NCBI RefSeq assembly: GCF_900091615.1
Contig: NZ_FMIA01000002.1
Span: 4,774,001-4,838,000 of the forward strand
DNA: 64,000 nt
From: Micromonospora yangpuensis
GTDB lineage: Bacteria; Actinomycetota; Actinomycetes; Mycobacteriales; Micromonosporaceae
Reading direction: 5' to 3'
The notes below the pieces were generated by a model that did not search any database, was not told the origin of the DNA, and saw nothing but the letters and a program-made list of their open reading frames with translations. Below, one piece after another: positions 1 through 64,000 of the stretch (positions are counted from its first letter, which is position 1; every line of letters starts with the position of its first letter). The translations under genes and the position numbers were made by a program.

Positions 1-42
1 AAGCCGCCGAACCGCTGAACCGCATGAGGGGAAGGCAGCGCC

Positions 43-306
43 ATGCTCAGCAAAGAGGATCAGCGCAGGTTCGACGAGATCACCCGACAGTTGCGGGAGA
101 GCGATCCGGAGTTCTTCAGCCGGTTGGCCCGGCGTACCCGTTCCCGGGTCCGCCGCGGCCGGTACCTGCTGCTGTTGACCATCGTGTTGTGGGCCTCGCT
201 GCCGGCCGTCACGGTGCTGGCCGGCCGCCCCACCGGCGCCGTCTTCGCCGTCGTGCTGCTGGCCAACGCCGGACTCCTGTGGCGGTACCGGCACCGGCTG
301 CTCTGA
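43..306 (+). CDS. DUF3040 family small membrane protein
   Basis: 87 aa. The N-terminal stretch (MLSKEDQRRFDEITRQL, then DPEF) matches the charged start of actinobacterial DUF3040 proteins. Two hydrophobic helices follow, about residues 43-61 and 66-80, and the C-terminus is basic (RYRHRLL). The ATG is preceded by GGGGAAGG at a usable distance. It converges with the SWIM protein gene, leaving about 24 bp between them. Function is unknown for the family; it is probably an integral membrane protein of the cell envelope. The family call rests on the N-terminal pattern and size. Confidence 0.75.
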   Translation: MLSKEDQRRFDEITRQLRESDPEFFSRLARRTRSRVRRGRYLLLLTIVLWASLPAVTVLAGRPTGAVFAVVLLANAGLLWRYRHRLL

Positions 307-330
307 GCCGGCCAGCCCGGTCGGTAGTGG

Positions 331-1239
331 TCAGTCGGCCGGGTCGGTGCGACCGAGTTCCCGGTACGCCCGGCGGAGCCGTTCCAGCAGGCCGGGACCG
401 CCGATGGCGGCGGCCGGCGGGCCCAGCTGACGCAGCACCAGCTCCGGCTCGGTGGCCAGGGTCGGTGGCCGGTCCGGCAACGGCACCGGGGGCAGCCAGA
501 ACCGGTCCACACTGTCCGCCAGCGACACCGACGGCTGCCCGGCGAGCGCCCGGTACGCCCCGACCGCCGGCACCACGCCCCCACCTGCCGCCGCACCCGC
601 CACCACCGCGCCGGCCCCGGCTCCTGCCGTGCCGGTGCCGGGGTCCGTGGGTTGTCGGCGGGCCCGTAGCCGGGTCAGCAGGTCCGCGCGGCTGCGACCC
701 CGCCAGTGCAGCAGCTCGAACGGGTCGGCGTCGAAGGTCTCGGCGAGCAGGTAACAGCTGGCCGCGAGATGTTTGCAGGGCACCGCGAAGTCCGGGCAGG
801 AGCAGTCCAGCTCCAGCTCGGCCAGCCGCCGGGGAAACAGCGGCGTGCCCGCCGTGGTGAACAGTTCCTCCAGCTCCGCCGGCAGGTCACCGGCGAGCAG
901 CCGGGCGCTGAAGAACGCCTGCCCGGCCAGGTCGGCCTCGATCCGGTCCCATTGCGCCGCGGAGAACGGCGTCACCGCGATCCGTACCCGGTACGGCCGG
1001 GGTCGGGAGCCCTGCACGGTAGCGGTGACCACGCCCGGCGTCACGGCCAGGGTGAGCACCTGACCGGCGCGGGCGTAGGCGCGTCCCCGGGTCAGCCGGG
1101 TGCCCAGCGCGAACGACTCCAGCACCTCCAGGAAGCGTCGGGACCACCAGGAGACCCCGATCGCGCCCCGGGTGCTGCGGGCCCGCAATCCCCCGTCGAC
1201 CCGGCGGGGCGGGCCGAAGTCGGCGTACCGGCCGGTCAC
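331..1239 (-). CDS. SWIM zinc finger protein, partner of SNF2 helicase
   Basis: 302 aa from a GTG at 1239. The SWIM zinc-finger signature is visible at about residues 146-157 (CSCPDF...PCKH, C-x-C-x(n)-C-x-H), followed by a helix (LAASCYLLAETF). The N-terminus (GRYADFGPPRRVDGG, then SWWSRRFLEVLES) resembles SWIM proteins found beside SNF2 helicases in actinobacteria. The C-terminal third is Ala/Gly/Pro-rich. The start overlaps the helicase stop by 4 bp (GTGA), so the two are translationally coupled and probably act together. The open frame extends further upstream, but that part reads as shadow of the helicase. SWIM domains bind DNA or protein; the specific role is unknown. Confidence 0.85.
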   Translation of the reverse strand: MTGRYADFGPPRRVDGGLRARSTRGAIGVSWWSRRFLEVLESFALGTRLTRGRAYARAGQVLTLAVTPGVVTATVQGSRPRPYRVRIAVTPFSAAQWDRIEADLAGQAFFSARLLAGDLPAELEELFTTAGTPLFPRRLAELELDCSCPDFAVPCKHLAASCYLLAETFDADPFELLHWRGRSRADLLTRLRARRQPTDPGTGTAGAGAGAVVAGAAAGGGVVPAVGAYRALAGQPSVSLADSVDRFWLPPVPLPDRPPTLATEPELVLRQLGPPAAAIGGPGLLERLRRAYRELGRTDPAD

Positions 1240-4200
1240 TCGACCACCGCCTGGTCGCCCAGGGTGAACAGCTCCCGCAGCTGCCCGGTGGACAGCTCGG
1301 TGACCCACTGCTCGCCGCTGCCCACCACCTGCGCCGCCAGGTCGCGCTTCTGGCGGATCATCTCGGCCACCTTCTCCTCCACGGTGCCGGCGCAGACGAA
1401 CTTGCGGACCTGCACCCGGCGGCGCTGGCCGATACGGAACGCCCGGTCGGTGGCCTGGTCCTCCACCGCCGGGTTCCACCACCTGTCGACGTGCACCACG
1501 TGGTTGGCGGCGGTCAGGGTGAGCCCGGTGCCGCCGGCCTTGAGCGACAGGACGAACAGCGCCGGCCCGTCGGCGGACTGGAAGCGGGTGACCATGCTGT
1601 CCCGGTCGGCCTTGCCGACCCCGCCGTGCAGGAAGAGCACCTCCCGGCCGAAGCGGGCCGACAGGTGGGCCCGGAGCATCCCGCCGAACTCGGCGTACTG
1701 GGTGAAGAGCAGTGCCTTCTCGCCGGCCGCCAGCACCTCGTCGAGGATCTCCTCCAGCCGGGCCAGCTTGCCGGAGCGGCCGGGCAGGGCGGAGCCGTCG
1801 CGCAGCAGCTGGGCCGGATGGTTGCAGATCTGCTTGAGCCGGGTCATGGTGGCCAGTACCAGGCCGCGCCGTTCCATCCCGTCGCTGGTTTCGATCTTGG
1901 CGAGCATCTCGTCGACCACCACCCGGTACAGCGACGCCTGCTCGGCGGTCAGGTTGCAGACCACCTCCATCTCCAGCTTCTCCGGCAGGTCGGAGATGAT
2001 CGACGAGTCGGTCTTGAGCCGGCGCAGCACGAACGGGCCGGTCATCCGGCGCAGCCGGGCAGCCGTCTCGGTGTCGCCGTGCCGCTCGATCGGGACCGCG
2101 TACGACTGCCGGAAGCTGGCCGCCGGACCGAGCAGGCCGGGATTGGCGAACTGCATGATCGACCAGAGGTCGGCGAGCCGGTTCTCCACAGGCGTGCCGG
2201 TGACCGCCACCCGGTGCCGGGCGGGCAACGTCCGGACCGCCTCGGCCTGCCGGGTCGCCGCGTTCTTGATCGCCTGCGCCTCGTCCACCACCACCCGGTG
2301 CCAGTCGGTCCCGGCCAGCTCCACGGCGTCGCGGGCCGCCACCGAGTAGGTGGTCAGGACCAGGTCCGCACCCTGCACGGCCTCGGCGAACGCCGCGCCA
2401 CGCGCCCGCTCGGCCCCGTGGTGCACGTGTACGCGCAGCTTCGGGGTGAACGTCGCGGCCTCCCGTTGCCAGTTGCCGACCAGCGACATCGGGCAGACCA
2501 GCAGGGTCGGTCCGGTGCCCGGCGGGTCGTGCGCGAGCAGGGCGAGCAGCTGCACCGTCTTGCCCAGCCCCATGTCGTCGGCGAGGATCCCGCCCAACCC
2601 CAGCGACTGCAGGAACGCCAACCAGGCCAGACCCCTACGCTGGTACGGACGCAGCGTCCCGACGAAGCCCGGTGGCGCGTCCAGCGGGGTCAGTCGCTGC
2701 TCGGCCCGACCGGTGAGCAGATCGCCCAACGCCCCGTCGGCGGTGATCTCCAGCACCGGCAGCGCATCAGTCTCGTCGGCGTCGGCCAGCCCGAGGCGCA
2801 GCAGGTCGGCGACGGTCAGCTCACCACGGGACCGGAGCAGTCGCAGCCCGGTGGCGAGCCGTTTCTGGTCCAACTCGACCCACTGGCCGCGCAGCCGTAC
2901 CAGCGGGGTCTTCAGCTCCGCCAACGCCGCCAACTCGTCGGCGCTGAGCAGCTCGTCGCCGAGGGCGACCTCCCAGCGGTAGTCGACCAGGGCGTCCAGT
3001 CCGACGCCCCCGCCGGCCCCGGCGACCGTACCCGGCGCGGTCCGCCCGCCCGCCCGCAGGCGGGCGCCGAGGCGGGCCGACGGGCGCCGCCACCAGCCCG
3101 GCAGCAGCACCCCGAAACCGGCCGCGTGCAGCACCGGCGCACCCTCGCGCAGGAACCGGTGCGCCCCCTCGGTGTCCAGGTCCAACCCCTGCGGGGCAGC
3201 GGTACGCAACGCGCCGTCCAGCTCCGGCCAGAGCCGACTGGCCCGACCCAGCTCGGCCAGCAGCAGCTCCTCGACCTGCTGGTCCGGCCGGATCCCCAGC
3301 TCACCGGCCGCCTCGGAGCCGGCCGCCCAGATCTGCCCGGCCCCGACGTGCAGCCCGGGCCGGTCGGCACTCTGCAGACCGAACTCGACCCGCCACGTCC
3401 CGTCCGCGACCAGCATCGCCGCCTGCCCGACCTGCCCGTCTCGCTCGGACTGCCCGTCCTGCTCGGCCGCCCCGGCCAGCGCGGTGGTCTGCCCGTCCTG
3501 CTCGGTCAGGTCGGAGAGCGCGCCGGCCAGCAGTTCCAGCGGCACCTCGGGGGCCGGCTCGACCAACCGGAAGCTGGCCCGCACCGCGCCACCGGCGGCG
3601 TCGCGCTGCCAGGCGTCCAACTCGGTACGCAGGGTGTCCAGGGCGGCCGGGTCGGCGGTGAACCCACCGTCGGGACCGGTCAACGCGGCGAGCCAGGCCG
3701 GTGCCGCGCCTCCGCGCGGGCCCCCCGAGGCCAACCCGGCCCGCTGCAACCCGGCCCGGTGCAACGCCGCGCGGGTGGCGGCGTCGGTCAACTCGTCCAA
3801 CACCTCGGCGACCAGCACCGACCCCTCGTCCGCCCCCACCGGCACAGTCGTCCTTGCCGGCACAGTCGTCCCCGGCGGCACGGTGGGCTCCGCCGGCACG
3901 GTGGGTCGCCGGTCGGGCCGGGATCCGGCCGGCTGCGCGGATCGGACGACCGGAGGCAGCGCGAGCGCCAGCGACCGGGCCCAGGCGGCGTCCGCGCCGG
4001 TGAGCAGCGGTCGCCACACCGCCCGGCCCGCTGTCTTCCTGCCGCGCGCCCCTGTTCGCCCGGCCCGCCCGGCCGCCCCCGGTCCGGCGACGGTTGGACC
4101 GACGGCGGCTGACCCGCCGACAGCTGACCCGCCGGCAGCCGGGCCGACGGCAGCTGGGCCGACGGCGTCGGCGGGTGTGCCGGCCACGCCGGGCAGGACC

Positions 4201-4754
4201 CGCCCCCGGCCGACCAACTCCTCGGCGAACCGGGCAGCCGACACCAGCCAGCGCAGTCCGGCCCCGGCCACCCAGGGCCGCTGCCCTACCACCGGCTCGG
4301 CGAGCACAGTCAGCAGCAGGTGGTGGGCGGCGTCCGGGGCGTACCGCAGGGCGGGTGCCCGCCAGGCGGCGAGGGTGACCGGACCGCGCGCCGGATCCCC
4401 GGCGTCGGCCCGGACCAACTCCGGCGACTCCAGCGGCGAGCCGGCCCGGGTCGGCAACGCGCACAGTACGGTCGTCGCCTCGACGGTCCCTGGTGGACCC
4501 ACCGACTCGGTGGCGGCACCGGACGAGCCCTGGTCGGTGGACGAGCCCGGCTCGGCGGCGGCACCGGGCGAGCCCTGGTCGGCGGCGGCAGCGCCGAGCA
4601 CGCCGGCCAGCGTGGCGTGGTCGGCGGCGAACGGGTGCGGACGTTCCCGGGGCGGCCGACCGGGACGACGTGGCGCACGGGCCGGTCGGTTGCTGTCCTC
4701 CGCCCAGACGGCGAGCCCGGAACCCGGCAACCACACCCCGTGGACGACCAGCAC
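1236..4754 (-). CDS. SNF2-family DEAD/DEAH-box helicase
   Basis: 1172 aa from a GTG at 4754 with a strong GGAGGGGG upstream; the open frame continues to 4871 but without coding character. Motif I is DDMGLGKT at about 726-733, motif II DEAQ at about 824, motif III VTGTPVENRL. The C-terminal helicase lobe has the LSLKAGGTGL and NPAVEDQATDRAFRIGQ motifs at about 1069-1110. These identify a Swi2/Snf2 ATPase that translocates on double-stranded DNA. The N-terminal ~600 residues are divergent and carry low-complexity segments (GPAAVGPAAGGSAVGG and Thr-Val-Pro repeats). It is coupled to the downstream SWIM gene. The bacterial role is undefined; repair or chromatin-like remodelling is possible. Confidence 0.92.
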   Translation of the reverse strand: MLVVHGVWLPGSGLAVWAEDSNRPARAPRRPGRPPRERPHPFAADHATLAGVLGAAAADQGSPGAAAEPGSSTDQGSSGAATESVGPPGTVEATTVLCALPTRAGSPLESPELVRADAGDPARGPVTLAAWRAPALRYAPDAAHHLLLTVLAEPVVGQRPWVAGAGLRWLVSAARFAEELVGRGRVLPGVAGTPADAVGPAAVGPAAGGSAVGGSAAVGPTVAGPGAAGRAGRTGARGRKTAGRAVWRPLLTGADAAWARSLALALPPVVRSAQPAGSRPDRRPTVPAEPTVPPGTTVPARTTVPVGADEGSVLVAEVLDELTDAATRAALHRAGLQRAGLASGGPRGGAAPAWLAALTGPDGGFTADPAALDTLRTELDAWQRDAAGGAVRASFRLVEPAPEVPLELLAGALSDLTEQDGQTTALAGAAEQDGQSERDGQVGQAAMLVADGTWRVEFGLQSADRPGLHVGAGQIWAAGSEAAGELGIRPDQQVEELLLAELGRASRLWPELDGALRTAAPQGLDLDTEGAHRFLREGAPVLHAAGFGVLLPGWWRRPSARLGARLRAGGRTAPGTVAGAGGGVGLDALVDYRWEVALGDELLSADELAALAELKTPLVRLRGQWVELDQKRLATGLRLLRSRGELTVADLLRLGLADADETDALPVLEITADGALGDLLTGRAEQRLTPLDAPPGFVGTLRPYQRRGLAWLAFLQSLGLGGILADDMGLGKTVQLLALLAHDPPGTGPTLLVCPMSLVGNWQREAATFTPKLRVHVHHGAERARGAAFAEAVQGADLVLTTYSVAARDAVELAGTDWHRVVVDEAQAIKNAATRQAEAVRTLPARHRVAVTGTPVENRLADLWSIMQFANPGLLGPAASFRQSYAVPIERHGDTETAARLRRMTGPFVLRRLKTDSSIISDLPEKLEMEVVCNLTAEQASLYRVVVDEMLAKIETSDGMERRGLVLATMTRLKQICNHPAQLLRDGSALPGRSGKLARLEEILDEVLAAGEKALLFTQYAEFGGMLRAHLSARFGREVLFLHGGVGKADRDSMVTRFQSADGPALFVLSLKAGGTGLTLTAANHVVHVDRWWNPAVEDQATDRAFRIGQRRRVQVRKFVCAGTVEEKVAEMIRQKRDLAAQVVGSGEQWVTELSTGQLRELFTLGDQAVVE

Positions 4755-5104
4755 CGGACCCCCTCCACACGACGAGAGGAGAGGATAACCGCCGGCCCGG
4801 CCGGCCGGTCGAGGGACGCGCCCCGGGGGCCGGGATCGACCCTCGGGCCAGCCCTGCGATGAGCGACCCACTCGTTTCCGGCGGGCCAGGTACTCGGGGC
4901 GCCTCCCCCGATCTTTCCCCGATCTCTCCCCGATCGTCGCCGATGGCGTAGATGACCCAGCTCGACACTGTCTCGAACAGCACCCTCGCCGGCATAACCA
5001 TCAGGTGGGCCCAGCCGACAGCCCACCGAATGGCGACGACGCCACGCGACATCGCCACCCGGGAACACCGCACGAACACCCCGACGGTACGGACCGAACC
5101 CCGG
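4755..5104. other. 350-bp intergenic region, no supported gene
   Basis: This lies upstream of the SNF2 helicase and downstream of the DinB gene, so it should hold the helicase promoter. A minus-strand frame reads through it from 5079 but continues into the helicase in another frame and has no good ribosome site. No hairpin terminator or clear promoter is visible. Confidence 0.4.
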
Positions 5105-5626
5105 TCACACCGCCCCGGTGGCTCCGTCGGTCTGTTCGCGCAGGATGTCGGCGTGGCCGACGTGGCGGGCGGTCTCCTCGATCAGGTGCACCAGGACCCA
5201 CCGCAAGGAGATCTCCCCGATCAGCGGATGCGTCACCACGTGGTCGAGGTCGTACGCGGCGCTGACCTCCCGTGATCGCGCACACGCCTGCCGGTACGCC
5301 TCGGCGAGCCGGTCGACGGTCTCCCCCTCGCGAACGGTGAAGCTTTCCCGGCCCGCCTCGGCGGAGTCGCCCCGCGGGTCGTCCGGAGCCGGCTCGAACA
5401 ACCTGGGCAGCCAGTTCCGCTCGACCATGGTCAGGTGCTTCACCAGCCCGGCGACGGTCGTGTCGGAGGGCACCAACCGACGGGTGGCCTCGGCGTCGGT
5501 CAGCCCTTCCAGCTTGCGCAGCAGCACGCCCCGGTGCAGGTCGAGGAAGGCCTCCAGCACGGCCCGCTCGTCACCGGTACGGGCCAGCATCGGGGGAAGC
5601 ATCGGATCGATCGGAGCCTGCGTCAT
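5105..5626 (-). CDS. DinB/DUF664 family protein
   Basis: 173 aa from ATG at 5626. It shows the four-helix DinB/DUF664 layout with the expected metal-ligand histidines: LVKHLTMVERNW in the middle and HLIEETARHVGHADILR near the end, including LRWVLVH. DinB-like proteins are metal-dependent; several actinobacterial members are bacillithiol- or mycothiol-dependent transferases, so thiol conjugation or detoxification is possible but not shown. It appears to be a single gene. A second member of the family lies at 12532-13041. The start was chosen at MTQAPIDPML; the longer frame upstream is a shadow of argG. Confidence 0.85.
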   Translation of the reverse strand: MTQAPIDPMLPPMLARTGDERAVLEAFLDLHRGVLLRKLEGLTDAEATRRLVPSDTTVAGLVKHLTMVERNWLPRLFEPAPDDPRGDSAEAGRESFTVREGETVDRLAEAYRQACARSREVSAAYDLDHVVTHPLIGEISLRWVLVHLIEETARHVGHADILREQTDGATGAV

Positions 5627-5649
5627 GCCCTCGGACCCTAGCTCCGCCG

Positions 5650-5735
5650 CCCTCGTCGCGCTGCCCCAGACCCGCGCTGCCCCAGGGCCCGCTGCCCCAG
5701 GCCCGCGCTGCCCCAGGCCCGCGCTGCTCGGGATC
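5650..5735. repeat. Short degenerate tandem repeat (CGCTGCCCCAG units)
   Basis: Between the DinB start and the next small ORF, five copies of a GCTGCCCCAG-type word occur with variable spacers. It looks like a slippage-derived array. It could sit in the promoter region of the DinB gene. No coding potential is seen. Confidence 0.6.
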
Positions 5736-5773
5736 GGCTGCGGGGTGGCGGTGGTCGGGGCAGGATGGGGCGC

Positions 5774-5977
5774 ATGGCATCCACGGTGCAGATCCCCCTG
5801 GTCGGCGGCAGGGCCGACGGCGAGACCGTCAACGTCGAGCTGGACCCGAACGGCCGCCCGCCGTTGACGCATCACCACCTGGGTACCGGCGGACTGGCCG
5901 ACGCCGAGATCTACGAGCTGGAGTCGACCCCCGACCCCGATGCCTGGCGGTACCACTGGCGCGGCCCGGCCTCCTGA
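5774..5977 (+). CDS. Small hypothetical protein
   Basis: 67 aa from ATG at 5774 (an ATG nine bases earlier is also possible). The sequence is hydrophilic with no membrane segment: MASTVQIPLVGGRADGE, then HHHLGTGGLADAEIYELES. GGATGGGG upstream can serve as ribosome site for the later ATG. Codon third positions are GC-rich as in the neighbours, so it is likely a real gene. It ends about 70 bp before the argG start. Family not recognised and no function can be given. Confidence 0.6.
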   Translation: MASTVQIPLVGGRADGETVNVELDPNGRPPLTHHHLGTGGLADAEIYELESTPDPDAWRYHWRGPAS

Positions 5978-7498
<1,521 letters not shown>

Positions 7499-7502
7499 GG
7501 TG

Positions 7503-7585
7503 TAAGGAAGGGCCCCCTGTTAACAGCCCGCTGGTGAGAAGGGTGCCCTTCTCTACCGAAAGCGTTAACAGGGGGCCCTTCCTTA
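7503..7585 (+). repeat. Dispersed hairpin repeat, double-arm copy 1
   Basis: A perfect 22-bp inverted repeat (7503-7524 and 7564-7585; TAAGGAAGGGCCCCC at the left end) flanks an inner hairpin GAGAAGGGTGCCCTTCTC and the core TACCGAAAGC. It lies between convergent argG and the pyruvyl transferase gene and could act as a terminator in both directions. The right end supplies the TAA stop of the leftward gene (7583-7585). Confidence 0.9.
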
Positions 7586-8713
7586 CGTGCGGGTGCGGAG
7601 GCTGTCTAGCACCGCCCGGGTGACCTGCGAGGTACCCAGGGCCTGGTCGCACACCTCGGCCACCCGGCGCGCGGTGGCCGCCGCCCGTGCCTCGCGCTCG
7701 TCCCAGAGCCGGTCCACCTCGGCCAGCAGCGGGCCCTCCACCTCCCGGGCCACGCCCTTGAGCGCCGGCACGCCGAGCCGGTTGGCCAGGTCGAAGACCT
7801 TCCCCGCGTACGGCAGGGGCAGGAACGGGGTACCGATCATCGCGGCGAAGATCAGGAAGTGCAGGCGCATCCCGACGGCGAGGTCGAAGTGGCGCATCAG
7901 TCCGAGCACCTGCTCGGGTGAGTAGTCGCCGTGCAGGATCCGCCCCCGGTCGGCGGCGGTCATGTGCGACATGACCCCGTGGGAGTGCCGGATGTCGTCG
8001 CGTTCCATCGGCACGAAGAGCACGTACGCGTCGACCCGGTGCACCAGGAAGTCGGCGATCTGGGCCAGCAGCCGGTGGTACCCGTCGACGTCGAGCCGTT
8101 CGGCGGCCCGGCCGGGTTCCCGTACGCTCATCCCGATCAGCCGGGTGCCGGCCGGCACGCCCTCCTCCCGTAGCAGGTGTGCGGGGAAGTCCGCGGGTTG
8201 CAGCAGGAACGCCGGGTCACCGGTGACCGTGATCGGGTTCAGCAGTCCCGCCTCCTCCAGCACCACCCGGGACTCCTGGTCGCGTACCGTCACCTCGACG
8301 GCGCTGGCCAGCGTCTCGCGTACCATCGCGGTGTCGACGCCGTCGGTGAGCGGCCCGACGCCGACGGCGTAGGTCAGCAGCGGCAGCCCGCGTTCCTGGG
8401 CCACCCGGACCACCCGCAGGTAACGGCGGGCCTCGCGGTCGTAGAGGATGCCGCCGCCGCCGAGGATCAGCAGGTCGAGTTCGCCGAGGATCACCGACGA
8501 GTCGACCCGGCTCACCCCCTCCCACGGCACCGCCTCCACGTCGGGGTGGGCGGCCCGGGTGTGCGCGGGGTTGCGGGAGAACACCACGATCCGGGCGTTC
8601 GGCTCCTGCTCCCGCAGGTCGTTCAGGAGCCCGGTGAGAATCGCCTCGTCGCCGAGGTTGCGCCCACCGTACGAGCCGAGTACCCCGATGGTCAGTCCGG
8701 TACGGTCCGTCAT
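7583..8713 (-). CDS. Polysaccharide pyruvyl transferase family protein
   Basis: 376 aa. N-terminal GVLGSYGGRNLGDEAIL and LLILGGGGILYDREARRYL are the glycosyltransferase-B-like signatures of the CsaB/WcaK pyruvyl transferase family. VGMRLHFLIFAAMIGTPFLPLPY toward the C-terminus is also typical. CsaB-type enzymes transfer pyruvate from PEP to cell-wall or exopolysaccharide sugars. The substrate here is unknown. It appears monocistronic; the ATG at 8713 has weak ribosome-site sequence (AAAAGGGG). The stop codon comes from the adjacent repeat element, so the original C-terminus may have been altered on insertion. Confidence 0.88.
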   Translation of the reverse strand: MTDRTGLTIGVLGSYGGRNLGDEAILTGLLNDLREQEPNARIVVFSRNPAHTRAAHPDVEAVPWEGVSRVDSSVILGELDLLILGGGGILYDREARRYLRVVRVAQERGLPLLTYAVGVGPLTDGVDTAMVRETLASAVEVTVRDQESRVVLEEAGLLNPITVTGDPAFLLQPADFPAHLLREEGVPAGTRLIGMSVREPGRAAERLDVDGYHRLLAQIADFLVHRVDAYVLFVPMERDDIRHSHGVMSHMTAADRGRILHGDYSPEQVLGLMRHFDLAVGMRLHFLIFAAMIGTPFLPLPYAGKVFDLANRLGVPALKGVAREVEGPLLAEVDRLWDEREARAAATARRVAEVCDQALGTSQVTRAVLDSLRTRT

Positions 8714-8845
8714 CCCTCACCCCTTTTCGCGCGTCGCGCCGGGCACGATCGGGATGACTTCCCACTGCCGGAGGCGCCATGCCCGGCGGCCACCACGCGT
8801 CGGGCCGGCGGGGCCGGGCGGGCAGTCGGCCGGGCCAGGTCGCGG

Positions 8846-9478
8846 TCAGTCGGACGGGGTCGGCTGGTCGGGGTCGGTCGGGTGCCGAGGGGCGGCCGGG
8901 GCCGACGGCGCGGCGGCGACGAGGCGGGACACCAGAGCCGAGACCACCTGGTCGGAGTGGTGTCCGGCGTCGATCGAGGTGGAGAGCAGGTCGAGCAGGA
9001 AACCGTCGATGGCGTAGTGCAGCAGGGCGACCTCGAAGGCGCCGCCGGGCAGGCCGGCCGCGACGTGGAAGGCCACGTCGTCGCGGTACCCCCGGCGCAG
9101 CGTCCCGCCGAGGATCCGGGCCAGGTCGGGCCGGCGTACCGCCTCCAGGCGCAGCTCGATCAGGGCCCGGGTCAGCTCGGGTTGGGCGGTGGTCCGCTCG
9201 ACGATGTACCGGACGTAGTCGGTGAACAGCTCCACCGAGGGCTCCCGGGCGGCGAGTTCGGCGACCCGTCGCTCGTCCGGCGCGATGCGTTCCATGATCC
9301 GCTCCCCCAGCGCGCCGAGCAGCGCGTCGCGGGAGCGGAAGTAGTTGGACGCGGTGCCGACCGGCACTCCCGCCTCGGCGTCGACGGCCCGGTGGGTCAA
9401 CCCGCGCGCCCCGGTCGCGGCCAGCACCCGCAGCCCGGCGTCCGCCAGGGCCGCCCGCCGCTGCGGATTCGACGCCAT
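8846..9478 (-). CDS. TetR/AcrR family transcriptional regulator
   Basis: 210 aa from ATG at 9478. The N-terminal helix-turn-helix spans about residues 5-50 (RRAALADAGLRVLAATG, then HRAVDAEAGVPVGTASNYF). The C-terminal ligand domain is helical with a Pro/Ala-rich tail. It is divergent from the reductase gene at 9559, with only 80 bp between starts and two inverted repeats in that gap. Self-regulation and control of the reductase are therefore likely, but the ligand is unknown. An upstream GTG in the same frame (9502) would place the start inside the operator and was not chosen. Confidence 0.9.
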   Translation of the reverse strand: MASNPQRRAALADAGLRVLAATGARGLTHRAVDAEAGVPVGTASNYFRSRDALLGALGERIMERIAPDERRVAELAAREPSVELFTDYVRYIVERTTAQPELTRALIELRLEAVRRPDLARILGGTLRRGYRDDVAFHVAAGLPGGAFEVALLHYAIDGFLLDLLSTSIDAGHHSDQVVSALVSRLVAAAPSAPAAPRHPTDPDQPTPSD

Positions 9479-9500
9479 GGCCCCCACCCTAGCAACAACC

Positions 9501-9542
9501 ACAACACCTGTTGTACGTTAAACCACGACATCAGTAGTGGTT
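9501..9542. promoter_or_regulatory. Candidate TetR operators in divergent gap
   Basis: ACAACACCTGTTGT (9501-9514) is a 14-bp palindrome. AACCAC...GTGGTT (9521-9542) is a second inverted repeat with 6-bp arms. Both lie between the divergent starts of the TetR gene and the reductase, where an autoregulating TetR protein normally binds. Binding is inferred. Confidence 0.6.
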
Positions 9543-9558
9543 AGCCTGGAGGTCGACC

Positions 9559-10128
9559 GTGCGCAAACTCGTGTACTACGTGGCCAGCACGCTGGACGGG
9601 TTCATCGCCGCCCCCGACGGCTCGTACGACTTCTTCCCGCTGGAGCCGGACGTGACCGCCCACCTCGGCGCGGCGTACCCGCAGACCATCCCGACCTTCG
9701 CCCACCCGCAGTTCGGCATCGAGCAGCCCACCGGCCGCTTCGACGCGGTGGTGATGGGCCGGGCCACCTACGACCCGGCCCTGACCGCCGGCATCACCAG
9801 CCCCTACGCCCACCTGCGGCAGTACGTCGTCAGCCGCAGCCTGCCACCGTCGACCGACCCGGCGGTGGAGATCGTCGCGGGTGACCCGGTCGCCTTCGTC
9901 CGTGACCTCAAGGGCCGCGCCGGGGGCGACATCTGGCTCTGCGGCGGCGGGGACCTCGCCGGACAACTCCTGCCCGAGATCGACGAGCTGATCGTCAAGC
10001 TGCACCCGATCGTCGCCGGCAGCGGCGTGCCGCTGGTCCGCCGGGACTTCGACCCGCACCGGTTCACCCTGGCCGAGACGACCCCGTTCGACAGTGGACT
10101 GATCATCCTGCGCTACCTCACCCGGTGA
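9559..10128 (+). CDS. Dihydrofolate reductase-like (RibD C-terminal) protein
   Basis: 189 aa from GTG at 9559, with GGAGG eight bases upstream. MRKLVYYVASTLDGFIAAPDG is the typical start of DHFR/RibD-C-like NADPH-dependent reductases. VVMGRATYDP, the YVVSRSL strand, and DIWLCGGGDLAGQLL with DELIVKLHPIVAGSG complete the fold. The family includes riboflavin-pathway reductases and many proteins of unknown substrate. This one stands alone and is divergent from a TetR gene, which suggests an inducible reductase rather than housekeeping folate synthesis. It converges with the hydrolase gene, leaving only nine bases. Confidence 0.85.
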   Translation: MRKLVYYVASTLDGFIAAPDGSYDFFPLEPDVTAHLGAAYPQTIPTFAHPQFGIEQPTGRFDAVVMGRATYDPALTAGITSPYAHLRQYVVSRSLPPSTDPAVEIVAGDPVAFVRDLKGRAGGDIWLCGGGDLAGQLLPEIDELIVKLHPIVAGSGVPLVRRDFDPHRFTLAETTPFDSGLIILRYLTR

Positions 10129-10137
10129 GGTGGCAGG

Positions 10138-10935
10138 TCAGGTCGGTTCGCGGACGGGGTGGGTGAGGAAGGGCAGGACCGCCGCCGGCAGCGCCGGGGC
10201 GTCCAGGATGTCGTAGTGGGTGAGACCGGGTAGCACCGCCAGCCGGGAGGCGGGCCGGTCGGCACCGTCCCAGCCACCGTCGCGGTGCCCGCCGCCGAGC
10301 AGTCCGAAGAACTCCGCCGCGTGCCCGACCGGGATCGAGTCGGCGTCGGCGAAGACCAGCAGCGTCGGGACCGTCAGGGCGGCCACCTCGGCCGACCAGT
10401 CGTACTCGCGACGCATCAGCTCACCCGAGCGGGCCCAGAGCCGGGGCCAGTCCTGCGGCCGGGGCGCGATCCGGGCGTACGTCTCGTGCGCCGGCGTACC
10501 CCGCATCCGCTCGCCGGTCCGCTCGTCCTGGGCGGCCATCGCGGCCAGCACCGCCGGGTACCACCCGCGCCGCCGGAACGGCGTCGACACCAGCACCAGC
10601 CGGCGGAGCAGCCGCGGGTGCTGGATCGCCAGCCGCAGCGCCACCGCACCGCCGAGCGAGTAGCCCAGCAGGTCGGTCTCGCCCAGATCGAGCTGCCCGA
10701 CCAGCGCGGCGACGTCGTCGGCCATCGTCTCGTACCGCAGCGGCCGGTCGGCGTCCGCCGTCCGGCCGTGCCCCGGCAGGTCCACCGCGACCAGCCGCCG
10801 GCGGGCCAGCAGGGCCGGCCGCAGCGCCGCGAAGGACTCCGTCGAGCCGAACCCACCGTGCAGCAGCACCAGCGGCCGGCCGCTGCCGGACACCTCGTAG
10901 TACAGCCGCACCCCGTTGACCTGCGCGTAGCCCAC
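10138..10935 (-). CDS. Alpha/beta hydrolase
   Basis: 265 aa from GTG at 10935 behind GGATGGAGGG. The alpha/beta hydrolase fold shows LVLLHGGFGSTESF (oxyanion loop), the nucleophile elbow GYSLGGA, VDLPGHGRT, the acidic residue in LLVFADADSIP and a late His in GLTHYDIL. That gives a complete Ser-Asp-His set. Substrate unknown; esterase or lactonase-like activity is typical. It lies near a second, unrelated hydrolase at 11622 on the same strand. The much longer frame upstream is a shadow of the next gene. Confidence 0.88.
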   Translation of the reverse strand: MGYAQVNGVRLYYEVSGSGRPLVLLHGGFGSTESFAALRPALLARRRLVAVDLPGHGRTADADRPLRYETMADDVAALVGQLDLGETDLLGYSLGGAVALRLAIQHPRLLRRLVLVSTPFRRRGWYPAVLAAMAAQDERTGERMRGTPAHETYARIAPRPQDWPRLWARSGELMRREYDWSAEVAALTVPTLLVFADADSIPVGHAAEFFGLLGGGHRDGGWDGADRPASRLAVLPGLTHYDILDAPALPAAVLPFLTHPVREPT

Positions 10936-11026
10936 GGACCCTCCATCCCGCCGCTTACGCTGCCCGACAGCGCGGCTGAGCACAGCGTGGCCGATCCAGC
11001 GGATTCGTGACCCGGTTCGGCCCGAG

Positions 11027-11587
11027 TCAGTCCCGCCGGGTGATCCCACTCGGGTCCAGCACGGCACGGGCGACGTCCACGAACGAGTCCCGGTGACTCG
11101 ACCGTTGTCCGATCGCGGCCAGGTGCCCGGCCCGTTCCCGTACCGCCAGCGGCTCGTCGCCCGGCTCCCCACCGCCGAGGCGACGCTGACCGGCGTACTC
11201 GGCGTTGACGCTGCGCACCACCGCCCCGGCGGCCTCGGCGACCCGCGCCGGCCCCTCCAGCAGCACCAGGTTGTACGCCTCGTCCAGCGCACGCAGCGCC
11301 GGATAGGGCCCGTCGTCGCCGGCCGCACCGGCCCCCAGCCAACCCCGGTCCAACCGCCGGTACGCCCGGTCGCAGGCGGCCAGGAACCCCACGTACGCGT
11401 CCCGGCGTACCTGCTCACGGCGCAGCGCGCGCTGCTCGGCGCGGTCCTCCCGGACGGCGGCGAGCTGCCCCGCGACCTGCCGGCGGACGGTCAGGGCGGT
11501 GACCAGGCCGGTGAGTCCGGCGGCGGTCAGCGTGGCTAGCGACGTGATCAGGGCGATGGCGACCGTGTCCGGCATGCCGTCCATCAT
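11027..11587 (-). CDS. Membrane-anchored hypothetical protein
   Basis: About 186 aa; the start could also be the ATG at 11575 (MPDTVAIALIT). One N-terminal hydrophobic helix (about residues 8-32) is followed by a charged coiled-coil-like stretch (REDRAEQRALRREQVRRDAY) and a helical domain. This layout, a single anchor plus a cytoplasmic helical region, is common among actinobacterial proteins of unknown function. It sits between two hydrolase genes on the same strand with small gaps but no obvious operon signal. No function can be assigned. Confidence 0.7.
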   Translation of the reverse strand: MMDGMPDTVAIALITSLATLTAAGLTGLVTALTVRRQVAGQLAAVREDRAEQRALRREQVRRDAYVGFLAACDRAYRRLDRGWLGAGAAGDDGPYPALRALDEAYNLVLLEGPARVAEAAGAVVRSVNAEYAGQRRLGGGEPGDEPLAVRERAGHLAAIGQRSSHRDSFVDVARAVLDPSGITRRD

Positions 11588-11621
11588 CGCCGGGGCGGGC
11601 GTGGTGATGTTCCGGCCGGGG

Positions 11622-12485
11622 TCACGCCGGGGCGGCCAGGAAGGCGCGTATCCGCTCGGTGACGGCCGGCCAGTCCGGGCCGTACTCGTAGAAGTGGTGG
11701 TGGGCCCGGCTTTCCAGCAGCTCGGCCCGGCGGATCCCGGCGACCAGGGCCTCGGCGTGCGCGAACGGCGCCCCGGCGTCGTGCCGGCTGGCGACCACCA
11801 GCGTCGGCTGGCCGACCTGGGCGGTGAGATCCGGGTGGGGTCGCAGGTCGTTGCGGAAGCCGGTGCCGGAGCGCATCCGGGAGAAGAGCCAGACCAACCG
11901 GGTACGCTGCTCGGCGCTCAATCCGGCCAGCACCTGCCCCGGCGGCAGGGTGGAGAGGCCGCGGAACAGTTGCCGCAGCCCCGCGTCCGGGGCCAGGCGC
12001 AGCAGGGCCCGCATCCCGCCCCAGGTCAGGCCCTCGGTGTACGGCGAGAACAGCAGACCCGCCAACAGCCGGGTACGCCGGTCCGGATAGGGCAGCGGAC
12101 CCAGCGCGCCCTGCGTGATCAGCCGCTCGACCAGGGCCGGATGGCGGGCGGCCAGGGCCACCGCGGTCGGCCCGCCGGCGGAGATCCCCACCACCGCGGC
12201 GACCCGCCCGATCCGCAGGTGCCGGCACAGGTCGGCGAGCACGTCGGCGAAGCCGGTGACGCTGGTGCCGGTGGTCAGCGGCGTGTGGCCGTACCCGGGA
12301 CGCGAGGGTGCCAGCACGGTGAGGTCCGCCTCGGCGTACAGCCGCTCGTCCAGGGCCAGACCGGCCCGCAGGTGCCCGCCGTGCACCACCACGACGACGG
12401 CGTCCCCACGCCGGTCCAGCCGGTACTCCACCGGGCCGGCCGGTAGGTGCGCGATGCTCGTCGGATATTCGGTCGTCGATGCCAC
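11622..12485 (-). CDS. Alpha/beta hydrolase
   Basis: About 287 aa from GTG at 12485 (another GTG is immediately upstream). It has VVVVHGGHLRAGLALDE, VLAPSRPGYGHTPL and the elbow VGISAGGPTAVALAARHP. An acidic residue follows TLVVASRHD and the late His is in HHHFYEYGPDWP. The nucleophile is thus Ser in GISAGG. It resembles generic hydrolases of the MhpC type; substrate unknown. There is no good ribosome site, so the exact start is uncertain. It is on the same strand as the unknown at 11027, 34 bp away. Confidence 0.85.
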   Translation of the reverse strand: MASTTEYPTSIAHLPAGPVEYRLDRRGDAVVVVVHGGHLRAGLALDERLYAEADLTVLAPSRPGYGHTPLTTGTSVTGFADVLADLCRHLRIGRVAAVVGISAGGPTAVALAARHPALVERLITQGALGPLPYPDRRTRLLAGLLFSPYTEGLTWGGMRALLRLAPDAGLRQLFRGLSTLPPGQVLAGLSAEQRTRLVWLFSRMRSGTGFRNDLRPHPDLTAQVGQPTLVVASRHDAGAPFAHAEALVAGIRRAELLESRAHHHFYEYGPDWPAVTERIRAFLAAPA

Positions 12486-12531
12486 CACCCGCCAAGAGTA
12501 GAAGCCCGGACGCGCCAGCGGGTGCCCGCTT

Positions 12532-13041
12532 CTACTCCCCGAGCGGGCCGCCTGCCAACTCGACCACGATGTCCAGGTGACCGACGTGGCGGGCGTACTC
12601 CTGGACGAGATGGAACAGCACCCGCTCCAGCGGCGGCGGCTCGGCACCGTCCCACCGGGGGCTCGGCGCGCCGACCGTGGACAGGTCGTGGGACAACACC
12701 ACGGTACGGGTGTGCGCCCCCTGCCTGCGGAGCGCGTCCAGCAACTCCTGCCGGGTCTCCGTCGGTACGACGTGCCAGCGTTGCCCGTGGCGGTCGCCCC
12801 ACGGGTCGCCGACGTCGCGGCCCTGGAATCCCCACTCGATCCAGCGCAGTTCCACGTACCGCAGGTGTTTGACCAGCTCCAACGGGGTCCAGCCGGACGG
12901 CAGCCGACTGCCGCGCAGCTCTGCCTCGGGTAGCGCGGCCACCTTGGCCACTACCTGCTCGCGGAAGTAGTCCAGGTACCGCACGAAGACCTCGGCACGC
13001 CCGGCGGCCGGGCCCGTCGGCTCGGGGAACGGCAACGTCAT
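12532..13041 (-). CDS. DinB/DUF664 family protein
   Basis: 169 aa from ATG at 13041. Like the protein at 5105 it has the DUF664 arrangement: LELVKHLRYVELRWIEWGFQG and VLFHLVQEYARHVGHLDIVVE, which provide the metal-site histidines. Family members are probably thiol-dependent transferases or stress proteins; the substrate is unknown. It is upstream of the alpha/beta hydrolase at 11622 on the same strand (46 bp gap), so co-transcription is possible. The start begins MTLPFPEPTGPAAGRAEVFVR; the longer frame runs through a repeat and the tRNA and is not coding. Confidence 0.87.
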   Translation of the reverse strand: MTLPFPEPTGPAAGRAEVFVRYLDYFREQVVAKVAALPEAELRGSRLPSGWTPLELVKHLRYVELRWIEWGFQGRDVGDPWGDRHGQRWHVVPTETRQELLDALRRQGAHTRTVVLSHDLSTVGAPSPRWDGAEPPPLERVLFHLVQEYARHVGHLDIVVELAGGPLGE

Positions 13042-13119
13042 CCGCCCATTGTCCCCGCGCTCACGGGTCTGCCGCTGATACCCCCGGGCCCGCGCGGCTG
13101 CCGAGCGGCCGGTCCGAGT

Positions 13120-13172
13120 GTGAGAGGGGTCCCCTGCTATACCGAAAGCGTTAAGAAGGGGCCCTTCCTTAC
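13120..13172 (+). repeat. Dispersed hairpin repeat, single unit (copy 2)
   Basis: A 53-bp unit beginning GTGAGAGGGG, with core TACCGAAAGCGTTAA and ending GGGGCCCTTCCTTAC. It sits directly downstream of leftward tRNA-Val and upstream of the DinB gene, where it could end tRNA transcription. Confidence 0.88.
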
Positions 13173-13175
13173 CGG

Positions 13176-13247
13176 TGGGCGCGGCAGGTTTCGAACCTGC
13201 GACCCCTCGCTTGTAAGGCGAGTGCTCTCCCACTGAGCTACGCGCCC
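13176..13247 (-). tRNA. tRNA-Val (anticodon TAC)
   Basis: Read on the minus strand, 72 nt fold into a complete cloverleaf. The acceptor stem is GGGCGCG/CGCGCCC with discriminator A. The D arm is GCTCAGTGGGAGAGC, the anticodon stem CTCGC/GCGAG with loop CTTACAA, and the T arm GCAGGTTCGAAACCTGC. The anticodon TAC reads valine GTA codons. CCA is not fully encoded (ACC follows). Confidence 0.96.
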
Positions 13248-13321
13248 GGTACGCCCCGCCCCGTACGGCGGGCCGGTGGCTGGTCAGCTTACCTGCCGGC
13301 CACCGGCCCGGTCGAACGGGA

Positions 13322-13789
13322 TCAGGCGGCGGTGGCCTCCGCCAGGGCCTTGCGCCAGCCCTGCTGGTCACGGGCCTCACCGGGCATGTTCATCTCGGCG
13401 AACCGGACCACGCCTGCCTTGTCGATCACGAAGGTGCCCCGGTTGGCGATCCCGGCGACCTCGTTGAAGACCTGGTACGCCTGGGCGACCGCCCCGTGCG
13501 GCCAGAAGTCGGCGAGCAGCGGGAACTGGTAGCCCTCCTTCTCGGCCCAGACCTTGTGGGTGTAGACCGAGTCGACGCTGACGGTGAGCACCTGGACATC
13601 GTCGTTGACGTACTCGTTGAGGTTGTCCCGCACCTCGCAGAGCTCACCCGAGCAGACGCCGGTGAAGGCGAGGGGGTAGAAGACGAGCAGAACGGTCCGC
13701 TTGCCCCGGAAGTCCGACAGCCGGACCTCCTGGTTGTTCTGGTCCTTCAGCACGAAGTCCGGCGCCTCGGCGCCCACCTCGATCGGCAT
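13322..13789 (-). CDS. Peroxiredoxin (AhpE-like)
   Basis: 155 aa from ATG at 13789 behind AGGGAG. The thioredoxin-fold peroxidase motif is YPLAFTGVCSGELC; Cys46 is the expected peroxidatic residue. FWPHGAVAQAYQVFNEVAGIANRGTF is close to mycobacterial AhpE. It should reduce peroxides and peroxynitrite in the cytoplasm. Unlike the classical 1-Cys AhpE pattern, a second cysteine lies five residues on (Cys51), the C-x4-C spacing of BCP-type atypical 2-Cys enzymes, so it may self-resolve. It shares a strand with the DUF3052 gene 64 bp upstream. Confidence 0.92.
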   Translation of the reverse strand: MPIEVGAEAPDFVLKDQNNQEVRLSDFRGKRTVLLVFYPLAFTGVCSGELCEVRDNLNEYVNDDVQVLTVSVDSVYTHKVWAEKEGYQFPLLADFWPHGAVAQAYQVFNEVAGIANRGTFVIDKAGVVRFAEMNMPGEARDQQGWRKALAEATAA

Positions 13790-13853
13790 GCCATCTCCCT
13801 GGGGGTTGTTCACGGTGAACCACGCCCGCCACCGATGGTGGCGGCCGGGGGTC

Positions 13854-14291
13854 CTACTTCTTGGCCTTGGCGCCGCGACGCAGCACGAGGCGGGCGCCGC
13901 TCCAGTCGCGGCCGGCGCTGATGGTCGAGGTCTGCTGCAGGCCGGCGGTCTGCGCGGACTCGGCCACCTCGCTGGGCTCGACGTGCCCGTCCCGGCCGGC
14001 CTTGGGCGTCAACAGCCACACCACGCCGTTGTCGGCCAGCGGGCCGAGGGCGTCGACGAGCAGTTCGAAGAGGTCACCGTCGCCGTCGCGATACCACACC
14101 AGTACGGCGTCGACCACCTCGTCGGTGTCCTCGTCGACCAGTTCTCCACAGCGGTCGGTAAGGACGTCGCGGAGATCCTGGTCGACGTCATCGTCGTACC
14201 CCATCTCCATGACGACCATCCCCGGTTCGATCCCGAACCGGTCCGCCAGGCTGCGTACCCCGTCGGCGGCCTGACCAGCGGTCGCGCTCAC
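13854..14291 (-). CDS. DUF3052 family protein
   Basis: 145 aa from GTG at 14291, with GAGGAGG nine bases upstream. SATAGQAADGVRSLADRFGIEPG and EMGYDDDVDQDLRD are hallmark sequences of the actinobacterial DUF3052 family. The acidic middle (DEDTDEVVDAVLVWYRDGDGDLFELLVDA) and WLLTPKAGRDGHVEPSEVAE are also characteristic. The tail is basic (RRGAKAKK). The protein is soluble and of unknown function; members are widely conserved in actinobacteria. A longer frame with ATG upstream is possible but lacks the family start. It lies between the peroxiredoxin and the E1 gene. Confidence 0.9.
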   Translation of the reverse strand: MSATAGQAADGVRSLADRFGIEPGMVVMEMGYDDDVDQDLRDVLTDRCGELVDEDTDEVVDAVLVWYRDGDGDLFELLVDALGPLADNGVVWLLTPKAGRDGHVEPSEVAESAQTAGLQQTSTISAGRDWSGARLVLRRGAKAKK

Positions 14292-14401
14292 TGTCGCGTG
14301 CCTCCTCATCTCGTGCTGGGCGGCGTCGCTCATGACGCCGTCAGGGCAAGTCCACACACTTGTGCCGCCGCGCGCAAGTGGCGCACCGGGTGGAACGGAA
14401 T

Positions 14402-17400
14402 TTACCGCGCCAGCAGCGTACGGGCACCCTGGGTGATGGCATCCTCGGACACCAACACCCGGCCAGCCGCCGGACCTAGCGGGACAAAAGAGTCAACTGC
14501 TGCTACTCTTCGCGCGGCACCCACATATCCGGCATCGACCAGGGCGGCGATCACCCCCTCACCGACCCCACCGGAGCGCCTGGTCTCGTCCACGACCAGC
14601 ACCCGACCGGTCGCCGAGGCCTCCCGGATGAGATCGGCCACCGGCAGCGGAGCCAGCCACCGCAGGTCCACCACGCGGGTGCCGATCCCCTCGTCGGCCA
14701 GTGCCGACGCCGCCCGCAGCGACATCCACACTCCGTTACCGAACGTGATGATGGTGACATCCTCGGCGGAGCCGACCCCGTACACCCGGGCCCGCCCGAC
14801 CGGGACGTGCCCGCCGGCCCACCGGCCCGGCTCGGCGTACTCCCCGAGCCACTCGCCGTCGCCCTCGGCGTACAGGTCGCGGGCGTGGTACAGCGCGGCC
14901 GGCTCCAGGAACACGCAGACGCTGCCGTCCACCGCCGCGCTGGCCAGGCACGTCCGCAGCATGGGCGCGGCATCGTCCGGCCGTGCCGGCACCGCGATCA
15001 CCAGACCCGGCACATCCCGGAGTACGGCCACCGAGTTGTCGTCGTGCACCGGGCCACCGAGCCCGTCCGGCGTCGCCAGCCCGGCCACCCGCACCACCAT
15101 CGGATTGCGGAACGCGCCGGAGGAGAGGAACTGCAGGCCGGCCGCCTCGCCCCGCAACTGGTCCTCGGCGTGGTGCAGGTACGCCAGATACCGGATCTCC
15201 GGCACCGGCAGCATCCCGGCCAGGCCGGCACCGAGGGCCAGGCCGAGGATCGAGGTCTCGTCGAGCAACGTGTCGAAGACCCGGGCCGGACCGAACCGGT
15301 CCCGCAGCCCCTCGGTCACCCCGTTCACCCCGCCCCGCGCCGCCACGTCGACCCCGAAGACCGCCGCGCCGGAATGGTCCAGCAGCCCGTCGGTGAGCGC
15401 CGCGTTGATGCTCTGCGCCAGGGTGAGCGGGCCGGCCAGCTCGGGCGGCTTGCCCCCGAACGCCTCCGCCCGGACCGCCGCCGCCGGACCGGCCGCCCGC
15501 GCCGCCGCGTCGGCCACCGCCCGGGCGACCCGCGCCGGCCGGCGGGGGGCCAGCGCCGCGAGCACCTCGACCGGCTCGGCCAGCTTCGGTTCGCCGATGG
15601 CCTCCTCGGCCAGCCGACGCACCTGCCAGCCCGCCTCGTCGTACCGGGACAGCAGCTCCTCACCGGTGACGAAGCCGGCCGACACCAGCGACTGAGCGGT
15701 GGCCAGCACCGGATCGCGCTCGCCGGCCACGGTGTCGTACTCGTTGCGGGCCTCCTGGCGGTCCCACAGCCGTACCGTGCTCAGGTGCAGCACGGCGGGC
15801 CGCCGGTGGCGTCGTACCCAGGCCTGCGCCTCGGCCGCCACCCGGTACGTCCCCACCAGGTCACCACCGTCGGCGGCGAAGTACCGGATGCCGGGGCGCG
15901 ACCGCAACGCCTGCGTCACCCAGCCCTCGGGTGAACCGAGGCCGTTGTCCTCACAGACGAAGAGCACCGGGATCCGCAGCCCGGTGTGGTCACACCAACC
16001 GGCCGCGTTGAACGCCGCAGTGGCATTGGCATGGTTCACCGAGGCGTCGCCGAACGAGCAGACCACGATGGCGTCGGCCGGCCAACCCGACCGCTGCGCC
16101 CGGTCGGCGTCCTCGGCGGTGTCGGGGACGTCGAGGCGGCGCAGCCGTTCCAGGGCCAGCCCCAGCCCGACCGCCCGGGGCAGGTACGAGCCGGCCGTGC
16201 TCGTCGTCGGCACGACGGCCAGATCGGCCCGGCCGAACACCTTGTGCCGCCCCCCGGCGAGCGGCTCCCGCGCCGAGGCCACCATGCCCCGCAGGACGTC
16301 CCGCGCCGCGTCGAGGTACCCGTCCCCGATCGGCCGAGCCCGCACCGAGGCTGCCCCACCCGGCTCCCCCACCGCCGCCGCGTCGGTACCGGCGAACCCA
16401 TCCACCGGACCACCACCGGCCGCCGCATGGGTGCCGGTGGCCGCACCCGTGCCGGTCGGCGCATGGGTACCGGCCGCCGCATGGGTACCGGTCGGCGCAC
16501 CCGTGCCGATCGGCGCATGGGTGCCGGTCGGCGCATGCATGCCGGTGGGCGTATGGGTGCCGGTCGTCCCACCCGTGCCGGTCGGCGCATGGGTGCCGGT
16601 CGGCGCACCCTCGGGCGTACCCGGATTCTGGTCCGGCCTCGGGCCGCCGCGGGCGTCGGGACGTTGGTCGGTCCCCTGGCCACCGGGGGCGCCCGGAAGT
16701 TGGTCCGCGACCGGGTCGCCGGAGGTGGCCGTAGGTTGGTCGGTGAACGGTCCGGCCCGGTTGGTGAACGGTTGGCCGGCAGCCAGGCCTTTGCCCGAAC
16801 CCGGGCCGGCAGCCAGGTCGTTGCTCGAACCCGAATCCGGGACAGCGGTCGCCGGGGGGATCGCGCCCGAGGTGGCGTGCGGGGTCGCGGTGGCGTGCGG
16901 GGTCGCGGTGGCGTGGCCGGCGGGGTCGTCCGCAGCCCGGGTGACGCGGTCGTCGTCGTCCGCAGCCCGGGTGACGCGGTCGTCCGCGGCCCGGTTGACG
17001 CGGTCGTCCGCAGCCCGGGTGACGCGGTCGTCCGCAGCCGGCAGGGCGGGGGCGTTCGCGGCCGGCCGGGTGGAGGCGTTCGCGGTCGGCCGGGTGGAGG
17101 CGTTCGTGGTCTGGGCCGCGCGGACGCAGTAGAACGCGCCGGAGCGGTGGTGCAGCAGCGCGGGGTCGGTGGGGCGCAGCGCGGCGGCCACCGCGGCGTT
17201 GCCCTCGTGCCCGGCCGAGGCGATCGTGTAGAAGCCCTCCCCGAAGCCGTGCAGCCACCGGCCGGCAAGATCCAGTTGCCGGCTGACGACCTGCGCGTCG
17301 AACAGGTCGAGTGCCCAGGCTCCGGTCAGTACCGCCTCGGTCTGTCCGTCGGCGGAGGCCGGTTCGGGGACGGTCTGCCCGTCAACGGAGGCCGGATCGG

Positions 17401-17716
17401 GGACGGTCCGCCCGTCAACGCAGGCCGGATCCGGCGCGGGCCGCCCGTCGGCGGAGGCCGGATCCGGCGCGGGCCGCCCGTCGGCGGAGGCCGGGTCGGG
17501 GGCCGGTGGGGTTTGTCCGTTGACGGGCGCCACGTCAGGGGCAGGTGCCGGAGCGGGCCGCCGGTCGGCCGGCTCCGGATCGGTCCCGGTACCCGGTCCC
17601 GTGGCCTTTCGGAGCGGCTCACCCAGGTCACGTCGTTGCTGCGGGGCGGTGAGCGCGGCCAACGCCTCCCGGAACCGCTCGTCGAGATCTTGCGGGATGG
17701 TCACGTCGGACAGCAT
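14402..17716 (-). CDS. Fused 2-oxoacid dehydrogenase E1 (alpha+beta) with repeat-rich insertion
   Basis: 1104 aa. The thiamine diphosphate E1 alpha part is split. The N-terminal start of the fold ([39 protein letters not shown]) is separated from its continuation ([38 protein letters not shown]) by about 250 residues of low complexity. The E1 beta/transketolase C-terminal part follows ([46 protein letters not shown]). It probably decarboxylates a branched-chain or related 2-oxo acid. No E2 or E3 gene is adjacent. The insertion (about residues 200-455) and an N-terminal array (about 47-127) are in-frame tandem repeats. The TPP-binding GD...N residues are intact, so activity is plausible. Confidence 0.85.
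16350..17110 (-). repeat. In-frame tandem repeats inside E1 gene (two arrays)
   Basis: About 16420-16620 holds ~18-bp units around GTGCCGGTCGGCGCATG (translated Gly-Thr-His-Ala-Pro-Thr repeats). About 16925-17040 holds 24-bp units around CGGTCGTCCGCAGCCCGG (Ala-Ala-Asp-Asp-Arg-Val-Thr-Arg). Unit lengths are multiples of three, so the frame stays open. Confidence 0.85.
17336..17510 (-). repeat. 33-bp in-frame tandem repeat in E1 N-terminus
   Basis: Five diverged copies of a 33-bp unit translate to an 11-residue [10 protein letters not shown] repeat near the E1 N-terminus. Confidence 0.85.
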
Positions 17717-17764
17717 TACCGATACTGACCCGCCCCGCCCACTCAGACACGTTCCCCCCTACCG

Positions 17765-17812
17765 CTTTGGGGAGGTCTGTGGTCGCCATGGCGACCACAG
17801 ACCTCCCCAAAG
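17765..17812. repeat. Perfect 48-bp palindrome
   Basis: CTTTGGGGAGGTCTGTGGTC followed by GCCATGGC and the exact reverse complement of the first 20 bases. Both arms match over the full 48 bp with no loop. It lies between the divergent starts of the E1 gene and phoD, so it is not a terminator of either. It is 33 bp from a dispersed repeat copy. Confidence 0.95.
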
Positions 17813-17845
17813 TGCAGCCACCCTCGTCGATGGGTGGATCAGGGG

Positions 17846-17897
17846 GTGAGAGGGGTCCCCTGTTCGACAAAAAGCGATAAGAGGGGGCCCTTCCTTT
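17846..17897 (+). repeat. Dispersed hairpin repeat, single unit (copy 3, diverged)
   Basis: Starts GTGAGAGGGGTCCCC, with a diverged core (GACAAAAAGCGATAA) and ending GGGGGCCCTTCCTTTC. It lies in the divergent gap before phoD. Confidence 0.8.
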
Positions 17898-17962
17898 CAC
17901 CTTGGGTTCATGGGGGGCGCGGAGGGTGGGGGGAGGTTTGAAGGGGACTTTGGGGAGGAAAT

Positions 17963-19642
17963 GTGGCACTTTCTCGACGTACCGTTCTGCTCTCCGGCGC
18001 GACGGTCGGCGCGGTCGGCGCGGTGACCGGCGGGGCGAGCACGGCCGGCGCGACCGGCACCGTGGTCCAGAATCGACGGGCGGTGGGCCGGCCGCTGCGG
18101 CAGGATCCGTTCACCCTGGGCGTCGCCTCCGGCGACCCGGCACCGGACGGGTTCGTGCTCTGGACCCGGCTCGCCCCACAGCCGCTGGCCGAGGACGGAC
18201 TCGGCGGCATGCCCGACCGGGTGGTGAGCGTGCAGTGGGAGATCGCCGCGGACGAGGCCTTCCGCCACCGGGTACAGCAGGGGGTCGTACCGGCCCGGCC
18301 GCAGTCGGCGCACAGCGTGCACGTGGAGGTGGCAGGGTTGCTGCCCGGCCGGGAGTACTTCTACCGGTTCCGCGCCGAGGGGTACCTGTCGCCGGTGGGA
18401 CGCACCCGCACCGCGCCCGCGCCGTCGACCATGCCGGCCGCCCTCGCCATGGCCTTCGCGTCCTGCTCGCAGTACGAGCACGGCTGGTTCACCGCGTACC
18501 GGCGGTTGGCCGAGAGCGAACCGGAACTGGTCCTGCACCTGGGCGACTACCAGTACGAGTACGCCAAGGACACGTACACGGTGCCGGGTGGCAACCCGCG
18601 TGACCACGAGGGGCCGGAGACCCGCACGCTTGCCAACTACCGGCAGCGGCACGCCCAGTACAAGACCGACGCCGACCTGCAGGCGGCCCACGCGGTGGCC
18701 CCCTGGCTGGTGGTCTTCGACGACCACGAGGTCGACAACAACTGGGCCGACGAGATCCCCGAGGCCCCCGATCCGGACTTCCTGGCCCGGCGGGCGGCGG
18801 CCTTCCAGGCGTACTACGAGAACATGCCGCTGCGCCGGACCTCGATCCCGCGCGGCATCGACCTGCAGCTCTACCGTCGGGTGCGGTGGGGTCGGCTGGC
18901 CACCTTCCACCTGCTCGACACCCGGCAGTACCGCGACGACCAGGCGTGCGGCGACGGGTACCGCGACTGCGCGGCGGCGGCCGAGGAGAACCGGTCGATC
19001 ACCGGCGCCGAGCAGGAGGCGTGGCTGCTGGACGGCTTCCGCCGAGCCGACGCCCGCTGGGACATCCTCGGCCAGCAGGTCTTCTTCGCCCAACGCGACA
19101 ACAATGCCGGGCCGCTCACCGTCACCAGCATGGACGCCTGGGACGGCTACGTCGCGTCCCGGGACCGGATCACCCGGGGCTGGGTGGCCGCCGGGGTGCG
19201 CAACCCGGTGGTGCTCACCGGCGACGTGCACGCCCACTGGGCCAGCGACCTGAAGCTGGACTACGCCGACCCGACCTCCCGTACCGTCGGTTCGGAGCTG
19301 GTCTGCTCCTCGGTCACCTCCGGCGGCGACGGCGCCGACTCGGCCAGCGACTCCCACCCGTTCCTGCGGATCAACCCGCACCTGCGCTTCCAGAACAACC
19401 TACGGGGGTACGTCCGCACCACGATCACCCCGGCGCAGCTGGCCGCCGACTTCGAGGTGCTGCCGTACGTCAGCCGGCCGGGCGCGCCGGTGCACACCCG
19501 TGCCTCGTTCGTCGTCGAGGACCGGGTGCCCGGCCTGCACCAGACGTACGACCGACCGGTGGACCCGTCGGCGGCGGCCCGCCGGGTCGACCCCGCCGAG
19601 GCCACCCGCCAGACCGTCCAGTCCGAAACCCTCCGCCCCTGA
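17963..19642 (+). CDS. phoD: Alkaline phosphatase D, Tat-exported
   Basis: 559 aa from GTG at 17963 with GGGGAGGAA upstream. A twin-arginine signal (SRRTVLLSGATVGAV) opens the protein and an Ala-rich cleavage region ends near residue 30. The PhoD N-terminal domain is seen in DPFTLGVASGDPAPDGFVLWTRL. The metallophosphatase core has FASCSQYEHGWFTAY, LHLGDYQYEY, FDDHEVDNNWADE and LTGDVHAHWASD. PhoD enzymes are exported phosphomonoesterases/diesterases, usually with iron and calcium, which recover phosphate from organic esters. No PHO box was recognised upstream. It converges with yjbQ across a repeat element. Confidence 0.95.
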   Translation: MALSRRTVLLSGATVGAVGAVTGGASTAGATGTVVQNRRAVGRPLRQDPFTLGVASGDPAPDGFVLWTRLAPQPLAEDGLGGMPDRVVSVQWEIAADEAFRHRVQQGVVPARPQSAHSVHVEVAGLLPGREYFYRFRAEGYLSPVGRTRTAPAPSTMPAALAMAFASCSQYEHGWFTAYRRLAESEPELVLHLGDYQYEYAKDTYTVPGGNPRDHEGPETRTLANYRQRHAQYKTDADLQAAHAVAPWLVVFDDHEVDNNWADEIPEAPDPDFLARRAAAFQAYYENMPLRRTSIPRGIDLQLYRRVRWGRLATFHLLDTRQYRDDQACGDGYRDCAAAAEENRSITGAEQEAWLLDGFRRADARWDILGQQVFFAQRDNNAGPLTVTSMDAWDGYVASRDRITRGWVAAGVRNPVVLTGDVHAHWASDLKLDYADPTSRTVGSELVCSSVTSGGDGADSASDSHPFLRINPHLRFQNNLRGYVRTTITPAQLAADFEVLPYVSRPGAPVHTRASFVVEDRVPGLHQTYDRPVDPSAAARRVDPAEATRQTVQSETLRP

Positions 19643-19646
19643 GGGG

Positions 19647-19735
19647 TAAGGAAGGGCCCCTTGTTAACGCTTCCGGTAGAGAAGGGCACCCCTCTCACCA
19701 CCGGGCCGTCGCCGGTAACAAGGGGCCCTTCCAAA
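19647..19735 (-). repeat. Dispersed hairpin repeat, double-arm copy (copy 4)
   Basis: TAAGGAAGGGCCCCTTGTTAAC at the left and GGTAACAAGGGGCCCTTCC at the right form the outer arms. The inner unit (19647-19698) carries GCTTCCGGTAGAG and a short hairpin. It separates convergent phoD and yjbQ and probably works as a two-way terminator. Confidence 0.88.
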
Positions 19736-19743
19736 CGGCGCGG

Positions 19744-20148
19744 TCAGGCGGGGAGGAAGGAGAAGCGGACCTGGCGGGTGGGGTTGTCGCCGTTGGTGTC
19801 GACCAGGCAGATCGACTGCCAGGTGCCCAGCGCGAGCCGCCCGTCGAGCACCGGCACCGTCGCGTACGGCGGAACGAGGGCGGGCAGTACGTGGTCGCGC
19901 CCGTGCCCCCGTGACCCGTGCCGGTGCCGCCAGCGGTCGTCGGTGGGTAGCAGCTCGTCCAGGGCGGTGAGCAGGTCGTCGTCGCTGCCGGCCCCGGTCT
20001 CGATGATCGCCAGCCCGGCGGTGGCGTGCGGCACGAAGACGTGCAGGAGCCCGTCGCCCTGCCCGGCGACGAAACTCTCCGCCTCGCCCGTGATGTCCCG
20101 AACGGTGGGCCGGGAACCGGTCGATACGGTGATCACCTCACTGCGCAT
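19744..20148 (-). CDS. YjbQ/UPF0047 family protein
   Basis: 134 aa from ATG at 20148. It shows the compact YjbQ fold with FVPHATAGLAIIETGAGSDDDLL and the histidine-rich active-site segment (RHRHGSRGHGRDHV), then LVPPYATVPVLDGRLALGTWQSICLVDTNGD. Family members bind a metal and some can make thiamine phosphate weakly; the true role is unsettled. Length is normal for the family (~130-140 aa). It is leftward, with the small membrane protein gene upstream on the same strand after a ~130-bp gap in which nothing was recognised. Confidence 0.92.
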   Translation of the reverse strand: MRSEVITVSTGSRPTVRDITGEAESFVAGQGDGLLHVFVPHATAGLAIIETGAGSDDDLLTALDELLPTDDRWRHRHGSRGHGRDHVLPALVPPYATVPVLDGRLALGTWQSICLVDTNGDNPTRQVRFSFLPA

Positions 20149-20277
20149 ACGGCGCATTCTGCCGCAACCGCCGACGCCCCGCCCGGCTACGGCCGACCGG
20201 GCCGGCCCGGCCACGGACGTCTCGGCCGGTCGGCGTCAGCTACCTGACGGACGGCGCGGCCCGCCCCGCCGGGACGC

Positions 20278-20619
20278 TTACCAACCGCCTCCGCCGGAGT
20301 CGCCTGACGAGCCGCCGCTGTCGCCGGACCAGCCCGCGCCGCCGTCGCCGGACCAGCCGCCCGGGTCACCGTGGTACGTCGGATACGTGCCGGGCGTCAC
20401 GCTCGAATCGGCGTACCCGGGGCCCGGCCGGCGGTAGCCGGTGCCGGAGAGCATCCGCAGCCCGACGGCCAGCAGCACCAGCCCGATCAGCCCCGCCGCC
20501 ACGAAGAGCGACAGATGCAGGTCGCCGCCGGCCAACCCGAGCACCGCCAACAGCAGGGTGAGCCCACCCACCAGCACCAGCGCGCTCGCCGCCGCCCGCC
20601 GCATCGTCATGCCGCTCAC
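20278..20619 (-). CDS. Small two-helix membrane protein with Gly/Ser-rich tail
   Basis: 113 aa from GTG at 20619, with GGAGG seven bases upstream (an ATG at 20610 is a less likely start). Two hydrophobic segments, about residues 8-29 and 34-57, are followed by GYRRPGPGYADSS and a tail of Gly-Gly-Ser-Gly-Asp repeats ending GGGGW. The tail resembles low-complexity ends of small envelope proteins. Family not recognised. It is probably an inner-membrane protein with both ends on the same side. It is divergent from aceE. Confidence 0.7.
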   Translation of the reverse strand: MSGMTMRRAAASALVLVGGLTLLLAVLGLAGGDLHLSLFVAAGLIGLVLLAVGLRMLSGTGYRRPGPGYADSSVTPGTYPTYHGDPGGWSGDGGAGWSGDSGGSSGDSGGGGW

Positions 20620-21068
20620 GGTAGAACCTCCCGGCAAGACCCCGTGGTACGCCCACAGCCCGCCCCCGCCCGAGTCGGTACGCCGGGCACCGCGCACGGG
20701 CATCGTTCTCCCAGAACACCGCAATCCGCCCTCATGGCGCGTCAACGGTGACAATTCACTCCGGCGCACCGGTTGAGGCGCCCTCCGTCCGGTCATCCGT
20801 CGACCCGACCGGCCGGCCCCGCCCCGTGCGGCTCCCCTCCTCTGCCGGGTGCGACGCGCCGGGACGTGCGGTGAGCAGGGCACCCCGCTCTACCGAAAGC
20901 GTTAACAGGGGGCCCTTCCTTGCAGGTGGGGTGGGGGGTGATGGGGGAAGTTACCGGTGGGTACCTGTGTCGAGGGTCGCGTCTGTGCCGGGCAGAGGTG
21001 ACGCGGGGTGCCCGCAAAGGGCAGGATGGCGCTAGAGACCTGTCCCACACACAACCGAGGGAACGCCT
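20620..21068. other. 449-bp divergent intergenic region upstream of aceE
   Basis: Holds one repeat unit (20871-20923) and the aceE leader. TAGAGA near 21032 could be a -10 element, but no convincing -35 was seen. The sequence drops slightly in GC near 20710-20770. No gene is supported; a + strand frame at 20748-21035 crosses the repeat and is rejected. Confidence 0.4.
20871..20923 (+). repeat. Dispersed hairpin repeat, single unit (copy 5)
   Basis: Unit GTGAGCAGGGCACCCC, core TACCGAAAGCGTTAAC, end GGGGGCCCTTCCTTGC. It lies in the divergent region between the small membrane protein gene and aceE, about 145 bp before aceE. Confidence 0.88.
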
Positions 21069-23807
21069 GTGGCTACGGAACGCAAGCGCCCGGTGATCAC
21101 CGCTGGTCTGCCGAGCCAGCTTCCGGACATCGACCCAGAAGAGACCGGCGAATGGGTCGAGTCGCTCGACGGGGTCATCGACGAGCGCGGAACCAAACGC
21201 GCCCGGTACGTCATGCTCAGCCTGCTGGAGCGGGCCCGTGAGCGCCATGTCGGGGTGCCGTCGCTGACGACCACCGACTACCTGAACACGATCCCGCCCG
21301 AGAGCGAACCGTGGTTCCCCGGTGACGAGCACGTCGAGCGGCGGCTGCGGGCCTACGTCCGGTGGAACGCCGCGATGCTGGTGCACCGGGCCCAGCGGCC
21401 GGAGATCGGCGTGGGCGGGCACATCTCGACCTTCGCCAGCTCGGCGTCGCTGTACGAGGTGGGCTTCAACCACTTCTTCCGGGGCAAGGAGCATCCCGGC
21501 GGCGGTGACCACATCTTCTACCAGGGGCACGCCTCGCCGGGCATGTACGCGCGGGCGTTCCTGGAGGGGCGGCTGACCGAGCACCAGCTCGACGGGTTCC
21601 GGCAGGAGCTGTCCCACCCGGGCGGCGGGCTGCCGTCGTACCCGCACCCGAGGCTGATGCCGGACTTCTGGGAGTTCCCCACGGTCTCCATGGGGCTGGG
21701 CCCGCTGAACGCCATCTACCAGGCCCGGTTCAACCGGTACCTGCAGCACCGGGGCATCAAGGACACCTCCGACCAGCACGTCTGGGCGTTCCTCGGAGAC
21801 GGCGAGATGGACGAGGTGGAGTCGCTCGGCGCGATCGGCGTGGCCGCCCGCGAGGAGCTGGACAACCTCACCTTCGTGATCAACTGCAACCTGCAGCGGC
21901 TGGACGGCCCGGTCCGGGGCAACGGCAAGATCATGCAGGAGCTGGAGGCGTTCTTCCGGGGTGCCGGGTGGAACGTCATCAAGGTGGTCTGGGGCCGGGA
22001 GTGGGACCCGCTGCTCGCGGCGGACACCGACGGTGCGCTGGTCAACCTGATGAACACCACGCCCGACGGTGACTACCAGACCTACAAGGCGGAGTCCGGG
22101 GCGTACGTGCGGGAGCACTTCTTCGGTCGTGACCCGCGGACCCGCAAGATGGTCGAGGGCCTCAGCGACGACGAGATCTGGAACCTCAAGCGGGGTGGCC
22201 ACGACTACCGCAAGCTCTACGCGGCCTACAAGGCGGCGATGGAGCACACCGGGCAGCCGACGGTGATCCTGGCCAAGACGATCAAGGGTTGGACGCTCGG
22301 CTCGCACTTCGAGGGCCGCAACGCCACGCACCAGATGAAGAAGCTGACCCTGGACGACCTCAAGCTGTTCCGGGACCGCCTCTACCTGGACATCCCGGAC
22401 TCGGCGCTGGAGGAGAACCCGTACCTCCCGCCGTACTTCCACCCGGGCGAGAAGTCCGACGAGCTGGCGTACCTGAAGGAGCGGCGGCAGCAGCTCGGCG
22501 GCTACCTCCCCTCCCGGCGGACCGCCGGCAAGGCGCTGGCCATTCCCGGCAGCGAGCGGTTCTCCGACGTCAAGCGCGGCTCGGGCAAGCAGAAGGTCGC
22601 CACCACGATGGCCTTCGTCCGGCTGCTCAAGGACATCATGAAGGACAAGGAGTTCGGCAAGCGCTGGGTGCCGATCATCCCGGACGAGGCCCGTACCTTC
22701 GGGATGGACTCGCTCTTCCCCACGCAGAAGATCTACTCGCCGCACGGCCAGCGCTACACCTCGGTCGACCGGGAGCTGTTCCTGTCGTACAAGGAGGCCA
22801 CGACGGGGCAGATCCTGCACGAGGGGATCAACGAGGCCGGTTCGGTGGCCTCGTTCACCGCCGCCGGCAGCGCGTACGCCACCCACGGCGAGCCGATGAT
22901 CCCGCTGTACATCTTCTACTCGATGTTCGGCTTCCAGCGCACCGGCGACGGGTTCTGGGCGGCGGCCGACCAGATGGCCCGGGGCTTCGTGCTCGGCGCC
23001 ACCGCCGGGCGGACCACGCTCAACGGTGAGGGCCTGCAGCACGAGGACGGGCACTCGCTGCTGCTGGCGGCGACCAACCCGGCGGTGGTCTCCTACGACG
23101 CGGCGTTCGCCTTCGAGCTGGCGCACATCGTGGAGAACGGTCTGCACCGGATGTACGGCGAGGACCCGGAGAACATCTTCTACTACCTCACCATCTACAA
23201 CGAGCCGATCCACCAGCCGGCCGAGCCCGAGGGGGTGGACGTCGAGGGCCTGCTCAAGGGGATCTACCGGTACGCCCCGGCCCCGGCCGTCGACGGACCG
23301 AAGGCGCAGATCCTGGCCTCCGGCACCGGCATGCAGTGGGCGCTCAAGGCCCAGCAGCTGCTCGCCCAGGACTGGCAGGTCGCCGCCGACGTCTGGTCGG
23401 TGACCTCCTGGACCGAGCTGCGCCGCGACGCGGTGCGGTGCGAGGAGCACAACCTGCTCAACCCCGGTGGCGAGGCGAAGGTGCCGTACCTGCAGGAGAA
23501 GCTGGCCGACGCCGAGGGGCCGAAGGTCGCGGTCAGCGACTGGATGCGCGCGGTGCCGGACCTGATCTCCCGCTGGGTGCCCGGTGACTACACCTCGCTG
23601 GGCACCGACGGGTTCGGCATGTCCGACACCCGGCACGCGCTGCGCCGGCACTTCCACGTCGACGCCGAGTCGGTGACCGTCGCCACGCTGCGGCAGCTCG
23701 CGCTGCGCGGCGCGGTGCCGGCCAACGTCCCGGCCGAGGCGGCCAAGAAGTACGCCATCGACGACGTGAACGCCGCACCGGTCGGCGAGACCGGCGGCGA
23801 CAGCTAG
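21069..23807 (+). CDS. aceE: Pyruvate dehydrogenase E1 component, homodimeric
   Basis: 912 aa from GTG at 21069 (GAGGGAAC upstream). It decarboxylates pyruvate with thiamine diphosphate and reductively acetylates the E2 lipoyl domain. AceE signatures include [45 protein letters not shown], the TPP motif GDGEMDE at about residue 244 with [12 protein letters not shown], and [18 protein letters not shown]. Length matches actinobacterial AceE (~910 aa). In actinobacteria this E1 works in a mixed PDH/ODH supercomplex. E2 and E3 are not adjacent. A GC-rich hairpin follows the stop. Confidence 0.97.
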
Positions 23808-23824
23808 CCAGGGGTACGCCCCGC

Positions 23825-23864
23825 AGGGGCCCGGCCCGGTGTGACCACACCGCGCCGGGCCCCT
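23825..23864 (+). terminator. GC-rich hairpin after aceE
   Basis: AGGGGCCCGGC pairs with GCCGGGCCCCT, and the enclosed CGGTGTG/CACACCG forms an inner stem. It begins 17 bp after the aceE stop. There is no U tract, as is common in actinobacteria. Confidence 0.7.
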
Positions 23865-24032
23865 CGCGTGTGCGCCCACCGAGCGGGGCGCGCCCGCCGC
23901 ACCGGCGACGGTCAGGGTCGGCGGTATGACGCGAACGGTATCGACGATCACCTTCTCGCCGAAACACTCGACATCCAGAATCCTCGATAGGGGATCAGCG
24001 TGTTCGGGGTCCCGCGACGGTAGGGAGGCCGC

Positions 24033-25322
24033 ATGCGAGTCGTCCGGATCGGTATCGCCCTGGCGCTCGGCACCCTCGTGGTGTCGATGCTGGGTTCGGG
24101 CTCGCCCTCGGTGGCGCACGATCCCGCCACGCCCGCCGGCCGGGCGTCGGCACAGGAGTTCATGGCCCAGCGCGAACCGAGCCAGCGGTTGGCCGCCGTG
24201 GCGGCGGCGACCTGCACCAACGGGCAGGCGGCCGGCTACCCGTGCCGCAACGTGGACCTGCTGTCGTTCCTGCCGCTGGCCGACATCGGCGGCAGCCAGG
24301 CCAACGACATCTGGGGGTGGCGCGACAGCACCACCGGCAAGGAGTACGCGCTGGTCGGGCGGCGCAACGGCACGTCGTTCGTGGACATCTCCACCCCCAC
24401 CGCGCCGGTGTACCTGGGCAACCTGCCCGCCCACCAGAACCGCACCGCGATCTGGCGCGACATCAAGGTCTACCGCGACCACGCGTACGTGGTGGCCGAC
24501 GTCTCCGGGCACGGCATGCAGGTCTTCGACCTGACCCGGCTGCGCGGGGTGACCACCCCGCAGACCTGGACGGCGAACGTGCACTACGCCGGGTTCGGCA
24601 ACGCGCACAACATCGCCGTCAACGAGGAGACCGGGTACGCGTACGCGGTCGGCACGAACACCTGCAGCGGCGGACTGCACATGGTCGACATCCGGACACC
24701 GAAGTCGCCGGTGGCGGCCGGCTGCGTCAGCAACGACGGGTACACCCACGACACCCAGTGCGTGGTGTACCGGGGTCCGGACACCGCGTACACCGGGCGG
24801 GAGATCTGCGTCAGCTCCAACGAGGACACCGTCACCGTGGTCGACGTGACCAGCAAGTCCGCGCCCCGGCAGCTGTCCCGGATCGGGTACACCGGGCGGG
24901 CGTACACCCACCAGGGCTGGTTCACCGAGAACCAGCGGTACTTCCTGCTCGACGACGAGCTGGACGAGACCCGGCGCGGGGTGCGTACCCAGACCTACCT
25001 CTGGGACCTGGCCGACCTGGACAACCCCCGGCACATCGGCACCTACAGCGCCCCGACCGGGGTCCAGGCCACCGACCACAACCAGTACGTCAAGGGCAAC
25101 TACAGCTACCAGGCCAACTACCGGGCCGGCCTGCGCATCCTGGACCTGCGCAACGTGGCGGCCGGGCAGGCCACCGAGGCGGGCTTCTTCGACGTCTACC
25201 CGTCCAGCGACAGCGCCTCGATGAACGGGGCGTGGAGCGTGTACCCGTACCTGCCCAGCGGTGTGGTGGTGGTCAGCGGGATCGAGCAGGGGCTCTTCGT
25301 CCTGCGGCCCCGGTTGTCGTGA
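24033..25322 (+). CDS. Secreted choice-of-anchor B family protein (LVIVD-type repeats)
   Basis: 429 aa from ATG at 24033 behind GTAGGGAGG. A Sec signal peptide (residues 1-~27, VALALGTLVVSMLGSG-like core) is followed by beta-propeller-type repeats: VGRRNGTSFVDISTPTAPVYLGNLP, AYVVADVSGHGMQVFDLTRLRG, LHMVDIRTPKSPVAAGC, VTVVDVTSKSAPRQLSRIGYTG and LRILDLRNVAAGQATEAGFFDVYP. These match the choice-of-anchor B family seen in secreted proteins of actinobacteria and marine bacteria; function is unknown. No C-terminal anchor is visible. The stop overlaps the next gene's start (GTGA), so the two are coupled. Confidence 0.85.
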   Translation: MRVVRIGIALALGTLVVSMLGSGSPSVAHDPATPAGRASAQEFMAQREPSQRLAAVAAATCTNGQAAGYPCRNVDLLSFLPLADIGGSQANDIWGWRDSTTGKEYALVGRRNGTSFVDISTPTAPVYLGNLPAHQNRTAIWRDIKVYRDHAYVVADVSGHGMQVFDLTRLRGVTTPQTWTANVHYAGFGNAHNIAVNEETGYAYAVGTNTCSGGLHMVDIRTPKSPVAAGCVSNDGYTHDTQCVVYRGPDTAYTGREICVSSNEDTVTVVDVTSKSAPRQLSRIGYTGRAYTHQGWFTENQRYFLLDDELDETRRGVRTQTYLWDLADLDNPRHIGTYSAPTGVQATDHNQYVKGNYSYQANYRAGLRILDLRNVAAGQATEAGFFDVYPSSDSASMNGAWSVYPYLPSGVVVVSGIEQGLFVLRPRLS

Positions 25323-26341
25323 CCGCGACCAGCGACCGGCCGGTGGTGGTGGCGCGGACCGCCACCACCGGCGAGCCGGCGGGACGGCGCGGCCCGGACC
25401 CCGGCAACGCGCCGGAGTCGCCGCCGGCCGGGCGGCACGGCCCGGACACCGGCGGCCCGCCGGAGTCGCCGCGCGGCCCGGACCCCGCCGGCCCGCCGGC
25501 CGGTCGGGGCTCCCGGTACGCCGCCGCGGTGCTGGTGCTCGGGCTGACCCTGGCGGTCGGCTTCGCCGCCGGCCGCTCCGGCGGGCCGGCCGGGGCGCCG
25601 ACCGGGCGGGCGGCACCGGCGGCGGGGGCGGCGCACCTCGGCCACGCCCCCGGCGGGCTGGAGGTCTCCCGGGACGGATACACGCTGGCCCTGCAGACCA
25701 CGGGTCTGACCGTCGGCCGCCCGGGTGAGCTGGTCTTCCGCATCACCGATCCGACCGGCCAGCCGGTGACCGCCTTCCAGGTCACCCACGAACGGACGCT
25801 GCACCTGATCGTGGTGGGTCGGGACCTGACCGGGTACCGGCACCTGCACCCGGAGATGGCACCGGACGGCACCTGGCGGACCACCCTCACCCCGGGCGCG
25901 GCCGGGCCGCTGCGGGTGATCGCCGACTTCTGGCCGGTCGGCGCGCCGGCGCAGGTCACCCTCGGCGCGGACCTGCCGGTCCCCGGTCGGTACGTGCCCC
26001 GGCCACCGCAGGAGCAGCAGGAGACCGTCGTGGTGGACGGCTACACGGTGACCCTCGACGGTGGACTGCGGCCGGGCGAGTCGAACCAGCTCCTGGTCTG
26101 GCTGGGCCGCGACGGGCAGCCGGTGAACGACCTGCAACCGCACCTGGGCGCGTACGGGCACCTGGTCGCCCTGCGCCACGGCGACCTGGCCTACCTGCAC
26201 GTGCACCCGGCCGCGGCCAGCCAGCCCAGTTCGGTGGTGGCCTTCGCGGTGCAGGTGCCGGCGGCCGGCACGTACCGGCTGTTCTTCGAGTTCCGGCACC
26301 GCGACGAGGTCCGGACGGTCGGGTTCACGCTCACCGCCTGA
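25319..26341 (+). CDS. Membrane-anchored His-rich two-domain protein
   Basis: 340 aa from GTG at 25319, overlapping the previous stop by 4 bp. A Pro/Gly-rich cytoplasmic N-terminus (~67 aa) precedes one transmembrane helix (AAAVLVLGLTLAVGFAAG) and an extracytoplasmic region. Two beta-sandwich-like halves each carry a His motif: HLIVVGRDLTGYRHLHPEM and HLVALRHGDLAYLHVHP, ending FFEFRHRDEVRTVGF. The repeated His motifs suggest metal binding, by analogy with periplasmic copper proteins, but this is inference. Coupling to the choice-of-anchor B gene implies a shared role at the cell surface. The family was not firmly recognised. Confidence 0.8.
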   Translation: MTATSDRPVVVARTATTGEPAGRRGPDPGNAPESPPAGRHGPDTGGPPESPRGPDPAGPPAGRGSRYAAAVLVLGLTLAVGFAAGRSGGPAGAPTGRAAPAAGAAHLGHAPGGLEVSRDGYTLALQTTGLTVGRPGELVFRITDPTGQPVTAFQVTHERTLHLIVVGRDLTGYRHLHPEMAPDGTWRTTLTPGAAGPLRVIADFWPVGAPAQVTLGADLPVPGRYVPRPPQEQQETVVVDGYTVTLDGGLRPGESNQLLVWLGRDGQPVNDLQPHLGAYGHLVALRHGDLAYLHVHPAAASQPSSVVAFAVQVPAAGTYRLFFEFRHRDEVRTVGFTLTA

Positions 26342-26383
26342 GCGCGACCGGCCCGGTCGAGCGGGCAGCGACGGTGGGGCGAC

Positions 26384-26420
26384 GATGGTCCGGCGTCCCT
26401 GGCGGGGACGCCGGACCATC
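26384..26420. terminator. Bidirectional hairpin terminator
   Basis: A 16-bp perfect stem (GATGGTCCGGCGTCCC and its complement) with a 5-base loop lies between convergent genes ending at 26341 and 26454. Position and symmetry suit termination from both sides. Confidence 0.85.
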
Positions 26421-26453
26421 ACCATCGCGGGTGACGCCCGGGGACGGGCCCGG

Positions 26454-26900
26454 TCAACCGACGGCGGCCAGATCGGTGAGTCGGGCCAACGAGTCCTCCA
26501 GGTCGGCGCCGACCCGACGCAGACCGAGCCGGAGCAGGGCCGCCTTGACCGGGCCGGCCGGCCAGCGTACGACGATGAGGCGCACGATCGTGCCGCCCTC
26601 CTCCTCGTCGGCGGTGAGCTGCACGTAGATCTCGGTCCGTGCCTCGGCCCGGGCCCCCGCGCCCTTGGCGCGTTCGCGCCAGCCGATCAGGTTCGGTTCC
26701 TGGAAGGCGATCACTTCGGCCTCGTGCGCCGCGCCGCGCCCGGCCTGGACCAGTTGTCGTCGGCCGAAGCCCTCTCCGGAGAGCACCTCGGCGGCACGTA
26801 CCCCCGCCAGCCAGGCCGGCAACTGCTCGGCCCGCTGGACGACGTCCCAGACCACTTCCACCGGCGCCACCACGTGCGCACTGCGTTCCACGAGGATCAT
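26454..26900 (-). CDS. SRPBCC family protein
   Basis: 148 aa from ATG at 26900. The START-like SRPBCC pattern is clear: VERSAHVVAPVEVVWDVVQRAEQLPAWL at the N-terminus, then VLSGEGFGRRQLVQAG, LIGWRERAKG and TEIYVQLTADEEEGGTIVRL, ending in the long C-terminal helix (VKAALLRLGLRRVGADLEDSLARLTDLA). Such proteins bind hydrophobic ligands or act as cyclases; a defined ligand cannot be given. It is divergent from the beta-glucosidase gene. Its end faces the 26384 hairpin. Confidence 0.88.
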   Translation of the reverse strand: MILVERSAHVVAPVEVVWDVVQRAEQLPAWLAGVRAAEVLSGEGFGRRQLVQAGRGAAHEAEVIAFQEPNLIGWRERAKGAGARAEARTEIYVQLTADEEEGGTIVRLIVVRWPAGPVKAALLRLGLRRVGADLEDSLARLTDLAAVG

Positions 26901-27048
26901 TTCGTCTTTCCCCCATTGAGGACATCCGCGATATTCGGCACTCTATGCGTCAAATCGGACGTAAGTGGACGTGTTCGGAAAAGACACGCCGAAAGCCCTT
27001 GCGCAACCCATCGCGGTACGCCTATGGCGCATCCCGGGTCGTACGCCC

Positions 27049-27069
27049 TAGAGTGCGAACACTGTTCGC
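27049..27069 (+). promoter_or_regulatory. Candidate promoter -10 and operator of the GH1 gene
   Basis: TAGAGT (27049-27054) fits a -10 element. It is followed at once by the palindrome GCGAACACTGTTCGC (27055-27069), 30 bp before the GH1 start. An operator at the transcription start would give repression. GCACTCT at 26938 and AGAGTGC near 27050 also form a distant inverted repeat. The binding protein is unknown. Confidence 0.45.
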
Positions 27070-27098
27070 GTTCTGGTCGCGTCCCCGGAGGGTGCCCG

Positions 27099-28463
27099 AT
27101 GACCGCGCCGATGCCCACCTTCCCCGCCGGCTTCCGCTGGGGGGTGTCCACCTCGGCGTACCAGATCGAGGGGGCCGCCACCGCCGACGGACGCGGCCGG
27201 TCCATCTGGGACACCTTCGCCCACACCCCCGGGCGGATCGCCGACGGCAGCACCGGCGACGTGGCCTGCGACCACTACCACCGGCACCGCGAGGACGTCG
27301 CGCTGCTGGCAGGGCTGGGCGTCTCGGCGTACCGGTTCTCCGTGGCCTGGCCCCGGGTGCTGCCCACCGGCTCCGGCGCGGTCGTCCCGGCCGGGCTGGA
27401 CTTCTACGAACGCCTCGTCGACGACCTGCTCGCCGCCGGGATCGACCCGGTGGCCACCCTCTTCCACTGGGACCTGCCGCAGCCACTCCAGGACCGCGGC
27501 GGCTGGCTGGCCCGCGACACCGCCAGCCACTTCGCCGAGTACGCCGACGCCGTCGCCGCCCGCCTCGGCGACCGGGTGAAACTCTGGATCACGCTGAACG
27601 AGCCGTTCATCCACCTGAGCCTCGGGCACGGCACCGGCGCGCACGCCCCCGGCCAGGCCCTGCTCCTGGACGCGCTGCCGGTCGCCCACCACCAGCTGCT
27701 CGGCCACGGCCTGGCCGTCGCCGCGCTGCGCGCCCGCAGCACCGCACCGGTCGCCATCGCCAACAACTACTCCCCCGTGGTGCCCGCCGGGCGGACCGAC
27801 GCCGACCGGGCCGCCGCGGCCGCGTACCACGCGCTGCACAACCGGCTCTGCACCGATCCGCTGCTCGGTCGGGGCTACCCGCCCGGCTTCGACCCGACGG
27901 AGGTGCCCACCGGCACCCCGGCCGTCGTGCGCGACGGTGACCTCGACGTGATCGCCGCGCCGCTGGACGTGCTCGGCGTGAACTACTACCACCCGAGCGC
28001 GGTACGCGCCGGCACGCCGGACGACCCGCTGCCGTTCGAGCTGGTGCCGCTGACCGGGCATCCCCGCACCGCCTTCGACTGGCCGGTGGTCCCGGACGGG
28101 CTACGTGACCTGCTCGTCGGGTTGCGCACCGAGTACGGCGACGCGCTGCCGCCGATCCAGGTAACCGAGAACGGCTGCGCGTACGACGACGTACCCGACA
28201 CCCGGGGCCGGGTCCACGACCCGGAGCGGATCGCGTACCTCGACGGTCACCTGCGGGCGGTGCACGCGGCGATCGCGGCCGGCGTCGAGGTGACCGGGTA
28301 CTTCGTCTGGTCGCTGCTGGACAACTGGGAGTGGGCCGAGGGCTTCACCAAACGCTTCGGGCTGACGCACGTGGACTTCGCCACCCAGCGGCGTACCCCC
28401 AAGTCGTCGTACACCTGGTTCCGCGACGTCGTCACCCGGCCCACGCCCGACCAGCCGGCGTAG
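27099..28463 (+). CDS. Beta-glucosidase, glycoside hydrolase family 1
   Basis: 454 aa from ATG at 27099 behind GGAGGG. The GH1 start signature FPAGFRWGVSTSAYQIEGA is complete. The acid/base Glu168 lies in TLNEPF and the nucleophile Glu357 in VTENG. WSLLDNWEWAEGFTKRFGLTHVDF is the conserved C-terminal block. It has no signal peptide, so it is cytoplasmic and would hydrolyse imported beta-glucosides such as cellobiose. The MFS transporter gene begins four bases after the stop, so uptake and hydrolysis are probably one operon. Exact sugar specificity cannot be read. Confidence 0.95.
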   Translation: MTAPMPTFPAGFRWGVSTSAYQIEGAATADGRGRSIWDTFAHTPGRIADGSTGDVACDHYHRHREDVALLAGLGVSAYRFSVAWPRVLPTGSGAVVPAGLDFYERLVDDLLAAGIDPVATLFHWDLPQPLQDRGGWLARDTASHFAEYADAVAARLGDRVKLWITLNEPFIHLSLGHGTGAHAPGQALLLDALPVAHHQLLGHGLAVAALRARSTAPVAIANNYSPVVPAGRTDADRAAAAAYHALHNRLCTDPLLGRGYPPGFDPTEVPTGTPAVVRDGDLDVIAAPLDVLGVNYYHPSAVRAGTPDDPLPFELVPLTGHPRTAFDWPVVPDGLRDLLVGLRTEYGDALPPIQVTENGCAYDDVPDTRGRVHDPERIAYLDGHLRAVHAAIAAGVEVTGYFVWSLLDNWEWAEGFTKRFGLTHVDFATQRRTPKSSYTWFRDVVTRPTPDQPA

Positions 28464-28467
28464 CCCG

Positions 28468-29841
28468 GTGGCCGCCATCGACCCACCGCCCGGGTCGCTG
28501 CCTGGGCCGCTGCCTGAGCCACCGCCCGGGTCCTTGCCTGAGCCACCGCCCGGGTCCTTGCCTGGGCCGCTGCCCGGGTCCTTGCCCGGGTCGCTGCCCG
28601 CCGCGCTCGCCGAGCCGAGGGTGCCGGTCCGGCGGAGCTGGATCGCGCTGATCTTCGCGGCGAACCTCGGGGTGTGGATGGCCTTCTTCACCCCGATCCA
28701 GGTGCTGCTGCCGCAGCAGATCGAGCGGATCGCCCCGGGCGACAAGGAGGCGGTGTTCGCCGTGGTCACCGGTCTCGGCGCGCTGGCGGCGGTGCTGGCC
28801 AACCCACTCGCCGGGGCGCTGTCGGACCGGACCCGCCTGCGGGTGGCCGGCCGGGAACTGGGCCGGCGGCACGTCTGGACCGCCGGGGGTGCCGTCGGCG
28901 GCGCGCTCGCCCTGCTGCTGCTGTCCCGGCAGGACACCGTCGTCGGGGTGGCGCTCGGCTGGCTGGCCGCGCAGGTCTGCTTCAACGCCATGCTGGCCAG
29001 TCTCACCGCCGGCATCCCGGACCGGGTGCCGGTGCGTCAGCGCGGCGGCGTCTCCGGCTGGGTGGGCATCCCGCAGTCGCTCGGCCTGGTGCTCGGCGCG
29101 GTGCTGGTGACCGCCGTGGTCACCGGCAACACCGCCGGGTACGCCACGATCGCGCTGGCCGTACTGCTGCTCTCGCTGCCGTTCGCGCTGCTCACCGCCG
29201 ACGACCCGCTGCCCCGTCGGCACCTGCCGGCACTGCGGGCGCGGACCCTGCTGGCCTCGATGTGGATCGACCCCCGCCGGCACCCGGACTTCGCCTGGGC
29301 CTGGCTGACCCGGTTCCTGGTCCAGCTCGGCAACGCGTTGGGCACCCTGTACCTGCTGTACTTCCTCACCGACGGGCTGCGCCACCCCGACCCTGCCGGC
29401 GGACTGCTGACGCTGATCCTGCTCTACACGCTCGGCATGATCCTCACCGCCGTGCTCTCCGGTCGGCTCTCCGACCGCTCCGGCCGGCGCAAGATCTACG
29501 TGATCACCTCCGGGCTGGTGATGGCGGTGGCCGCGCTGCTGCTGGCGGTCGCGCCGGTCTGGCCGGTGGCGATGGCCGCCGCGCTGCTGCTCGGCGCGGG
29601 CTACGGGGTCTACCTGTCGGTCGACGCCGCGTTGATCACGCAGGTCCTGCCGATGGCCACCGACCGGGGCAAGGACCTTGGCGTGATCAACATCGCGAAC
29701 TCGGCGCCGCAGGTGCTCGGCCCGGCGATGTCCGCCCCGATCGTGGTCCACCTCGGTGGCTACCCCACCCTGTACGCGGTCACCGCGGCGGTCACCCTGC
29801 TCGGCAGCGCCCTGGTGGTCAAGATCCGCAGCGTGCCGTGA
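28468..29841 (+). CDS. MFS transporter (sugar-type)
   Basis: 457 aa from GTG at 28468, immediately after the beta-glucosidase stop, with no ribosome site of its own; translation is probably coupled. The first ~45 residues are a Pro-Gly-Ser-Leu repeat tract (PPPGSLPGPLPEPPPGSLPE). About 12 membrane helices follow, with the loop motifs NPLAGALSDRTRLRVAGRELGRR between early helices and SGRLSDRSGRRKIYV in the second half. It resembles MFS permeases related to sugar and glycoside carriers. Context suggests uptake of a beta-glucoside for the GH1 enzyme. The repeat-rich N-terminus is unusual and may be dispensable, or the true start may be later. Confidence 0.88.
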   Translation: MAAIDPPPGSLPGPLPEPPPGSLPEPPPGSLPGPLPGSLPGSLPAALAEPRVPVRRSWIALIFAANLGVWMAFFTPIQVLLPQQIERIAPGDKEAVFAVVTGLGALAAVLANPLAGALSDRTRLRVAGRELGRRHVWTAGGAVGGALALLLLSRQDTVVGVALGWLAAQVCFNAMLASLTAGIPDRVPVRQRGGVSGWVGIPQSLGLVLGAVLVTAVVTGNTAGYATIALAVLLLSLPFALLTADDPLPRRHLPALRARTLLASMWIDPRRHPDFAWAWLTRFLVQLGNALGTLYLLYFLTDGLRHPDPAGGLLTLILLYTLGMILTAVLSGRLSDRSGRRKIYVITSGLVMAVAALLLAVAPVWPVAMAAALLLGAGYGVYLSVDAALITQVLPMATDRGKDLGVINIANSAPQVLGPAMSAPIVVHLGGYPTLYAVTAAVTLLGSALVVKIRSVP

Positions 29842-29899
29842 GCGGGTGTCCGGCGTCTCCCGCTGGCAGGTGTCCGGCGGCCCCCGCCGGCAGGTGTTT

Positions 29900-29950
29900 G
29901 GAGGGGGCCCTTCCTATACCGGAAGCGATAACAAGGGGCCCTTCCTTGCA
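29900..29950 (+). repeat. Dispersed hairpin repeat, single unit (copy 6)
   Basis: GGAGGGGGCCCTTCC, core TATACCGGAAGCGATAAC, end AAGGGGCCCTTCCTTGCA. Its right edge overlaps the -35 region proposed for gltX. Confidence 0.85.
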
Positions 29951-29978
29951 GCTGGGGCGGCGGCCGTAGGCTGGGGTG
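29945..29978 (+). promoter_or_regulatory. Candidate leaderless gltX promoter
   Basis: TTGCAG (29945-29950), a 16-bp spacer and TAGGCT (29967-29972) put the transcription start at the GTG at 29979. There is no purine-rich ribosome site before the start. The -35 overlaps the end of a repeat element. Confidence 0.45.
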
Positions 29979-31388
29979 GTGACGGTTCGTGTACGCTTCG
30001 CCCCTTCCCCGACCGGTATGTTCCATGTTGGCGGCGCCCGCTCGGCGCTGCAGAACTGGATCTACGCCCAGCAGCAGGGCGGGGTGTTCGTGCTGCGCAT
30101 CGAGGACACCGACGCGGCCCGCAATAAACCCGAGTGGACCGAGGGGATCCTCGCCGCGCTGGACTGGATCGGCATCGAGCGCGAGGGCTACGAGGGCCCC
30201 TACTTCCAGTCGCACTACGCCACCGAGCACCGGGCCGCCGCGCAGCGGCTGCACACCGAGGGTCGGGCGTACTACTGCGACTGCACCCGGGAGGCCGTAC
30301 AGGCCCGTAGCGGATCCCAGTACTCCGGTTACGACGGCTTCTGCCGGGACCGGGGACTGACCGCCGGCACGGGTCGGGCGCTGCGCTTCCGCACCCCGGA
30401 CGAGGGTACGACCGTCGTGGTCGACCTGATCCGGGGCGAGCCGACCTTCGAGAACAAGCTGATCGAGGACTTCGTCATCGCCCGGGGTGACGGCTCACCG
30501 GTGTTCCTGTTGGCCAACGTGGTCGACGACATGACGATGGGGATCACCCATGTGATCCGGGCCGAGGAGCACCTGCCCAACACCCCCAAGCAGCAACTGC
30601 TCTGGGTCGCGCTGGGGGCGCAGCCACCGGTCTGGGCACACGTGCCGGTGGTGGTCAACGAGAAGCGCCAGAAGCTCTCCAAGCGTCGGGACAAGGTCGC
30701 CCTGGAGGCGTACCGGGACGAGGGCTACCTGGCCGCCGCGATGCGCAACTACCTGATGCTGCTGGGCTGGGCCCCCTCCAACGACCGGGAGATCGTGCCC
30801 TGGTCGGTGATCGAGGAGGAGTTCCGGCTGGACGAGGTGAACCCGTCGCCGGCCTTCTTCGACGAGAAGAAGCTGCGCGCCTTCAACGGGGAGTACATCC
30901 GGGCCCTGACGGTGGAGGAGTTCATCGCCGTCTGCGGGCCGTGGCTCACCGGCACCGCCACCATCCCGCCGCCGCCCTGGCAGCCGGCGGAGTTCGACGC
31001 CGAGGCGTTCGCCGCCGTCGCGCCGCTGGCCCAGACCCGGATCGCGGTGCTCAGCGAGATCGTGCCGAACGTCGACTTCCTCTTCCTCGCCGACCCGCTG
31101 ATCGACGAGGCCGCCTGGGCCAAGGCGATGAAGGCCGGCGCCGCCGAACTGCTGGACGCCGCCATCGCCGCCTACGCGGCGGTCACCACCTGGGACGCCC
31201 CGACCCTCAAGTCGACCCTGGAGTCGGTCGGCACCGAACACGGCCTGAAGCTCGGCAAGGCGCAGGCACCGGTCCGGGTCGCGGTCACCGGCCGGACCGT
31301 CGGCCTGCCGCTCTTCGAGTCGTTGGAGGTGCTCGGTCGCGAGCGCACCCTGGCCCGCCTCCGCGCCGCCCGCCTCCGCCTCCCCTGA
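29979..31388 (+). CDS. gltX: Glutamyl-tRNA synthetase
   Basis: 469 aa from GTG at 29979 (an in-frame GTG at 29976 is also possible). It is a class I synthetase that charges tRNA-Glu. The HIGH-type motif is in [18 protein letters not shown] (residues 7-24) and the KMSKS-type motif is KLSKR at 232-236. [43 protein letters not shown] and the C-terminal anticodon-binding helices are all present. Length is normal for non-discriminating actinobacterial GltX. It stands as a single gene, followed by a repeat unit. Confidence 0.97.
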
Positions 31389-31390
31389 CC

Positions 31391-31443
31391 GTAAGGAAGG
31401 GCCCCCTGTTAACGCTTCCGGTATAGCGGGGTACCCCTTTCAC
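31391..31443 (-). repeat. Dispersed hairpin repeat, single unit (copy 7)
   Basis: Begins GTAAGGAAGGGCCCCC two bases after the gltX stop, with GTTAACGCTTCCGGTATAG and a terminal GGGGTACCCC hairpin. Its position suggests termination of gltX. Confidence 0.88.
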
Positions 31444-31713
31444 GGCAGCCGTCGGGGGCCGGGCCGCCGGTCGCCGTGGACCGGTCGCTGGTAGCCGTGG
31501 GCCGTAGGGCCGGCCGCCGTCGCCGTGGGCGGGTCGCCGTAGGGCCGAGGGCGGGTCGCCGTAGGGCCGAGGGCGGGTCGCCGTAGGGCCGAGGGCGGGT
31601 CGCCGTGGGGCGTAGGGCCGTGGGCGGGTCGCCGTGGGGCGTAGGGCCGAGGGCCGGTCGCCGTGAGCAGTAGGGCCGGCCGCTGGTCGTCGTGTCAGCG
31701 GCCGGCCGGGTGG
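31444..31713. other. Gene-free stretch with GTAGGGCCGAGGGCGGGTCGCC-type repeats
   Basis: Between gltX and the convergent CopC-like gene. A 22-bp unit occurs three times exactly (31539-31604) and several more times in degenerate form from about 31490 to 31690. No open frame with coding character was seen. Confidence 0.75.
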
Positions 31714-32346
31714 TCAGCGACGGGTGGCTCGGCGGCGGAACAGCAGACCGGTGCCGAGCGCGGCCAGCAGAACCAGGCCGCCGATCACCCAGAGCCAGGG
31801 GCTGCCGGCGTCGGACTGGTTGTCGGCTGCCGGCACCGGCTCGGCCGGGGCGGGCTCGGACTCCACCGCCGACGCGGTCGGCGACGGCGCGGCGGCGGGT
31901 TCGGTTGCCGAGGGTGACCCGGTCGGGGTCGCCGGGCTGGGGGACGGCTCGGCCGGGGCACCGGTGGTCAGGGTGAACTCCACCTCGCCCTTGATCGGGT
32001 GCCCGTCGGCCGACGGCAGCTCGTACGCCACCACGTAGCGGCCGGCCGGACCGGGCTTGAACGGCACCCGTACCCGACTGCCGGAGAAGGTCGGCTCCCC
32101 CGCCACGGCGGAGGCGTCGTCCGGCCCGGTGATTGTGATCTTCGTCTTATCCGCTGGAAGTTTCGCCAGGAAACGCAGCTCGACCCGCTCGGGTGCCTCC
32201 GCCAACCGGGCCCCGTCGCGCGGGTCGCTGCCGGTGAACGAGTTGTGTGCGGCCGCCGGCGACACCGGCAACAACAGGGACAATCCGAGCACCGCGCCGA
32301 GCAACGTCACCGAGGTCCGCACCACACGTGCTGCCCTGCCCCCCAT
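31714..32346 (-). CDS. CopC-domain exported membrane-anchored protein
   Basis: 210 aa from ATG at 32346 with ACGGAGGAG upstream. A Sec signal ends at ...SPAAAHNSF, leaving a probable mature N-terminal His, as in CopC-type Cu(II) sites. The CopC core has SFTGSDPRDGARLAEAPERVELRF, ITGPDDASAVAG and VAYELPSADGHPIKGEVEFTL, which supplies a second His. A Pro/Ser/Ala-rich linker (~60 aa) and a C-terminal transmembrane helix with basic end (LWVIGGLVLLAALGTGLLFRRR) follow. It is probably surface-anchored and involved in copper handling. No copper exporter is adjacent. Confidence 0.9.
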   Translation of the reverse strand: MGGRAARVVRTSVTLLGAVLGLSLLLPVSPAAAHNSFTGSDPRDGARLAEAPERVELRFLAKLPADKTKITITGPDDASAVAGEPTFSGSRVRVPFKPGPAGRYVVAYELPSADGHPIKGEVEFTLTTGAPAEPSPSPATPTGSPSATEPAAAPSPTASAVESEPAPAEPVPAADNQSDAGSPWLWVIGGLVLLAALGTGLLFRRRATRR

Positions 32347-32564
32347 GTGCTCCTCCGTAAAGGTAAGATCCGCCCGCTGATCAAACGGCTGGTCATTGGT
32401 CGAGTCGAGATCGCAGATAGTTCCAATTAGTCTTCCAGTAGCTGCAATCGAGCGTCGTTCTGCAACCCTTGAGGTGGACATCCGGCCTGTGGGCACGGTC
32501 ACCGCCGTCAACCAACGCGTGACCATGCAGCAAAGCCATCCATCGACGGGGCGAGGAGGCGGCG

Positions 32565-33254
32565 GTGTTCGACAGGACGAGCCGGCTGTTGAAGGTACTG
32601 ACCGGAGTGCTGCTGGGAGCTAGCCTCTCCCTGGGCCTGTCCAGCGCGGCGCAGGCCGCGCCGAGCCTGTCCCACCCGGCGCAGGCCGCGCCGAAGCCGA
32701 AGCCGCCACCGGCTGGCGTGGACATCACCGGCGTCGGGATCACCGAGCCGCTGCGGCTGCGCGAGAGCGACCGGCATGCCCACGTGGTCGCCGTCATCGA
32801 CCAGGTCAACTGGCTGAGCCGGGCGACCGGGCAGAGCAAGGGTCCCAAGGCTGCCGACCTCGGTCCGAAGTACACCGTCGTGGTGCTCGCCGGGGACGTT
32901 CCCAAGCAGACGTACGACCTCTACCCGCGAGCGAACGGCGGTCCCCGGATCCACCGCCCGGCCAAGCAGCCCGACGGCCGCAAGACCGGTGCCGGCTGGT
33001 TCCTCGGGCGGCTGAACATGTCGGAGACGCTGCGGATCGCCGGGGTGCCGCTGGAGCGGCAGCTCGACACGTTGACCGGTGGTATCGGTGGCGGCGAGCG
33101 GGTGATCCCGGACGACTCGCTGGACCCGAGCAAGAGCATCAACGAGAGCATGGGTGCGTTGCAGCGGTTGTTGCTGCTCAACGTGGCCGTGGTGGTGACG
33201 ATCACCGCCGGGCTCGCCGGCATCGCGCTGCTCGTCCGTCGTCGCACCCGCTGA
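32565..33254 (+). CDS. Exported, C-terminally anchored protein of unknown function
   Basis: 229 aa from GTG at 32565 behind GGAGG. A signal peptide (LLKVLTGVLLGASLSLGLSSAAQA) is followed by a duplicated SLSHPAQAAPKPK linker. The domain contains VDITGVGITEPLRLRESDRHAHVVAVIDQVNWL and KYTVVVLAGDVPKQTYDLYPRANGGPRIHRP. The C-terminus has one transmembrane helix (LLLLNVAVVVTITAGLAGIALLVRRRTR), so the protein is probably an envelope protein with an extracellular domain. It is divergent from the CopC-like gene across an AT-richer 218-bp region. I do not recognise the family. Confidence 0.8.
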   Translation: MFDRTSRLLKVLTGVLLGASLSLGLSSAAQAAPSLSHPAQAAPKPKPPPAGVDITGVGITEPLRLRESDRHAHVVAVIDQVNWLSRATGQSKGPKAADLGPKYTVVVLAGDVPKQTYDLYPRANGGPRIHRPAKQPDGRKTGAGWFLGRLNMSETLRIAGVPLERQLDTLTGGIGGGERVIPDDSLDPSKSINESMGALQRLLLLNVAVVVTITAGLAGIALLVRRRTR

Positions 33255-33262
33255 GGCGAGGG

Positions 33263-33595
33263 TCAGCACCAGCGCTGGGGTGGCCGTTCCCGCCGGCCGC
33301 CCCGGCGGCGGGGCCGCACCGGGCCGTGCCGGTGGGCCCCGGCCCAGCCCGGCAGGTCGCTGAGGCAACCCTGCTCGGCCGTCGACGCGGGGTCGGCCAC
33401 GGTGGGCGGTTCGGCAACGCGCTGTCGGGGCACCGTCGGCTCCTCGTCGGCACGCTCGGGGATCGGCTCACCGGGGTACGGCGGCCCGCCGGCCGTCCGG
33501 CGGTGGTGGTGCTTCGCCCCCGTCGACTGCTCGTGCTGGCCCGGCCGGCAGGTCTCACCCTGGGCGCAGCCGTGCTCGGCCTCCCCGTGCGCCAT
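33263..33595 (-). CDS. Small Cys/His-rich hypothetical protein
   Basis: About 110 aa from ATG at 33595, with GAGGAGA upstream at good spacing. The N-terminus is rich in Cys and His (MAHGEAEHGCAQGETC, HEQ, KHHHRR), and two more Cys lie near the end. Such spacing could bind metal, but no known finger pattern fits. Third-codon positions are GC-rich, supporting coding. It converges with the exported protein gene, eight bases away, and is divergent from the sensor kinase. It may be a spurious frame, so confidence is moderate. Confidence 0.5.
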   Translation of the reverse strand: MAHGEAEHGCAQGETCRPGQHEQSTGAKHHHRRTAGGPPYPGEPIPERADEEPTVPRQRVAEPPTVADPASTAEQGCLSDLPGWAGAHRHGPVRPRRRGGRRERPPQRWC

Positions 33596-33792
33596 CGGCG
33601 GTCTCCTCACGTTCCCTCGCCGGACGGGTTGCCCCGACGTGCCCTGTCACCGTACTGGCCCGGTCCGACCCACCCACCCGGCCCCCGCCCACCCGGTCCC
33701 CGGGTAGACCGGGGACGGGGTGGGTCGAAGGGAGTAGGCGCGCGGGCCCGGCATCGTCCAGATGACGGAGGTGGGCCCCCGGCCGGTGTGGT

Positions 33793-35094
33793 GTGATCGG
33801 CCCCGTGCGCGCACTGCCGTGGCCCCCGCCAGCGACCCGGGGCCGGGACCTGGCGCTGGCCGGCGTCTCACTGGCCGGCGGACTGATCATGCACGGGATC
33901 GGCTTCCGGGCCGACCTCGGCTGGCGGCCGGCGGTGCCGGTGGGGTGGTTCCTGGTGCCGCTGGCGGCGGTCTGCGTGGCGGTGGCGCTGCGCCGGGTGG
34001 CCACCCGCACCGGTCTGGCGTTGGGCACCGTGGCGCTCCTCGGCGACCTGGTGCTGGGCGGCTCGGTGGCCACCTCGATCATCTACACCCAGGTGCTCTA
34101 CGACTCCTGCGTGTACGGCTCGGTGCGACTCTGGCGGCGGCTGCTCGGGGTGACCGTCGGGCTGACCGTCGCGGTTCCGCTGGCCGGAGTCGTGCTGTTG
34201 CGGGACTGGCGGGCGCTGGGGCTGGGCGTCCTGGTGGCCCTGGTCGGGCTGCTGCCGGTGTTGACCGGGACGAGCGTGCGGCAGTACCGCGACCAGGCCG
34301 CCGTCGAACGGGAACGGGCCACCGCCGAGCGAGAGCGGGCCACCGCCGAACAGGGCCGCGCGATCGCCGAGCGGCAACGGGCCGAGCAGACCGCCCGGCT
34401 GGCCGAGCTGGACCGGCGGCAGGCGGTCAACGCCGAACGTTCCCGGATGGCCCGGGAACTGCACGACGTGGTCGCCAACCACCTCAGCGCGGTGGCCATC
34501 CACGCCACCGCGGTGTTGTCGGTGCCGGGGCTGGACCGGGCGCGCGTCGACTCCGCGTTGCGGGTCATCCGGGAGAACAGCGTGCAGGGGTTGGCCGAGA
34601 TGCGGCAGATGATCGGGCTGCTCCGGGAGCCGGCCTGCGAGGCGGTGCCGCCGGCCGACCACGCGAGGGCGCCGGCCGACGAGGCGAGGGCGCCGGCCGA
34701 GGAGGCGGTCCGGGCCCGGCTCAGTGAGGTGCCGGTGCTGGTGAACCGGGCCAGGGCGGCCGGTCTGACGGTGCGGGAACGGGTCACCGGAACGGCCCGA
34801 CGGGTGCCGGTCGCGGTCGACCTGGCCGGGTACCGGATCGTGCAGGAGTCACTCACCAACGCGCTCAAGCACGGCGGTGGGGAGGCGGAACTGCTGGTCG
34901 CGTACCGGATGGGGTCGGTGGTGGTGACGGTGACCAACCCGGTGCGCGACGGGCCCGACGGTCTGCCCGGCGCGGGCGCCGGCCTGATCGGGATGCGGGA
35001 ACGGACGGTGCTGCTGGCCGGCCGGTTCTCCGCGGCGGCCGAGGACGGGCAGTGGCGGGTACGCGCCGAACTACCGACGACGGAGGCGACGTGA
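33793..35094 (+). CDS. Two-component sensor histidine kinase (HisKA_3 type)
   Basis: 433 aa from GTG at 33793 (GTG at 33805 also possible). Four to five membrane helices cover about residues 20-155. A charged coiled coil (ERERATAERERATAEQGR) leads to the dimerisation/phosphoacceptor block MARELHDVVANHLSAV, with His224 as the phosphorylated residue. The ATPase domain has IVQESLTNALKHG and GAGLIGMRERTVLL. An Ala/Pro/Asp/Glu repeat (RAPADEARAPAEEA) sits between them. It phosphorylates the response regulator encoded by the overlapping next gene. The signal is unknown. Confidence 0.93.
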   Translation: MIGPVRALPWPPPATRGRDLALAGVSLAGGLIMHGIGFRADLGWRPAVPVGWFLVPLAAVCVAVALRRVATRTGLALGTVALLGDLVLGGSVATSIIYTQVLYDSCVYGSVRLWRRLLGVTVGLTVAVPLAGVVLLRDWRALGLGVLVALVGLLPVLTGTSVRQYRDQAAVERERATAERERATAEQGRAIAERQRAEQTARLAELDRRQAVNAERSRMARELHDVVANHLSAVAIHATAVLSVPGLDRARVDSALRVIRENSVQGLAEMRQMIGLLREPACEAVPPADHARAPADEARAPAEEAVRARLSEVPVLVNRARAAGLTVRERVTGTARRVPVAVDLAGYRIVQESLTNALKHGGGEAELLVAYRMGSVVVTVTNPVRDGPDGLPGAGAGLIGMRERTVLLAGRFSAAAEDGQWRVRAELPTTEAT

Positions 35095-35768
35095 CCGACC
35101 CGACGGGTACGACGGTGCGGGTGGTGCTCGCCGACGACCAGCCGGCGGTCCGGGCCGGGCTGGCGTTGATCCTGGACGCCACGCCGGAGGTCGAGGTGGT
35201 CGGGGAGGCCGCCGACGGCCGGGCGGCGGTGCGGCTGTGCCGGTCGCTGCGGCCGGACGTGGCGGTGCTGGACATCCGGATGCCGGTGCTGGACGGCATC
35301 TCGGCGACCCGCCAGATCGTCGCCGAACACCTGGCCGACGTGCTGGTGCTGACCACCTTCGACCTCGACGAGTACGTCTTCGGCGCGCTCCGGGCGGGGG
35401 CGGCTGGCTTCCTGCTCAAGGACACCGACGCGGCGGGGCTGGTGGCGGCGGTGCGGACGGTGGCGCGCGGTGAGGGGATCATCGCCCCGGCGGTGACCCG
35501 CACGTTGATCGGCGCCTTCGCGGCCACCTCACCGGGCCCGTCGACGGCGGGCCGGGCGGCGGTCGACGCGCTGACCCCCCGGGAGCGGGACGTGCTGGCC
35601 TGCCTGGGGCTCGGCCTGTCCAACCAGCAGACCGCCGCCCGGCTGTCGATGGCGGAGAGCACTACCAAGACGCACGTCAGCCGGATCCTGGCCAAACTGG
35701 AGTTACGCAGCCGGGTTCAGGCGGCCATCCTGGCCCGGGAGCTGCGCCTGCCGGAGCCCGCCGGCTGA
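35091..35768 (+). CDS. NarL/FixJ-type response regulator
   Basis: 225 aa from GTG at 35091, overlapping the kinase stop by 4 bp. The receiver domain has VRVVLADDQPAVRAGL with the acidic pocket, phosphoacceptor Asp61 in AVLDIRMP, and a Lys in FLLKDTD. The LuxR-type helix-turn-helix is LTPRERDVLACLGLGLSNQQTAA followed by STTKTHVSRILAKLELRSRVQ. It forms a two-component pair with the preceding kinase. Target genes are not evident; the adjacent fasR gene is separated by a repeat-rich 129-bp gap. Confidence 0.95.
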   Translation: MTDPTGTTVRVVLADDQPAVRAGLALILDATPEVEVVGEAADGRAAVRLCRSLRPDVAVLDIRMPVLDGISATRQIVAEHLADVLVLTTFDLDEYVFGALRAGAAGFLLKDTDAAGLVAAVRTVARGEGIIAPAVTRTLIGAFAATSPGPSTAGRAAVDALTPRERDVLACLGLGLSNQQTAARLSMAESTTKTHVSRILAKLELRSRVQAAILARELRLPEPAG

Positions 35769-35845
35769 GCGACGGCCGAGCGACGGCTGCGCGACGGCCG
35801 AGCGACGGCTGCGCGACGGCCGAGCGGCGGCTGACCGGCGGCTGA
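35769..35845. repeat. Short tandem repeat (GCGACGGCCGAGCGACGGCT)
   Basis: Three near-identical copies of a ~22-bp unit start at the response regulator stop codon, followed by shorter GCGGCTGAC words. The repeat includes the TGA context and probably arose by slippage. It fills most of the gap before fasR. Confidence 0.7.
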
Positions 35846-35897
35846 CTGGCGGACCCCCTGGTCGGCGCGGTGACGGCACGGGTGCAAGGGTGGTGGG

Positions 35898-37133
35898 ATG
35901 GGCACGGATGGTCCGGAGTTGTCGGCCACGCTGCGGCGGATCGAACGGTCCGCGGGCGCGTTGGCCACCGCGAGCGTGAGCCGGATGGACGAGGCGCTGC
36001 CCTGGTTCCGGGCGCTCCCGGCCGACCAGCGCGCCTGGGTGATGCTGGTCGCCCAGGCCGGCGTCCGGTCCCTGGTGCAGTGGCTGCGCGACGGCGGTGG
36101 CACGGCGGACAGCAGCCAGGAGGTCTCCGACGAGGTCTTCGCCACCGCTCCCCAGGCGTTGGCCCGCTCGATCAGCCTCCAGCAGACCGTCGCCCTGGTG
36201 AAGGTCACCATCGACGTGGTGGAGGAACAGGTCGGGCACCTGGCCGCGCCGGGCGAGGAGCAGCAGCTACGCGAGGTGATGCTGCGCTTCAGCCGGGAGA
36301 TCGCCTTCGCCGCCGCCCGGGTGTACGCCCGCGCCGCCGAGTCCCGGGGGGCCTGGGACGCCCGGCTGCAGGCGCTGCTGGTCGACGCGTTGCTCCGGGG
36401 CGACTCGCCGGACGTGCTGGCCAGCCGGGCGGCGGCGCTGGGCTGGACGGACGCGCCGCCGGTGGCGGTGGCGGTGGGCCGCTCCCCCGGCGGCGAGGTG
36501 ACGGCGGTGCTGCACACCGTGTACCGGCAGGCCCGCCGGATCGGTGTCGAGGTGATCGGTGGTGTGCACGGTGACCGGTTGGTGATCGTGCTCGGTGGTG
36601 CCGCCGATCCGGTGGCGGCCACCGAGAAGCTGTCGACCGCGTTCGGGGCCGGACCGGTGGTGGTGGGTCCGGCGGTGCCGAGTCTGGACGGGGCGACGGA
36701 GTCGGCGCGGGCCGCGCTGGCCGGGTTCCGGGCCGCACCGGCGTGGCCGGGTGCGCCCCGCCCGGTGCCGGCGGCGGACCTGCTGCCGGAGCGGGCCCTG
36801 GCCGGCGACGCCGAGGCCCGTCGCCGGCTGCGCCACGACGTGTACGCGACCCTGGTGCGCGCCGGTGGCGAGCTGCTGGAGACCCTGGACGCGTTCCTGG
36901 CCGCCGGCGGGACGTTGGAGAGTGCGGCCCGCGCGTTGTTCGTGCACCCGAACACGGTCCGCTACCGGTTGCGGCGGATCGGCGACGTGACGGGCTTCTC
37001 GCCGCTGACGCCCCGGGACGCGTTCACGCTCCAGATCGCGTTGGTCGTGGGCCGGTTGGATCCGCTGCCGGTCAACCCGGCAACAAACCCGCTGGGCGAC
37101 AAAACGCCCCAAAAATCTGATGATCAACGCTAA
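35898..37133 (+). CDS. fasR: PucR-family fatty acid synthesis regulator FasR
   Basis: 411 aa from ATG at 35898. The C-terminal PucR helix-turn-helix is LLETLDAFLAAGGTLESAARALFVHPNTVRYRLRRIGDVTGF. The middle region carries the GGDEF-like PucR domain, and the N-terminus (ATLRRIERSAGALATASVSRMDEALPWFRALPADQRAWV) matches the regulator located just upstream of fabD in Streptomyces. There FasR activates the fabD-fabH-acpP-fabF operon. Position and orientation here are the same (87 bp before fabD), so the same role is inferred. The last ~20 residues (ATNPLGDKTPQKSDDQR) are hydrophilic. Confidence 0.9.
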   Translation: MGTDGPELSATLRRIERSAGALATASVSRMDEALPWFRALPADQRAWVMLVAQAGVRSLVQWLRDGGGTADSSQEVSDEVFATAPQALARSISLQQTVALVKVTIDVVEEQVGHLAAPGEEQQLREVMLRFSREIAFAAARVYARAAESRGAWDARLQALLVDALLRGDSPDVLASRAAALGWTDAPPVAVAVGRSPGGEVTAVLHTVYRQARRIGVEVIGGVHGDRLVIVLGGAADPVAATEKLSTAFGAGPVVVGPAVPSLDGATESARAALAGFRAAPAWPGAPRPVPAADLLPERALAGDAEARRRLRHDVYATLVRAGGELLETLDAFLAAGGTLESAARALFVHPNTVRYRLRRIGDVTGFSPLTPRDAFTLQIALVVGRLDPLPVNPATNPLGDKTPQKSDDQR

Positions 37134-37136
37134 TAT

Positions 37137-37172
37137 TTGTAGGATCCCTCCAAACCTTCTAGTGCGGTTTGG
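37137..37172 (+). promoter_or_regulatory. fab operon control region with inverted repeat
   Basis: TTGTAG (37137-37142) could be a -35. CCAAACC (37150-37156) and GGTTTGG (37166-37172) form a 7-bp inverted repeat with a 9-base spacer. This is the only such structure in the fasR-fabD gap and is a candidate FasR site. Binding is inference. Confidence 0.45.
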
Positions 37173-37220
37173 TGCCTGTCGACAGGGCGCGGCCGTCGAG
37201 TATCCGGAAGAGTCGTAGTC

Positions 37221-38390
37221 GTGCTCGCCGTACTCTCACCCGGCCAGGGTTCCCAGAAACCCGGCTTCCTGACCCCCTGGCTCGATCTCACCGGCACCGA
37301 GGCACGACTGCGCTGGTGGTCGGCGCTGGCCGGGGTCGACCTGGTCCGCCTCGGCACCACGGCGGACGCCGACGAGATCAAGGACACCGCACGCACCCAG
37401 CCACTGCTGGTCGCCGCGGCCCTGCTCGCCGCGGAACACCTGCCCATGCACGACGTGCAGGTGACCGCCGGGCACAGCGTCGGTGAGCTGGCCGCCGCGG
37501 CGCTGGCCGGCGTGCTGCCGGCCGAGGCGGCCGTCACCCTCGCCGGGGTACGCGGCCGGGAGATGGCCGCCGCCTGCGCGCTGGAGCCCACCGGGATGGC
37601 CGCGCTGCTCGGCGGCGACCCGGCCGAGGTGCTCGCCGCGATCGAGGCGACCGGGCTGCACGCGGCCAACCGCAACGGCAGCGGTCAGATCGTCGCCGCC
37701 GGTGCCGTCGCCGGGCTGGAGAAGCTCGCCGCCGACCCGCCGGCCAAGACCCGGGTCGTCCGGTTGCAGGTGGCAGGGGCGTTCCACACCCCGTACATGG
37801 CCCCGGCCGAGGAGGCCCTCGCCACGGTGGCCGCCGGCATCACCCCCGCCGACCCCGGTCGGATCCTGCTGTCCAACCTCGACGGCTCGGCGGTCAACCA
37901 CGGCCGGGACATGGTGCAGCGACTGGTTCGCCAGGTCACCGCGGGAGTCCGGTGGGACCTGTGCATGCGCACCCTGGCCGACCTCGGGGTGACCGGTGTG
38001 CTGGAGCTGCCGCCGGCCGGCACCCTCGCCGGAATGGTCAAGCGGGAGCTCAAGGGCGCCGGCGCGCCGGAGATCGTCACCCTGAACACCCCGGACGACC
38101 TGCCCGCCGCCCGGGCCCTGATCGCCCGGCACGGCAGCGCCCCCGGGCACGAGCCGACCATCGCCTTCCGGGTGGTGGTGGCCCCCGCCGCGGGCACCTT
38201 CCAGCCGGCCGAAGAGCTCACCGAGGGCACCGACCTGCGCACCGGCCAGGTCATCGGCCAGATCACCACCCGACAGGGAGCGGTCGAGGTGACCGCGCAC
38301 GCCAGCGGAACGCTCACCGAATGGCTCGCCCACCACGACGATCCGGTCGCTCCCGGGCAGCCGCTCGCCCGCATCGGAGGTCAGGTATGA
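37221..38390 (+). CDS. fabD: Malonyl-CoA:ACP transacylase with C-terminal biotinyl/lipoyl-like domain
   Basis: 389 aa from GTG at 37221. It moves malonyl from CoA to AcpP in type II fatty acid synthesis. Catalytic Ser86 is in GHSVGE, His189 in GAFHTPY; FSPGQGSQ-type sequence opens the protein. FabD usually ends near 310 residues. Here residues ~312-389 add a domain resembling a biotinyl/lipoyl carrier (PAAGTFQP, TTRQGAVEVTAHASGTLTEW, DPVAPGQPLARIGG). Its MKM/K modification site is replaced by Arg-Gln-Gly, so it should not be biotinylated. The stop overlaps fabH (ATGA). Confidence 0.95.
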   Translation: MLAVLSPGQGSQKPGFLTPWLDLTGTEARLRWWSALAGVDLVRLGTTADADEIKDTARTQPLLVAAALLAAEHLPMHDVQVTAGHSVGELAAAALAGVLPAEAAVTLAGVRGREMAAACALEPTGMAALLGGDPAEVLAAIEATGLHAANRNGSGQIVAAGAVAGLEKLAADPPAKTRVVRLQVAGAFHTPYMAPAEEALATVAAGITPADPGRILLSNLDGSAVNHGRDMVQRLVRQVTAGVRWDLCMRTLADLGVTGVLELPPAGTLAGMVKRELKGAGAPEIVTLNTPDDLPAARALIARHGSAPGHEPTIAFRVVVAPAAGTFQPAEELTEGTDLRTGQVIGQITTRQGAVEVTAHASGTLTEWLAHHDDPVAPGQPLARIGGQV

Positions 38391-39334
38391 CTGGCAGTCG
38401 GATCGTCTCGCTCGGGCACTACCAGCCGTCCCAGGTGGTGACCAACGACGAGATCGCCCAACTGGTCGAGACCAACGACGAGTGGATCCGGGACCGGGTC
38501 GGCATCGTCAGCCGGCGGATCGCCGAGAACGGTGAGACGGTGAGCGACATGGCCGCCGCCGCCGCGGCGAAGGCCCTGGCCAACTCCGGGCTGACCGCCG
38601 CCGACATCGACCTGGTCGTGGTGGCCACCTGCACCGCGATCGACCGCAGCCCGAACGTGGCCTGCCGGGTCGCCGGCAAGCTCGGCATCAACGCGCCCGG
38701 GGCGTACGACATCAACACCGCCTGCTCCGGCTTCGCGTACGCCCTCGGCACGGTCGACCACGCGATCCGCGCCGGGGCGTCCCGCAACGCGCTGGTCATC
38801 GGCGCCGAGAAGCTCTCCGACTTCGTCGACTGGACCGACCGTTCGACCTGCATCATCTTCGCCGACGGCGCGGGCGCCGCGGTGCTGACCGCCACCGCCG
38901 AGGACGAGGCCCCCGGGGTCGGCCCGGTGGTCTGGGGCTCGGTGCCGGAGAAGAGCGACGCGGTACGCATCGAGGGCTGGCGCCCGTACGTGCGGCAGGA
39001 GGGCCAGTCGGTGTTCCGCTGGGCCACCACCTCGCTGGCCCCACTGGCCCGGCAGGCCTGCGAGCGGGCCGGGGTGGACCCGGAGGAGATCGCCGCGTTC
39101 GTGCCGCACCAGGCCAACACCCGGATCATCGACGGCATCGCCCGTCGACTCGGCATGCCCAACGCGGTCGTCGCCAAGGACATCGTCGAGTCCGGCAACA
39201 CCTCGGCGGCGAGCGTGCCGCTGGCCCTGTCCAAGCTGGTGGAGCGCCGGGAGGTGCCGGCCGGCGCGCCGGTCCTGCTGTTCGGCTTCGGTGGCGGCCT
39301 GACCTACGCCGGTCAGGTCGTCCGCTGCCCCTGA
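38387..39334 (+). CDS. fabH: Beta-ketoacyl-ACP synthase III
   Basis: 315 aa from ATG at 38387, overlapping fabD by 4 bp. It condenses an acyl-CoA starter with malonyl-ACP to begin fatty acid synthesis; in actinobacteria branched starters are usual. Catalytic Cys113 is in NTACSGF, His241 in VPHQANTRI and Asn271 in ESGNTSAAS. Further family blocks are ETNDEWIRDRVGI and FGFGGGLTYAGQV. Length is normal. A 127-bp gap before acpP has GAGAGGAACC as the acpP ribosome site. Confidence 0.97.
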   Translation: MTGSRIVSLGHYQPSQVVTNDEIAQLVETNDEWIRDRVGIVSRRIAENGETVSDMAAAAAAKALANSGLTAADIDLVVVATCTAIDRSPNVACRVAGKLGINAPGAYDINTACSGFAYALGTVDHAIRAGASRNALVIGAEKLSDFVDWTDRSTCIIFADGAGAAVLTATAEDEAPGVGPVVWGSVPEKSDAVRIEGWRPYVRQEGQSVFRWATTSLAPLARQACERAGVDPEEIAAFVPHQANTRIIDGIARRLGMPNAVVAKDIVESGNTSAASVPLALSKLVERREVPAGAPVLLFGFGGGLTYAGQVVRCP

Positions 39335-39461
39335 GATGTGCCCCCGAACCTCCGGCGCCCGCCGTGAGGTCCCGATGCTCACTCCGGAGCGTACGCACCG
39401 GAGCGTGCCGGTCGGCGTCGCCGACCGTGGAGTTGAACCGCTATGAGAGGAACCAACCGCA

Positions 39462-39701
39462 ATGACCCGTGACGAGATCACCACCGGCCTCGCCGAGATC
39501 CTGGAAGAGGTGGCCGGGGTGAACCCGGACGACGTGGCCGAGGGGAAGTCCTTCACCGACGACCTGGACGTCGACTCGCTCTCCATGGTGGAGGTCGTGG
39601 TCGCCGCCGAGGAGAAGTTCGGCGTCAAGATCCCGGACAACGAGGTACAGAACCTGAAGACCGTCGGTGACGCGGTCAGCTACATCGAGGCGCAGTCCTG
39701 A
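39462..39701 (+). CDS. acpP: Acyl carrier protein
   Basis: 79 aa. It carries the growing acyl chain on 4'-phosphopantetheine attached to Ser39 in the DSLSMVE motif. The acidic helix II region (VVVAAEEKFGVKIPDNEVQNLKTV) and the overall four-helix size are typical. GAGAGGAACCAACC precedes the ATG. It sits between fabH and fabF as in Streptomyces, with fabF starting one base after the stop, so the two are coupled. Confidence 0.97.
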   Translation: MTRDEITTGLAEILEEVAGVNPDDVAEGKSFTDDLDVDSLSMVEVVVAAEEKFGVKIPDNEVQNLKTVGDAVSYIEAQS

Positions 39702-39702
39702 C

Positions 39703-40929
39703 ATGAGCCGCATCGACGTCGTCGTCACCGGGATCGGCGCGACCACTCCGCTGGGCGGGGACGTCGCGTCGACCTGGGACGCCATGCTCGCCGGCCGCTC
39801 CGGGGTGGGTGCCCTCACCCAGGAGTGGGCCGCCCAGCTGCCGGTCCGGATCGCCGCCAAACTCGCCGTCGACCCGTCCGAGCTGATCGACCGGGTCAAG
39901 CTGCGCCGGCTGGACCGGTCCGAGGCGATCGCGCTGATCGCCGCCCGGCAGGCCTGGGCCGACTCGGCGCTGGCCGACTCCGGGCTGGACCCGGAGCGGC
40001 TGGCGGTGAGCGTGGGTTCCGGGATAGGTGGCGCGATCACCCTGCTCGACCAGGACGACATCCTGGAGGCCTCCGGTCCCCGGCGGGTCTCCCCGCACAC
40101 CGTGCCGATGCTGATGCCCAACGGCCCCGCCGCCTGGGTGGGGCTGGAGCTGGGCGCGAAGGCCGGCGTGCACTCGGTGGCCAGCGCCTGCGCCACCGGC
40201 GCCGAAGCCATCTCGCTCGGCCTGGACCTGATCCGCGCCGGTCGGGCCGACGTGGTGGTGGCCGGCGGCACCGAGGCGGTCATCCATGCGCTGCCGATCG
40301 CCGGTTTCGCCTCGATGCGGGCCATGTCGACCCGCAACGACGACCCCGAGCGGGCCTCCCGCCCGTGGGACAAGGGCCGGGACGGCTTCGTGCTCGGTGA
40401 GGGCGCCGGCGTGCTGATCCTGGAACGCGCCGACCACGCCGCCGCCCGGGGCGCCAAGGTCTACGCCCGGCTCGCCGGGGCGGGGGTCACCTCCGACGCG
40501 TACGACATCGTGCAGCCGCACGCCGAGGGCGAGGGCGCGATCCGCGCGATCAAGAAGGCGATCGCCGACGCGGACGTGGCGAAGACCGACATCATGCACG
40601 TCAACGCCCACGCCACCTCCACCCCGGTCGGGGACATGCTGGAGATCGGCGCGCTGCGGGCGGCCCTCGGCGACCACCCGGTGCTGACGGCCACCAAGTC
40701 GATGACCGGGCACCTGCTCGGCGCGGCCGGCGCGCTGGAGTCGATCGCCACCATCCTGGCCATCCGGGACTCCGTGGTGCCGCCGACGATCAACCTCGAC
40801 GACCCGGACGAGAACCTCGACCTGGAGGTGGCCGCGCACAAGGCGCGGCACATGGAGATCCCCGCCGCACTGAACAACGCGTTCGGCTTCGGCGGTCACA
40901 ACGTGGCTCTCGTCTTCACGCGGGCCTGA
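39703..40929 (+). CDS. fabF: Beta-ketoacyl-ACP synthase II
   Basis: 408 aa from ATG at 39703. It elongates acyl-ACP with malonyl-ACP. The catalytic triad is Cys163 (VASACATGAEA), His303 (VNAHATSTPVGD) and His337 (KSMTGHLLGAAG). The ending NNAFGFGGHNVALVF is the usual KAS II terminus. The ORF is single-domain and full length. It lies in the fabD-fabH-acpP-fabF order; the carboxylase gene follows 22 bp on. Confidence 0.97.
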   Translation: MSRIDVVVTGIGATTPLGGDVASTWDAMLAGRSGVGALTQEWAAQLPVRIAAKLAVDPSELIDRVKLRRLDRSEAIALIAARQAWADSALADSGLDPERLAVSVGSGIGGAITLLDQDDILEASGPRRVSPHTVPMLMPNGPAAWVGLELGAKAGVHSVASACATGAEAISLGLDLIRAGRADVVVAGGTEAVIHALPIAGFASMRAMSTRNDDPERASRPWDKGRDGFVLGEGAGVLILERADHAAARGAKVYARLAGAGVTSDAYDIVQPHAEGEGAIRAIKKAIADADVAKTDIMHVNAHATSTPVGDMLEIGALRAALGDHPVLTATKSMTGHLLGAAGALESIATILAIRDSVVPPTINLDDPDENLDLEVAAHKARHMEIPAALNNAFGFGGHNVALVFTRA

Positions 40930-40951
40930 GACCACAGCCTTGGAGGCTCAA

Positions 40952-42373
40952 GTGACGACCACCGCCATCGCCGCTGACAGCTCGACGGTCGACCACCGGG
41001 ACCCACAGGTCCGGCTGCGGGCCCTGTTCGACGCCGGCACGCTGCGCCTGCTGGCTCCGCCGGACACCTCCGGGGTGCTCTGCGCGCGCGGTGAGATCGA
41101 GGGCACGCCGGCCATCGCGTACGCCACCGACGCCACCCGGATGGGCGGCGCGATGGGCACCGAGGGGTGCCGGCACATCGTGGAGGCGATCGACACCGCC
41201 GTCCGGGAGCGGGTGCCGGTGCTCGGCCTCTGGCACTCCGGTGGCGCACGACTGGCCGAGGGCGTGGTCGCGCTCGACGCCGTCGGCCAGGTCTTCGCCG
41301 CCATGGTCCGGGCCTCCGGCCGGGTACCGCAGATCTCGGTGGTGTTCGGTCCGGCCGCCGGTGGCGCGGCCTACGGGCCGGCGCTCACCGACATCGTGGT
41401 GATGAGCGGCGGTGGACGGATCTTCGTGACCGGCCCCGAGGTGGTCCGCAGCGTCACCGGCGAGCAGGTCGACATGGAGCGCCTCGGCGGCCCCGAGGCG
41501 CACGGCCGACGCTCCGGCGTGGTGCACGTGACCTGCGCCGACGACGCGGCGGCACTTGCCGAGTCGCGCAAACTGGCCGCGCTCCTGGGCCACCAGGGCC
41601 GGCTCTCCCCCGACGACGTGGCCGGCGACCAGACCGGGCACGACCTGACGGCGAAGATGCCGGTCGAGACCAACCGGGCCTACGACGTCAAGCCGGTGGT
41701 CAAGGCGCTGCTCGACGCCCCCGGCGTGGAGCTGCACGCCAAGTGGGCGCCGAACGTGGTCACCACGCTCGGCCGGTTCGCCGGCCGGACGGTCGGCGTG
41801 ATCGCCAACAACCCGCTGCGCCTCGGCGGCTGCCTCGACGCCTCCAGCGCCGAGAAGGCGGCCCGGTTCGTGCGGATGTGCGACTCGCTCGGGGTGCCGC
41901 TGATCGTGCTGGTGGACGTGCCCGGCTACCTGCCCGGCCTGGGTCAGGAGTGGGACGGCGTGGTCCGGCGCGGGGCGAAGCTGCTGCACGCCTTCTCCGA
42001 GGCGGTGGTGCCGCGGGTGACCCTGGTGACCCGCAAGGCGTACGGCGGGGCGTACATCGCGATGAACTCCCGCTCGCTCGGCGCGACCGCGGTCTTCGCC
42101 TGGCCGAACGCGGAGGTCGCGGTGATGGGGGCCAGCGCCGCGGTCAACATCCTGCACCGCAAGAAGCTCGCCGCCGCCCCCGCCGAGGAGCGCGAGGCGC
42201 TGCGCGCCCAGCTGATCGCCGAGCAGATCGAGGTGGCCGGCGGGGTGAACCGGGCGCTGGAGATCGGCGTGGTCGACGATGTGATCAAGCCGGCGGAGAC
42301 CCGGCGACGGATCGCCGAGGCCCTCGCCGCCGCCCCCGCCGCCCGCGGCGCCCACGGCAACATCCCCCTCTAA
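40952..42373 (+). CDS. Acyl-CoA carboxylase beta (carboxyltransferase) subunit
   Basis: 473 aa from GTG at 40952 behind TTGGAGG. It belongs to the AccD/PccB carboxyltransferase family that transfers CO2 from biotin to acetyl- or propionyl-CoA. The N-terminal half has LGLWHSGGARLAEGV and VFGPAAGGAAYGPALTD; the C-terminal half has VDVPGYLPGLGQEWDGVVRRGAKLLHAF and RKAYGGAYIAMNSRSLGATAVFAWPNAEVAVMG. No zinc ribbon is present. In mycobacteria accD6 ends the corresponding fab operon, so supply of malonyl-CoA to FabD is the likely role. It needs a biotinylated alpha subunit from elsewhere. A repeat hairpin follows. Confidence 0.93.
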   Translation: MTTTAIAADSSTVDHRDPQVRLRALFDAGTLRLLAPPDTSGVLCARGEIEGTPAIAYATDATRMGGAMGTEGCRHIVEAIDTAVRERVPVLGLWHSGGARLAEGVVALDAVGQVFAAMVRASGRVPQISVVFGPAAGGAAYGPALTDIVVMSGGGRIFVTGPEVVRSVTGEQVDMERLGGPEAHGRRSGVVHVTCADDAAALAESRKLAALLGHQGRLSPDDVAGDQTGHDLTAKMPVETNRAYDVKPVVKALLDAPGVELHAKWAPNVVTTLGRFAGRTVGVIANNPLRLGGCLDASSAEKAARFVRMCDSLGVPLIVLVDVPGYLPGLGQEWDGVVRRGAKLLHAFSEAVVPRVTLVTRKAYGGAYIAMNSRSLGATAVFAWPNAEVAVMGASAAVNILHRKKLAAAPAEEREALRAQLIAEQIEVAGGVNRALEIGVVDDVIKPAETRRRIAEALAAAPAARGAHGNIPL

Positions 42374-42379
42374 CGGGGG

Positions 42380-42430
42380 TAAGGAAGGGCCCCCTGCTAA
42401 CGCTTTCGGTATAGCAGGGGGCCCTTCTTA
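42380..42430 (-). repeat. Dispersed hairpin repeat (copy 8), near-perfect stem
   Basis: TAAGGAAGGGCCCCCTGCTA pairs with TAGCAGGGGGCCCTTCTTA around the loop ACGCTTTCGGTA. It starts seven bases after the accD-type stop and is well placed to terminate the fab operon. Confidence 0.9.
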
Positions 42431-42589
42431 ACGCCCGAGCCCGGGTGGGTGGCGGTGGGTCGAGGAGCAGGGCACGCATCGTCACACCCGGTCGTCGGCC
42501 GGGTGCCAGACCGCAGGCCGACCAGCGACTTCATTCCATGGTCATCGGCGTGTGATCGGCCCGAAACGACCCCTTCCTAGCTTTCGCTC

Positions 42590-44158
42590 ATGCATACCCC
42601 CATGGCCCCCGAGCCTTCGTACGGCGATTCTCAGAACATCGACGGAACGACACTTTTCGACGATTGCGGCAGGCCTGTTCCAGCGCACCCGATCGGCCGG
42701 CGGGCGATTCTCGCCGCCGCCGGAGCCACCGCCGTCGCGCCGTTTCTCGCCGGTTCCCCGGCGACCGCCGCCGCCGGCCCGCACACCCCGAACAGCCGCC
42801 CCGGCAAGAAGCCGGCGCGAGGACACTACCTGATCAAAGGGGCCGCGCTGGTCTCCGTCGACCCGGCGATCGGTAACCGGGCCAAGGCCGACATCGAGGT
42901 ACGCGACGGCCGGATCGTCCAGGTCGGCACCAATCTCACGCCCCGCGGCGCCAAAGTGATCGACGCCTCCCGCATGATCGCCATGCCCGGATTCGTGGAA
43001 ACCCACTATCACATGTGGAGTGCCCTCGGCCGCAATTTCGTCTCCACCGGTTTCGAGTACTTCGCCGCGAAATCGGCGACCGTCGCCGCGTACCGGCCGG
43101 ACGACTTCTACCACAGCGTGCTGCTGGGTCTGGTGGAGTGCGCCAGCGCCGGCATCACCACGGTCAACAACTGGTCGCACAACACCCGGGGCCCGGAGTA
43201 CGCCGACGCCGAGCTGCACGCCCACGCCGACGGCCTGGTCCGGGCCCGCTACTCGTACGGGCACCGGGACGGTCAGCCCGGCACCCAACCGATCGACTTC
43301 GCCGACATCGACCGGGTGACCCGTACCTGGTTCGGCACCAGGTCCCCGTTTGACGGCTTGGTCCATCTGGGAGTGAACCTGCGCGGGCCGGGACAGCTGG
43401 CGAACTTCCTGGTCGAGATGACCGAGGTGCAGAAGCGCAAACTGCCTGTCTCGGTGCACTCCGGTCAGGGACCCACCACCGCCGTACGCGCCGCCGAACT
43501 GGAGCGGATGGGCGTACTCGGGCCGGACTTCCTCCTCTGCCACGCCCTGCCGTTCGACGAGGCGGACCGGCAGGCGATGGTCCGCACCGGCGCACCGGTC
43601 AGCTTCTCGGTGCACTCCGAGTTGCGGCTCGGCACCGCCGGCGGGTTCCACGGCCAACTGCTGCGGATGCTGGCCGCCGGGATCACCGTCTCGCTGTCGT
43701 TCGACGCCAGCTCGTTGGCCCCGATCAACATGTTCGAGTCGATGAACGTGGCCTGGAACCTGGGTATCCCGTACCTGGGTACGGACACCGCCGACCTGCC
43801 GGCGGTAGTGTTCCGGCAGGCGATCGAGATGGCCACCATCAACGGCGCGAAGGCCCTCGGCCTGGAGAAGGTCACCGGGTCGATCACCCCCGGCAAGCGG
43901 GCCGACATCATCCTGATCCGGGCCGACGACCTGAACATCGCCCCCGTCGGCGACCTGGAGTCGACGGTGGTGCGCTCGGCCACCCCGGCGAACATCGACA
44001 CGGTGCTCATCGACGGTCGGATCGTTAAACGGAACAGGTCGGTGGTCAGCCACGACGTCGACAAGGTGGTCCGGAACGCGGCGGCAGCCGCGCACGCCGT
44101 CCGTACCCGGGCCGGTGGGATCCTCACCCCGACCACCTCGAAACCCCCCGCGTTCTGA
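42590..44158 (+). CDS. Exported amidohydrolase (cytosine deaminase-like)
   Basis: 522 aa from ATG at 42590. No ribosome site is seen; TAGCTT at 42578-42583 fits a -10 for a leaderless transcript. An internal twin-arginine-like signal starts near residue 37 (IGRRAILAAAGATAVAPFLAG). The amidohydrolase barrel has the metal pair in GFVETHYHMWSALGRNF, a distal His in LLCHALPFDEADRQ, and the C-terminal KVTGSITPGKRADIILI block of deaminase-type enzymes. It probably hydrolyses a C-N bond outside the membrane; the substrate is unknown. The region before the signal is unusually long for Tat proteins. Confidence 0.85.
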   Translation: MHTPMAPEPSYGDSQNIDGTTLFDDCGRPVPAHPIGRRAILAAAGATAVAPFLAGSPATAAAGPHTPNSRPGKKPARGHYLIKGAALVSVDPAIGNRAKADIEVRDGRIVQVGTNLTPRGAKVIDASRMIAMPGFVETHYHMWSALGRNFVSTGFEYFAAKSATVAAYRPDDFYHSVLLGLVECASAGITTVNNWSHNTRGPEYADAELHAHADGLVRARYSYGHRDGQPGTQPIDFADIDRVTRTWFGTRSPFDGLVHLGVNLRGPGQLANFLVEMTEVQKRKLPVSVHSGQGPTTAVRAAELERMGVLGPDFLLCHALPFDEADRQAMVRTGAPVSFSVHSELRLGTAGGFHGQLLRMLAAGITVSLSFDASSLAPINMFESMNVAWNLGIPYLGTDTADLPAVVFRQAIEMATINGAKALGLEKVTGSITPGKRADIILIRADDLNIAPVGDLESTVVRSATPANIDTVLIDGRIVKRNRSVVSHDVDKVVRNAAAAAHAVRTRAGGILTPTTSKPPAF

Positions 44159-44234
44159 ATCCAGCCCGCCGGCTGGGGCACAATGCGACGGCGAGGTGCG
44201 CCAGCGCCCGGGAGACACACCGCGAGGAGTACGC

Positions 44235-44945
44235 GTGGAGGCGACCGAGATCCGCAAGTTGGCCGCCCTGGAGGACACCCACTGGTGGTACCGGGAGCGG
44301 CGGATCCTGTTGGCGCGGGCGCTGCGCCGGCTGGCCGAGGCCGGGCAGCGGCCGAGCAGGGCGCTGGACATCGGGGCGGCCGGCGGCGGGAACACCCGGG
44401 TGTTGCGGGCGCACGGGTGGCGGCCGGTGGCCCTGGAGTACAGCGTCGAGGGTGCCGGGGTGGCCCGGGAGCGAGGGCTGGACGTGATCCGCGCCGACGC
44501 CCGGCGGCTGCCGCTGCCCACGGCCAGCCTGGGCCTGGTGGTCGCCTTCGACATCCTGGAGCACGTCGACGAGGACCACCTGGCCGCCGCGGAGATCCAC
44601 CGGGCCCTCCGTCCGGGCGGCACCGCGCTGATCGCCGTACCGTGTGACATGCGGCTGTGGTCGGCGCACGACGTGGCGGTGGGGCACGTCCGCCGGTACG
44701 ACCGGGAGTCGTTGCGAACGACGGTGGAGCGGGCCGGGCTGGTGGTCGACGAGTTGTGGAGCTGGAACGTGCTGCTGCGGCCGGTCGCTGCCTGGCGGCG
44801 CCGCCGCTCCACCGGCAGCGACCTGGACCAACTTCACCCGGTGGTCAACCTCGGCCTGCGGACCGTCATCGCCGCCGAACGGTACCTGCCGGTGCGGTCA
44901 GCGCCCGGGGTCTCGCTGATGCTCCGGGCGCACCGCCCCGGCTGA
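44235..44945 (+). CDS. SAM-dependent methyltransferase
   Basis: 236 aa from GTG at 44235 with GCGAGGAG upstream. Class I methyltransferase motif I is ALDIGAAGGGNTRVL, followed by VALEYSVEGAGVARERGLDVIRADARRLPLP and FDILEHVDEDHLAAAEIHRALRPGG. The N-terminus (EATEIRKLAALEDTHWWYRERRILL) is typical of methyltransferases beside polysaccharide or lipid genes. The substrate cannot be inferred. It starts 76 bp after the amidohydrolase gene and may be separate. Confidence 0.88.
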   Translation: MEATEIRKLAALEDTHWWYRERRILLARALRRLAEAGQRPSRALDIGAAGGGNTRVLRAHGWRPVALEYSVEGAGVARERGLDVIRADARRLPLPTASLGLVVAFDILEHVDEDHLAAAEIHRALRPGGTALIAVPCDMRLWSAHDVAVGHVRRYDRESLRTTVERAGLVVDELWSWNVLLRPVAAWRRRRSTGSDLDQLHPVVNLGLRTVIAAERYLPVRSAPGVSLMLRAHRPG

Positions 44946-45095
44946 GGTCGCCGGCGCACCACCCCCGCTGGTGTCACCGGTGCACCGGCGCGCCGAGCGG
45001 AGGGCCGCGCCAGGAGGGCCGCGCGACGGTGCCTCGGTGGGCTAACGTCCGTCGGCCGCCGACGCGGCGGCACTGCGGATCGACGAGGAACCCAG

Positions 45096-45749
45096 GTGCA
45101 TCGACGAGTGGCCGTACTGGCCGCGCTCACCCTGACCGTCATCACCGGCTGCGCCGGAGGCGAGGACGGCCCAGTCGGATCGGTGGCCCCGTCGGCCAGC
45201 GGCCAGGTCGCGGCCGGTCCGCCCTGGCACGACGAGATCGCCCCGGCGGCGGCCGGTGGCACGGTCGGTGGCCCCGGCAGCGGCTGCGAACTGCCGGTCA
45301 CCTTCGACGTCGTGAAGGGACGGACCGCCAAGCCGGTCAGCGAAGACGGCCTGGGTCAGGAGCTGGCTAAGATCACCGGTGCGACCCCCCGTTGCGAGAT
45401 CGACGGTCGGCCGGACAGCGCCGGTTTCCTGCGGGTGTGGACGGCGGCCCAGCCGACGGTCGAGCCCCGACCGGCGTTGGAGGCGTACCTGGCCGGGGCG
45501 GGGCAGCTGAGCAGCAAGGTCACCGACGCGCAGTACCGGACGGTGCGGGCCGGCACCTTCGACGCGGTCGAGGTGTCCTGGATCGCCACCAGCGAAAATC
45601 TCGACGAGAAGCAGCGGGAGTGGGCCCTGGCGGTGCGGGCCGGTGAGCAGACCGTGCTGCTGACCGCAAACGAGAGCATCCTCGCGGAGATCGAGGACGT
45701 CGTCCCGGGCTACCGCCTGGCCGCCCGGACCCTCGCCCCCATCACCTGA
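45096..45749 (+). CDS. Hypothetical lipoprotein
   Basis: 217 aa from GTG at 45096 behind GACGAGGAA. The signal peptide ends in a lipobox (TLTVITGC), so Cys19 should be lipidated. A Ser/Pro/Gly linker precedes a domain with VTFDVVKGRTAKPVSEDGLGQELAK and YRTVRAGTFDAVEVSWIATSENLDEKQREWALAVRAGEQTVLLTA. This arrangement is common in actinobacterial surface lipoproteins without known function. TAACGT near 45043 may be its -10. It converges with the ROK kinase gene across a repeat. Confidence 0.8.
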   Translation: MHRRVAVLAALTLTVITGCAGGEDGPVGSVAPSASGQVAAGPPWHDEIAPAAAGGTVGGPGSGCELPVTFDVVKGRTAKPVSEDGLGQELAKITGATPRCEIDGRPDSAGFLRVWTAAQPTVEPRPALEAYLAGAGQLSSKVTDAQYRTVRAGTFDAVEVSWIATSENLDEKQREWALAVRAGEQTVLLTANESILAEIEDVVPGYRLAARTLAPIT

Positions 45750-45779
45750 CCCGGTGGCCCGCCACCACCTGACCCGGTG

Positions 45780-45860
45780 AAGGAAGGGCCCCTTGTTAAC
45801 GGGCGGTGGTGAGCGGGGTACCCCTCTCTACCGAAAGCGTTAACAAGGGGCCCTTCCTTA
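45780..45860 (+). repeat. Dispersed hairpin repeat, double-arm copy (copy 9)
   Basis: AAGGAAGGGCCCCTTGTTAAC (left) and its complement (right, 45840-45860) enclose an inner GAGCGGGGTACCCCTCTC-type hairpin and TACCGAAAGC. It lies between convergent genes and supplies the TAA stop (45858-45860) of the ROK gene. Confidence 0.9.
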
Positions 45861-46784
45861 CACCTGGGCGGGGACGGCCTCGCGGGCCAGGGTGACCGCA
45901 CCGAGCAGGGCGGCGTCGTCGGCGAACCTGGAGAGCACCAGCTCCGGGCGGTGCGGCAGCACCTCGGTGAGCCGGTCGGTGAGCAAGCCCCGGATCAGCT
46001 CGCTGCCGGCCATCCCACCGACCAGCACCACCCGCTGCGGATCGAGCAGCAGGCAGCACGTGACCAGGTGTCGGGCCAGCTCGTCGAGGCGGGTCAGGAG
46101 CGCCGCACGCAGGGCACCCGGAGCCCCGGAGCGGTCGGCGAGCCCCGCCGCGCCGCCGGCGACGCCCAGTTCGGCGGCGAGGCCGTCCAGGGCCCGGCCG
46201 GAGAACTCCAGCTCCAGCATGGTTCCGGGCCAGGGTGTGCCACTGACGGCGTACCCGATCTCGCCGGCCGCGCCGTGGTGCCCGGCGAGCACGGTGCCGC
46301 GCACCGTCACCGCTGCCGCGACCCCGGTGCCGAGCCCGACGACCAGGCCGGGGTCGGCGTCGCGCAGGGCACCGAGGCGCAGCTCGGCCAGGGCTGCGGC
46401 GTTCAGGTCGTTGTCGACGGCGACGGTGGCCACCCCGAGCCGGGCCCGGACCGCCTCGGCCAGCCGCAGGCGTTCCCAGCCGGGCACGTTCGGAGCCAGG
46501 TCGATGCCGTCGGGGCGGACCACCCCGGGCGAGGCGATCCCGGCGGCGTCGACCGTGCCGCCGTGCGCGGCGACCAGCTTCGCGGCGAGGGTCAGGGCCC
46601 GCTCCAGGGCCTGTGGCGCACCCTGCTCGGCGTGCGTCGGCACCCGCTCGTGGGCGAGCAGCCGGCCCTGGCCGTCGGCCACCCCGACGGCCATCTTGGT
46701 GCCGCCGAAGTCGACGCCGAGCAGCAGCCCGTGCTCCCCGCTGTCGACCGCCGCCGACCGTCCCGGCAACCGGACACTGGTCAT
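45858..46784 (-). CDS. ROK-family sugar kinase-like protein
   Basis: 308 aa from ATG at 46784, overlapping the upstream lyase stop by 4 bp. The ATP-binding phosphate loop is LLLGVDFGGTKMAVGVADGQG and the catalytic Asp lies in VAVDNDLNAAALAE. GAAGEIGYAV corresponds to the ROK segment normally ending GEIGH, and the Cys-x-Cys-Gly-x2-Gly-Cys zinc motif is absent (GTPWPGTMLELEF). It is thus a divergent ROK kinase, perhaps with altered substrate. As last gene of the catabolic cluster it may phosphorylate a released sugar or polyol. Its stop codon is inside the adjacent repeat. Confidence 0.85.
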   Translation of the reverse strand: MTSVRLPGRSAAVDSGEHGLLLGVDFGGTKMAVGVADGQGRLLAHERVPTHAEQGAPQALERALTLAAKLVAAHGGTVDAAGIASPGVVRPDGIDLAPNVPGWERLRLAEAVRARLGVATVAVDNDLNAAALAELRLGALRDADPGLVVGLGTGVAAAVTVRGTVLAGHHGAAGEIGYAVSGTPWPGTMLELEFSGRALDGLAAELGVAGGAAGLADRSGAPGALRAALLTRLDELARHLVTCCLLLDPQRVVLVGGMAGSELIRGLLTDRLTEVLPHRPELVLSRFADDAALLGAVTLAREAVPAQV

Positions 46785-48337
46785 CGGACCACTGCCCCGG
46801 CCGAGTCGGGGCCGGCCGACGCCGGCCCGACCGTCGCCGCACCAGAGCCCGCCGACGTCACACCAGAACCGGCCGAGTCGGGGCCGGCCGCCATCGCCTC
46901 GGCGGTGGCGTCGAGGGCGGTGTCGGCGGCGGCGAGCCGCTCGCGGACGGCGGCCAGCCGTCGGGACACCTGGTCGAACCGGGCGCGCACCAGGTGGACC
47001 TGGGTGCGGACCGCCTCGGTGCCCGGGCCGTCGGCCTGGGCCCGGTCCAGCACCTGGGCCGGCTGGACGGCGGCGGTGATCAGGTCGGTGACGGCGTGGT
47101 CGGTCAGGGGTGCGGTAAGTCCCTCGGCGGCCTGCCGGACGGTCTCGGCGGTCCAGGTCGCCGGTTGTCCGGCGCGGACCAGCCGGCCGACCACCGAGTG
47201 TGCGGCCCGGAACGGTACGCCGTGGCGGGTGAGCGCGTCGGCGGCGGCGGTCGTGGTGGCCCCGGAGGCGACGATCTCGGCCGCGGACGGTGGCTCCAGC
47301 GGCTCGATCTCGGCGAGGAAGCCGCCGAGCAGGGCGAAGAACCGGTCGGCGCGGTCGTTGCTCTCCCAGAGCCGGACCTGCACGTCGGTGGTGGCGTTGT
47401 TGGAGTCCTCCCACCAGGCCGCGCCGACGTTGTTGAGCACCGAGGCGGCGTCGGCGGCGGCCTGACCGGCGTAGGAGACCAGATGTTCCAGCACCACCGG
47501 GTTGCGCTTCTGCGGCATGATGCTGCTGCCCTGGGTGAAGTCGCCGGGGGTGGTCACCCAGCGCCAGCTCAGCCAGTCCATCAGGGTCCGGGCCAGCCGG
47601 GCGCCGGTGGCCAGGGACCGGGCGTTGTGGGTGCCCACCTGGACCAGGTGGTCGGCGCCGGCCACCGCCTCGTACGAGTTGGTGACCAGGGCGGCGAAGC
47701 CGAGCAGCTCGGCGACCCGGGCGGGGGCGATGTCCAGGTCGGTGCCGGCGAAGGCGCAGGAGCCCAGCGGCGAGGTGTTCAGCGTGTCGATCAGGTCGGC
47801 GTAGCCGAGGGCCTCACCGGCCAGCGCCTCGGCGTACCCGGTCAGGGCGTGGCCGATGGTGGTGGGCTGGGCCGGGCGGCGGTGGGTGTAGCCGGTGATC
47901 ACCACGTCGGCGTACCGGTGGGCGGCGTCCAGGGCGGTGGCCCCGGTGGCGAGGACCCGGTCGAGCACCCCGATCAGCTGGTCGCGCAGGAGCATCCGGA
48001 ACACCCCGGCGTCGAGGTCGTTGCGGCTGCGCGCCATCTGCACGTCCAGCTCACCGGTGGGGATGCCGCAGGCCGCCGCGAGTCGCTTCTCCACCAGGTA
48101 GTAGGTGTCCTCGAAGCTGCCGTCGAAGTCCGGCGCGGGCGCGGTGTCGGCGCGCAGCTCGGCCAACCCGCGCAGCAGCCGGGCCCCCCGGTCGGCCGGC
48201 ACCAGGCCCTGCTCGGTCAGCATCACCACGTGCGCCTGGCTGGCCCGGACCATCGCCGGGAAGAGGTACCCGACGTGGTGGTCGTAGGTGGGCCGCAGGT
48301 GGTGCCGCTGGTACGTGGTCAGCGCGGGTGTGCTCAT
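46781..48337 (-). CDS. Argininosuccinate lyase-family C-N lyase
   Basis: 518 aa from ATG at 48337, longer than ArgH (~460) by a low-complexity C-terminus (AAGPDSAGSGVTSAGSG). It has the superfamily signature GSSIMPQKRNP at 270-280 with catalytic Ser, SRNDLDAG at about 104-111 and TGYTHRRPAQPTTIGH at 148-163 (Thr151/His152). The acid-base residues are kept, but THLQ of true ArgH is THRR here. Members eliminate fumarate or a related acid from N-substituted aspartates. Placement among transport and hydrolase genes argues for catabolism rather than arginine synthesis. Substrate unknown. Confidence 0.85.
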   Translation of the reverse strand: MSTPALTTYQRHHLRPTYDHHVGYLFPAMVRASQAHVVMLTEQGLVPADRGARLLRGLAELRADTAPAPDFDGSFEDTYYLVEKRLAAACGIPTGELDVQMARSRNDLDAGVFRMLLRDQLIGVLDRVLATGATALDAAHRYADVVITGYTHRRPAQPTTIGHALTGYAEALAGEALGYADLIDTLNTSPLGSCAFAGTDLDIAPARVAELLGFAALVTNSYEAVAGADHLVQVGTHNARSLATGARLARTLMDWLSWRWVTTPGDFTQGSSIMPQKRNPVVLEHLVSYAGQAAADAASVLNNVGAAWWEDSNNATTDVQVRLWESNDRADRFFALLGGFLAEIEPLEPPSAAEIVASGATTTAAADALTRHGVPFRAAHSVVGRLVRAGQPATWTAETVRQAAEGLTAPLTDHAVTDLITAAVQPAQVLDRAQADGPGTEAVRTQVHLVRARFDQVSRRLAAVRERLAAADTALDATAEAMAAGPDSAGSGVTSAGSGAATVGPASAGPDSAGAVVR

Positions 48338-48408
48338 CAGAGGATCCTTACTTCCTTCCAGGCCGGGGGGCGACTCGGATCGCCGGCCCCGGCGGTGGGG
48401 TCGGCCGG

Positions 48409-49356
48409 TCAGTCGGTCAGGCCGAGCAGCCGTTCGGCGTTCCCGGCGAAGATCGCGCGCAGGTGGTCGTCGGGCAGCCCCAGCTCCCGGCAGATCCGCA
48501 GCTGGTCGTCGAGGTAGCGGGTGACGTAGCCACGCGGGAACCAGGACGAGTCGCTGCCGAAGACGATCCGCTGCGGCCCGATGGTCTCGTAGCAGCGGCG
48601 GAAAAGGTCCTCCAGGGTCAGCTTGTACGGCATCCAGCGCACCCACTGGTTGGACCCGGAGGTGTCGACGTGGATGTTGGGGCAGCCCCACGCGGCGAAG
48701 AGCAGCTCCTGGACGTACTGCACGCCGAAGTGCGGGACGACCACGGCCAGCTCGGGAAAGCGGCGGGCCATCCGGGCCAGCTCCTCGGGGCCGCCGTACC
48801 GGCCGAAGGTGAGCCCACCGGCGCTGCCGTAGTGTCCGATATGGATTAGCACCGGCACGCCGAGGCGCTGGGCGGTGCCCCAGAGCGGGTCGAGGTCGGC
48901 GCCGTCCAGCGGGCCGCGCAGCAGCGGGGCGAAGAGCTTCAGCCCGCGCAGGCCCCGTTCGGTCACCGCGCGCTCCAGCTCGGCGGCGGCGTCGGGGGCG
49001 TACGGATCGTGGTGGGCGAAGCCGAGCAGCACGTCCGGGTGGCGGTCGACCACGTCGGCCACGGCGTCGTTGCCGCCGCCGGTGACGAAGACCGCCCGCC
49101 GGACGCGTACCGCCCGCAGTTCCTGCGCCCACCGGTCGGCCTCGTCCTGCCAGCGCGGCGCGGGCGGCTCCGGGTCGGGAAAGCCCCAGGCCTGCCGCCA
49201 CGCCCGCGCCTGCGGCGCGGAGGCGGCGGTACGGACGGCCCGGTCGTGCTCCCCGCCGGGGTGCATCCCGGCGGCCTGCTCGCAGGCGTGGATCGTCTCG
49301 TCGGCGGCGATCCGGAAGTGCAGGTGGAAGTCGACGACGTCGAGCCCGCGGTCCAT
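48409..49356 (-). CDS. Amidohydrolase-2 family metal-dependent hydrolase
   Basis: 315 aa from ATG at 49356 with GGAGGGGG upstream; the GTG at 49362 overlaps the creatininase stop but lies too near the ribosome site. TIM-barrel motifs are VVDFHLHF (first metal His pair), LRGLKLFAP, VLIHIGHYG, VVPHFG and RIVFGSDSSWFPRGY with the catalytic Asp. The family includes decarboxylases and hydrolases of cyclic or aromatic acids. It is part of the ABC/creatininase operon, so it probably acts on the imported compound or a product. Substrate not identified. Confidence 0.88.
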   Translation of the reverse strand: MDRGLDVVDFHLHFRIAADETIHACEQAAGMHPGGEHDRAVRTAASAPQARAWRQAWGFPDPEPPAPRWQDEADRWAQELRAVRVRRAVFVTGGGNDAVADVVDRHPDVLLGFAHHDPYAPDAAAELERAVTERGLRGLKLFAPLLRGPLDGADLDPLWGTAQRLGVPVLIHIGHYGSAGGLTFGRYGGPEELARMARRFPELAVVVPHFGVQYVQELLFAAWGCPNIHVDTSGSNQWVRWMPYKLTLEDLFRRCYETIGPQRIVFGSDSSWFPRGYVTRYLDDQLRICRELGLPDDHLRAIFAGNAERLLGLTD

Positions 49357-49358
49357 GG

Positions 49359-50306
49359 TCACGCCCCCTCCGGCCCGGCGGTCGGCAGCGGGTCGGCGGT
49401 GGGGGCGGCCGGCGACGGGGCGGCGACCCAGGCGGCGACGATCTCCCGGAGCCGGGCGCCGGCGAGCTGCCGGACCCGCCGACCGATGGCCTCGTCGGCC
49501 AGCGAGATGTGCCCGGACCAGCCCTGCCAGGGATCGGGTCGGGACTCCACCAGCACGTACGGGTGGCTCACCGGCAGCTTCGGCTTCGGCGGCAGGTCCT
49601 CGACCGCGTCGAGGCGTACCGCGTCGGGGTCGAAGCCGAGCACCCCGGAGGTCTCGTACGCGCCGCCGTGGCCGCGCGCCGGCAGGTCGCCGTAGATGTC
49701 GGTGGTCTCCGCCGGGGTGACCAGCTGGAACCAGTTGACCAGCAGCAGGCTGGCGGTGCGCCGGCCGGAGACCCACTCCATCGCGGCCCGGACGGTGGAC
49801 ATGTTGGCGTCGTGACCGTTGACGATCAGCAGTCGGGAGAAGCCGGTGGCGACGATGCCCTCGATCACGTCGGCCAGGTAGCCGACCGCGATCTCCGGGC
49901 GGATCGCCACGGTGCCGGGCCACGGTCGGGTCTGTCCGGGGCAGGCCGCGTACGGCACGGCCGGGAAGAGCACCCCGCGCGGCCCGGCGCCGTCGCCGGC
50001 GCTCTCGGCCGCAGAACCGTCGCCGGCGCTCTCGGCCGCAGAACCGTCGCCGGCACTCTCGGCCGCGAAGCCCTCGGCGAGGATGAGGTCGGTGCCGAGC
50101 GGCAGGTGCGGGCCGTGCCACTCGACCGCGCCGACCGGCAGCACCGCGAAGTCCGCCGCGGCGGCGACCGCCGCGAGTTCACCGCCGGGCACCCGGCTGA
50201 CCGGGACCAGCCCACCGGCCCCGCCGAGGACACCGCCGGCCGGGCCGGCCGGGCCGGGAGTTCCGCCGGCCGCGCCGGACCTCTGAGCAGGGTTCACGCC
50301 GTCCAC
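49359..50306 (-). CDS. Creatininase-family amidohydrolase
   Basis: 315 aa from GTG at 50306, with GGGAGGCGGC upstream; it overlaps the permease stop. Metal ligands are visible: Glu62/His64 and Asp73 in VEWHGPHLPLGTD, His165 in VNGHDAN, and Glu218 in HGGAYETSG. Family members open lactams or cyclic amides (creatinine), or trim peptides (MftE). A 27-bp in-frame triplication adds Ala-Glu-Ser-Ala-Gly-Asp-Gly repeats (about residues 81-107) just after the metal site. The first ~35 residues are Gly/Pro/Ala-rich. Probable second or first enzymatic step of this cluster. Confidence 0.88.
   Translation of the reverse strand: MDGVNPAQRSGAAGGTPGPAGPAGGVLGGAGGLVPVSRVPGGELAAVAAAADFAVLPVGAVEWHGPHLPLGTDLILAEGFAAESAGDGSAAESAGDGSAAESAGDGAGPRGVLFPAVPYAACPGQTRPWPGTVAIRPEIAVGYLADVIEGIVATGFSRLLIVNGHDANMSTVRAAMEWVSGRRTASLLLVNWFQLVTPAETTDIYGDLPARGHGGAYETSGVLGFDPDAVRLDAVEDLPPKPKLPVSHPYVLVESRPDPWQGWSGHISLADEAIGRRVRQLAGARLREIVAAWVAAPSPAAPTADPLPTAGPEGA
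49987..50067 (-). repeat. 27-bp triplication inside creatininase-family gene
   Basis: Three copies of a 27-bp unit (GAACCGTCGCCGGCGCTCTC plus 7 bases). The second copy is the reference and the outer copies differ at one to three bases. It keeps the reading frame. Confidence 0.9.
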
Positions 50307-52081
50307 TTCGCCGCCTCCCGGGTGGCCTGCCGGCCGGACTGCAGCCGGCCGGAGACCACCATCACCACGAAGATCAGCACCACCTGGAGCATGCCGTACG
50401 CCGCGGCGGTGCCGACCTCGAACGAGTACATCCGGTTGTTGATCTCGACCGAGATCGGTGCGGTCTGCGAGGTGTAGATCAGCACCGAGGCGACGAACTC
50501 ACCGACGCCGTTGACGAAGGCGAGCAGCGCGCCGGCGGCCACCCCGGGGATCATCAGCCGCAGGGTCACCGTGCCGAACGCCCGCGCCCAGGAGGCACCC
50601 AGGTTGCGGGCCGCCTCCTCCAACGAGGGGTCGATCTGGGCAAGCGTCGCCGAGCTGGACCGGAACACCAGCGGCAGGAACCGCACGAAGTACGCCAGCG
50701 GCATGATCCAGAAGGTGCCGATCAGCACCTGACCGAAGCTGAACGCGTTGCCGGTGCTGAACGCCGAGATCAGGTTGATCGCGACCACCGTGCCGGGCAG
50801 CGCCCAGGCCAGCATGACCGCCACGTCCAGTAGGGCCCGGCCGCGGAAGTCCAGCCGGCGCACCGCGTACGCGATCAGCACGCCGACCACGACGCAGCCG
50901 ACGGTGGCGATCAGGCTCATCTGCAACGAGTTGAGGATGGGCTGGAACGCGTCCGGGTCGGAGAAGATCGTGACGAAGTTCTGCCAGGTGTACGCGGACG
51001 GGATCACCTCGGTCGTCCAGGAGCCGTCCTCGGAGAACGCCACCAGGCCGATGGTCGCCACCGGGGCCAGCAGGACCATGGTGGCCAGGATCGAGGCGGC
51101 CAGGGCGAGCCACTTGCCGAACGGGTTGGTGATCTCCCGACGGTGCGCGGCGACCCCCTTGGACTGGGAGCGGTAGCTGCGCCGCCCCTCGTACCAGCGC
51201 ATGCCCAGCAGGAACAGCACCGAGACCACCGCGAGCACCGAGGCGTAGGTCGAGGCCATCGGCAGGTCGCCGTTGGTCCGGTTGATGTAGATCTGCATGG
51301 TCATCGTCCGGTCCACCCCGAACAACAACGGCGCGGTGTACGACGCCAGCGAGGTCATGAAGACCAGCAGCGAGGCGGAGACCAGGGCCGGGGTGAGCAT
51401 CGGCAGCAGCACCGTCCGCCAGACCCGGACCCGACCGGCGCCGAGGTTGTAGGCGGCCTCCTCCACCGAGGGGTCCATCCCGGCCAGCGCGGCCGAGGCG
51501 GCCAGGTAGAAGAACGGGTACATGGTGAAGGTGTGCACCACCAGCACCCCGGCGATACCGCTGAACGGCAGCACCGGGTTCTCGGTGCCGAGCAGTTGCT
51601 GCAGGCCACGCGGGAGGATGCCGGTCTCGCTGTAGAGCAGCTGGAAGGAGATCGCCCCGATCAGCGGCGGCAGCGCCGCCGGCACCAGGATGATCGCCTC
51701 GATCAACCGGCGGCCGGGGAACGAGAAGCGCTTGAGCAGGAACGCCATCGCCACGCCGACGATGCCGCAGAGCAGCACGCTGGCCGCGGAGATGACCAGC
51801 GAGGTGACCAGCGCGGAGCGGGCCACCCCCTCGCCGCTGAGGAACCTGCCGTCGTTGGCCACCCCGTCCACTCCGACGCTCTCGGCGAAGGTGGCGAACA
51901 TCGGCTGCACGACGTACCCGAAGAGGATCAGGGCCAGCGGGAAGACCAGCAGGTACGGGAACCAGCGCGAGTTGCTGCCGCCGGAGAACCGGTCGGCCAG
52001 GCGCGGCCGGCGCGACCCGCCGTCCGGGGTGGGGTCCTCGGTGACCGGTGGGATGTTGGCGGCGGTGGGGACAGCGGTCAC
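50294..52081 (-). CDS. ABC transporter permease, two fused permease domains
   Basis: 595 aa from GTG at 52081, overlapping the ATPase stop by 4 bp. Twelve or so helices form two BPD-type permease units. EAA loops are seen at about 205-225 (DPSVEEAAYNLGAGRVRVWRTVLLPML) and 500-520 (DPSLEEAARNLGASWARAFGTVTLRLMIPG). This fused layout is found in Fbp/Afu ferric-ion, polyamine and aminoethylphosphonate-type importers. It would pass substrate from the binding protein at 53467 into the cell. The soluble N-terminus (~45 aa) is Pro/Gly-rich. Confidence 0.93.
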   Translation of the reverse strand: MTAVPTAANIPPVTEDPTPDGGSRRPRLADRFSGGSNSRWFPYLLVFPLALILFGYVVQPMFATFAESVGVDGVANDGRFLSGEGVARSALVTSLVISAASVLLCGIVGVAMAFLLKRFSFPGRRLIEAIILVPAALPPLIGAISFQLLYSETGILPRGLQQLLGTENPVLPFSGIAGVLVVHTFTMYPFFYLAASAALAGMDPSVEEAAYNLGAGRVRVWRTVLLPMLTPALVSASLLVFMTSLASYTAPLLFGVDRTMTMQIYINRTNGDLPMASTYASVLAVVSVLFLLGMRWYEGRRSYRSQSKGVAAHRREITNPFGKWLALAASILATMVLLAPVATIGLVAFSEDGSWTTEVIPSAYTWQNFVTIFSDPDAFQPILNSLQMSLIATVGCVVVGVLIAYAVRRLDFRGRALLDVAVMLAWALPGTVVAINLISAFSTGNAFSFGQVLIGTFWIMPLAYFVRFLPLVFRSSSATLAQIDPSLEEAARNLGASWARAFGTVTLRLMIPGVAAGALLAFVNGVGEFVASVLIYTSQTAPISVEINNRMYSFEVGTAAAYGMLQVVLIFVVMVVSGRLQSGRQATREAAKWTA

Positions 52082-53151
52082 GGCCGCACCACCCACATCC
52101 GCTCCCGGGTCAGTCGCAGCCCGACCTGGTCGTCGACGGCGATCCCGGCCGGTACGTCGATCGCGGCCACCTGCACCGCCTCGCCGGCGACGTCGACGAT
52201 CAGGTTGGTGGCCATCCCGGTGAACTCGACCTCGCGGACCAGGCCGGGCAGCGCGCCCGGCTCGCTTGTCGAGGTCAGGCCGATGTGCTCGGGGCGGACC
52301 GAGACCAGGGCGGTGTCCCCTTCGCGCAGGCCGTGCCCGGCGGGTGCGGCGACCGCGGTCTCGCTGCCCTCGGGCAGTCCGACGGTGACGCTTTCCGCCG
52401 CGGCGGCGACCACCGGCAGGCTCAACACGTTGCTGCGGCCGATGAACCGGGCCACGAAGCTGGTCGCCGGCCGGTGGTAGATCTCCTGCGGGGCGCCGAT
52501 CTGCTGCACCCGGCCGGACTCCATCACCGCGATCCGGTCGGACATCGCCATCGCCTCGGCCTGGTCGTGGGTGACGTAGATGCCGGTGGTGCCGGCCTCC
52601 TTCTGGATCCGGCGGATCTCGGTCCGGGTCTCCTCGCGCAGCTTGGCGTCGAGGTTGGACAGCGGCTCGTCCAGCAGCAGCGTCTTGGGCCGGATGACCA
52701 GCGCCCGGGCCAGCGCGACCCGCTGCTGCTGACCGCCGGAGAGCTCGTCGATGCGCCGGCCGCCGTACCCGGCCAGGTGCACCTGACCGAGGGCCTCCTC
52801 CACCCGGCGCTTCGCCTCGGCCCGGCCGACCTTGCGGATCTTCAGGCCGTACGCGACGTTCTGCCCGACCGACATGTGCGGGAAGAGCGCGTAGTTCTGG
52901 AACACCATGCCGGTGTCCCGCTTGTTCGGCGGGCGGCGGGTGACGTCCTCCTGGCCGAACCGGATCCGGCCGGAGGTGGGAAAGTAGAACCCGGCCACCA
53001 TCCGCAGCGTGGTGGTCTTACCGCAGCCACTCGGGCCGAGCAGGGTGAAGAACTCCCCGGCGGCGATGGTGATGTCGACGTCGTCCACGGCTGCGGTGTC
53101 GCCGCCGCGCGCGAAGCGCTTGCTGACCGACTCCAGCGTGACATCGATCAT
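52078..53151 (-). CDS. ABC transporter ATP-binding protein
   Basis: 357 aa from ATG at 53151 behind AAGGAGGACATC. Walker A is GPSGCGKTT at about 39-47, Q-loop MVFQNYALFPHM, signature ELSGGQQQRVALARAL, Walker B LLLDEPLSNLD and switch His in VTHDQAEAM. The C-terminal TOBE region (RPEHIGLTST, IDVPAGIAVDDQVGLRL) fits the PotA/FbpC/UgpC group. It energises the fused permease encoded next. A repeat unit and a tandem repeat separate it from the binding protein gene upstream, so its own promoter there is possible. Confidence 0.95.
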   Translation of the reverse strand: MIDVTLESVSKRFARGGDTAAVDDVDITIAAGEFFTLLGPSGCGKTTTLRMVAGFYFPTSGRIRFGQEDVTRRPPNKRDTGMVFQNYALFPHMSVGQNVAYGLKIRKVGRAEAKRRVEEALGQVHLAGYGGRRIDELSGGQQQRVALARALVIRPKTLLLDEPLSNLDAKLREETRTEIRRIQKEAGTTGIYVTHDQAEAMAMSDRIAVMESGRVQQIGAPQEIYHRPATSFVARFIGRSNVLSLPVVAAAAESVTVGLPEGSETAVAAPAGHGLREGDTALVSVRPEHIGLTSTSEPGALPGLVREVEFTGMATNLIVDVAGEAVQVAAIDVPAGIAVDDQVGLRLTRERMWVVRP

Positions 53152-53181
53152 GATGTCCTCCTTCAGATGCGCGGGCGGGGT

Positions 53182-53234
53182 GAAAGGAAGGGCCCCTTCT
53201 TAACGCTTCCGGTCGAGAAGGGTCCCCTTCTCAC
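53182..53234 (-). repeat. Dispersed hairpin repeat, single unit (copy 10)
   Basis: GAAAGGAAGGGGCCCCTT-type arm (GAAAGGAAGGGCCCCTTC), GCTTCCGGTCGAG core and a GAGAAGGGTCCCCTTCTC hairpin. It lies 31 bp upstream of the ABC ATPase start, inside the operon-like run. Confidence 0.88.
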
Positions 53235-53342
53235 AGCTCCCGCCGCCGCAACGGCGGGCAACGGGTGCAGCGGCGGGCAGTGCCACCGACTTGGGCCACC
53301 GGGCGGCACGGGCAGCGCCACCGGCAACGCCGCACCACAACG

Positions 53343-53405
53343 GCAGCGCGGGAGCGCCGTGCCGCAGCGCGGGAGCGCCGTGCCGCAGCGCGGGAGCGCC
53401 GTGCC
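53343..53405. repeat. Three exact 21-bp tandem copies
   Basis: Three identical copies of GCAGCGCGGGAGCGCCGTGC plus C, followed by a partial fourth. They lie downstream of the binding-protein gene, 62 bp past its stop. Confidence 0.92.
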
Positions 53406-53466
53406 GCAGCGGAGGTGCAGCGCCGGGGCCGGGACCGGAGTACGCCGGCCCGGCGCGCGTCCGCGG

Positions 53467-54513
53467 TCAGCCCTGGTTCTTGATCTGGCTGTTCCAGTGG
53501 TTGATCCACTCGGTCTCGTTCTTGCCGATCACGTCCCAGTCGACGTCCATCGGCTTGAGGTTCAGCTCGGCCAGCCACTGCGGCTGGTCGGCGATCTCCA
53601 CGGCCGGGATCTGGAAGTAGTCCTTGGCCAGGTCGGCGCGGAGCGAGTCCTCGAAGAGGAACTCCAGGAACTTCTGTGCGCCCTCGGTGTTGCCGCCCTT
53701 GACCGCGCCCAGCCCGTCGACCAGCACCGGGGCGCCGGAGGTCGGCATCACGAAGCCGAACGGCATGTTGGACTGGTTGGCCTGCAGCAGCACGTCCTGG
53801 AGGTTCCAGGCGCTCAGCACGCCCTGCTCACGGGAGAGCTTCAGGTAGAGGTCGGCCGGGTTGGCCGCGTACGAGCCGGTGTTGGCGTCGAGCCGCTTGA
53901 GCCAGTCGTACCCGGGCTGGGGGTTGCTGCCGTCGGGCGAGAGCCGCTGGATCATCGAGGCGTAGATCGAGCGCATGGTGCCGGAGGCGGCCACGTCCCG
54001 GATGATGATCTTGTCTTTCCACTGCGGGTCGAGCAGGTCGTCCCAGTCCTTCGGGGCCTGCTCCGGGGTGAGCGCCTTGTTGTTGTACATGATCACCTCG
54101 GGCAGCAGGATCTCCCCGAACCAGCGACCCTCGGCGTCCTTGTACTGGGCGTCCATCTTGTCGGCGAAGGACGGCTGCCAGGACTCCAGCAGCTCCTCGG
54201 CGGCACCGGCGGAGAGCCCCTGCTGGGTGCCGCCCCACCAGACGTCGGCCTGCGGGTTGGCCTTCTCGGCCCGGACCCGCTCCAGGATCTCCTGGGCGCC
54301 GATGTTGAGGATCTCCACCTTGCCCTGGTACTCGGGGTACTTGGCGGTGAACTTCTCCACCACGAAGTCGGAGACCTTCTTGTCCCGCGCGGTGTAGATG
54401 GTCAGCTTCTCGACGTCCGAGCCGCCGGCGGAGTCCGAGCCGCCACCGCCGCAGGCGGTGCCGGCGGCGAGGACGGTGGCCAGGGCTCCGGCGAGCAGAA
54501 GACGACGTCTCAT
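53467..54513 (-). CDS. ABC transporter substrate-binding lipoprotein
   Basis: 348 aa from ATG at 54513. The signal peptide ends in the lipobox LAAGTAC, so the mature protein is anchored through Cys21. The iron/polyamine-type binding fold is seen in LTIYTARDKKVSDFVVEKFTAKYPEYQGKVEI, QADVWWGGTQQGLSAGA and VMPTSGAPVLVDGLGAVKGG. The YTARDKK start resembles Fbp-type ferric binding proteins, but the tyrosine ligands are not certain. It captures the substrate for the permease/ATPase genes downstream. The ROK regulator gene precedes it by 27 bp. Confidence 0.92.
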   Translation of the reverse strand: MRRRLLLAGALATVLAAGTACGGGGSDSAGGSDVEKLTIYTARDKKVSDFVVEKFTAKYPEYQGKVEILNIGAQEILERVRAEKANPQADVWWGGTQQGLSAGAAEELLESWQPSFADKMDAQYKDAEGRWFGEILLPEVIMYNNKALTPEQAPKDWDDLLDPQWKDKIIIRDVAASGTMRSIYASMIQRLSPDGSNPQPGYDWLKRLDANTGSYAANPADLYLKLSREQGVLSAWNLQDVLLQANQSNMPFGFVMPTSGAPVLVDGLGAVKGGNTEGAQKFLEFLFEDSLRADLAKDYFQIPAVEIADQPQWLAELNLKPMDVDWDVIGKNETEWINHWNSQIKNQG

Positions 54514-54540
54514 GGGTACCTCCGAGGGGAAAGGGATGGT

Positions 54541-55704
54541 TCAGGGGCTGGGAAGCAGGGTGGGCAGGCCGCTCGCGGCGGCCGCCAGGGCGTAGCTGAC
54601 CGCGCCGTGCAGGACGGCCCGGTCGCCGAGCACCGCCCGGCGTACCTCGGTGGTGGCCGGCGCGGCGGCGGACACCAGGTGTTGGAGCCGCTCCACGGCG
54701 GCGTCGTCGAGTTGGGCGGCGGCCCCGCTGAGCAGGACCCGACCCGGGTCGATCACGCAGACACAGGAGACGATCAGCCGGGACCAGGCCCGCAACAACT
54801 CGTCCAGGTACGCCCCGGCGCGCTCGTCGGTGCGGGCCAGCTCGACCAGGGCGGCCACCGGGGTGTCCGGCCGGCGGCCGGGGGCCAGCGCGACTACCCG
54901 TTCGGCGATGGCGTTCTCCGACCAGCGGGCCTCGAACGGGCCGATGCCGTCGTGTCCCCGGTCGGTGGCGTCCAGCGGCAGGAAGCCGACCTCTCCGGCG
55001 GCCCCGCCGGCACCGCGGCGTACCTGGCCGTCGAGGACCAGCCCGGCGCCGATGCCGTCGGCGACGTGCAGCAGCAGCAGGTCGGCCACGTCGCTGCCGG
55101 CCCCGGCGGCGTGTTCGCCGGCGGCCATCAGGTTGACGTCGTTGTCCACCACGACCGGTACGCCGAGGTGCCGCTGCACCGACTCCCCTATCGGTCGCCC
55201 CTCCACCAGGCCGACCGAGGGGGCCAGCCGGACCGCGCCGCCGGAGGAGACGCCGGGGGCGGCGATGGCCACCCCGCGCAGCGCCGGCAGCCCGTCACCG
55301 GCCAGTTCGGGTACGGACCGGCAGATGGTGTCGACGATGTCCCCGGTCAACCGGACCGCCCGGTGGGCGACCACGTTGCCGTCGCTGTCGGCAATCTCGC
55401 AGCTGATCCGGGCCGGCTCCAGGGCGACGGCGGCGACCAGCTCGGCGCGGGGGTTGAACTCCAGCATGGCGCGCGGGCGACCGGCCCGGGAGGTGCCGGG
55501 GCCCCGCTCGATCAGGTAACCCTCGGCGATCAGTTCGCGGACCAGCGGGGTGAGCGTGGCGGGGCTCAACCCGGTGAGCTCGGTCAGCTCGGCGCGGGAG
55601 AGCAGCCGGACTTGGCGGGCGGTGGAGATCACGGAAAGCCGCTTGATCTCCTTCGCCCGCTCCCGGCTCACCGGGCTCGTTGGTGGTGTCACCACGTCCG
55701 TCAC
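54541..55704 (-). CDS. ROK-family transcriptional regulator
   Basis: 387 aa from GTG at 55704. A winged helix-turn-helix fills residues ~20-80 (RQVRLLSRAELTELTGLSPATLTPLVRELIAEGYL). The ROK domain follows with LRGVAIAAPGVSSGGAV, VVVDNDVNLMAAGEHA and GIGAGLVLDGQVRRGAGGAAGEVGFLPL. The ROK zinc cysteines are absent. Such regulators repress sugar or glycoside operons and release DNA on sugar binding. It is the first gene of the leftward cluster and probably controls itself and the ABC/hydrolase genes. A sugar-containing effector is inferred from the family. Confidence 0.92.
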   Translation of the reverse strand: MTDVVTPPTSPVSRERAKEIKRLSVISTARQVRLLSRAELTELTGLSPATLTPLVRELIAEGYLIERGPGTSRAGRPRAMLEFNPRAELVAAVALEPARISCEIADSDGNVVAHRAVRLTGDIVDTICRSVPELAGDGLPALRGVAIAAPGVSSGGAVRLAPSVGLVEGRPIGESVQRHLGVPVVVDNDVNLMAAGEHAAGAGSDVADLLLLHVADGIGAGLVLDGQVRRGAGGAAGEVGFLPLDATDRGHDGIGPFEARWSENAIAERVVALAPGRRPDTPVAALVELARTDERAGAYLDELLRAWSRLIVSCVCVIDPGRVLLSGAAAQLDDAAVERLQHLVSAAAPATTEVRRAVLGDRAVLHGAVSYALAAAASGLPTLLPSP

Positions 55705-55710
55705 ACTTCC

Positions 55711-55739
55711 TTTCTACGGCGAACGAACTATTAGGTCAA
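55711..55739 (-). promoter_or_regulatory. Promoter of the ROK regulator/ABC cluster
   Basis: On the minus strand TTGACC (55739-55734), a 17-bp spacer and TAGAAA (55716-55711) precede the GTG at 55704 by six bases, giving a very short or absent leader. TTCGTTAC and TTCGTTCG flank the spacer as direct repeats and may be ROK sites. Confidence 0.5.
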
Positions 55740-55892
55740 GTAACGAATGCGTCTCAGCCCGCTACCAACCCGACCAGGAGCAGGAAAAACAGCCAGCAGG
55801 GCAAGAGGGGGCGGCGAGGAGCTTTCGCCCTTCAACCGGCGAAATGACCGGCTTTTATTCCTTCCGCAAACAAAGAAATACCGTCCAGGGCA

Positions 55893-55922
55893 TTGACGGA
55901 CGGCCTCGATCATCCCTAGCGT
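55893..55922 (+). promoter_or_regulatory. Rightward promoter-like sequence
   Basis: TTGACG (55893-55898), an 18-bp spacer and TAGCGT (55917-55922). It would drive transcription into a region without an intact gene, possibly the short frame at 56055 or a small RNA. Confidence 0.4.
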
Positions 55923-56054
55923 CACCGGGCGAAGGCCTTCCAGTGTGTACGGACTCCCGTACCGCTGCGCACCCGGCCGGACGCCAGCCATGGCGTACCC
56001 GGCCGTCCCTCGTCAGCGAACCGACCACCGACGCCGCGACGGCACGCACCCGGC

Positions 56055-56198
56055 GTGACCGTCCACGGTGGCTGCTGCTCGGACCTCGCCGCCGGGGAGG
56101 ATCCGCATGCGTTCATCCCGACGGCCCGGGTGCTGGCCGCCTTCGAGGCCGCCAACGGCAGTGGTGCCCTGGCCCGGCAGGTGATCGTGCGCCGCTGA
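56055..56198 (+). pseudogene. Possible gene remnant or 47-aa ORF
   Basis: A GTG-started frame reads VTVHGGCCSDLAAGEDPHAF, then IPTARVLAAFEAANGSGALA and RQVIVRR before the stop. The balance of residues and GC-rich third positions resemble the C-terminal end of a real protein rather than chance. No ribosome site precedes it, and the sequence before it has no matching coding frame. I do not recognise the family. It could be a decayed gene or a short peptide gene. Confidence 0.3.
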
Positions 56199-56305
56199 CC
56201 CGGCACCGGGCGGGACGGTGGTGGCAGGCGGGATCAGCCACCACCGTCCCACCCGGCCGGTCCACGCCGCCTCCCGCCGGCCGGCGGACAGCCGCACCCG
56301 GCCGC

Positions 56306-56413
56306 ACCGTCAGCGCAGCCGGTAGCCGGCCCACCGTCAGCGCAGCCGGTAGCCGGCCCACCGTCAGCGCAGCCGGTAGCCGGCCCACCGTCAGCGCAGC
56401 CGGTAGACGGCCA
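56306..56413. repeat. 27-bp tandem repeat spanning the 3' end of the membrane-protein gene
   Basis: Four copies of a 27-bp unit (ACCGTCAGCGCAGCCGGTAG plus 7 bases) start at 56306, 56333, 56360 and 56387. The last copy contains the stop and final codons of the leftward gene; the other three repeat those codons beyond its stop. Confidence 0.9.
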
Positions 56414-58691
56414 TCCGGTCGGTGTCGTACCGCAGGTCGGCAAGCTCCGCCAGGACCGGCGACTCCGGCTCGACCTGCCGGTCCACCACCAGCCAGCGCA
56501 CCCCGTAGCGGTCGCGCAGCTCGGCCAGGCCGGCGGCGGTGGGCGCGGTGAACGCGGCGTCGTTGGCGCGCAACCGGGCCTCGTCCCAGAACGGGGCGTA
56601 CGGGCCACCGTCGCGGCCCACCATCCGGGGCGCGAACGCCCACCCCTCCACCAGCACCGAACGCTGGGCGTACCCGCTGAGCCAGAACGACCGGGCGTCA
56701 CACCAGCCGTTCACCACCGTCCAGCAGTGCACGTTGGTGGCGAGCACGTCGGCCGGGTCGCTGGCCGCGTACACCCAGCGGGCCGCCGCCACCCGGGAGG
56801 CCGGCATCGGCACCACCGCGTACGCCCCGCCGTTGGGGAAGGTCCGCGCCGCCCGCGCGTCCAGCACCAGGCCGGGTGCGCCGGCCACCAGCACCCCGGT
56901 CAGCAGCACCGCGCCACCGGTGCCGGCCAGGGCCGGCCAGCGGCCGACCAGCGCCGGCCAGTAGAGCGCCACCAGGATCGCCAGCAGCGTCAGCACCCCC
57001 GCCCAGATCAGCAGCGGCAGCACCGCGGCGTACCCCGGCTCCGGTGCGGCAGTGGCCGGGAAGCGCAACTGGTACGCGGTGAGCAGCACCGCGAAGCCGA
57101 CCGCCGCGCCGGCCAGCCGGCGGCGGCCCCGCGCCGACAGCGCGGCCCGGTCCAGCACCTCCGCCCAGCCCCACGCCGACAGGATCACCCCGAAGGCGAA
57201 CCCGGCCCGCAGGAAGTACTGGTTGCTGCTGCCCGGATGCCCGACCAGCAGATACGCCGCCGGGCCCGCGACCGCCCCGCCGAGCAGGAAGACCTGCACC
57301 GGCTCCGGCCGCCACCGACGCAGCCGCAGCAGGGCCAGCGCACCGGCCAGCCGGAGTTGGAGGTTGAGCAGGAAGGCGAGGCAAACCGCCACCCAGACCA
57401 GTCCGGTCACCAGCACCGGCCGGTCCGCCGTCGGCTCGACGTACCCGCGCAGCCCGGAGAGCGGGTCGACGGTGACGCCGTGGCTCTCGAAGGCGAAGAG
57501 CACGGCGGTGGCGAAGAGCTGCGCGGCCAGGGTCAACCCGACGGCGGCGAGCACCGCGCGGGGCAGCCGCCGCCGGCCCACCGTCAGCACCACCGCGGCC
57601 AGGCCCAGCGCGGCCAGCACCACCGGCACCGAGCTGGCCTTCGCCCCGGTGCTGGCGGCCAGGAACCCGGCGGCCAACACCCACGCCCCACCGCCCAGCG
57701 GCGGCACGGTCACCCGCCGGGCCCGCCCGACGATCTCGCCGAACACGGCGAGCAACGGCACCAACAACACCCAGCTGTACGTCATCGACGGGCTGCCCCA
57801 GACGATGAAGGTGGTCTGGGTGCCGAAGAGCTGCCGCAGCCCGTTCTCGAAGCCGAACTCGCCGACGGTGAACATCAGCGCCGCAGCCGCCGCACCGGCG
57901 TACGGCCGGCCGGTGATCCGCCACCCGACGACCGCGACCAGCACGACGGCCAGCGCGCAGAGCGCCGGCACCCCGAGCCGGAAGAAGACCGTCGGCAGGT
58001 CGACCCCGCTGACCAGGCTGCTCGCCGCGAGATGGGCGAAGCCGAACCAGTGGTAGTGCAGCGGCTCCCCGGCCACCTGCGGCACCTGCAACGGCACCTG
58101 GTGGGTGGCCGCGCCGGCCAGCGACAGCTGGAACGCCAGGTCGATGTACTGCGCCTGCCCCTCCTCGGTGGGCAGCACCGGGTTGACCCGCAGGAACGAC
58201 TCGACCAGGTAGAGGGTGAAGCCGACCACCACCCCGGTCACCGACCAGGCCCAGCCCGTCGGCACCGGCCGGTAGCCGGTGGGTCGCCAGTGCCGACGCA
58301 GCGCCGGCACGGCCGCGAACGGCACGACCACCGCCAACGGCCAGAGCCACAACCACCCGGGTACGCCGACGGCGGCGAACACCGCCCAGCCGGCCAGCTC
58401 CAGCACCAGCCCGACGGCGGCCCCCATGGCCAGGTCCTCGACCAGGGTGTGCGGGTGGCGGCGCAGCGCCCGGTACACCAACGTGCCGGGCAACAGGACG
58501 GCCAGCAGCGCGTACCCGCTCCAGCGGGCCAGGTCCGCCGCGGGCGTACCGGTCAGCAGCAGGCACGTCGCGACGAACCCGACGCCGACGACGGCCGGTG
58601 CCCAGCGCGGCACGACCCGACGCAGGACGGTCCGGGCCCGGTCACCGGTGGTGTCGGCTCCGGTGACCGGCCCGGGGGCGAGGGTGCTCAC
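56391..58691 (-). CDS. Large multi-pass membrane protein, GT-C-like
   Basis: 766 aa from GTG at 58691, overlapping the glycosyltransferase stop by 4 bp. About 14 hydrophobic helices are visible, with a loop PTEEGQAQYIDLAFQLSLAG and the His-rich motif LHYHWFGFAHLAASSL. A C-terminal soluble domain (~120 aa: TNVHCWTVVNGWCDARSFWLSGYAQR, then YGVRWLVVDRQVEPESPV) follows. The layout fits GT-C type transferases that use polyprenyl-phosphate sugars. Coupling to a polyprenyl-phosphate-type GT2 supports envelope glycosylation. Acceptor and sugar are unknown; the family call is tentative. Confidence 0.75.
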   Translation of the reverse strand: MSTLAPGPVTGADTTGDRARTVLRRVVPRWAPAVVGVGFVATCLLLTGTPAADLARWSGYALLAVLLPGTLVYRALRRHPHTLVEDLAMGAAVGLVLELAGWAVFAAVGVPGWLWLWPLAVVVPFAAVPALRRHWRPTGYRPVPTGWAWSVTGVVVGFTLYLVESFLRVNPVLPTEEGQAQYIDLAFQLSLAGAATHQVPLQVPQVAGEPLHYHWFGFAHLAASSLVSGVDLPTVFFRLGVPALCALAVVLVAVVGWRITGRPYAGAAAAALMFTVGEFGFENGLRQLFGTQTTFIVWGSPSMTYSWVLLVPLLAVFGEIVGRARRVTVPPLGGGAWVLAAGFLAASTGAKASSVPVVLAALGLAAVVLTVGRRRLPRAVLAAVGLTLAAQLFATAVLFAFESHGVTVDPLSGLRGYVEPTADRPVLVTGLVWVAVCLAFLLNLQLRLAGALALLRLRRWRPEPVQVFLLGGAVAGPAAYLLVGHPGSSNQYFLRAGFAFGVILSAWGWAEVLDRAALSARGRRRLAGAAVGFAVLLTAYQLRFPATAAPEPGYAAVLPLLIWAGVLTLLAILVALYWPALVGRWPALAGTGGAVLLTGVLVAGAPGLVLDARAARTFPNGGAYAVVPMPASRVAAARWVYAASDPADVLATNVHCWTVVNGWCDARSFWLSGYAQRSVLVEGWAFAPRMVGRDGGPYAPFWDEARLRANDAAFTAPTAAGLAELRDRYGVRWLVVDRQVEPESPVLAELADLRYDTDRMAVYRLR

Positions 58692-59677
58692 CGTAGGCTG
58701 TCGACCAGCTCGACCCGGCCCGGACCGGTCGGGTCGGCGGGTTCGGCGGTGTCGGTGGCCACCAGGTACGGCGGGCGGGCCTGCACGGCGGTGTAGATCC
58801 GCGCGACGTACTCCCCGAGCAGCCCCAGGCAGAGCAGCTGCACCGCGCCGAGGAAGAGCACCGCGACGTAGAGCGAGGGCCAACCGGTGACCGTGGCCCC
58901 GGCGGCCCAGGCCAGCACGGCCACCACCACCAGCGTCCCGCAGATCGCCACCCCGGCCAGCCCCAGCCAGGTGGCCAGGCGCAACGGGGCGGCGGAGAAG
59001 CTGGTGACACTCTCCGCGGCCAACCCGAGCATCCGCGACAGCGGGTACTTGGTCCGCCCGGCGACCCGTTCGGCCCGCTGGTAGCTGACCTCCCCGCTGG
59101 GGAACCCGAGCCAGGGCACCACCAGCCGCAGCACCGGGTTGCGTTCGGGCAGCTCCCGCAGCTCGTTCACCACCGCCCGGCTGAGCAGCCGGAAGTCGCC
59201 GGCCTGGGCCGGCACCTGCTTGCCGACCAGCCGCCGCATCAGCCGGTAGTAACCGGCCGCCGTCCACCGCTTGAACGCCGTGTCGCGGCTGCGGTCGGCG
59301 CGTACCCCGTGCACCACGTCGAGACCGTCCACCCTGGCCCGGCGCAGCATCTCCGGGATCACCTCGGGCGGGTCCTGCAGGTCGGCGTCGATGCTTACCA
59401 CGTACGCCCCACGAGCCCGGAACACCCCGGCGAGCAGGGCCGCCTGGTGGCCGCTGTTGCGACGCAGGCGCAGCACCCGCAGCTGCGGCCAGCCCGCCCG
59501 CAGCCCGGCCAGCCGGCCGCCGGTGCCGTCGGTGCTGCCGTCGTCGACCGCCAGCACCTCGTACGGCTCGGCGAGGTCGTCGAGGACGGCGCGCAGCCGG
59601 CGGGCGAGCAGCGGCAACGCGCTCTCCTCGTTGAACACCGGGATCACCACGGAGAGAGTCGGCCCCGGTCCGGTCAC
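58688..59677 (-). CDS. GT2 glycosyltransferase, polyprenyl-phosphate sugar synthase type
   Basis: 329 aa from GTG at 59677. The GT-A domain has LSVVIPVFNEESALPLL, VLAVDDGSTDGT and the DxD-type SIDADLQDPPEVI, then DFRLLSRAVVNELRELPERN. Two C-terminal membrane helices (about residues 232-255 and 270-290) place it with DPM1/GtrB-like enzymes that make polyprenyl-phosphate sugars. It is translationally coupled to the GT-C-like membrane protein gene, which would be the user of its product. The sugar is not evident. Confidence 0.92.
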   Translation of the reverse strand: MTGPGPTLSVVIPVFNEESALPLLARRLRAVLDDLAEPYEVLAVDDGSTDGTGGRLAGLRAGWPQLRVLRLRRNSGHQAALLAGVFRARGAYVVSIDADLQDPPEVIPEMLRRARVDGLDVVHGVRADRSRDTAFKRWTAAGYYRLMRRLVGKQVPAQAGDFRLLSRAVVNELRELPERNPVLRLVVPWLGFPSGEVSYQRAERVAGRTKYPLSRMLGLAAESVTSFSAAPLRLATWLGLAGVAICGTLVVVAVLAWAAGATVTGWPSLYVAVLFLGAVQLLCLGLLGEYVARIYTAVQARPPYLVATDTAEPADPTGPGRVELVDSLR

Positions 59678-59835
59678 GGCGCTGGCCCCCGTTCGGCTGG
59701 CTGTCGGACAGCCGAACGCTACCAGTCGCCCGGCCCGTCGCCGGCGCGCCGAGCCGGTCGGGCAGGTCGGTCGACGCAGGTGACGGCGGGTGCCGGACCG
59801 GTCGGTTCCGGGCGCGCCGTGCGGTTCGACGCGGG

Positions 59836-61647
59836 TCAGCCGGTGCAGGTGGTGGCGGGTAGGCCGGTGACCGGCACGGGTGCCCGCCCGGTCGGCTCGG
59901 CCTTGCCGGCCAGCACCTGCGCCAGACCCGTCATCGACGCCCGGCTCGACGAGTAGGTGGCCAGCAGGGTCGGCGACGTCGCCTTCGACAGCAGGTACGG
60001 GGTGTCCATGGCGACCGTGACCGCCGCGTCGGCGCTCAGGTCACCGGTGCCGTCGCCGTACCCGACCAGGTGCACCACCTTGCCGCCGCTGGGCACCACC
60101 TGCGCCCCCGCCTTGGTCAGCGCCTCGGTGAGCACCCGACGGGTGCCGTCGCGCCCGCCGGAGGAGGTGATGGTCAGCTTGCCGGCCACCGGCGCCGGAC
60201 GGCACGGCCCCCGCAGCACGGTGACCGCCGCCCCGGCCAGCCGCTCGGCCGCCGCCCGGTGCTCCGGGGCGTTCAGCGTGTCCAGCTGCGGGGTGGGCCC
60301 GTCGGCCAGCCGGAACTTCAGGGTCAGCACCCGGGTGACCGCCTCGACCAGCCGGGCCCGCTCCAGGGTGCCGTCGCGCAGTGCGGCCAACAGCCCGTCG
60401 TAGGCCTGGGTGACGTTCGGCGGCATCAGGATCAGGTCGTTGCCGGCCTTGAGCGCCCGGACCGCGGCCTCCCCCGGTGACCACTTCTTCGCCGGGGCCA
60501 TGTTCATCCCGTCGGTGATCACCACACCCTGGAAGCCCAACTGTCCGCGCAGCACGTCGGTGAGCAGCTTGTGCGAGAAGGTGGCCGCGGTGCCCTTGTC
60601 CACCGACCGCACGTCCAGGTGGCCGGACATCACCGCGAGCGCCCCGGCGTCGATGCCGGCCTCGAACGGCGGCCACGCGCTCTTCTCCAGCTCCTTGCGG
60701 GGCTGGTCGAGCACCGGCAGCTCCTCGTGCGAGTCGTCGGCGCTGTGGCCGTGCCCCGGGAAGTGCTTGACGGTGGCGGCCACCCCGGCCGACTGCAGCC
60801 CGCGTACCGCCCCGTCGACCTGCGCCGCCGCCCGTTTCGGGTCCGCGCCGAAGGACCGGGAGCCGATCACCCCGCTCCGGCTGACCAGCACGTCGGCCAC
60901 CGGGGCGAAGTCCAGGTTGATCCCCATCGCGGCCAGCTCGGTGCCGGCCACCCGCCAGGCGGCCTCGGTCAGCTTGGGGTCGGCGGCGGCACCGGCGGCC
61001 AGGGCGGTCGGCAGCAGGGTCACCCCGTCGGTGATCCGGGTCACCACGCCGTGCTCCTGGTCGGTGCCGATCAGGAACGGCGCGGCACCGCTGGGCAGCC
61101 GCTGCGCCGCCGTGCGCAGCCCGTCGGTCAGGGCCCGGACCTGCTTGGGGTTGTCCACGTTCGTGGTGGCCTGGTTGGCGGAGGTGGGGTCGTCGGCGCT
61201 GAAGCCGACCAGGATCAGCCCGCCCAGCCGGTACTTCTCCACCATCTCGGCCGGGGTGTCGACGCCGGCCAGCGCCCGGTTGCCGGCGGCCGACCCGGCG
61301 GAGACCTTGGTGGCGGTGTCGCCGTACGCGTAGGGCATCAGCACCTGACCCACCAGGTCCTCGTCACCGAGGGTGCCGACCAGCGCGGCGGCGCGGGCCG
61401 CCGGGTCCGTGGCGGGGCCGCCGTCCGGCGCCGGGGTACCGCTCGGCGCGGCGCTCGCCGGGGCCGACGCGGACGGGGCGGCCGAGGCGTCGGCCCGGGG
61501 CTCGGGGTCACCGGAGCAACCCGCCGCGACCAGCACCGTCACCGCGAGCGCCGCCGCGAGCCGCCGGGACCCACCCGGGGTACGCGACGGGGTGGACCGG
61601 GAGGTCCGACGGTCGGGCAGGGTCCGGTGGCGTGGGGAGGTCGACAC
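59836..61647 (-). CDS. Glycoside hydrolase family 3 lipoprotein, NagZ-like
   Basis: 603 aa from GTG at 61647 (GGGATGGGG upstream). A basic N-terminus precedes a signal with lipobox (VLVAAGC), then a Ser/Pro/Ala linker. The GH3 barrel shows PFLIGTDQEHGVVTRI, KHFPGHGHSADDSHEELP (the NagZ His loop), ALAVMSGHLDVRSVD and nucleophile Asp in VVITDGMNM. A C-terminal domain (~130 aa) follows. It probably cleaves beta-N-acetylglucosamine or related residues in cell-wall material outside the cell. It lies 159 bp from the glycosyltransferase gene on the same strand. Confidence 0.92.
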   Translation of the reverse strand: MSTSPRHRTLPDRRTSRSTPSRTPGGSRRLAAALAVTVLVAAGCSGDPEPRADASAAPSASAPASAAPSGTPAPDGGPATDPAARAAALVGTLGDEDLVGQVLMPYAYGDTATKVSAGSAAGNRALAGVDTPAEMVEKYRLGGLILVGFSADDPTSANQATTNVDNPKQVRALTDGLRTAAQRLPSGAAPFLIGTDQEHGVVTRITDGVTLLPTALAAGAAADPKLTEAAWRVAGTELAAMGINLDFAPVADVLVSRSGVIGSRSFGADPKRAAAQVDGAVRGLQSAGVAATVKHFPGHGHSADDSHEELPVLDQPRKELEKSAWPPFEAGIDAGALAVMSGHLDVRSVDKGTAATFSHKLLTDVLRGQLGFQGVVITDGMNMAPAKKWSPGEAAVRALKAGNDLILMPPNVTQAYDGLLAALRDGTLERARLVEAVTRVLTLKFRLADGPTPQLDTLNAPEHRAAAERLAGAAVTVLRGPCRPAPVAGKLTITSSGGRDGTRRVLTEALTKAGAQVVPSGGKVVHLVGYGDGTGDLSADAAVTVAMDTPYLLSKATSPTLLATYSSSRASMTGLAQVLAGKAEPTGRAPVPVTGLPATTCTG

Positions 61648-61691
61648 GTCCCCATCCCACCAGCCCGCCGCCGGTACGGCCAACCCGCAGG

Positions 61692-62183
61692 TCAGCCCAC
61701 TCGGGTGAGCAGGGTCACCGGGGCACCGTCACCGGCGTGCCGGTACGGCTCCAGCTCGGCGTCCCAGGCGGTGCCGAGCGCCTTGTCGAGGGCGTGCGCC
61801 AGCGCCTCCGGGGCGCGGGCGGTCGACATGATGCTGCGCAGCCGGTCCTCGCCGAGCTGGATGTCGCCGGCGGCGCCGACGGTGGCCCGGAACAACCCGC
61901 GACCGGGGACGTACATGAAACGCTCTCCGTCCGCCCCGGTGCTCGGTTCCTCGGTCACCTCGAAACGGATCATGGGCCACTGCCGGAGGGCAGCAGCCAG
62001 CTCGGCACCCGTCCCCGGGCGACCGGTCCACCTGCACTCGGCCCGTCGGGCCGTGGGATCGACGGGCTGAGCCGTCCACTGCAGGTTGACCGGCGCGACA
62101 AGGACGCGCGCGATCGCCCACTCGACGTGTGAGCACACGGCGAGCGGGGTCGAGTGGACGTATACGACGCCACGCGTTGGCAC
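61692..62183 (-). CDS. DUF3145 family protein
   Basis: 163 aa from GTG at 62183 with GGGAGGTCACC upstream. The start PTRGVVYVHSTPLAVCSHVEWA is diagnostic of the actinobacterial DUF3145 family. ECRWTGRPGTGAELAAALRQWP, RFEVTEEPSTGADGERFMYVPGRGLF and GEDRLRSIM complete it. The protein is soluble with no signal and of unknown function. It is widely kept in actinobacteria, usually alone. It ends 44 bp from the GH3 gene start and is divergent from the gene at 62531. Confidence 0.93.
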   Translation of the reverse strand: MPTRGVVYVHSTPLAVCSHVEWAIARVLVAPVNLQWTAQPVDPTARRAECRWTGRPGTGAELAAALRQWPMIRFEVTEEPSTGADGERFMYVPGRGLFRATVGAAGDIQLGEDRLRSIMSTARAPEALAHALDKALGTAWDAELEPYRHAGDGAPVTLLTRVG

Positions 62184-62530
62184 GGTGACCTCCCGGAGAG
62201 CGAGGTGCGTCTTCCCCTACGACCTCGCGTCGCCCGAGTGGCGCCTGCGAACACATGATGACCCGTGGGACGGATGATGCGCCAGAGAATCGGAAAAATC
62301 GCCGGTGGGAACAGCCGCCCCGGACGGGTGGTTGGCCTGATCGGCGACCGTGGGGGACCGTCCGGGCCCCGCGTTCGTGTACAGTTCTCCCGGCGGCTTG
62401 TGCCGCTGACTTCTTCGGCGGGCCGAGGCCTCCCGGGTGTCACCCGCCGCACCATGCACGTCAAACCGCACCACGCACGTCCGCCCCCCGGACGTCCCGT
62501 CCTCCCGTACGTCTCACAAGGAGCACCTCC
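62184..62530. other. 347-bp divergent intergenic region
   Basis: Separates the DUF3145 gene from the small protein gene at 62531. TACAGT at about 62378 may be a -10 for the rightward gene. No hairpin or repeat was recognised, and frames crossing it have no ribosome site. Confidence 0.4.
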
Positions 62531-62860
62531 GTGGCGAGCAACACCTCAAAGACCGCGCGCGCGTCCGTCCGGGCCGGCCAGGCTGGCCAGGGTGGCGCCC
62601 TCAGCGTGCTGGGCGAGTTCAAGTACCTCATCCCGCTCAACGGCGGCAAGCACGCCTACGTGCGGAACCTGACCAACGGCAAGACCTCGCACCTGCGCAC
62701 CGACTCCGAGGCCTTCGTCGAGGAGATCCGGGTGCTGGCCGCCGCCGGCCACGCCGCCAAGATCCGGGCCGAGCTGAACGGCCTCGCCGCCACCCACCCC
62801 GGCGACGGCTGGGACGCCACCGAGAAGCGCCTGGTCGAGGCCGGCGTCTTCGAGGGCTGA
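62531..62860 (+). CDS. Small basic hypothetical protein
   Basis: 109 aa from GTG at 62531 with AAGGAG eight bases upstream. The N-terminus is Ser/Ala/Lys-rich (ASNTSKTARASVRAGQAGQ). The rest reads EFKYLIPLNGGKHAYVRNLTNGKTSHLRTDSEAF and AAKIRAELNGLAATHPGDGWDATEKRL. There is no membrane segment. The sequence has the look of a conserved actinobacterial small protein, but I do not recognise it. A terminator hairpin follows at 62908, so it is monocistronic. Confidence 0.75.
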   Translation: MASNTSKTARASVRAGQAGQGGALSVLGEFKYLIPLNGGKHAYVRNLTNGKTSHLRTDSEAFVEEIRVLAAAGHAAKIRAELNGLAATHPGDGWDATEKRLVEAGVFEG

Positions 62861-63168
62861 GCCCCGCCCCTTCGTGGTGCGGTCCGCCGCCCACCCGCAC
62901 GACATCGCACCGCCCGTCGGCTCTGCCGGCGGGCGGTGTCGTCGTCTGCCCCGACACCGCCGACGGCGGATGCCGAGTCGGTCACGGGACCGGCGACGGT
63001 GGGGTCGGGGGCCGGGCACCGGTGGCGGTGGCCGGAGGCCGGGTGGTGGGATCGGGACGGGTCCTGACATGGGCCGGAAGCGCTCCCCGTACTCTCACCC
63101 GGTCGGCCCGGCGCACGGCCGGCACGCCCGCCGCGGCCCCGGCCGCCGTGCCACAGGAGCTTGCTGCG
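62861..63168. other. 308-bp gap before the HelD-like gene
   Basis: Holds the 62908 hairpin and otherwise GC-rich sequence with no accepted frame. The promoter of the helicase gene should be here but was not recognised. Confidence 0.4.
62908..62938 (+). terminator. Hairpin terminator after 62531 gene
   Basis: CACCGCCCGTCGGC pairs with GCCGGCGGGCGGTG (one G-T/mismatch) around a 3-base loop, 48 bp after the stop. There is no U tract. Confidence 0.7.
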
Positions 63169-64000
63169 TTGACCGACCACACCGCCCTGGACCGTGAGAT
63201 CGCCGTCGAGCAGCGGCACCTGGACCGGGTCTACGCCCGGCTGGCCGAGCTGCGCCGGGCGGCGGCCCGGGCCGAGCGGGACGGGTACCGGCTGGCCAAG
63301 GTCGGCAACTTCGGGGCGCTGGTGGAGCGGGACGCGATGGTGTTCCACGCCGCGCAGCGCCGACACGTCCTCGACGCCGAACACGAGGGGCTGGTCTTCG
63401 GCCGGCTGGACCTGCGCGAGGGCCCGGTGCTGCACGTCGGCCGGCTGGGCGTCCGCGACGACGACGCCGAGACGCTGGTGGTGGACTGGCGGGCGCCGGC
63501 CGCCGAGCCGTTCTACCGGGCCACCCCGGCGGCGCCGCTGGGCGTGGTGCGCCGCCGGACGATCCAGTCCAGCGGTGAGCGGGTCACCCGGATCGAGGAC
63601 GACCTGCTCGACCCGGTCGCCGCGCCGGCGGAGATGACGGTGGTCGGTGACGGCGCGCTGCTGGCCACGCTCTCGAAGGCCACCGGACGGGGCATGCGGG
63701 ACATCGTCGCCACCATCCAGCGGGAGCAGGACGAGGCGATCCGCTCCCCCGCCTCGGGCGTGACGATCGTCTCCGGCGGCCCCGGCACCGGCAAGACGGC
63801 GGTCGCCCTGCACCGGGCGGCGTACCTGCTCTATGCCGACCGCAGCCGGTACGCCGGCGGCGGCATCCTGGTGGTCGGCCCGTCCACGGTCTTCGTCGAG
63901 TACATCGCCTCGGTGCTGCCGTCGTTGGGCGAGGAGACCGCCACCCTGCGTTCCCTGGGCACGCTCTTCCTCGGGCTGACCTCGACCCGCACCGACCCGC
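63169..64000 (+). CDS. HelD-like ATP-dependent helicase, N-terminal part
   Basis: At least 277 aa; the gene continues past the window end. The TTG at 63169 has CAGGAG upstream; an in-frame GTG at 63148 is an alternative. The N-terminal helical hairpin (REIAVEQRHLDRVYARLAELRRAAARAE) and LVFGRLDL...LHVGRLGVRD, WRAPAAEPFYRATP are the pattern of HelD, the UvrD/Rep-like motor that clears RNA polymerase from DNA. Walker A is GGPGTGKTAVALHRAAYLLY at about residue 205. HelD/HelR proteins recycle RNA polymerase and some give rifamycin tolerance; which applies cannot be judged from the fragment. Confidence 0.88.
   Translation, partial: MTDHTALDREIAVEQRHLDRVYARLAELRRAAARAERDGYRLAKVGNFGALVERDAMVFHAAQRRHVLDAEHEGLVFGRLDLREGPVLHVGRLGVRDDDAETLVVDWRAPAAEPFYRATPAAPLGVVRRRTIQSSGERVTRIEDDLLDPVAAPAEMTVVGDGALLATLSKATGRGMRDIVATIQREQDEAIRSPASGVTIVSGGPGTGKTAVALHRAAYLLYADRSRYAGGGILVVGPSTVFVEYIASVLPSLGEETATLRSLGTLFLGLTSTRTDP

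Follow-up and report, generated by a model that had tools for sequence, protein, structure and literature searches.

A conserved actinobacterial gene cluster predicted to import an amino-sugar compound and to release fumarate from it

Bacillithiol, Cys-GlcN-malate, is a bacterial substitute for glutathione. To our knowledge, no lyase step is known in its metabolism, and its fate outside the cell is undescribed. Other described systems close to the cluster reported here are the GlcNAc/glucosamine catabolism of NagK and NagB, argininosuccinate lyase (ArgH), the EDDS lyase of Chelativorans, and the creatininase/MftE family. The gene set of the soil actinobacterium Micromonospora yangpuensis probably imports a small amino-sugar compound from which its lyase would split off fumarate. 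As a tentative best reading, with somewhat less than an even chance of being right, the cluster would take up and break down a small glucosamine compound that bears a C4 dicarboxylic acid; glucosaminyl-malate, the remnant of bacillithiol, is the likeliest candidate. The fumarate and amino-sugar steps are fairly well supported; that bacillithiol is the food is hinted at by related clusters in other bacteria.

In the window (the whole 64-kb stretch of DNA analysed), the cluster comprises eight intact genes, all on the minus strand, running from 55704 to 45858 (Table 1). The open reading frames and Pfam agree for each of the eight leftward genes and families named in the earlier note, whose label "Fbp-type" for the binding lipoprotein fits the family SBP_bac_6. 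The 4-bp overlaps that it gave for most genes can be read, with the chosen starts, at four of the seven junctions (ATPase/permease, permease/creatininase, creatininase/amidohydrolase, and lyase/kinase); at the remaining junctions the genes are separated by 27, 315, and 71 bp.

Table 1. Features of the cluster in order of transcription (window coordinates)
Feature	Coordinates	Strand	Evidence and remarks
ROK-family transcriptional regulator, 387 aa	54541..55704	-	PF00480 E 1.3e-29, residues 99-372; N-terminal helix-turn-helix by eye
Solute-binding lipoprotein, SBP_bac_6, 348 aa	53467..54513	-	PF13343 E 7.5e-24
315-bp gap, binding protein/ATPase	53152..53466		21-bp tandem repeat 53343-53411; copy of 20-bp repeated element 53185-53204
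ABC transporter ATPase, 357 aa	52078..53151	-	PF00005 (ABC_tran) E 3.3e-35; PF08402 (TOBE_2)
Fused two-domain ABC permease	50294..52081	-	PF00528 (BPD_transp_1), two stretches in one protein; start GTG 52081 (4-bp overlap), longest ORF from 52096
Creatininase-family hydrolase	49359..50297	-	PF02633 E 5e-43; motifs VEWHGPHLPLGTD, NGHDAN, GGAYE; start GTG 50297 (4-bp overlap), longest ORF from 50306
Amidohydro_2 hydrolase	48409..49362	-	PF04909 E 1.1e-39; start GTG 49362 (4-bp overlap) or ATG 49356
ASL-superfamily lyase, not ArgH, 518 aa	46781..48337	-	PF00206 (Lyase_1) and PF14698 (ASL_C2)
ROK-family kinase	45858..46784	-	PF00480 E 2e-31; start ATG 46784 (4-bp overlap with lyase)

By sequence, the lyase belongs to the ASL/fumarase superfamily, and fumarate release is predicted. 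It scores 218.8 bits against the curated argH model (TIGR00838, cut-off 279.5), and a separate ArgH of 564 bits is encoded elsewhere in the same genome, which together rule out a house-keeping ArgH; the lyase is thus not the strain's sole ArgH, a possibility raised by the earlier note. The cut-off alone is not decisive, because the clade-B lyases of loci L020 and L013 exceed it (329.5 and 301.4 bits). The aligned rows of both clades keep the elimination motifs TH, SRND, and SSxMPQKxN with the following Glu. The arginine loop of ArgH, YNRDxQED, is absent from the rows of both clades; the window lyase has WWEDSNNATTDVQ at this site, and EDSN[NT]ATT is found there in 119 of 120 homologues among the matches listed. 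In the leaving-group pocket, the alignment places Val/Asp/His in all 20 actinobacterial and all 15 clade-B lyases, while the same positions in 17 other rows hold Asp in 12 and Tyr in 12 (these rows include L033, which groups weakly with clade B (82/45) and lacks the pocket residues). This predicted pocket is common to the actinobacterial and Bacillota lyases and absent from EDDS lyase and most ArgH. Clades A and B are 26–32% identical, and their sister relation is not settled by a tree that took in 30 further loci among the matches listed, 15 of them clade B. Public records mostly name lyases of this family "argininosuccinate lyase" or "lyase family protein".

Related clusters are present in Actinomycetota, Bacillota, and Alphaproteobacteria. 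The gene set is not a chance assembly, because the same genes in the same order recur in other genomes; conservation across genera, which the earlier note had left in question, and its view of an uptake-and-catabolism cluster are both borne out. The genes were sought by tblastn using a small number of reference proteins, a search that distant homologues may escape. A superfamily-motif scan of genome contigs returned at least 80 loci, mostly other ASL-family loci because of the breadth of the pattern, with L006-L009 as close relatives among the matches listed. These four and 18 loci chosen for spread from 63 matches outside the window genome form the actinobacterial set of 22. Fifty-five Paenibacillaceae loci were taken from 61 matches (L020 is one more), and 16 alphaproteobacterial loci from 17, the 17th being the genome of L019. 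The counts leave out L026 and L232-L236, which are other ASL paralogues. Neighbors were counted up to 9 kb from the lyase; the genomes are related and the loci not independent, so that P values for these counts are given no weight, and absences of genes are uncertain because some stretches stop at contig ends.

Comparison of the clusters shows that kinases of three families (ROK, PfkB, and BadF) substitute for one another, PfkB being the type in L007-L009. A kinase is present in 21 of the 22 actinobacterial loci, in support of the sugar-kinase step proposed earlier, and a deaminase type in seven. Glucosamine-6-phosphate-deaminase-like proteins of two families are encoded in relatives' clusters; the eight genes of the window cluster include no deaminase.

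A PIG-L N-deacylase gene lies divergent to the regulator in 9/22 actinobacterial loci (eight within 9 kb, and L006), and a big PIG-L is found in 32/55 Paenibacillaceae and 11/15 alphaproteobacterial loci. The secreted PIG-L has no close homologue in the window genome (best 24.8 bits), a point against the bacillithiol reading. NCBIfam matches the big PIG-Ls of L013, L015, L018, and L020 best to the mycothiol-conjugate amidase Mca, though far under its cut-off. The small PIG-Ls of creatininase-type Paenibacillaceae loci reach approximately 95–129 bits, under the BshB2 cut-off of 195, and in a PDB search with one of them MshB and chitobiose deacetylases rank above BshB; both results weigh against the bacillithiol reading.

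At L150 and L212, both of Paenibacillaceae, YojF (Pfam DUF1806 in L150) and BshB2 (280 and 288 bits, respectively) come after the lyase gene. Both BshB2 genes are second copies, each genome having another over the cut-off. Of 30 BshB2 genes over the cut-off, these two alone adjoin a lyase, and L212 has a disrupted lyase frame and yielded no BadF kinase. Cysteine-related genes also lie beside Paenibacillaceae lyases: in L209 cysteine synthase A together with a D-cysteine-desulfhydrase-type enzyme, in L149 a rhodanese whose best match is 3-mercaptopyruvate sulfurtransferase, in L152 a binding protein best matching the cystine family, and also Thioredoxin_9. At least one thiol/cysteine family or BshB2/YojF occurs in 9/19 amidohydrolase-type Paenibacillaceae loci versus 0/20 control windows, which were set at round coordinates in seven genomes and are not random draws; a count of "any thiol family" (41/55), inflated by small PIG-Ls matching BshB2, was not used. 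These thiol genes may be unrelated neighbors. The 22 actinobacterial loci and the window cluster yielded no thiol family, which counts against bacillithiol. BshC is absent from 13 of the 24 cluster genomes tested, as scavenging would predict; the window genome is among the 13, and the organism therefore probably makes no bacillithiol itself.

The binding protein is, by sequence, closest to binders of phosphorylated small molecules. Its best matches among solved structures in a PDB search are the pyridoxal-phosphate binder 6wce (E 8e-24) and 4r72, which we take to be the sugar-phosphate binder AfuA (E 5e-20); ferric-ion binders are interspersed and also rank lower. A 2-aminoethylphosphonate ABC transporter was rejected (phnS2, 90.4 < 392.75; PhnT2, 356 < 457.7; PhnU2, 141.5 < 593.25 bits), the binding protein falling under every phnS/phnS2 cut-off. 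The predicted model of the amidohydrolase (pLDDT 87) has as nearest folds an uncharacterized protein, aromatic-acid decarboxylases, and PDC hydrolase, a result that is not decisive.

We infer the following order of steps for glucosaminyl-malate. A PIG-L amidase, encoded beside the cluster in many relatives, would strip the N-acyl group, either extracellularly or within the cytosol, and the binding-protein transporter would take up the anionic product. The creatininase and/or the amidohydrolase would then hydrolyse an amide or lactam, the latter possibly formed between the free 2-amine and the malyl carboxylate. Elimination of fumarate by the lyase would release glucosamine, to be converted by the ROK kinase to glucosamine-6-phosphate, which a deaminase, in-cluster in some relatives, may feed into glycolysis; the first ROK protein would act as an amino-sugar sensor. 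Cleavage of a C-O bond, that of a malyl glycoside, fits the N-deacylases better than the C-N cleavage proposed in the earlier note. More guardedly still, the clusters may constitute a bacillithiol-eating pathway in several phyla. PIG-L amidases would free cysteine, a "glucosaminyl-malate lyase" of the ASL family would act on the malyl glycoside to give fumarate and glucosamine, and three kinase families with two kinds of deaminase would lead the sugar back into glycolysis; in the window, the pathway would operate in an organism that lacks BshC.

The mutual exclusion of creatininase and amidohydrolase allows other readings. The strongest rival, although unlikely, is that the same steps act on another amino-sugar conjugate, such as an Amadori or Heyns compound derived from aspartate or asparagine (with a C-N split) or an exopolymer fragment. 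The kinases and deaminase-like proteins would fit it, its amide or lactam/lactone could be attacked by the creatininase and amidohydrolase, and the 22 actinobacterial loci have no thiol gene. The secreted PIG-L carries CBM9 and NPCBM domains, which also suggest a larger substrate, perhaps a polymer, against bacillithiol. However, Amadori and Heyns products require no N-deacylase, yet PIG-L is frequent, and BshB2, YojF, and cysteine genes adjoin Paenibacillaceae lyases. It is improbable that the enzyme is a C-S lyase taking fumarate off an S-(2-succino) thiol (succinated bacillithiol, mycothiol, or cysteine), the other genes recycling the amino sugar. An S-(2-succino) lyase, said to be of the ASL superfamily, reportedly replaces the monooxygenase YxeK in a 2022 J Biol Chem paper, and sulfur genes and NtaA/DmoA-family monooxygenases near some Paenibacillaceae lyases, together with the Mca-like PIG-Ls, would suit such a reaction; the near-constant actinobacterial sugar kinase, the deaminases, the sugar-type CUT1 transporters that accompany the lyase in other clusters, and the lack of actinobacterial thiol genes do not.

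The aminopolycarboxylate or metal-chelating N-substituted aspartate favored by the earlier note, to be split by an EDDS-like C-N lyase, is very improbable. In PDB sequence searches both clade A and clade B match EDDS lyase best, and it is practically level with ASLs in the fold comparison, but its Asp290/Tyr320 pair, altered in an engineered variant, is Val and Asp in the window lyase, and its TQ is TH in these lyases. The resemblance of the binding protein to binders of phosphorylated compounds and the varying neighbors of the lyase (sugar kinases, deaminases, and PIG-L, in Paenibacillaceae also cysteine and bacillithiol genes) argue against it as well. If the enzyme were a redundant argininosuccinate lyase that had ended up among unrelated transport genes, the ASL fold and motifs would be explained, but this can practically be dismissed given the sub-cut-off score, the true ArgH elsewhere, the lost arginine loop, and a gene set kept across genera.

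If glucosaminyl-malate from bacillithiol is indeed the substrate, a function would be assigned to a mostly generically labelled lyase family, a salvage route would exist for a low-molecular-weight thiol, and actinobacteria without BshC would feed on a metabolite of Bacillota. Should the substrate prove different, an amino-sugar pathway in which fumarate is released and kinases are interchangeable would still seem new, as far as the incompletely checked literature goes. A limited search, from which absence from print cannot be claimed, found no publication joining EDDS lyase and creatininase, and only seemingly unrelated work joining argininosuccinate lyase with bacillithiol or creatininase.

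The creatininase-family hydrolase of the window shares PF02633 with the creatininase/MftE family, but its scores (73.5 < 235 bits for creatininase, which does not identify it as creatinine amidohydrolase, and 65.9 < 172 bits for MftE) set it apart. The window lyase differs from ArgH in score and arginine loop, and from the Chelativorans EDDS lyase in pocket residues and in the sugar-type neighbors of the window-type lyases. Bacillithiol metabolism is approached in L150 and L212, where BshB2 and YojF adjoin the lyase, but not in the window, which lacks both. As in GlcNAc/glucosamine catabolism, relatives carry NagK-like, PfkB, or ROK kinases and NagB- or NagB-II-like deaminases, with tested proteins under the respective cut-offs (the one BadF kinase tested, of L020, matches only NagK, at 103 versus 370 bits; NagB, 297 versus 326; NagB-II, 188 versus 430); to these, the clusters add a fumarate-type lyase, a creatininase, and an amidohydrolase.

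The genome that contains the window comprises 6.5 Mb in two contigs, and the closest named homologs of the window's genes come from Micromonospora. The eight genes described in an earlier note were confirmed on the minus strand from 55704 to 45858, in the order ROK regulator, SBP_bac_6 lipoprotein, ABC ATPase, fused permease, creatininase-family hydrolase, Amidohydro_2 hydrolase, ASL-superfamily lyase, and ROK kinase; 4-bp overlaps are readable at four of the seven junctions. The lyase scores 219 bits against the ArgH profile, below the cut-off of 279.5 bits; a separate ArgH (564 bits) is encoded elsewhere in the genome. The proposed logic of uptake, opening, lyase, and kinase steps is retained; the suggestion of a metal-chelating substrate is not. 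The cluster is predicted to encode an amino-sugar pathway centered on a lyase of the ASL family with a new specificity.

The window also contains 13 copies of a 20-bp element, GTTAACAAGGGGCCCTTCCT (up to three mismatches), versus none in 100 shuffled sequences. Inverted repeats are formed by three pairs of facing copies.

Repeats and a neighboring gene in the window
Feature	Positions	Strand	Remarks
20-bp element GTTAACAAGGGGCCCTTCCT, example sites	45781-45858, 53185-53204, 7505-7583, 19649-19733		
27-bp tandem repeat inside creatininase gene	49990-50066		2.9 copies, 98% matches
27-bp tandem repeat upstream of cluster	56298-56412		4.2 copies
Exported amidohydrolase, deaminase/chlorohydrolase type	42590-44158	+	By eye; downstream of and opposite to cluster

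Actinobacterial lyases of the window's type (clade A) were found in 49 genomes of the genus (151 searched) and in 10 of the class (394 searched), the window genome counted in both. The families of an Arthrobacter (L009) and a Saccharopolyspora genome (L007), with 120 genomes each, yielded 5 and 3 genomes with this lyase, respectively. Among 22 clade A loci, 21 encode a sugar kinase, of the ROK type in Micromonospora and Jiangella (putative name) and of the PfkB type in Saccharopolyspora, Actinomadura, Saccharomonospora (putative name), and Arthrobacter-like genomes. Seven encode a glucosamine-6-phosphate-deaminase type enzyme; the one SIS-protein deaminase scored best matches NagB-II (188 bits, cut-off 430), and the one NagB-like deaminase scored reaches 297 bits (cut-off 326). 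A gene of the PIG-L (N-deacylase) family lies divergent to the regulator at nine loci (L006, L163, L165-L167, L172-L174, and L178), and the N-termini of these proteins resemble export signals by eye. The only one scanned for domains, that of L006, comprises PIG-L, NPCBM_assoc, and CBM9. No close homolog was found in the window genome (best match 24.8 bits). The Micromonospora locus L173 (8124-10991) lacks the transporter and creatininase between regulator and amidohydrolase, with a partial amidohydrolase match and a lyase match split in three pieces, and looks like a decaying cluster.

Related lyases of Bacillota and alphaproteobacteria (clade B) were found in 53 of 104 Paenibacillaceae genomes (E 1e-130) and 17 of 385 alphaproteobacterial genomes, five of the latter carrying a more distant paralog. 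Creatininase-type Paenibacillaceae loci typically run regulator, transporter, big PIG-L, creatininase, lyase, BadF kinase, and small PIG-L, the transporter being 48–59% identical to the window's; amidohydrolase-type loci combine lyase, amidohydrolase, and a CUT1 transporter. Big PIG-L adjoins the lyase in 11 of 15 closer alphaproteobacterial loci (11 from the 385-genome search and four among the matches listed in a separate genome scan), and accompanies lyase and a sodium:solute symporter in two gammaproteobacterial loci (L015, L017) and an acidobacterial one (L025). The lyase/PIG-L pairs of alphaproteobacterial loci L221, L223, and L226 adjoin genes that, by eye, resemble peptide-type ABC transporter genes; no CUT1 match was found there. 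In Ammoniphilus (L026, 4837-16340), two ASL-family lyases adjoin an octopine-dehydrogenase-type protein and a SIS protein whose best match is fructoselysine-6-phosphate deglycase, likely another catabolic use of the lyase family.

A strict creatininase pattern fitted 17 of 88 scanned loci, all 17 with NxHDAN or NxHDGN; the window's motif is NGHDAN. Near the lyase, 55 Paenibacillaceae loci encode creatininase alone (30), amidohydrolase alone (19), or neither (6), and none has both; the 22 clade A loci divide into 5, 9, 1, and 7 with both. The two hydrolases are mutually exclusive in the Paenibacillaceae loci and in the actinobacterial loci outside Micromonospora, from which we infer that they are alternative enzymes for one hydrolytic step.

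Bacillithiol (Cys-GlcN-O-malate) combines an amino sugar with cysteine and with a C4 acid, which would depart as fumarate. Locus L150 encodes, in order, lyase, BadF kinase, DUF1806 (166 bits; presumably YojF), and BshB2 (280 bits, cut-off 195). L212 has BshB2 (288 bits), YojF, and a lyase with a broken reading frame; no BadF kinase was found there. Both BshB2 genes are second copies within their genomes. BshB2 exceeds the cut-off in 30 genes from 28 of 104 genomes searched, and the remaining 28 genes have no lyase match nearby. At the 19 amidohydrolase-type Paenibacillaceae loci, Thioredoxin_9 occurs in six and rhodanese in five; L209 has cysteine synthase A and a D-cysteine-desulfhydrase-type enzyme, and a cystine-type binding protein is found among the others. 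Nine of these loci carry one or more thiol families, BshB2, or YojF, versus none of 20 control windows placed in seven of the genomes. Two loci with neither hydrolase encode a serine-dehydratase-alpha protein, which we take to be a CyuA-type cysteine desulfidase. BshC exceeds its cut-off in 11 of the 24 genomes with the cluster that were tested (nine from Bacillota, two acidobacterial) and was not found in the other 13, some incomplete, including the window's; the cluster is therefore not bound to bacillithiol synthesis.

Against bacillithiol count the absence of thiol families from all 22 actinobacterial loci, the scores of small PIG-Ls at creatininase-type Paenibacillaceae loci, which fall below the BshB2 cut-off, and the nearest solved structures to the one small PIG-L searched, MshB and chitobiose deacetylase. 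Also against it, the carbohydrate-binding domains of the secreted PIG-L point to a larger substrate. The identity of the substrate as bacillithiol or glucosaminyl-malate is a hypothesis; the predicted amino-sugar product and fumarate release are better supported.
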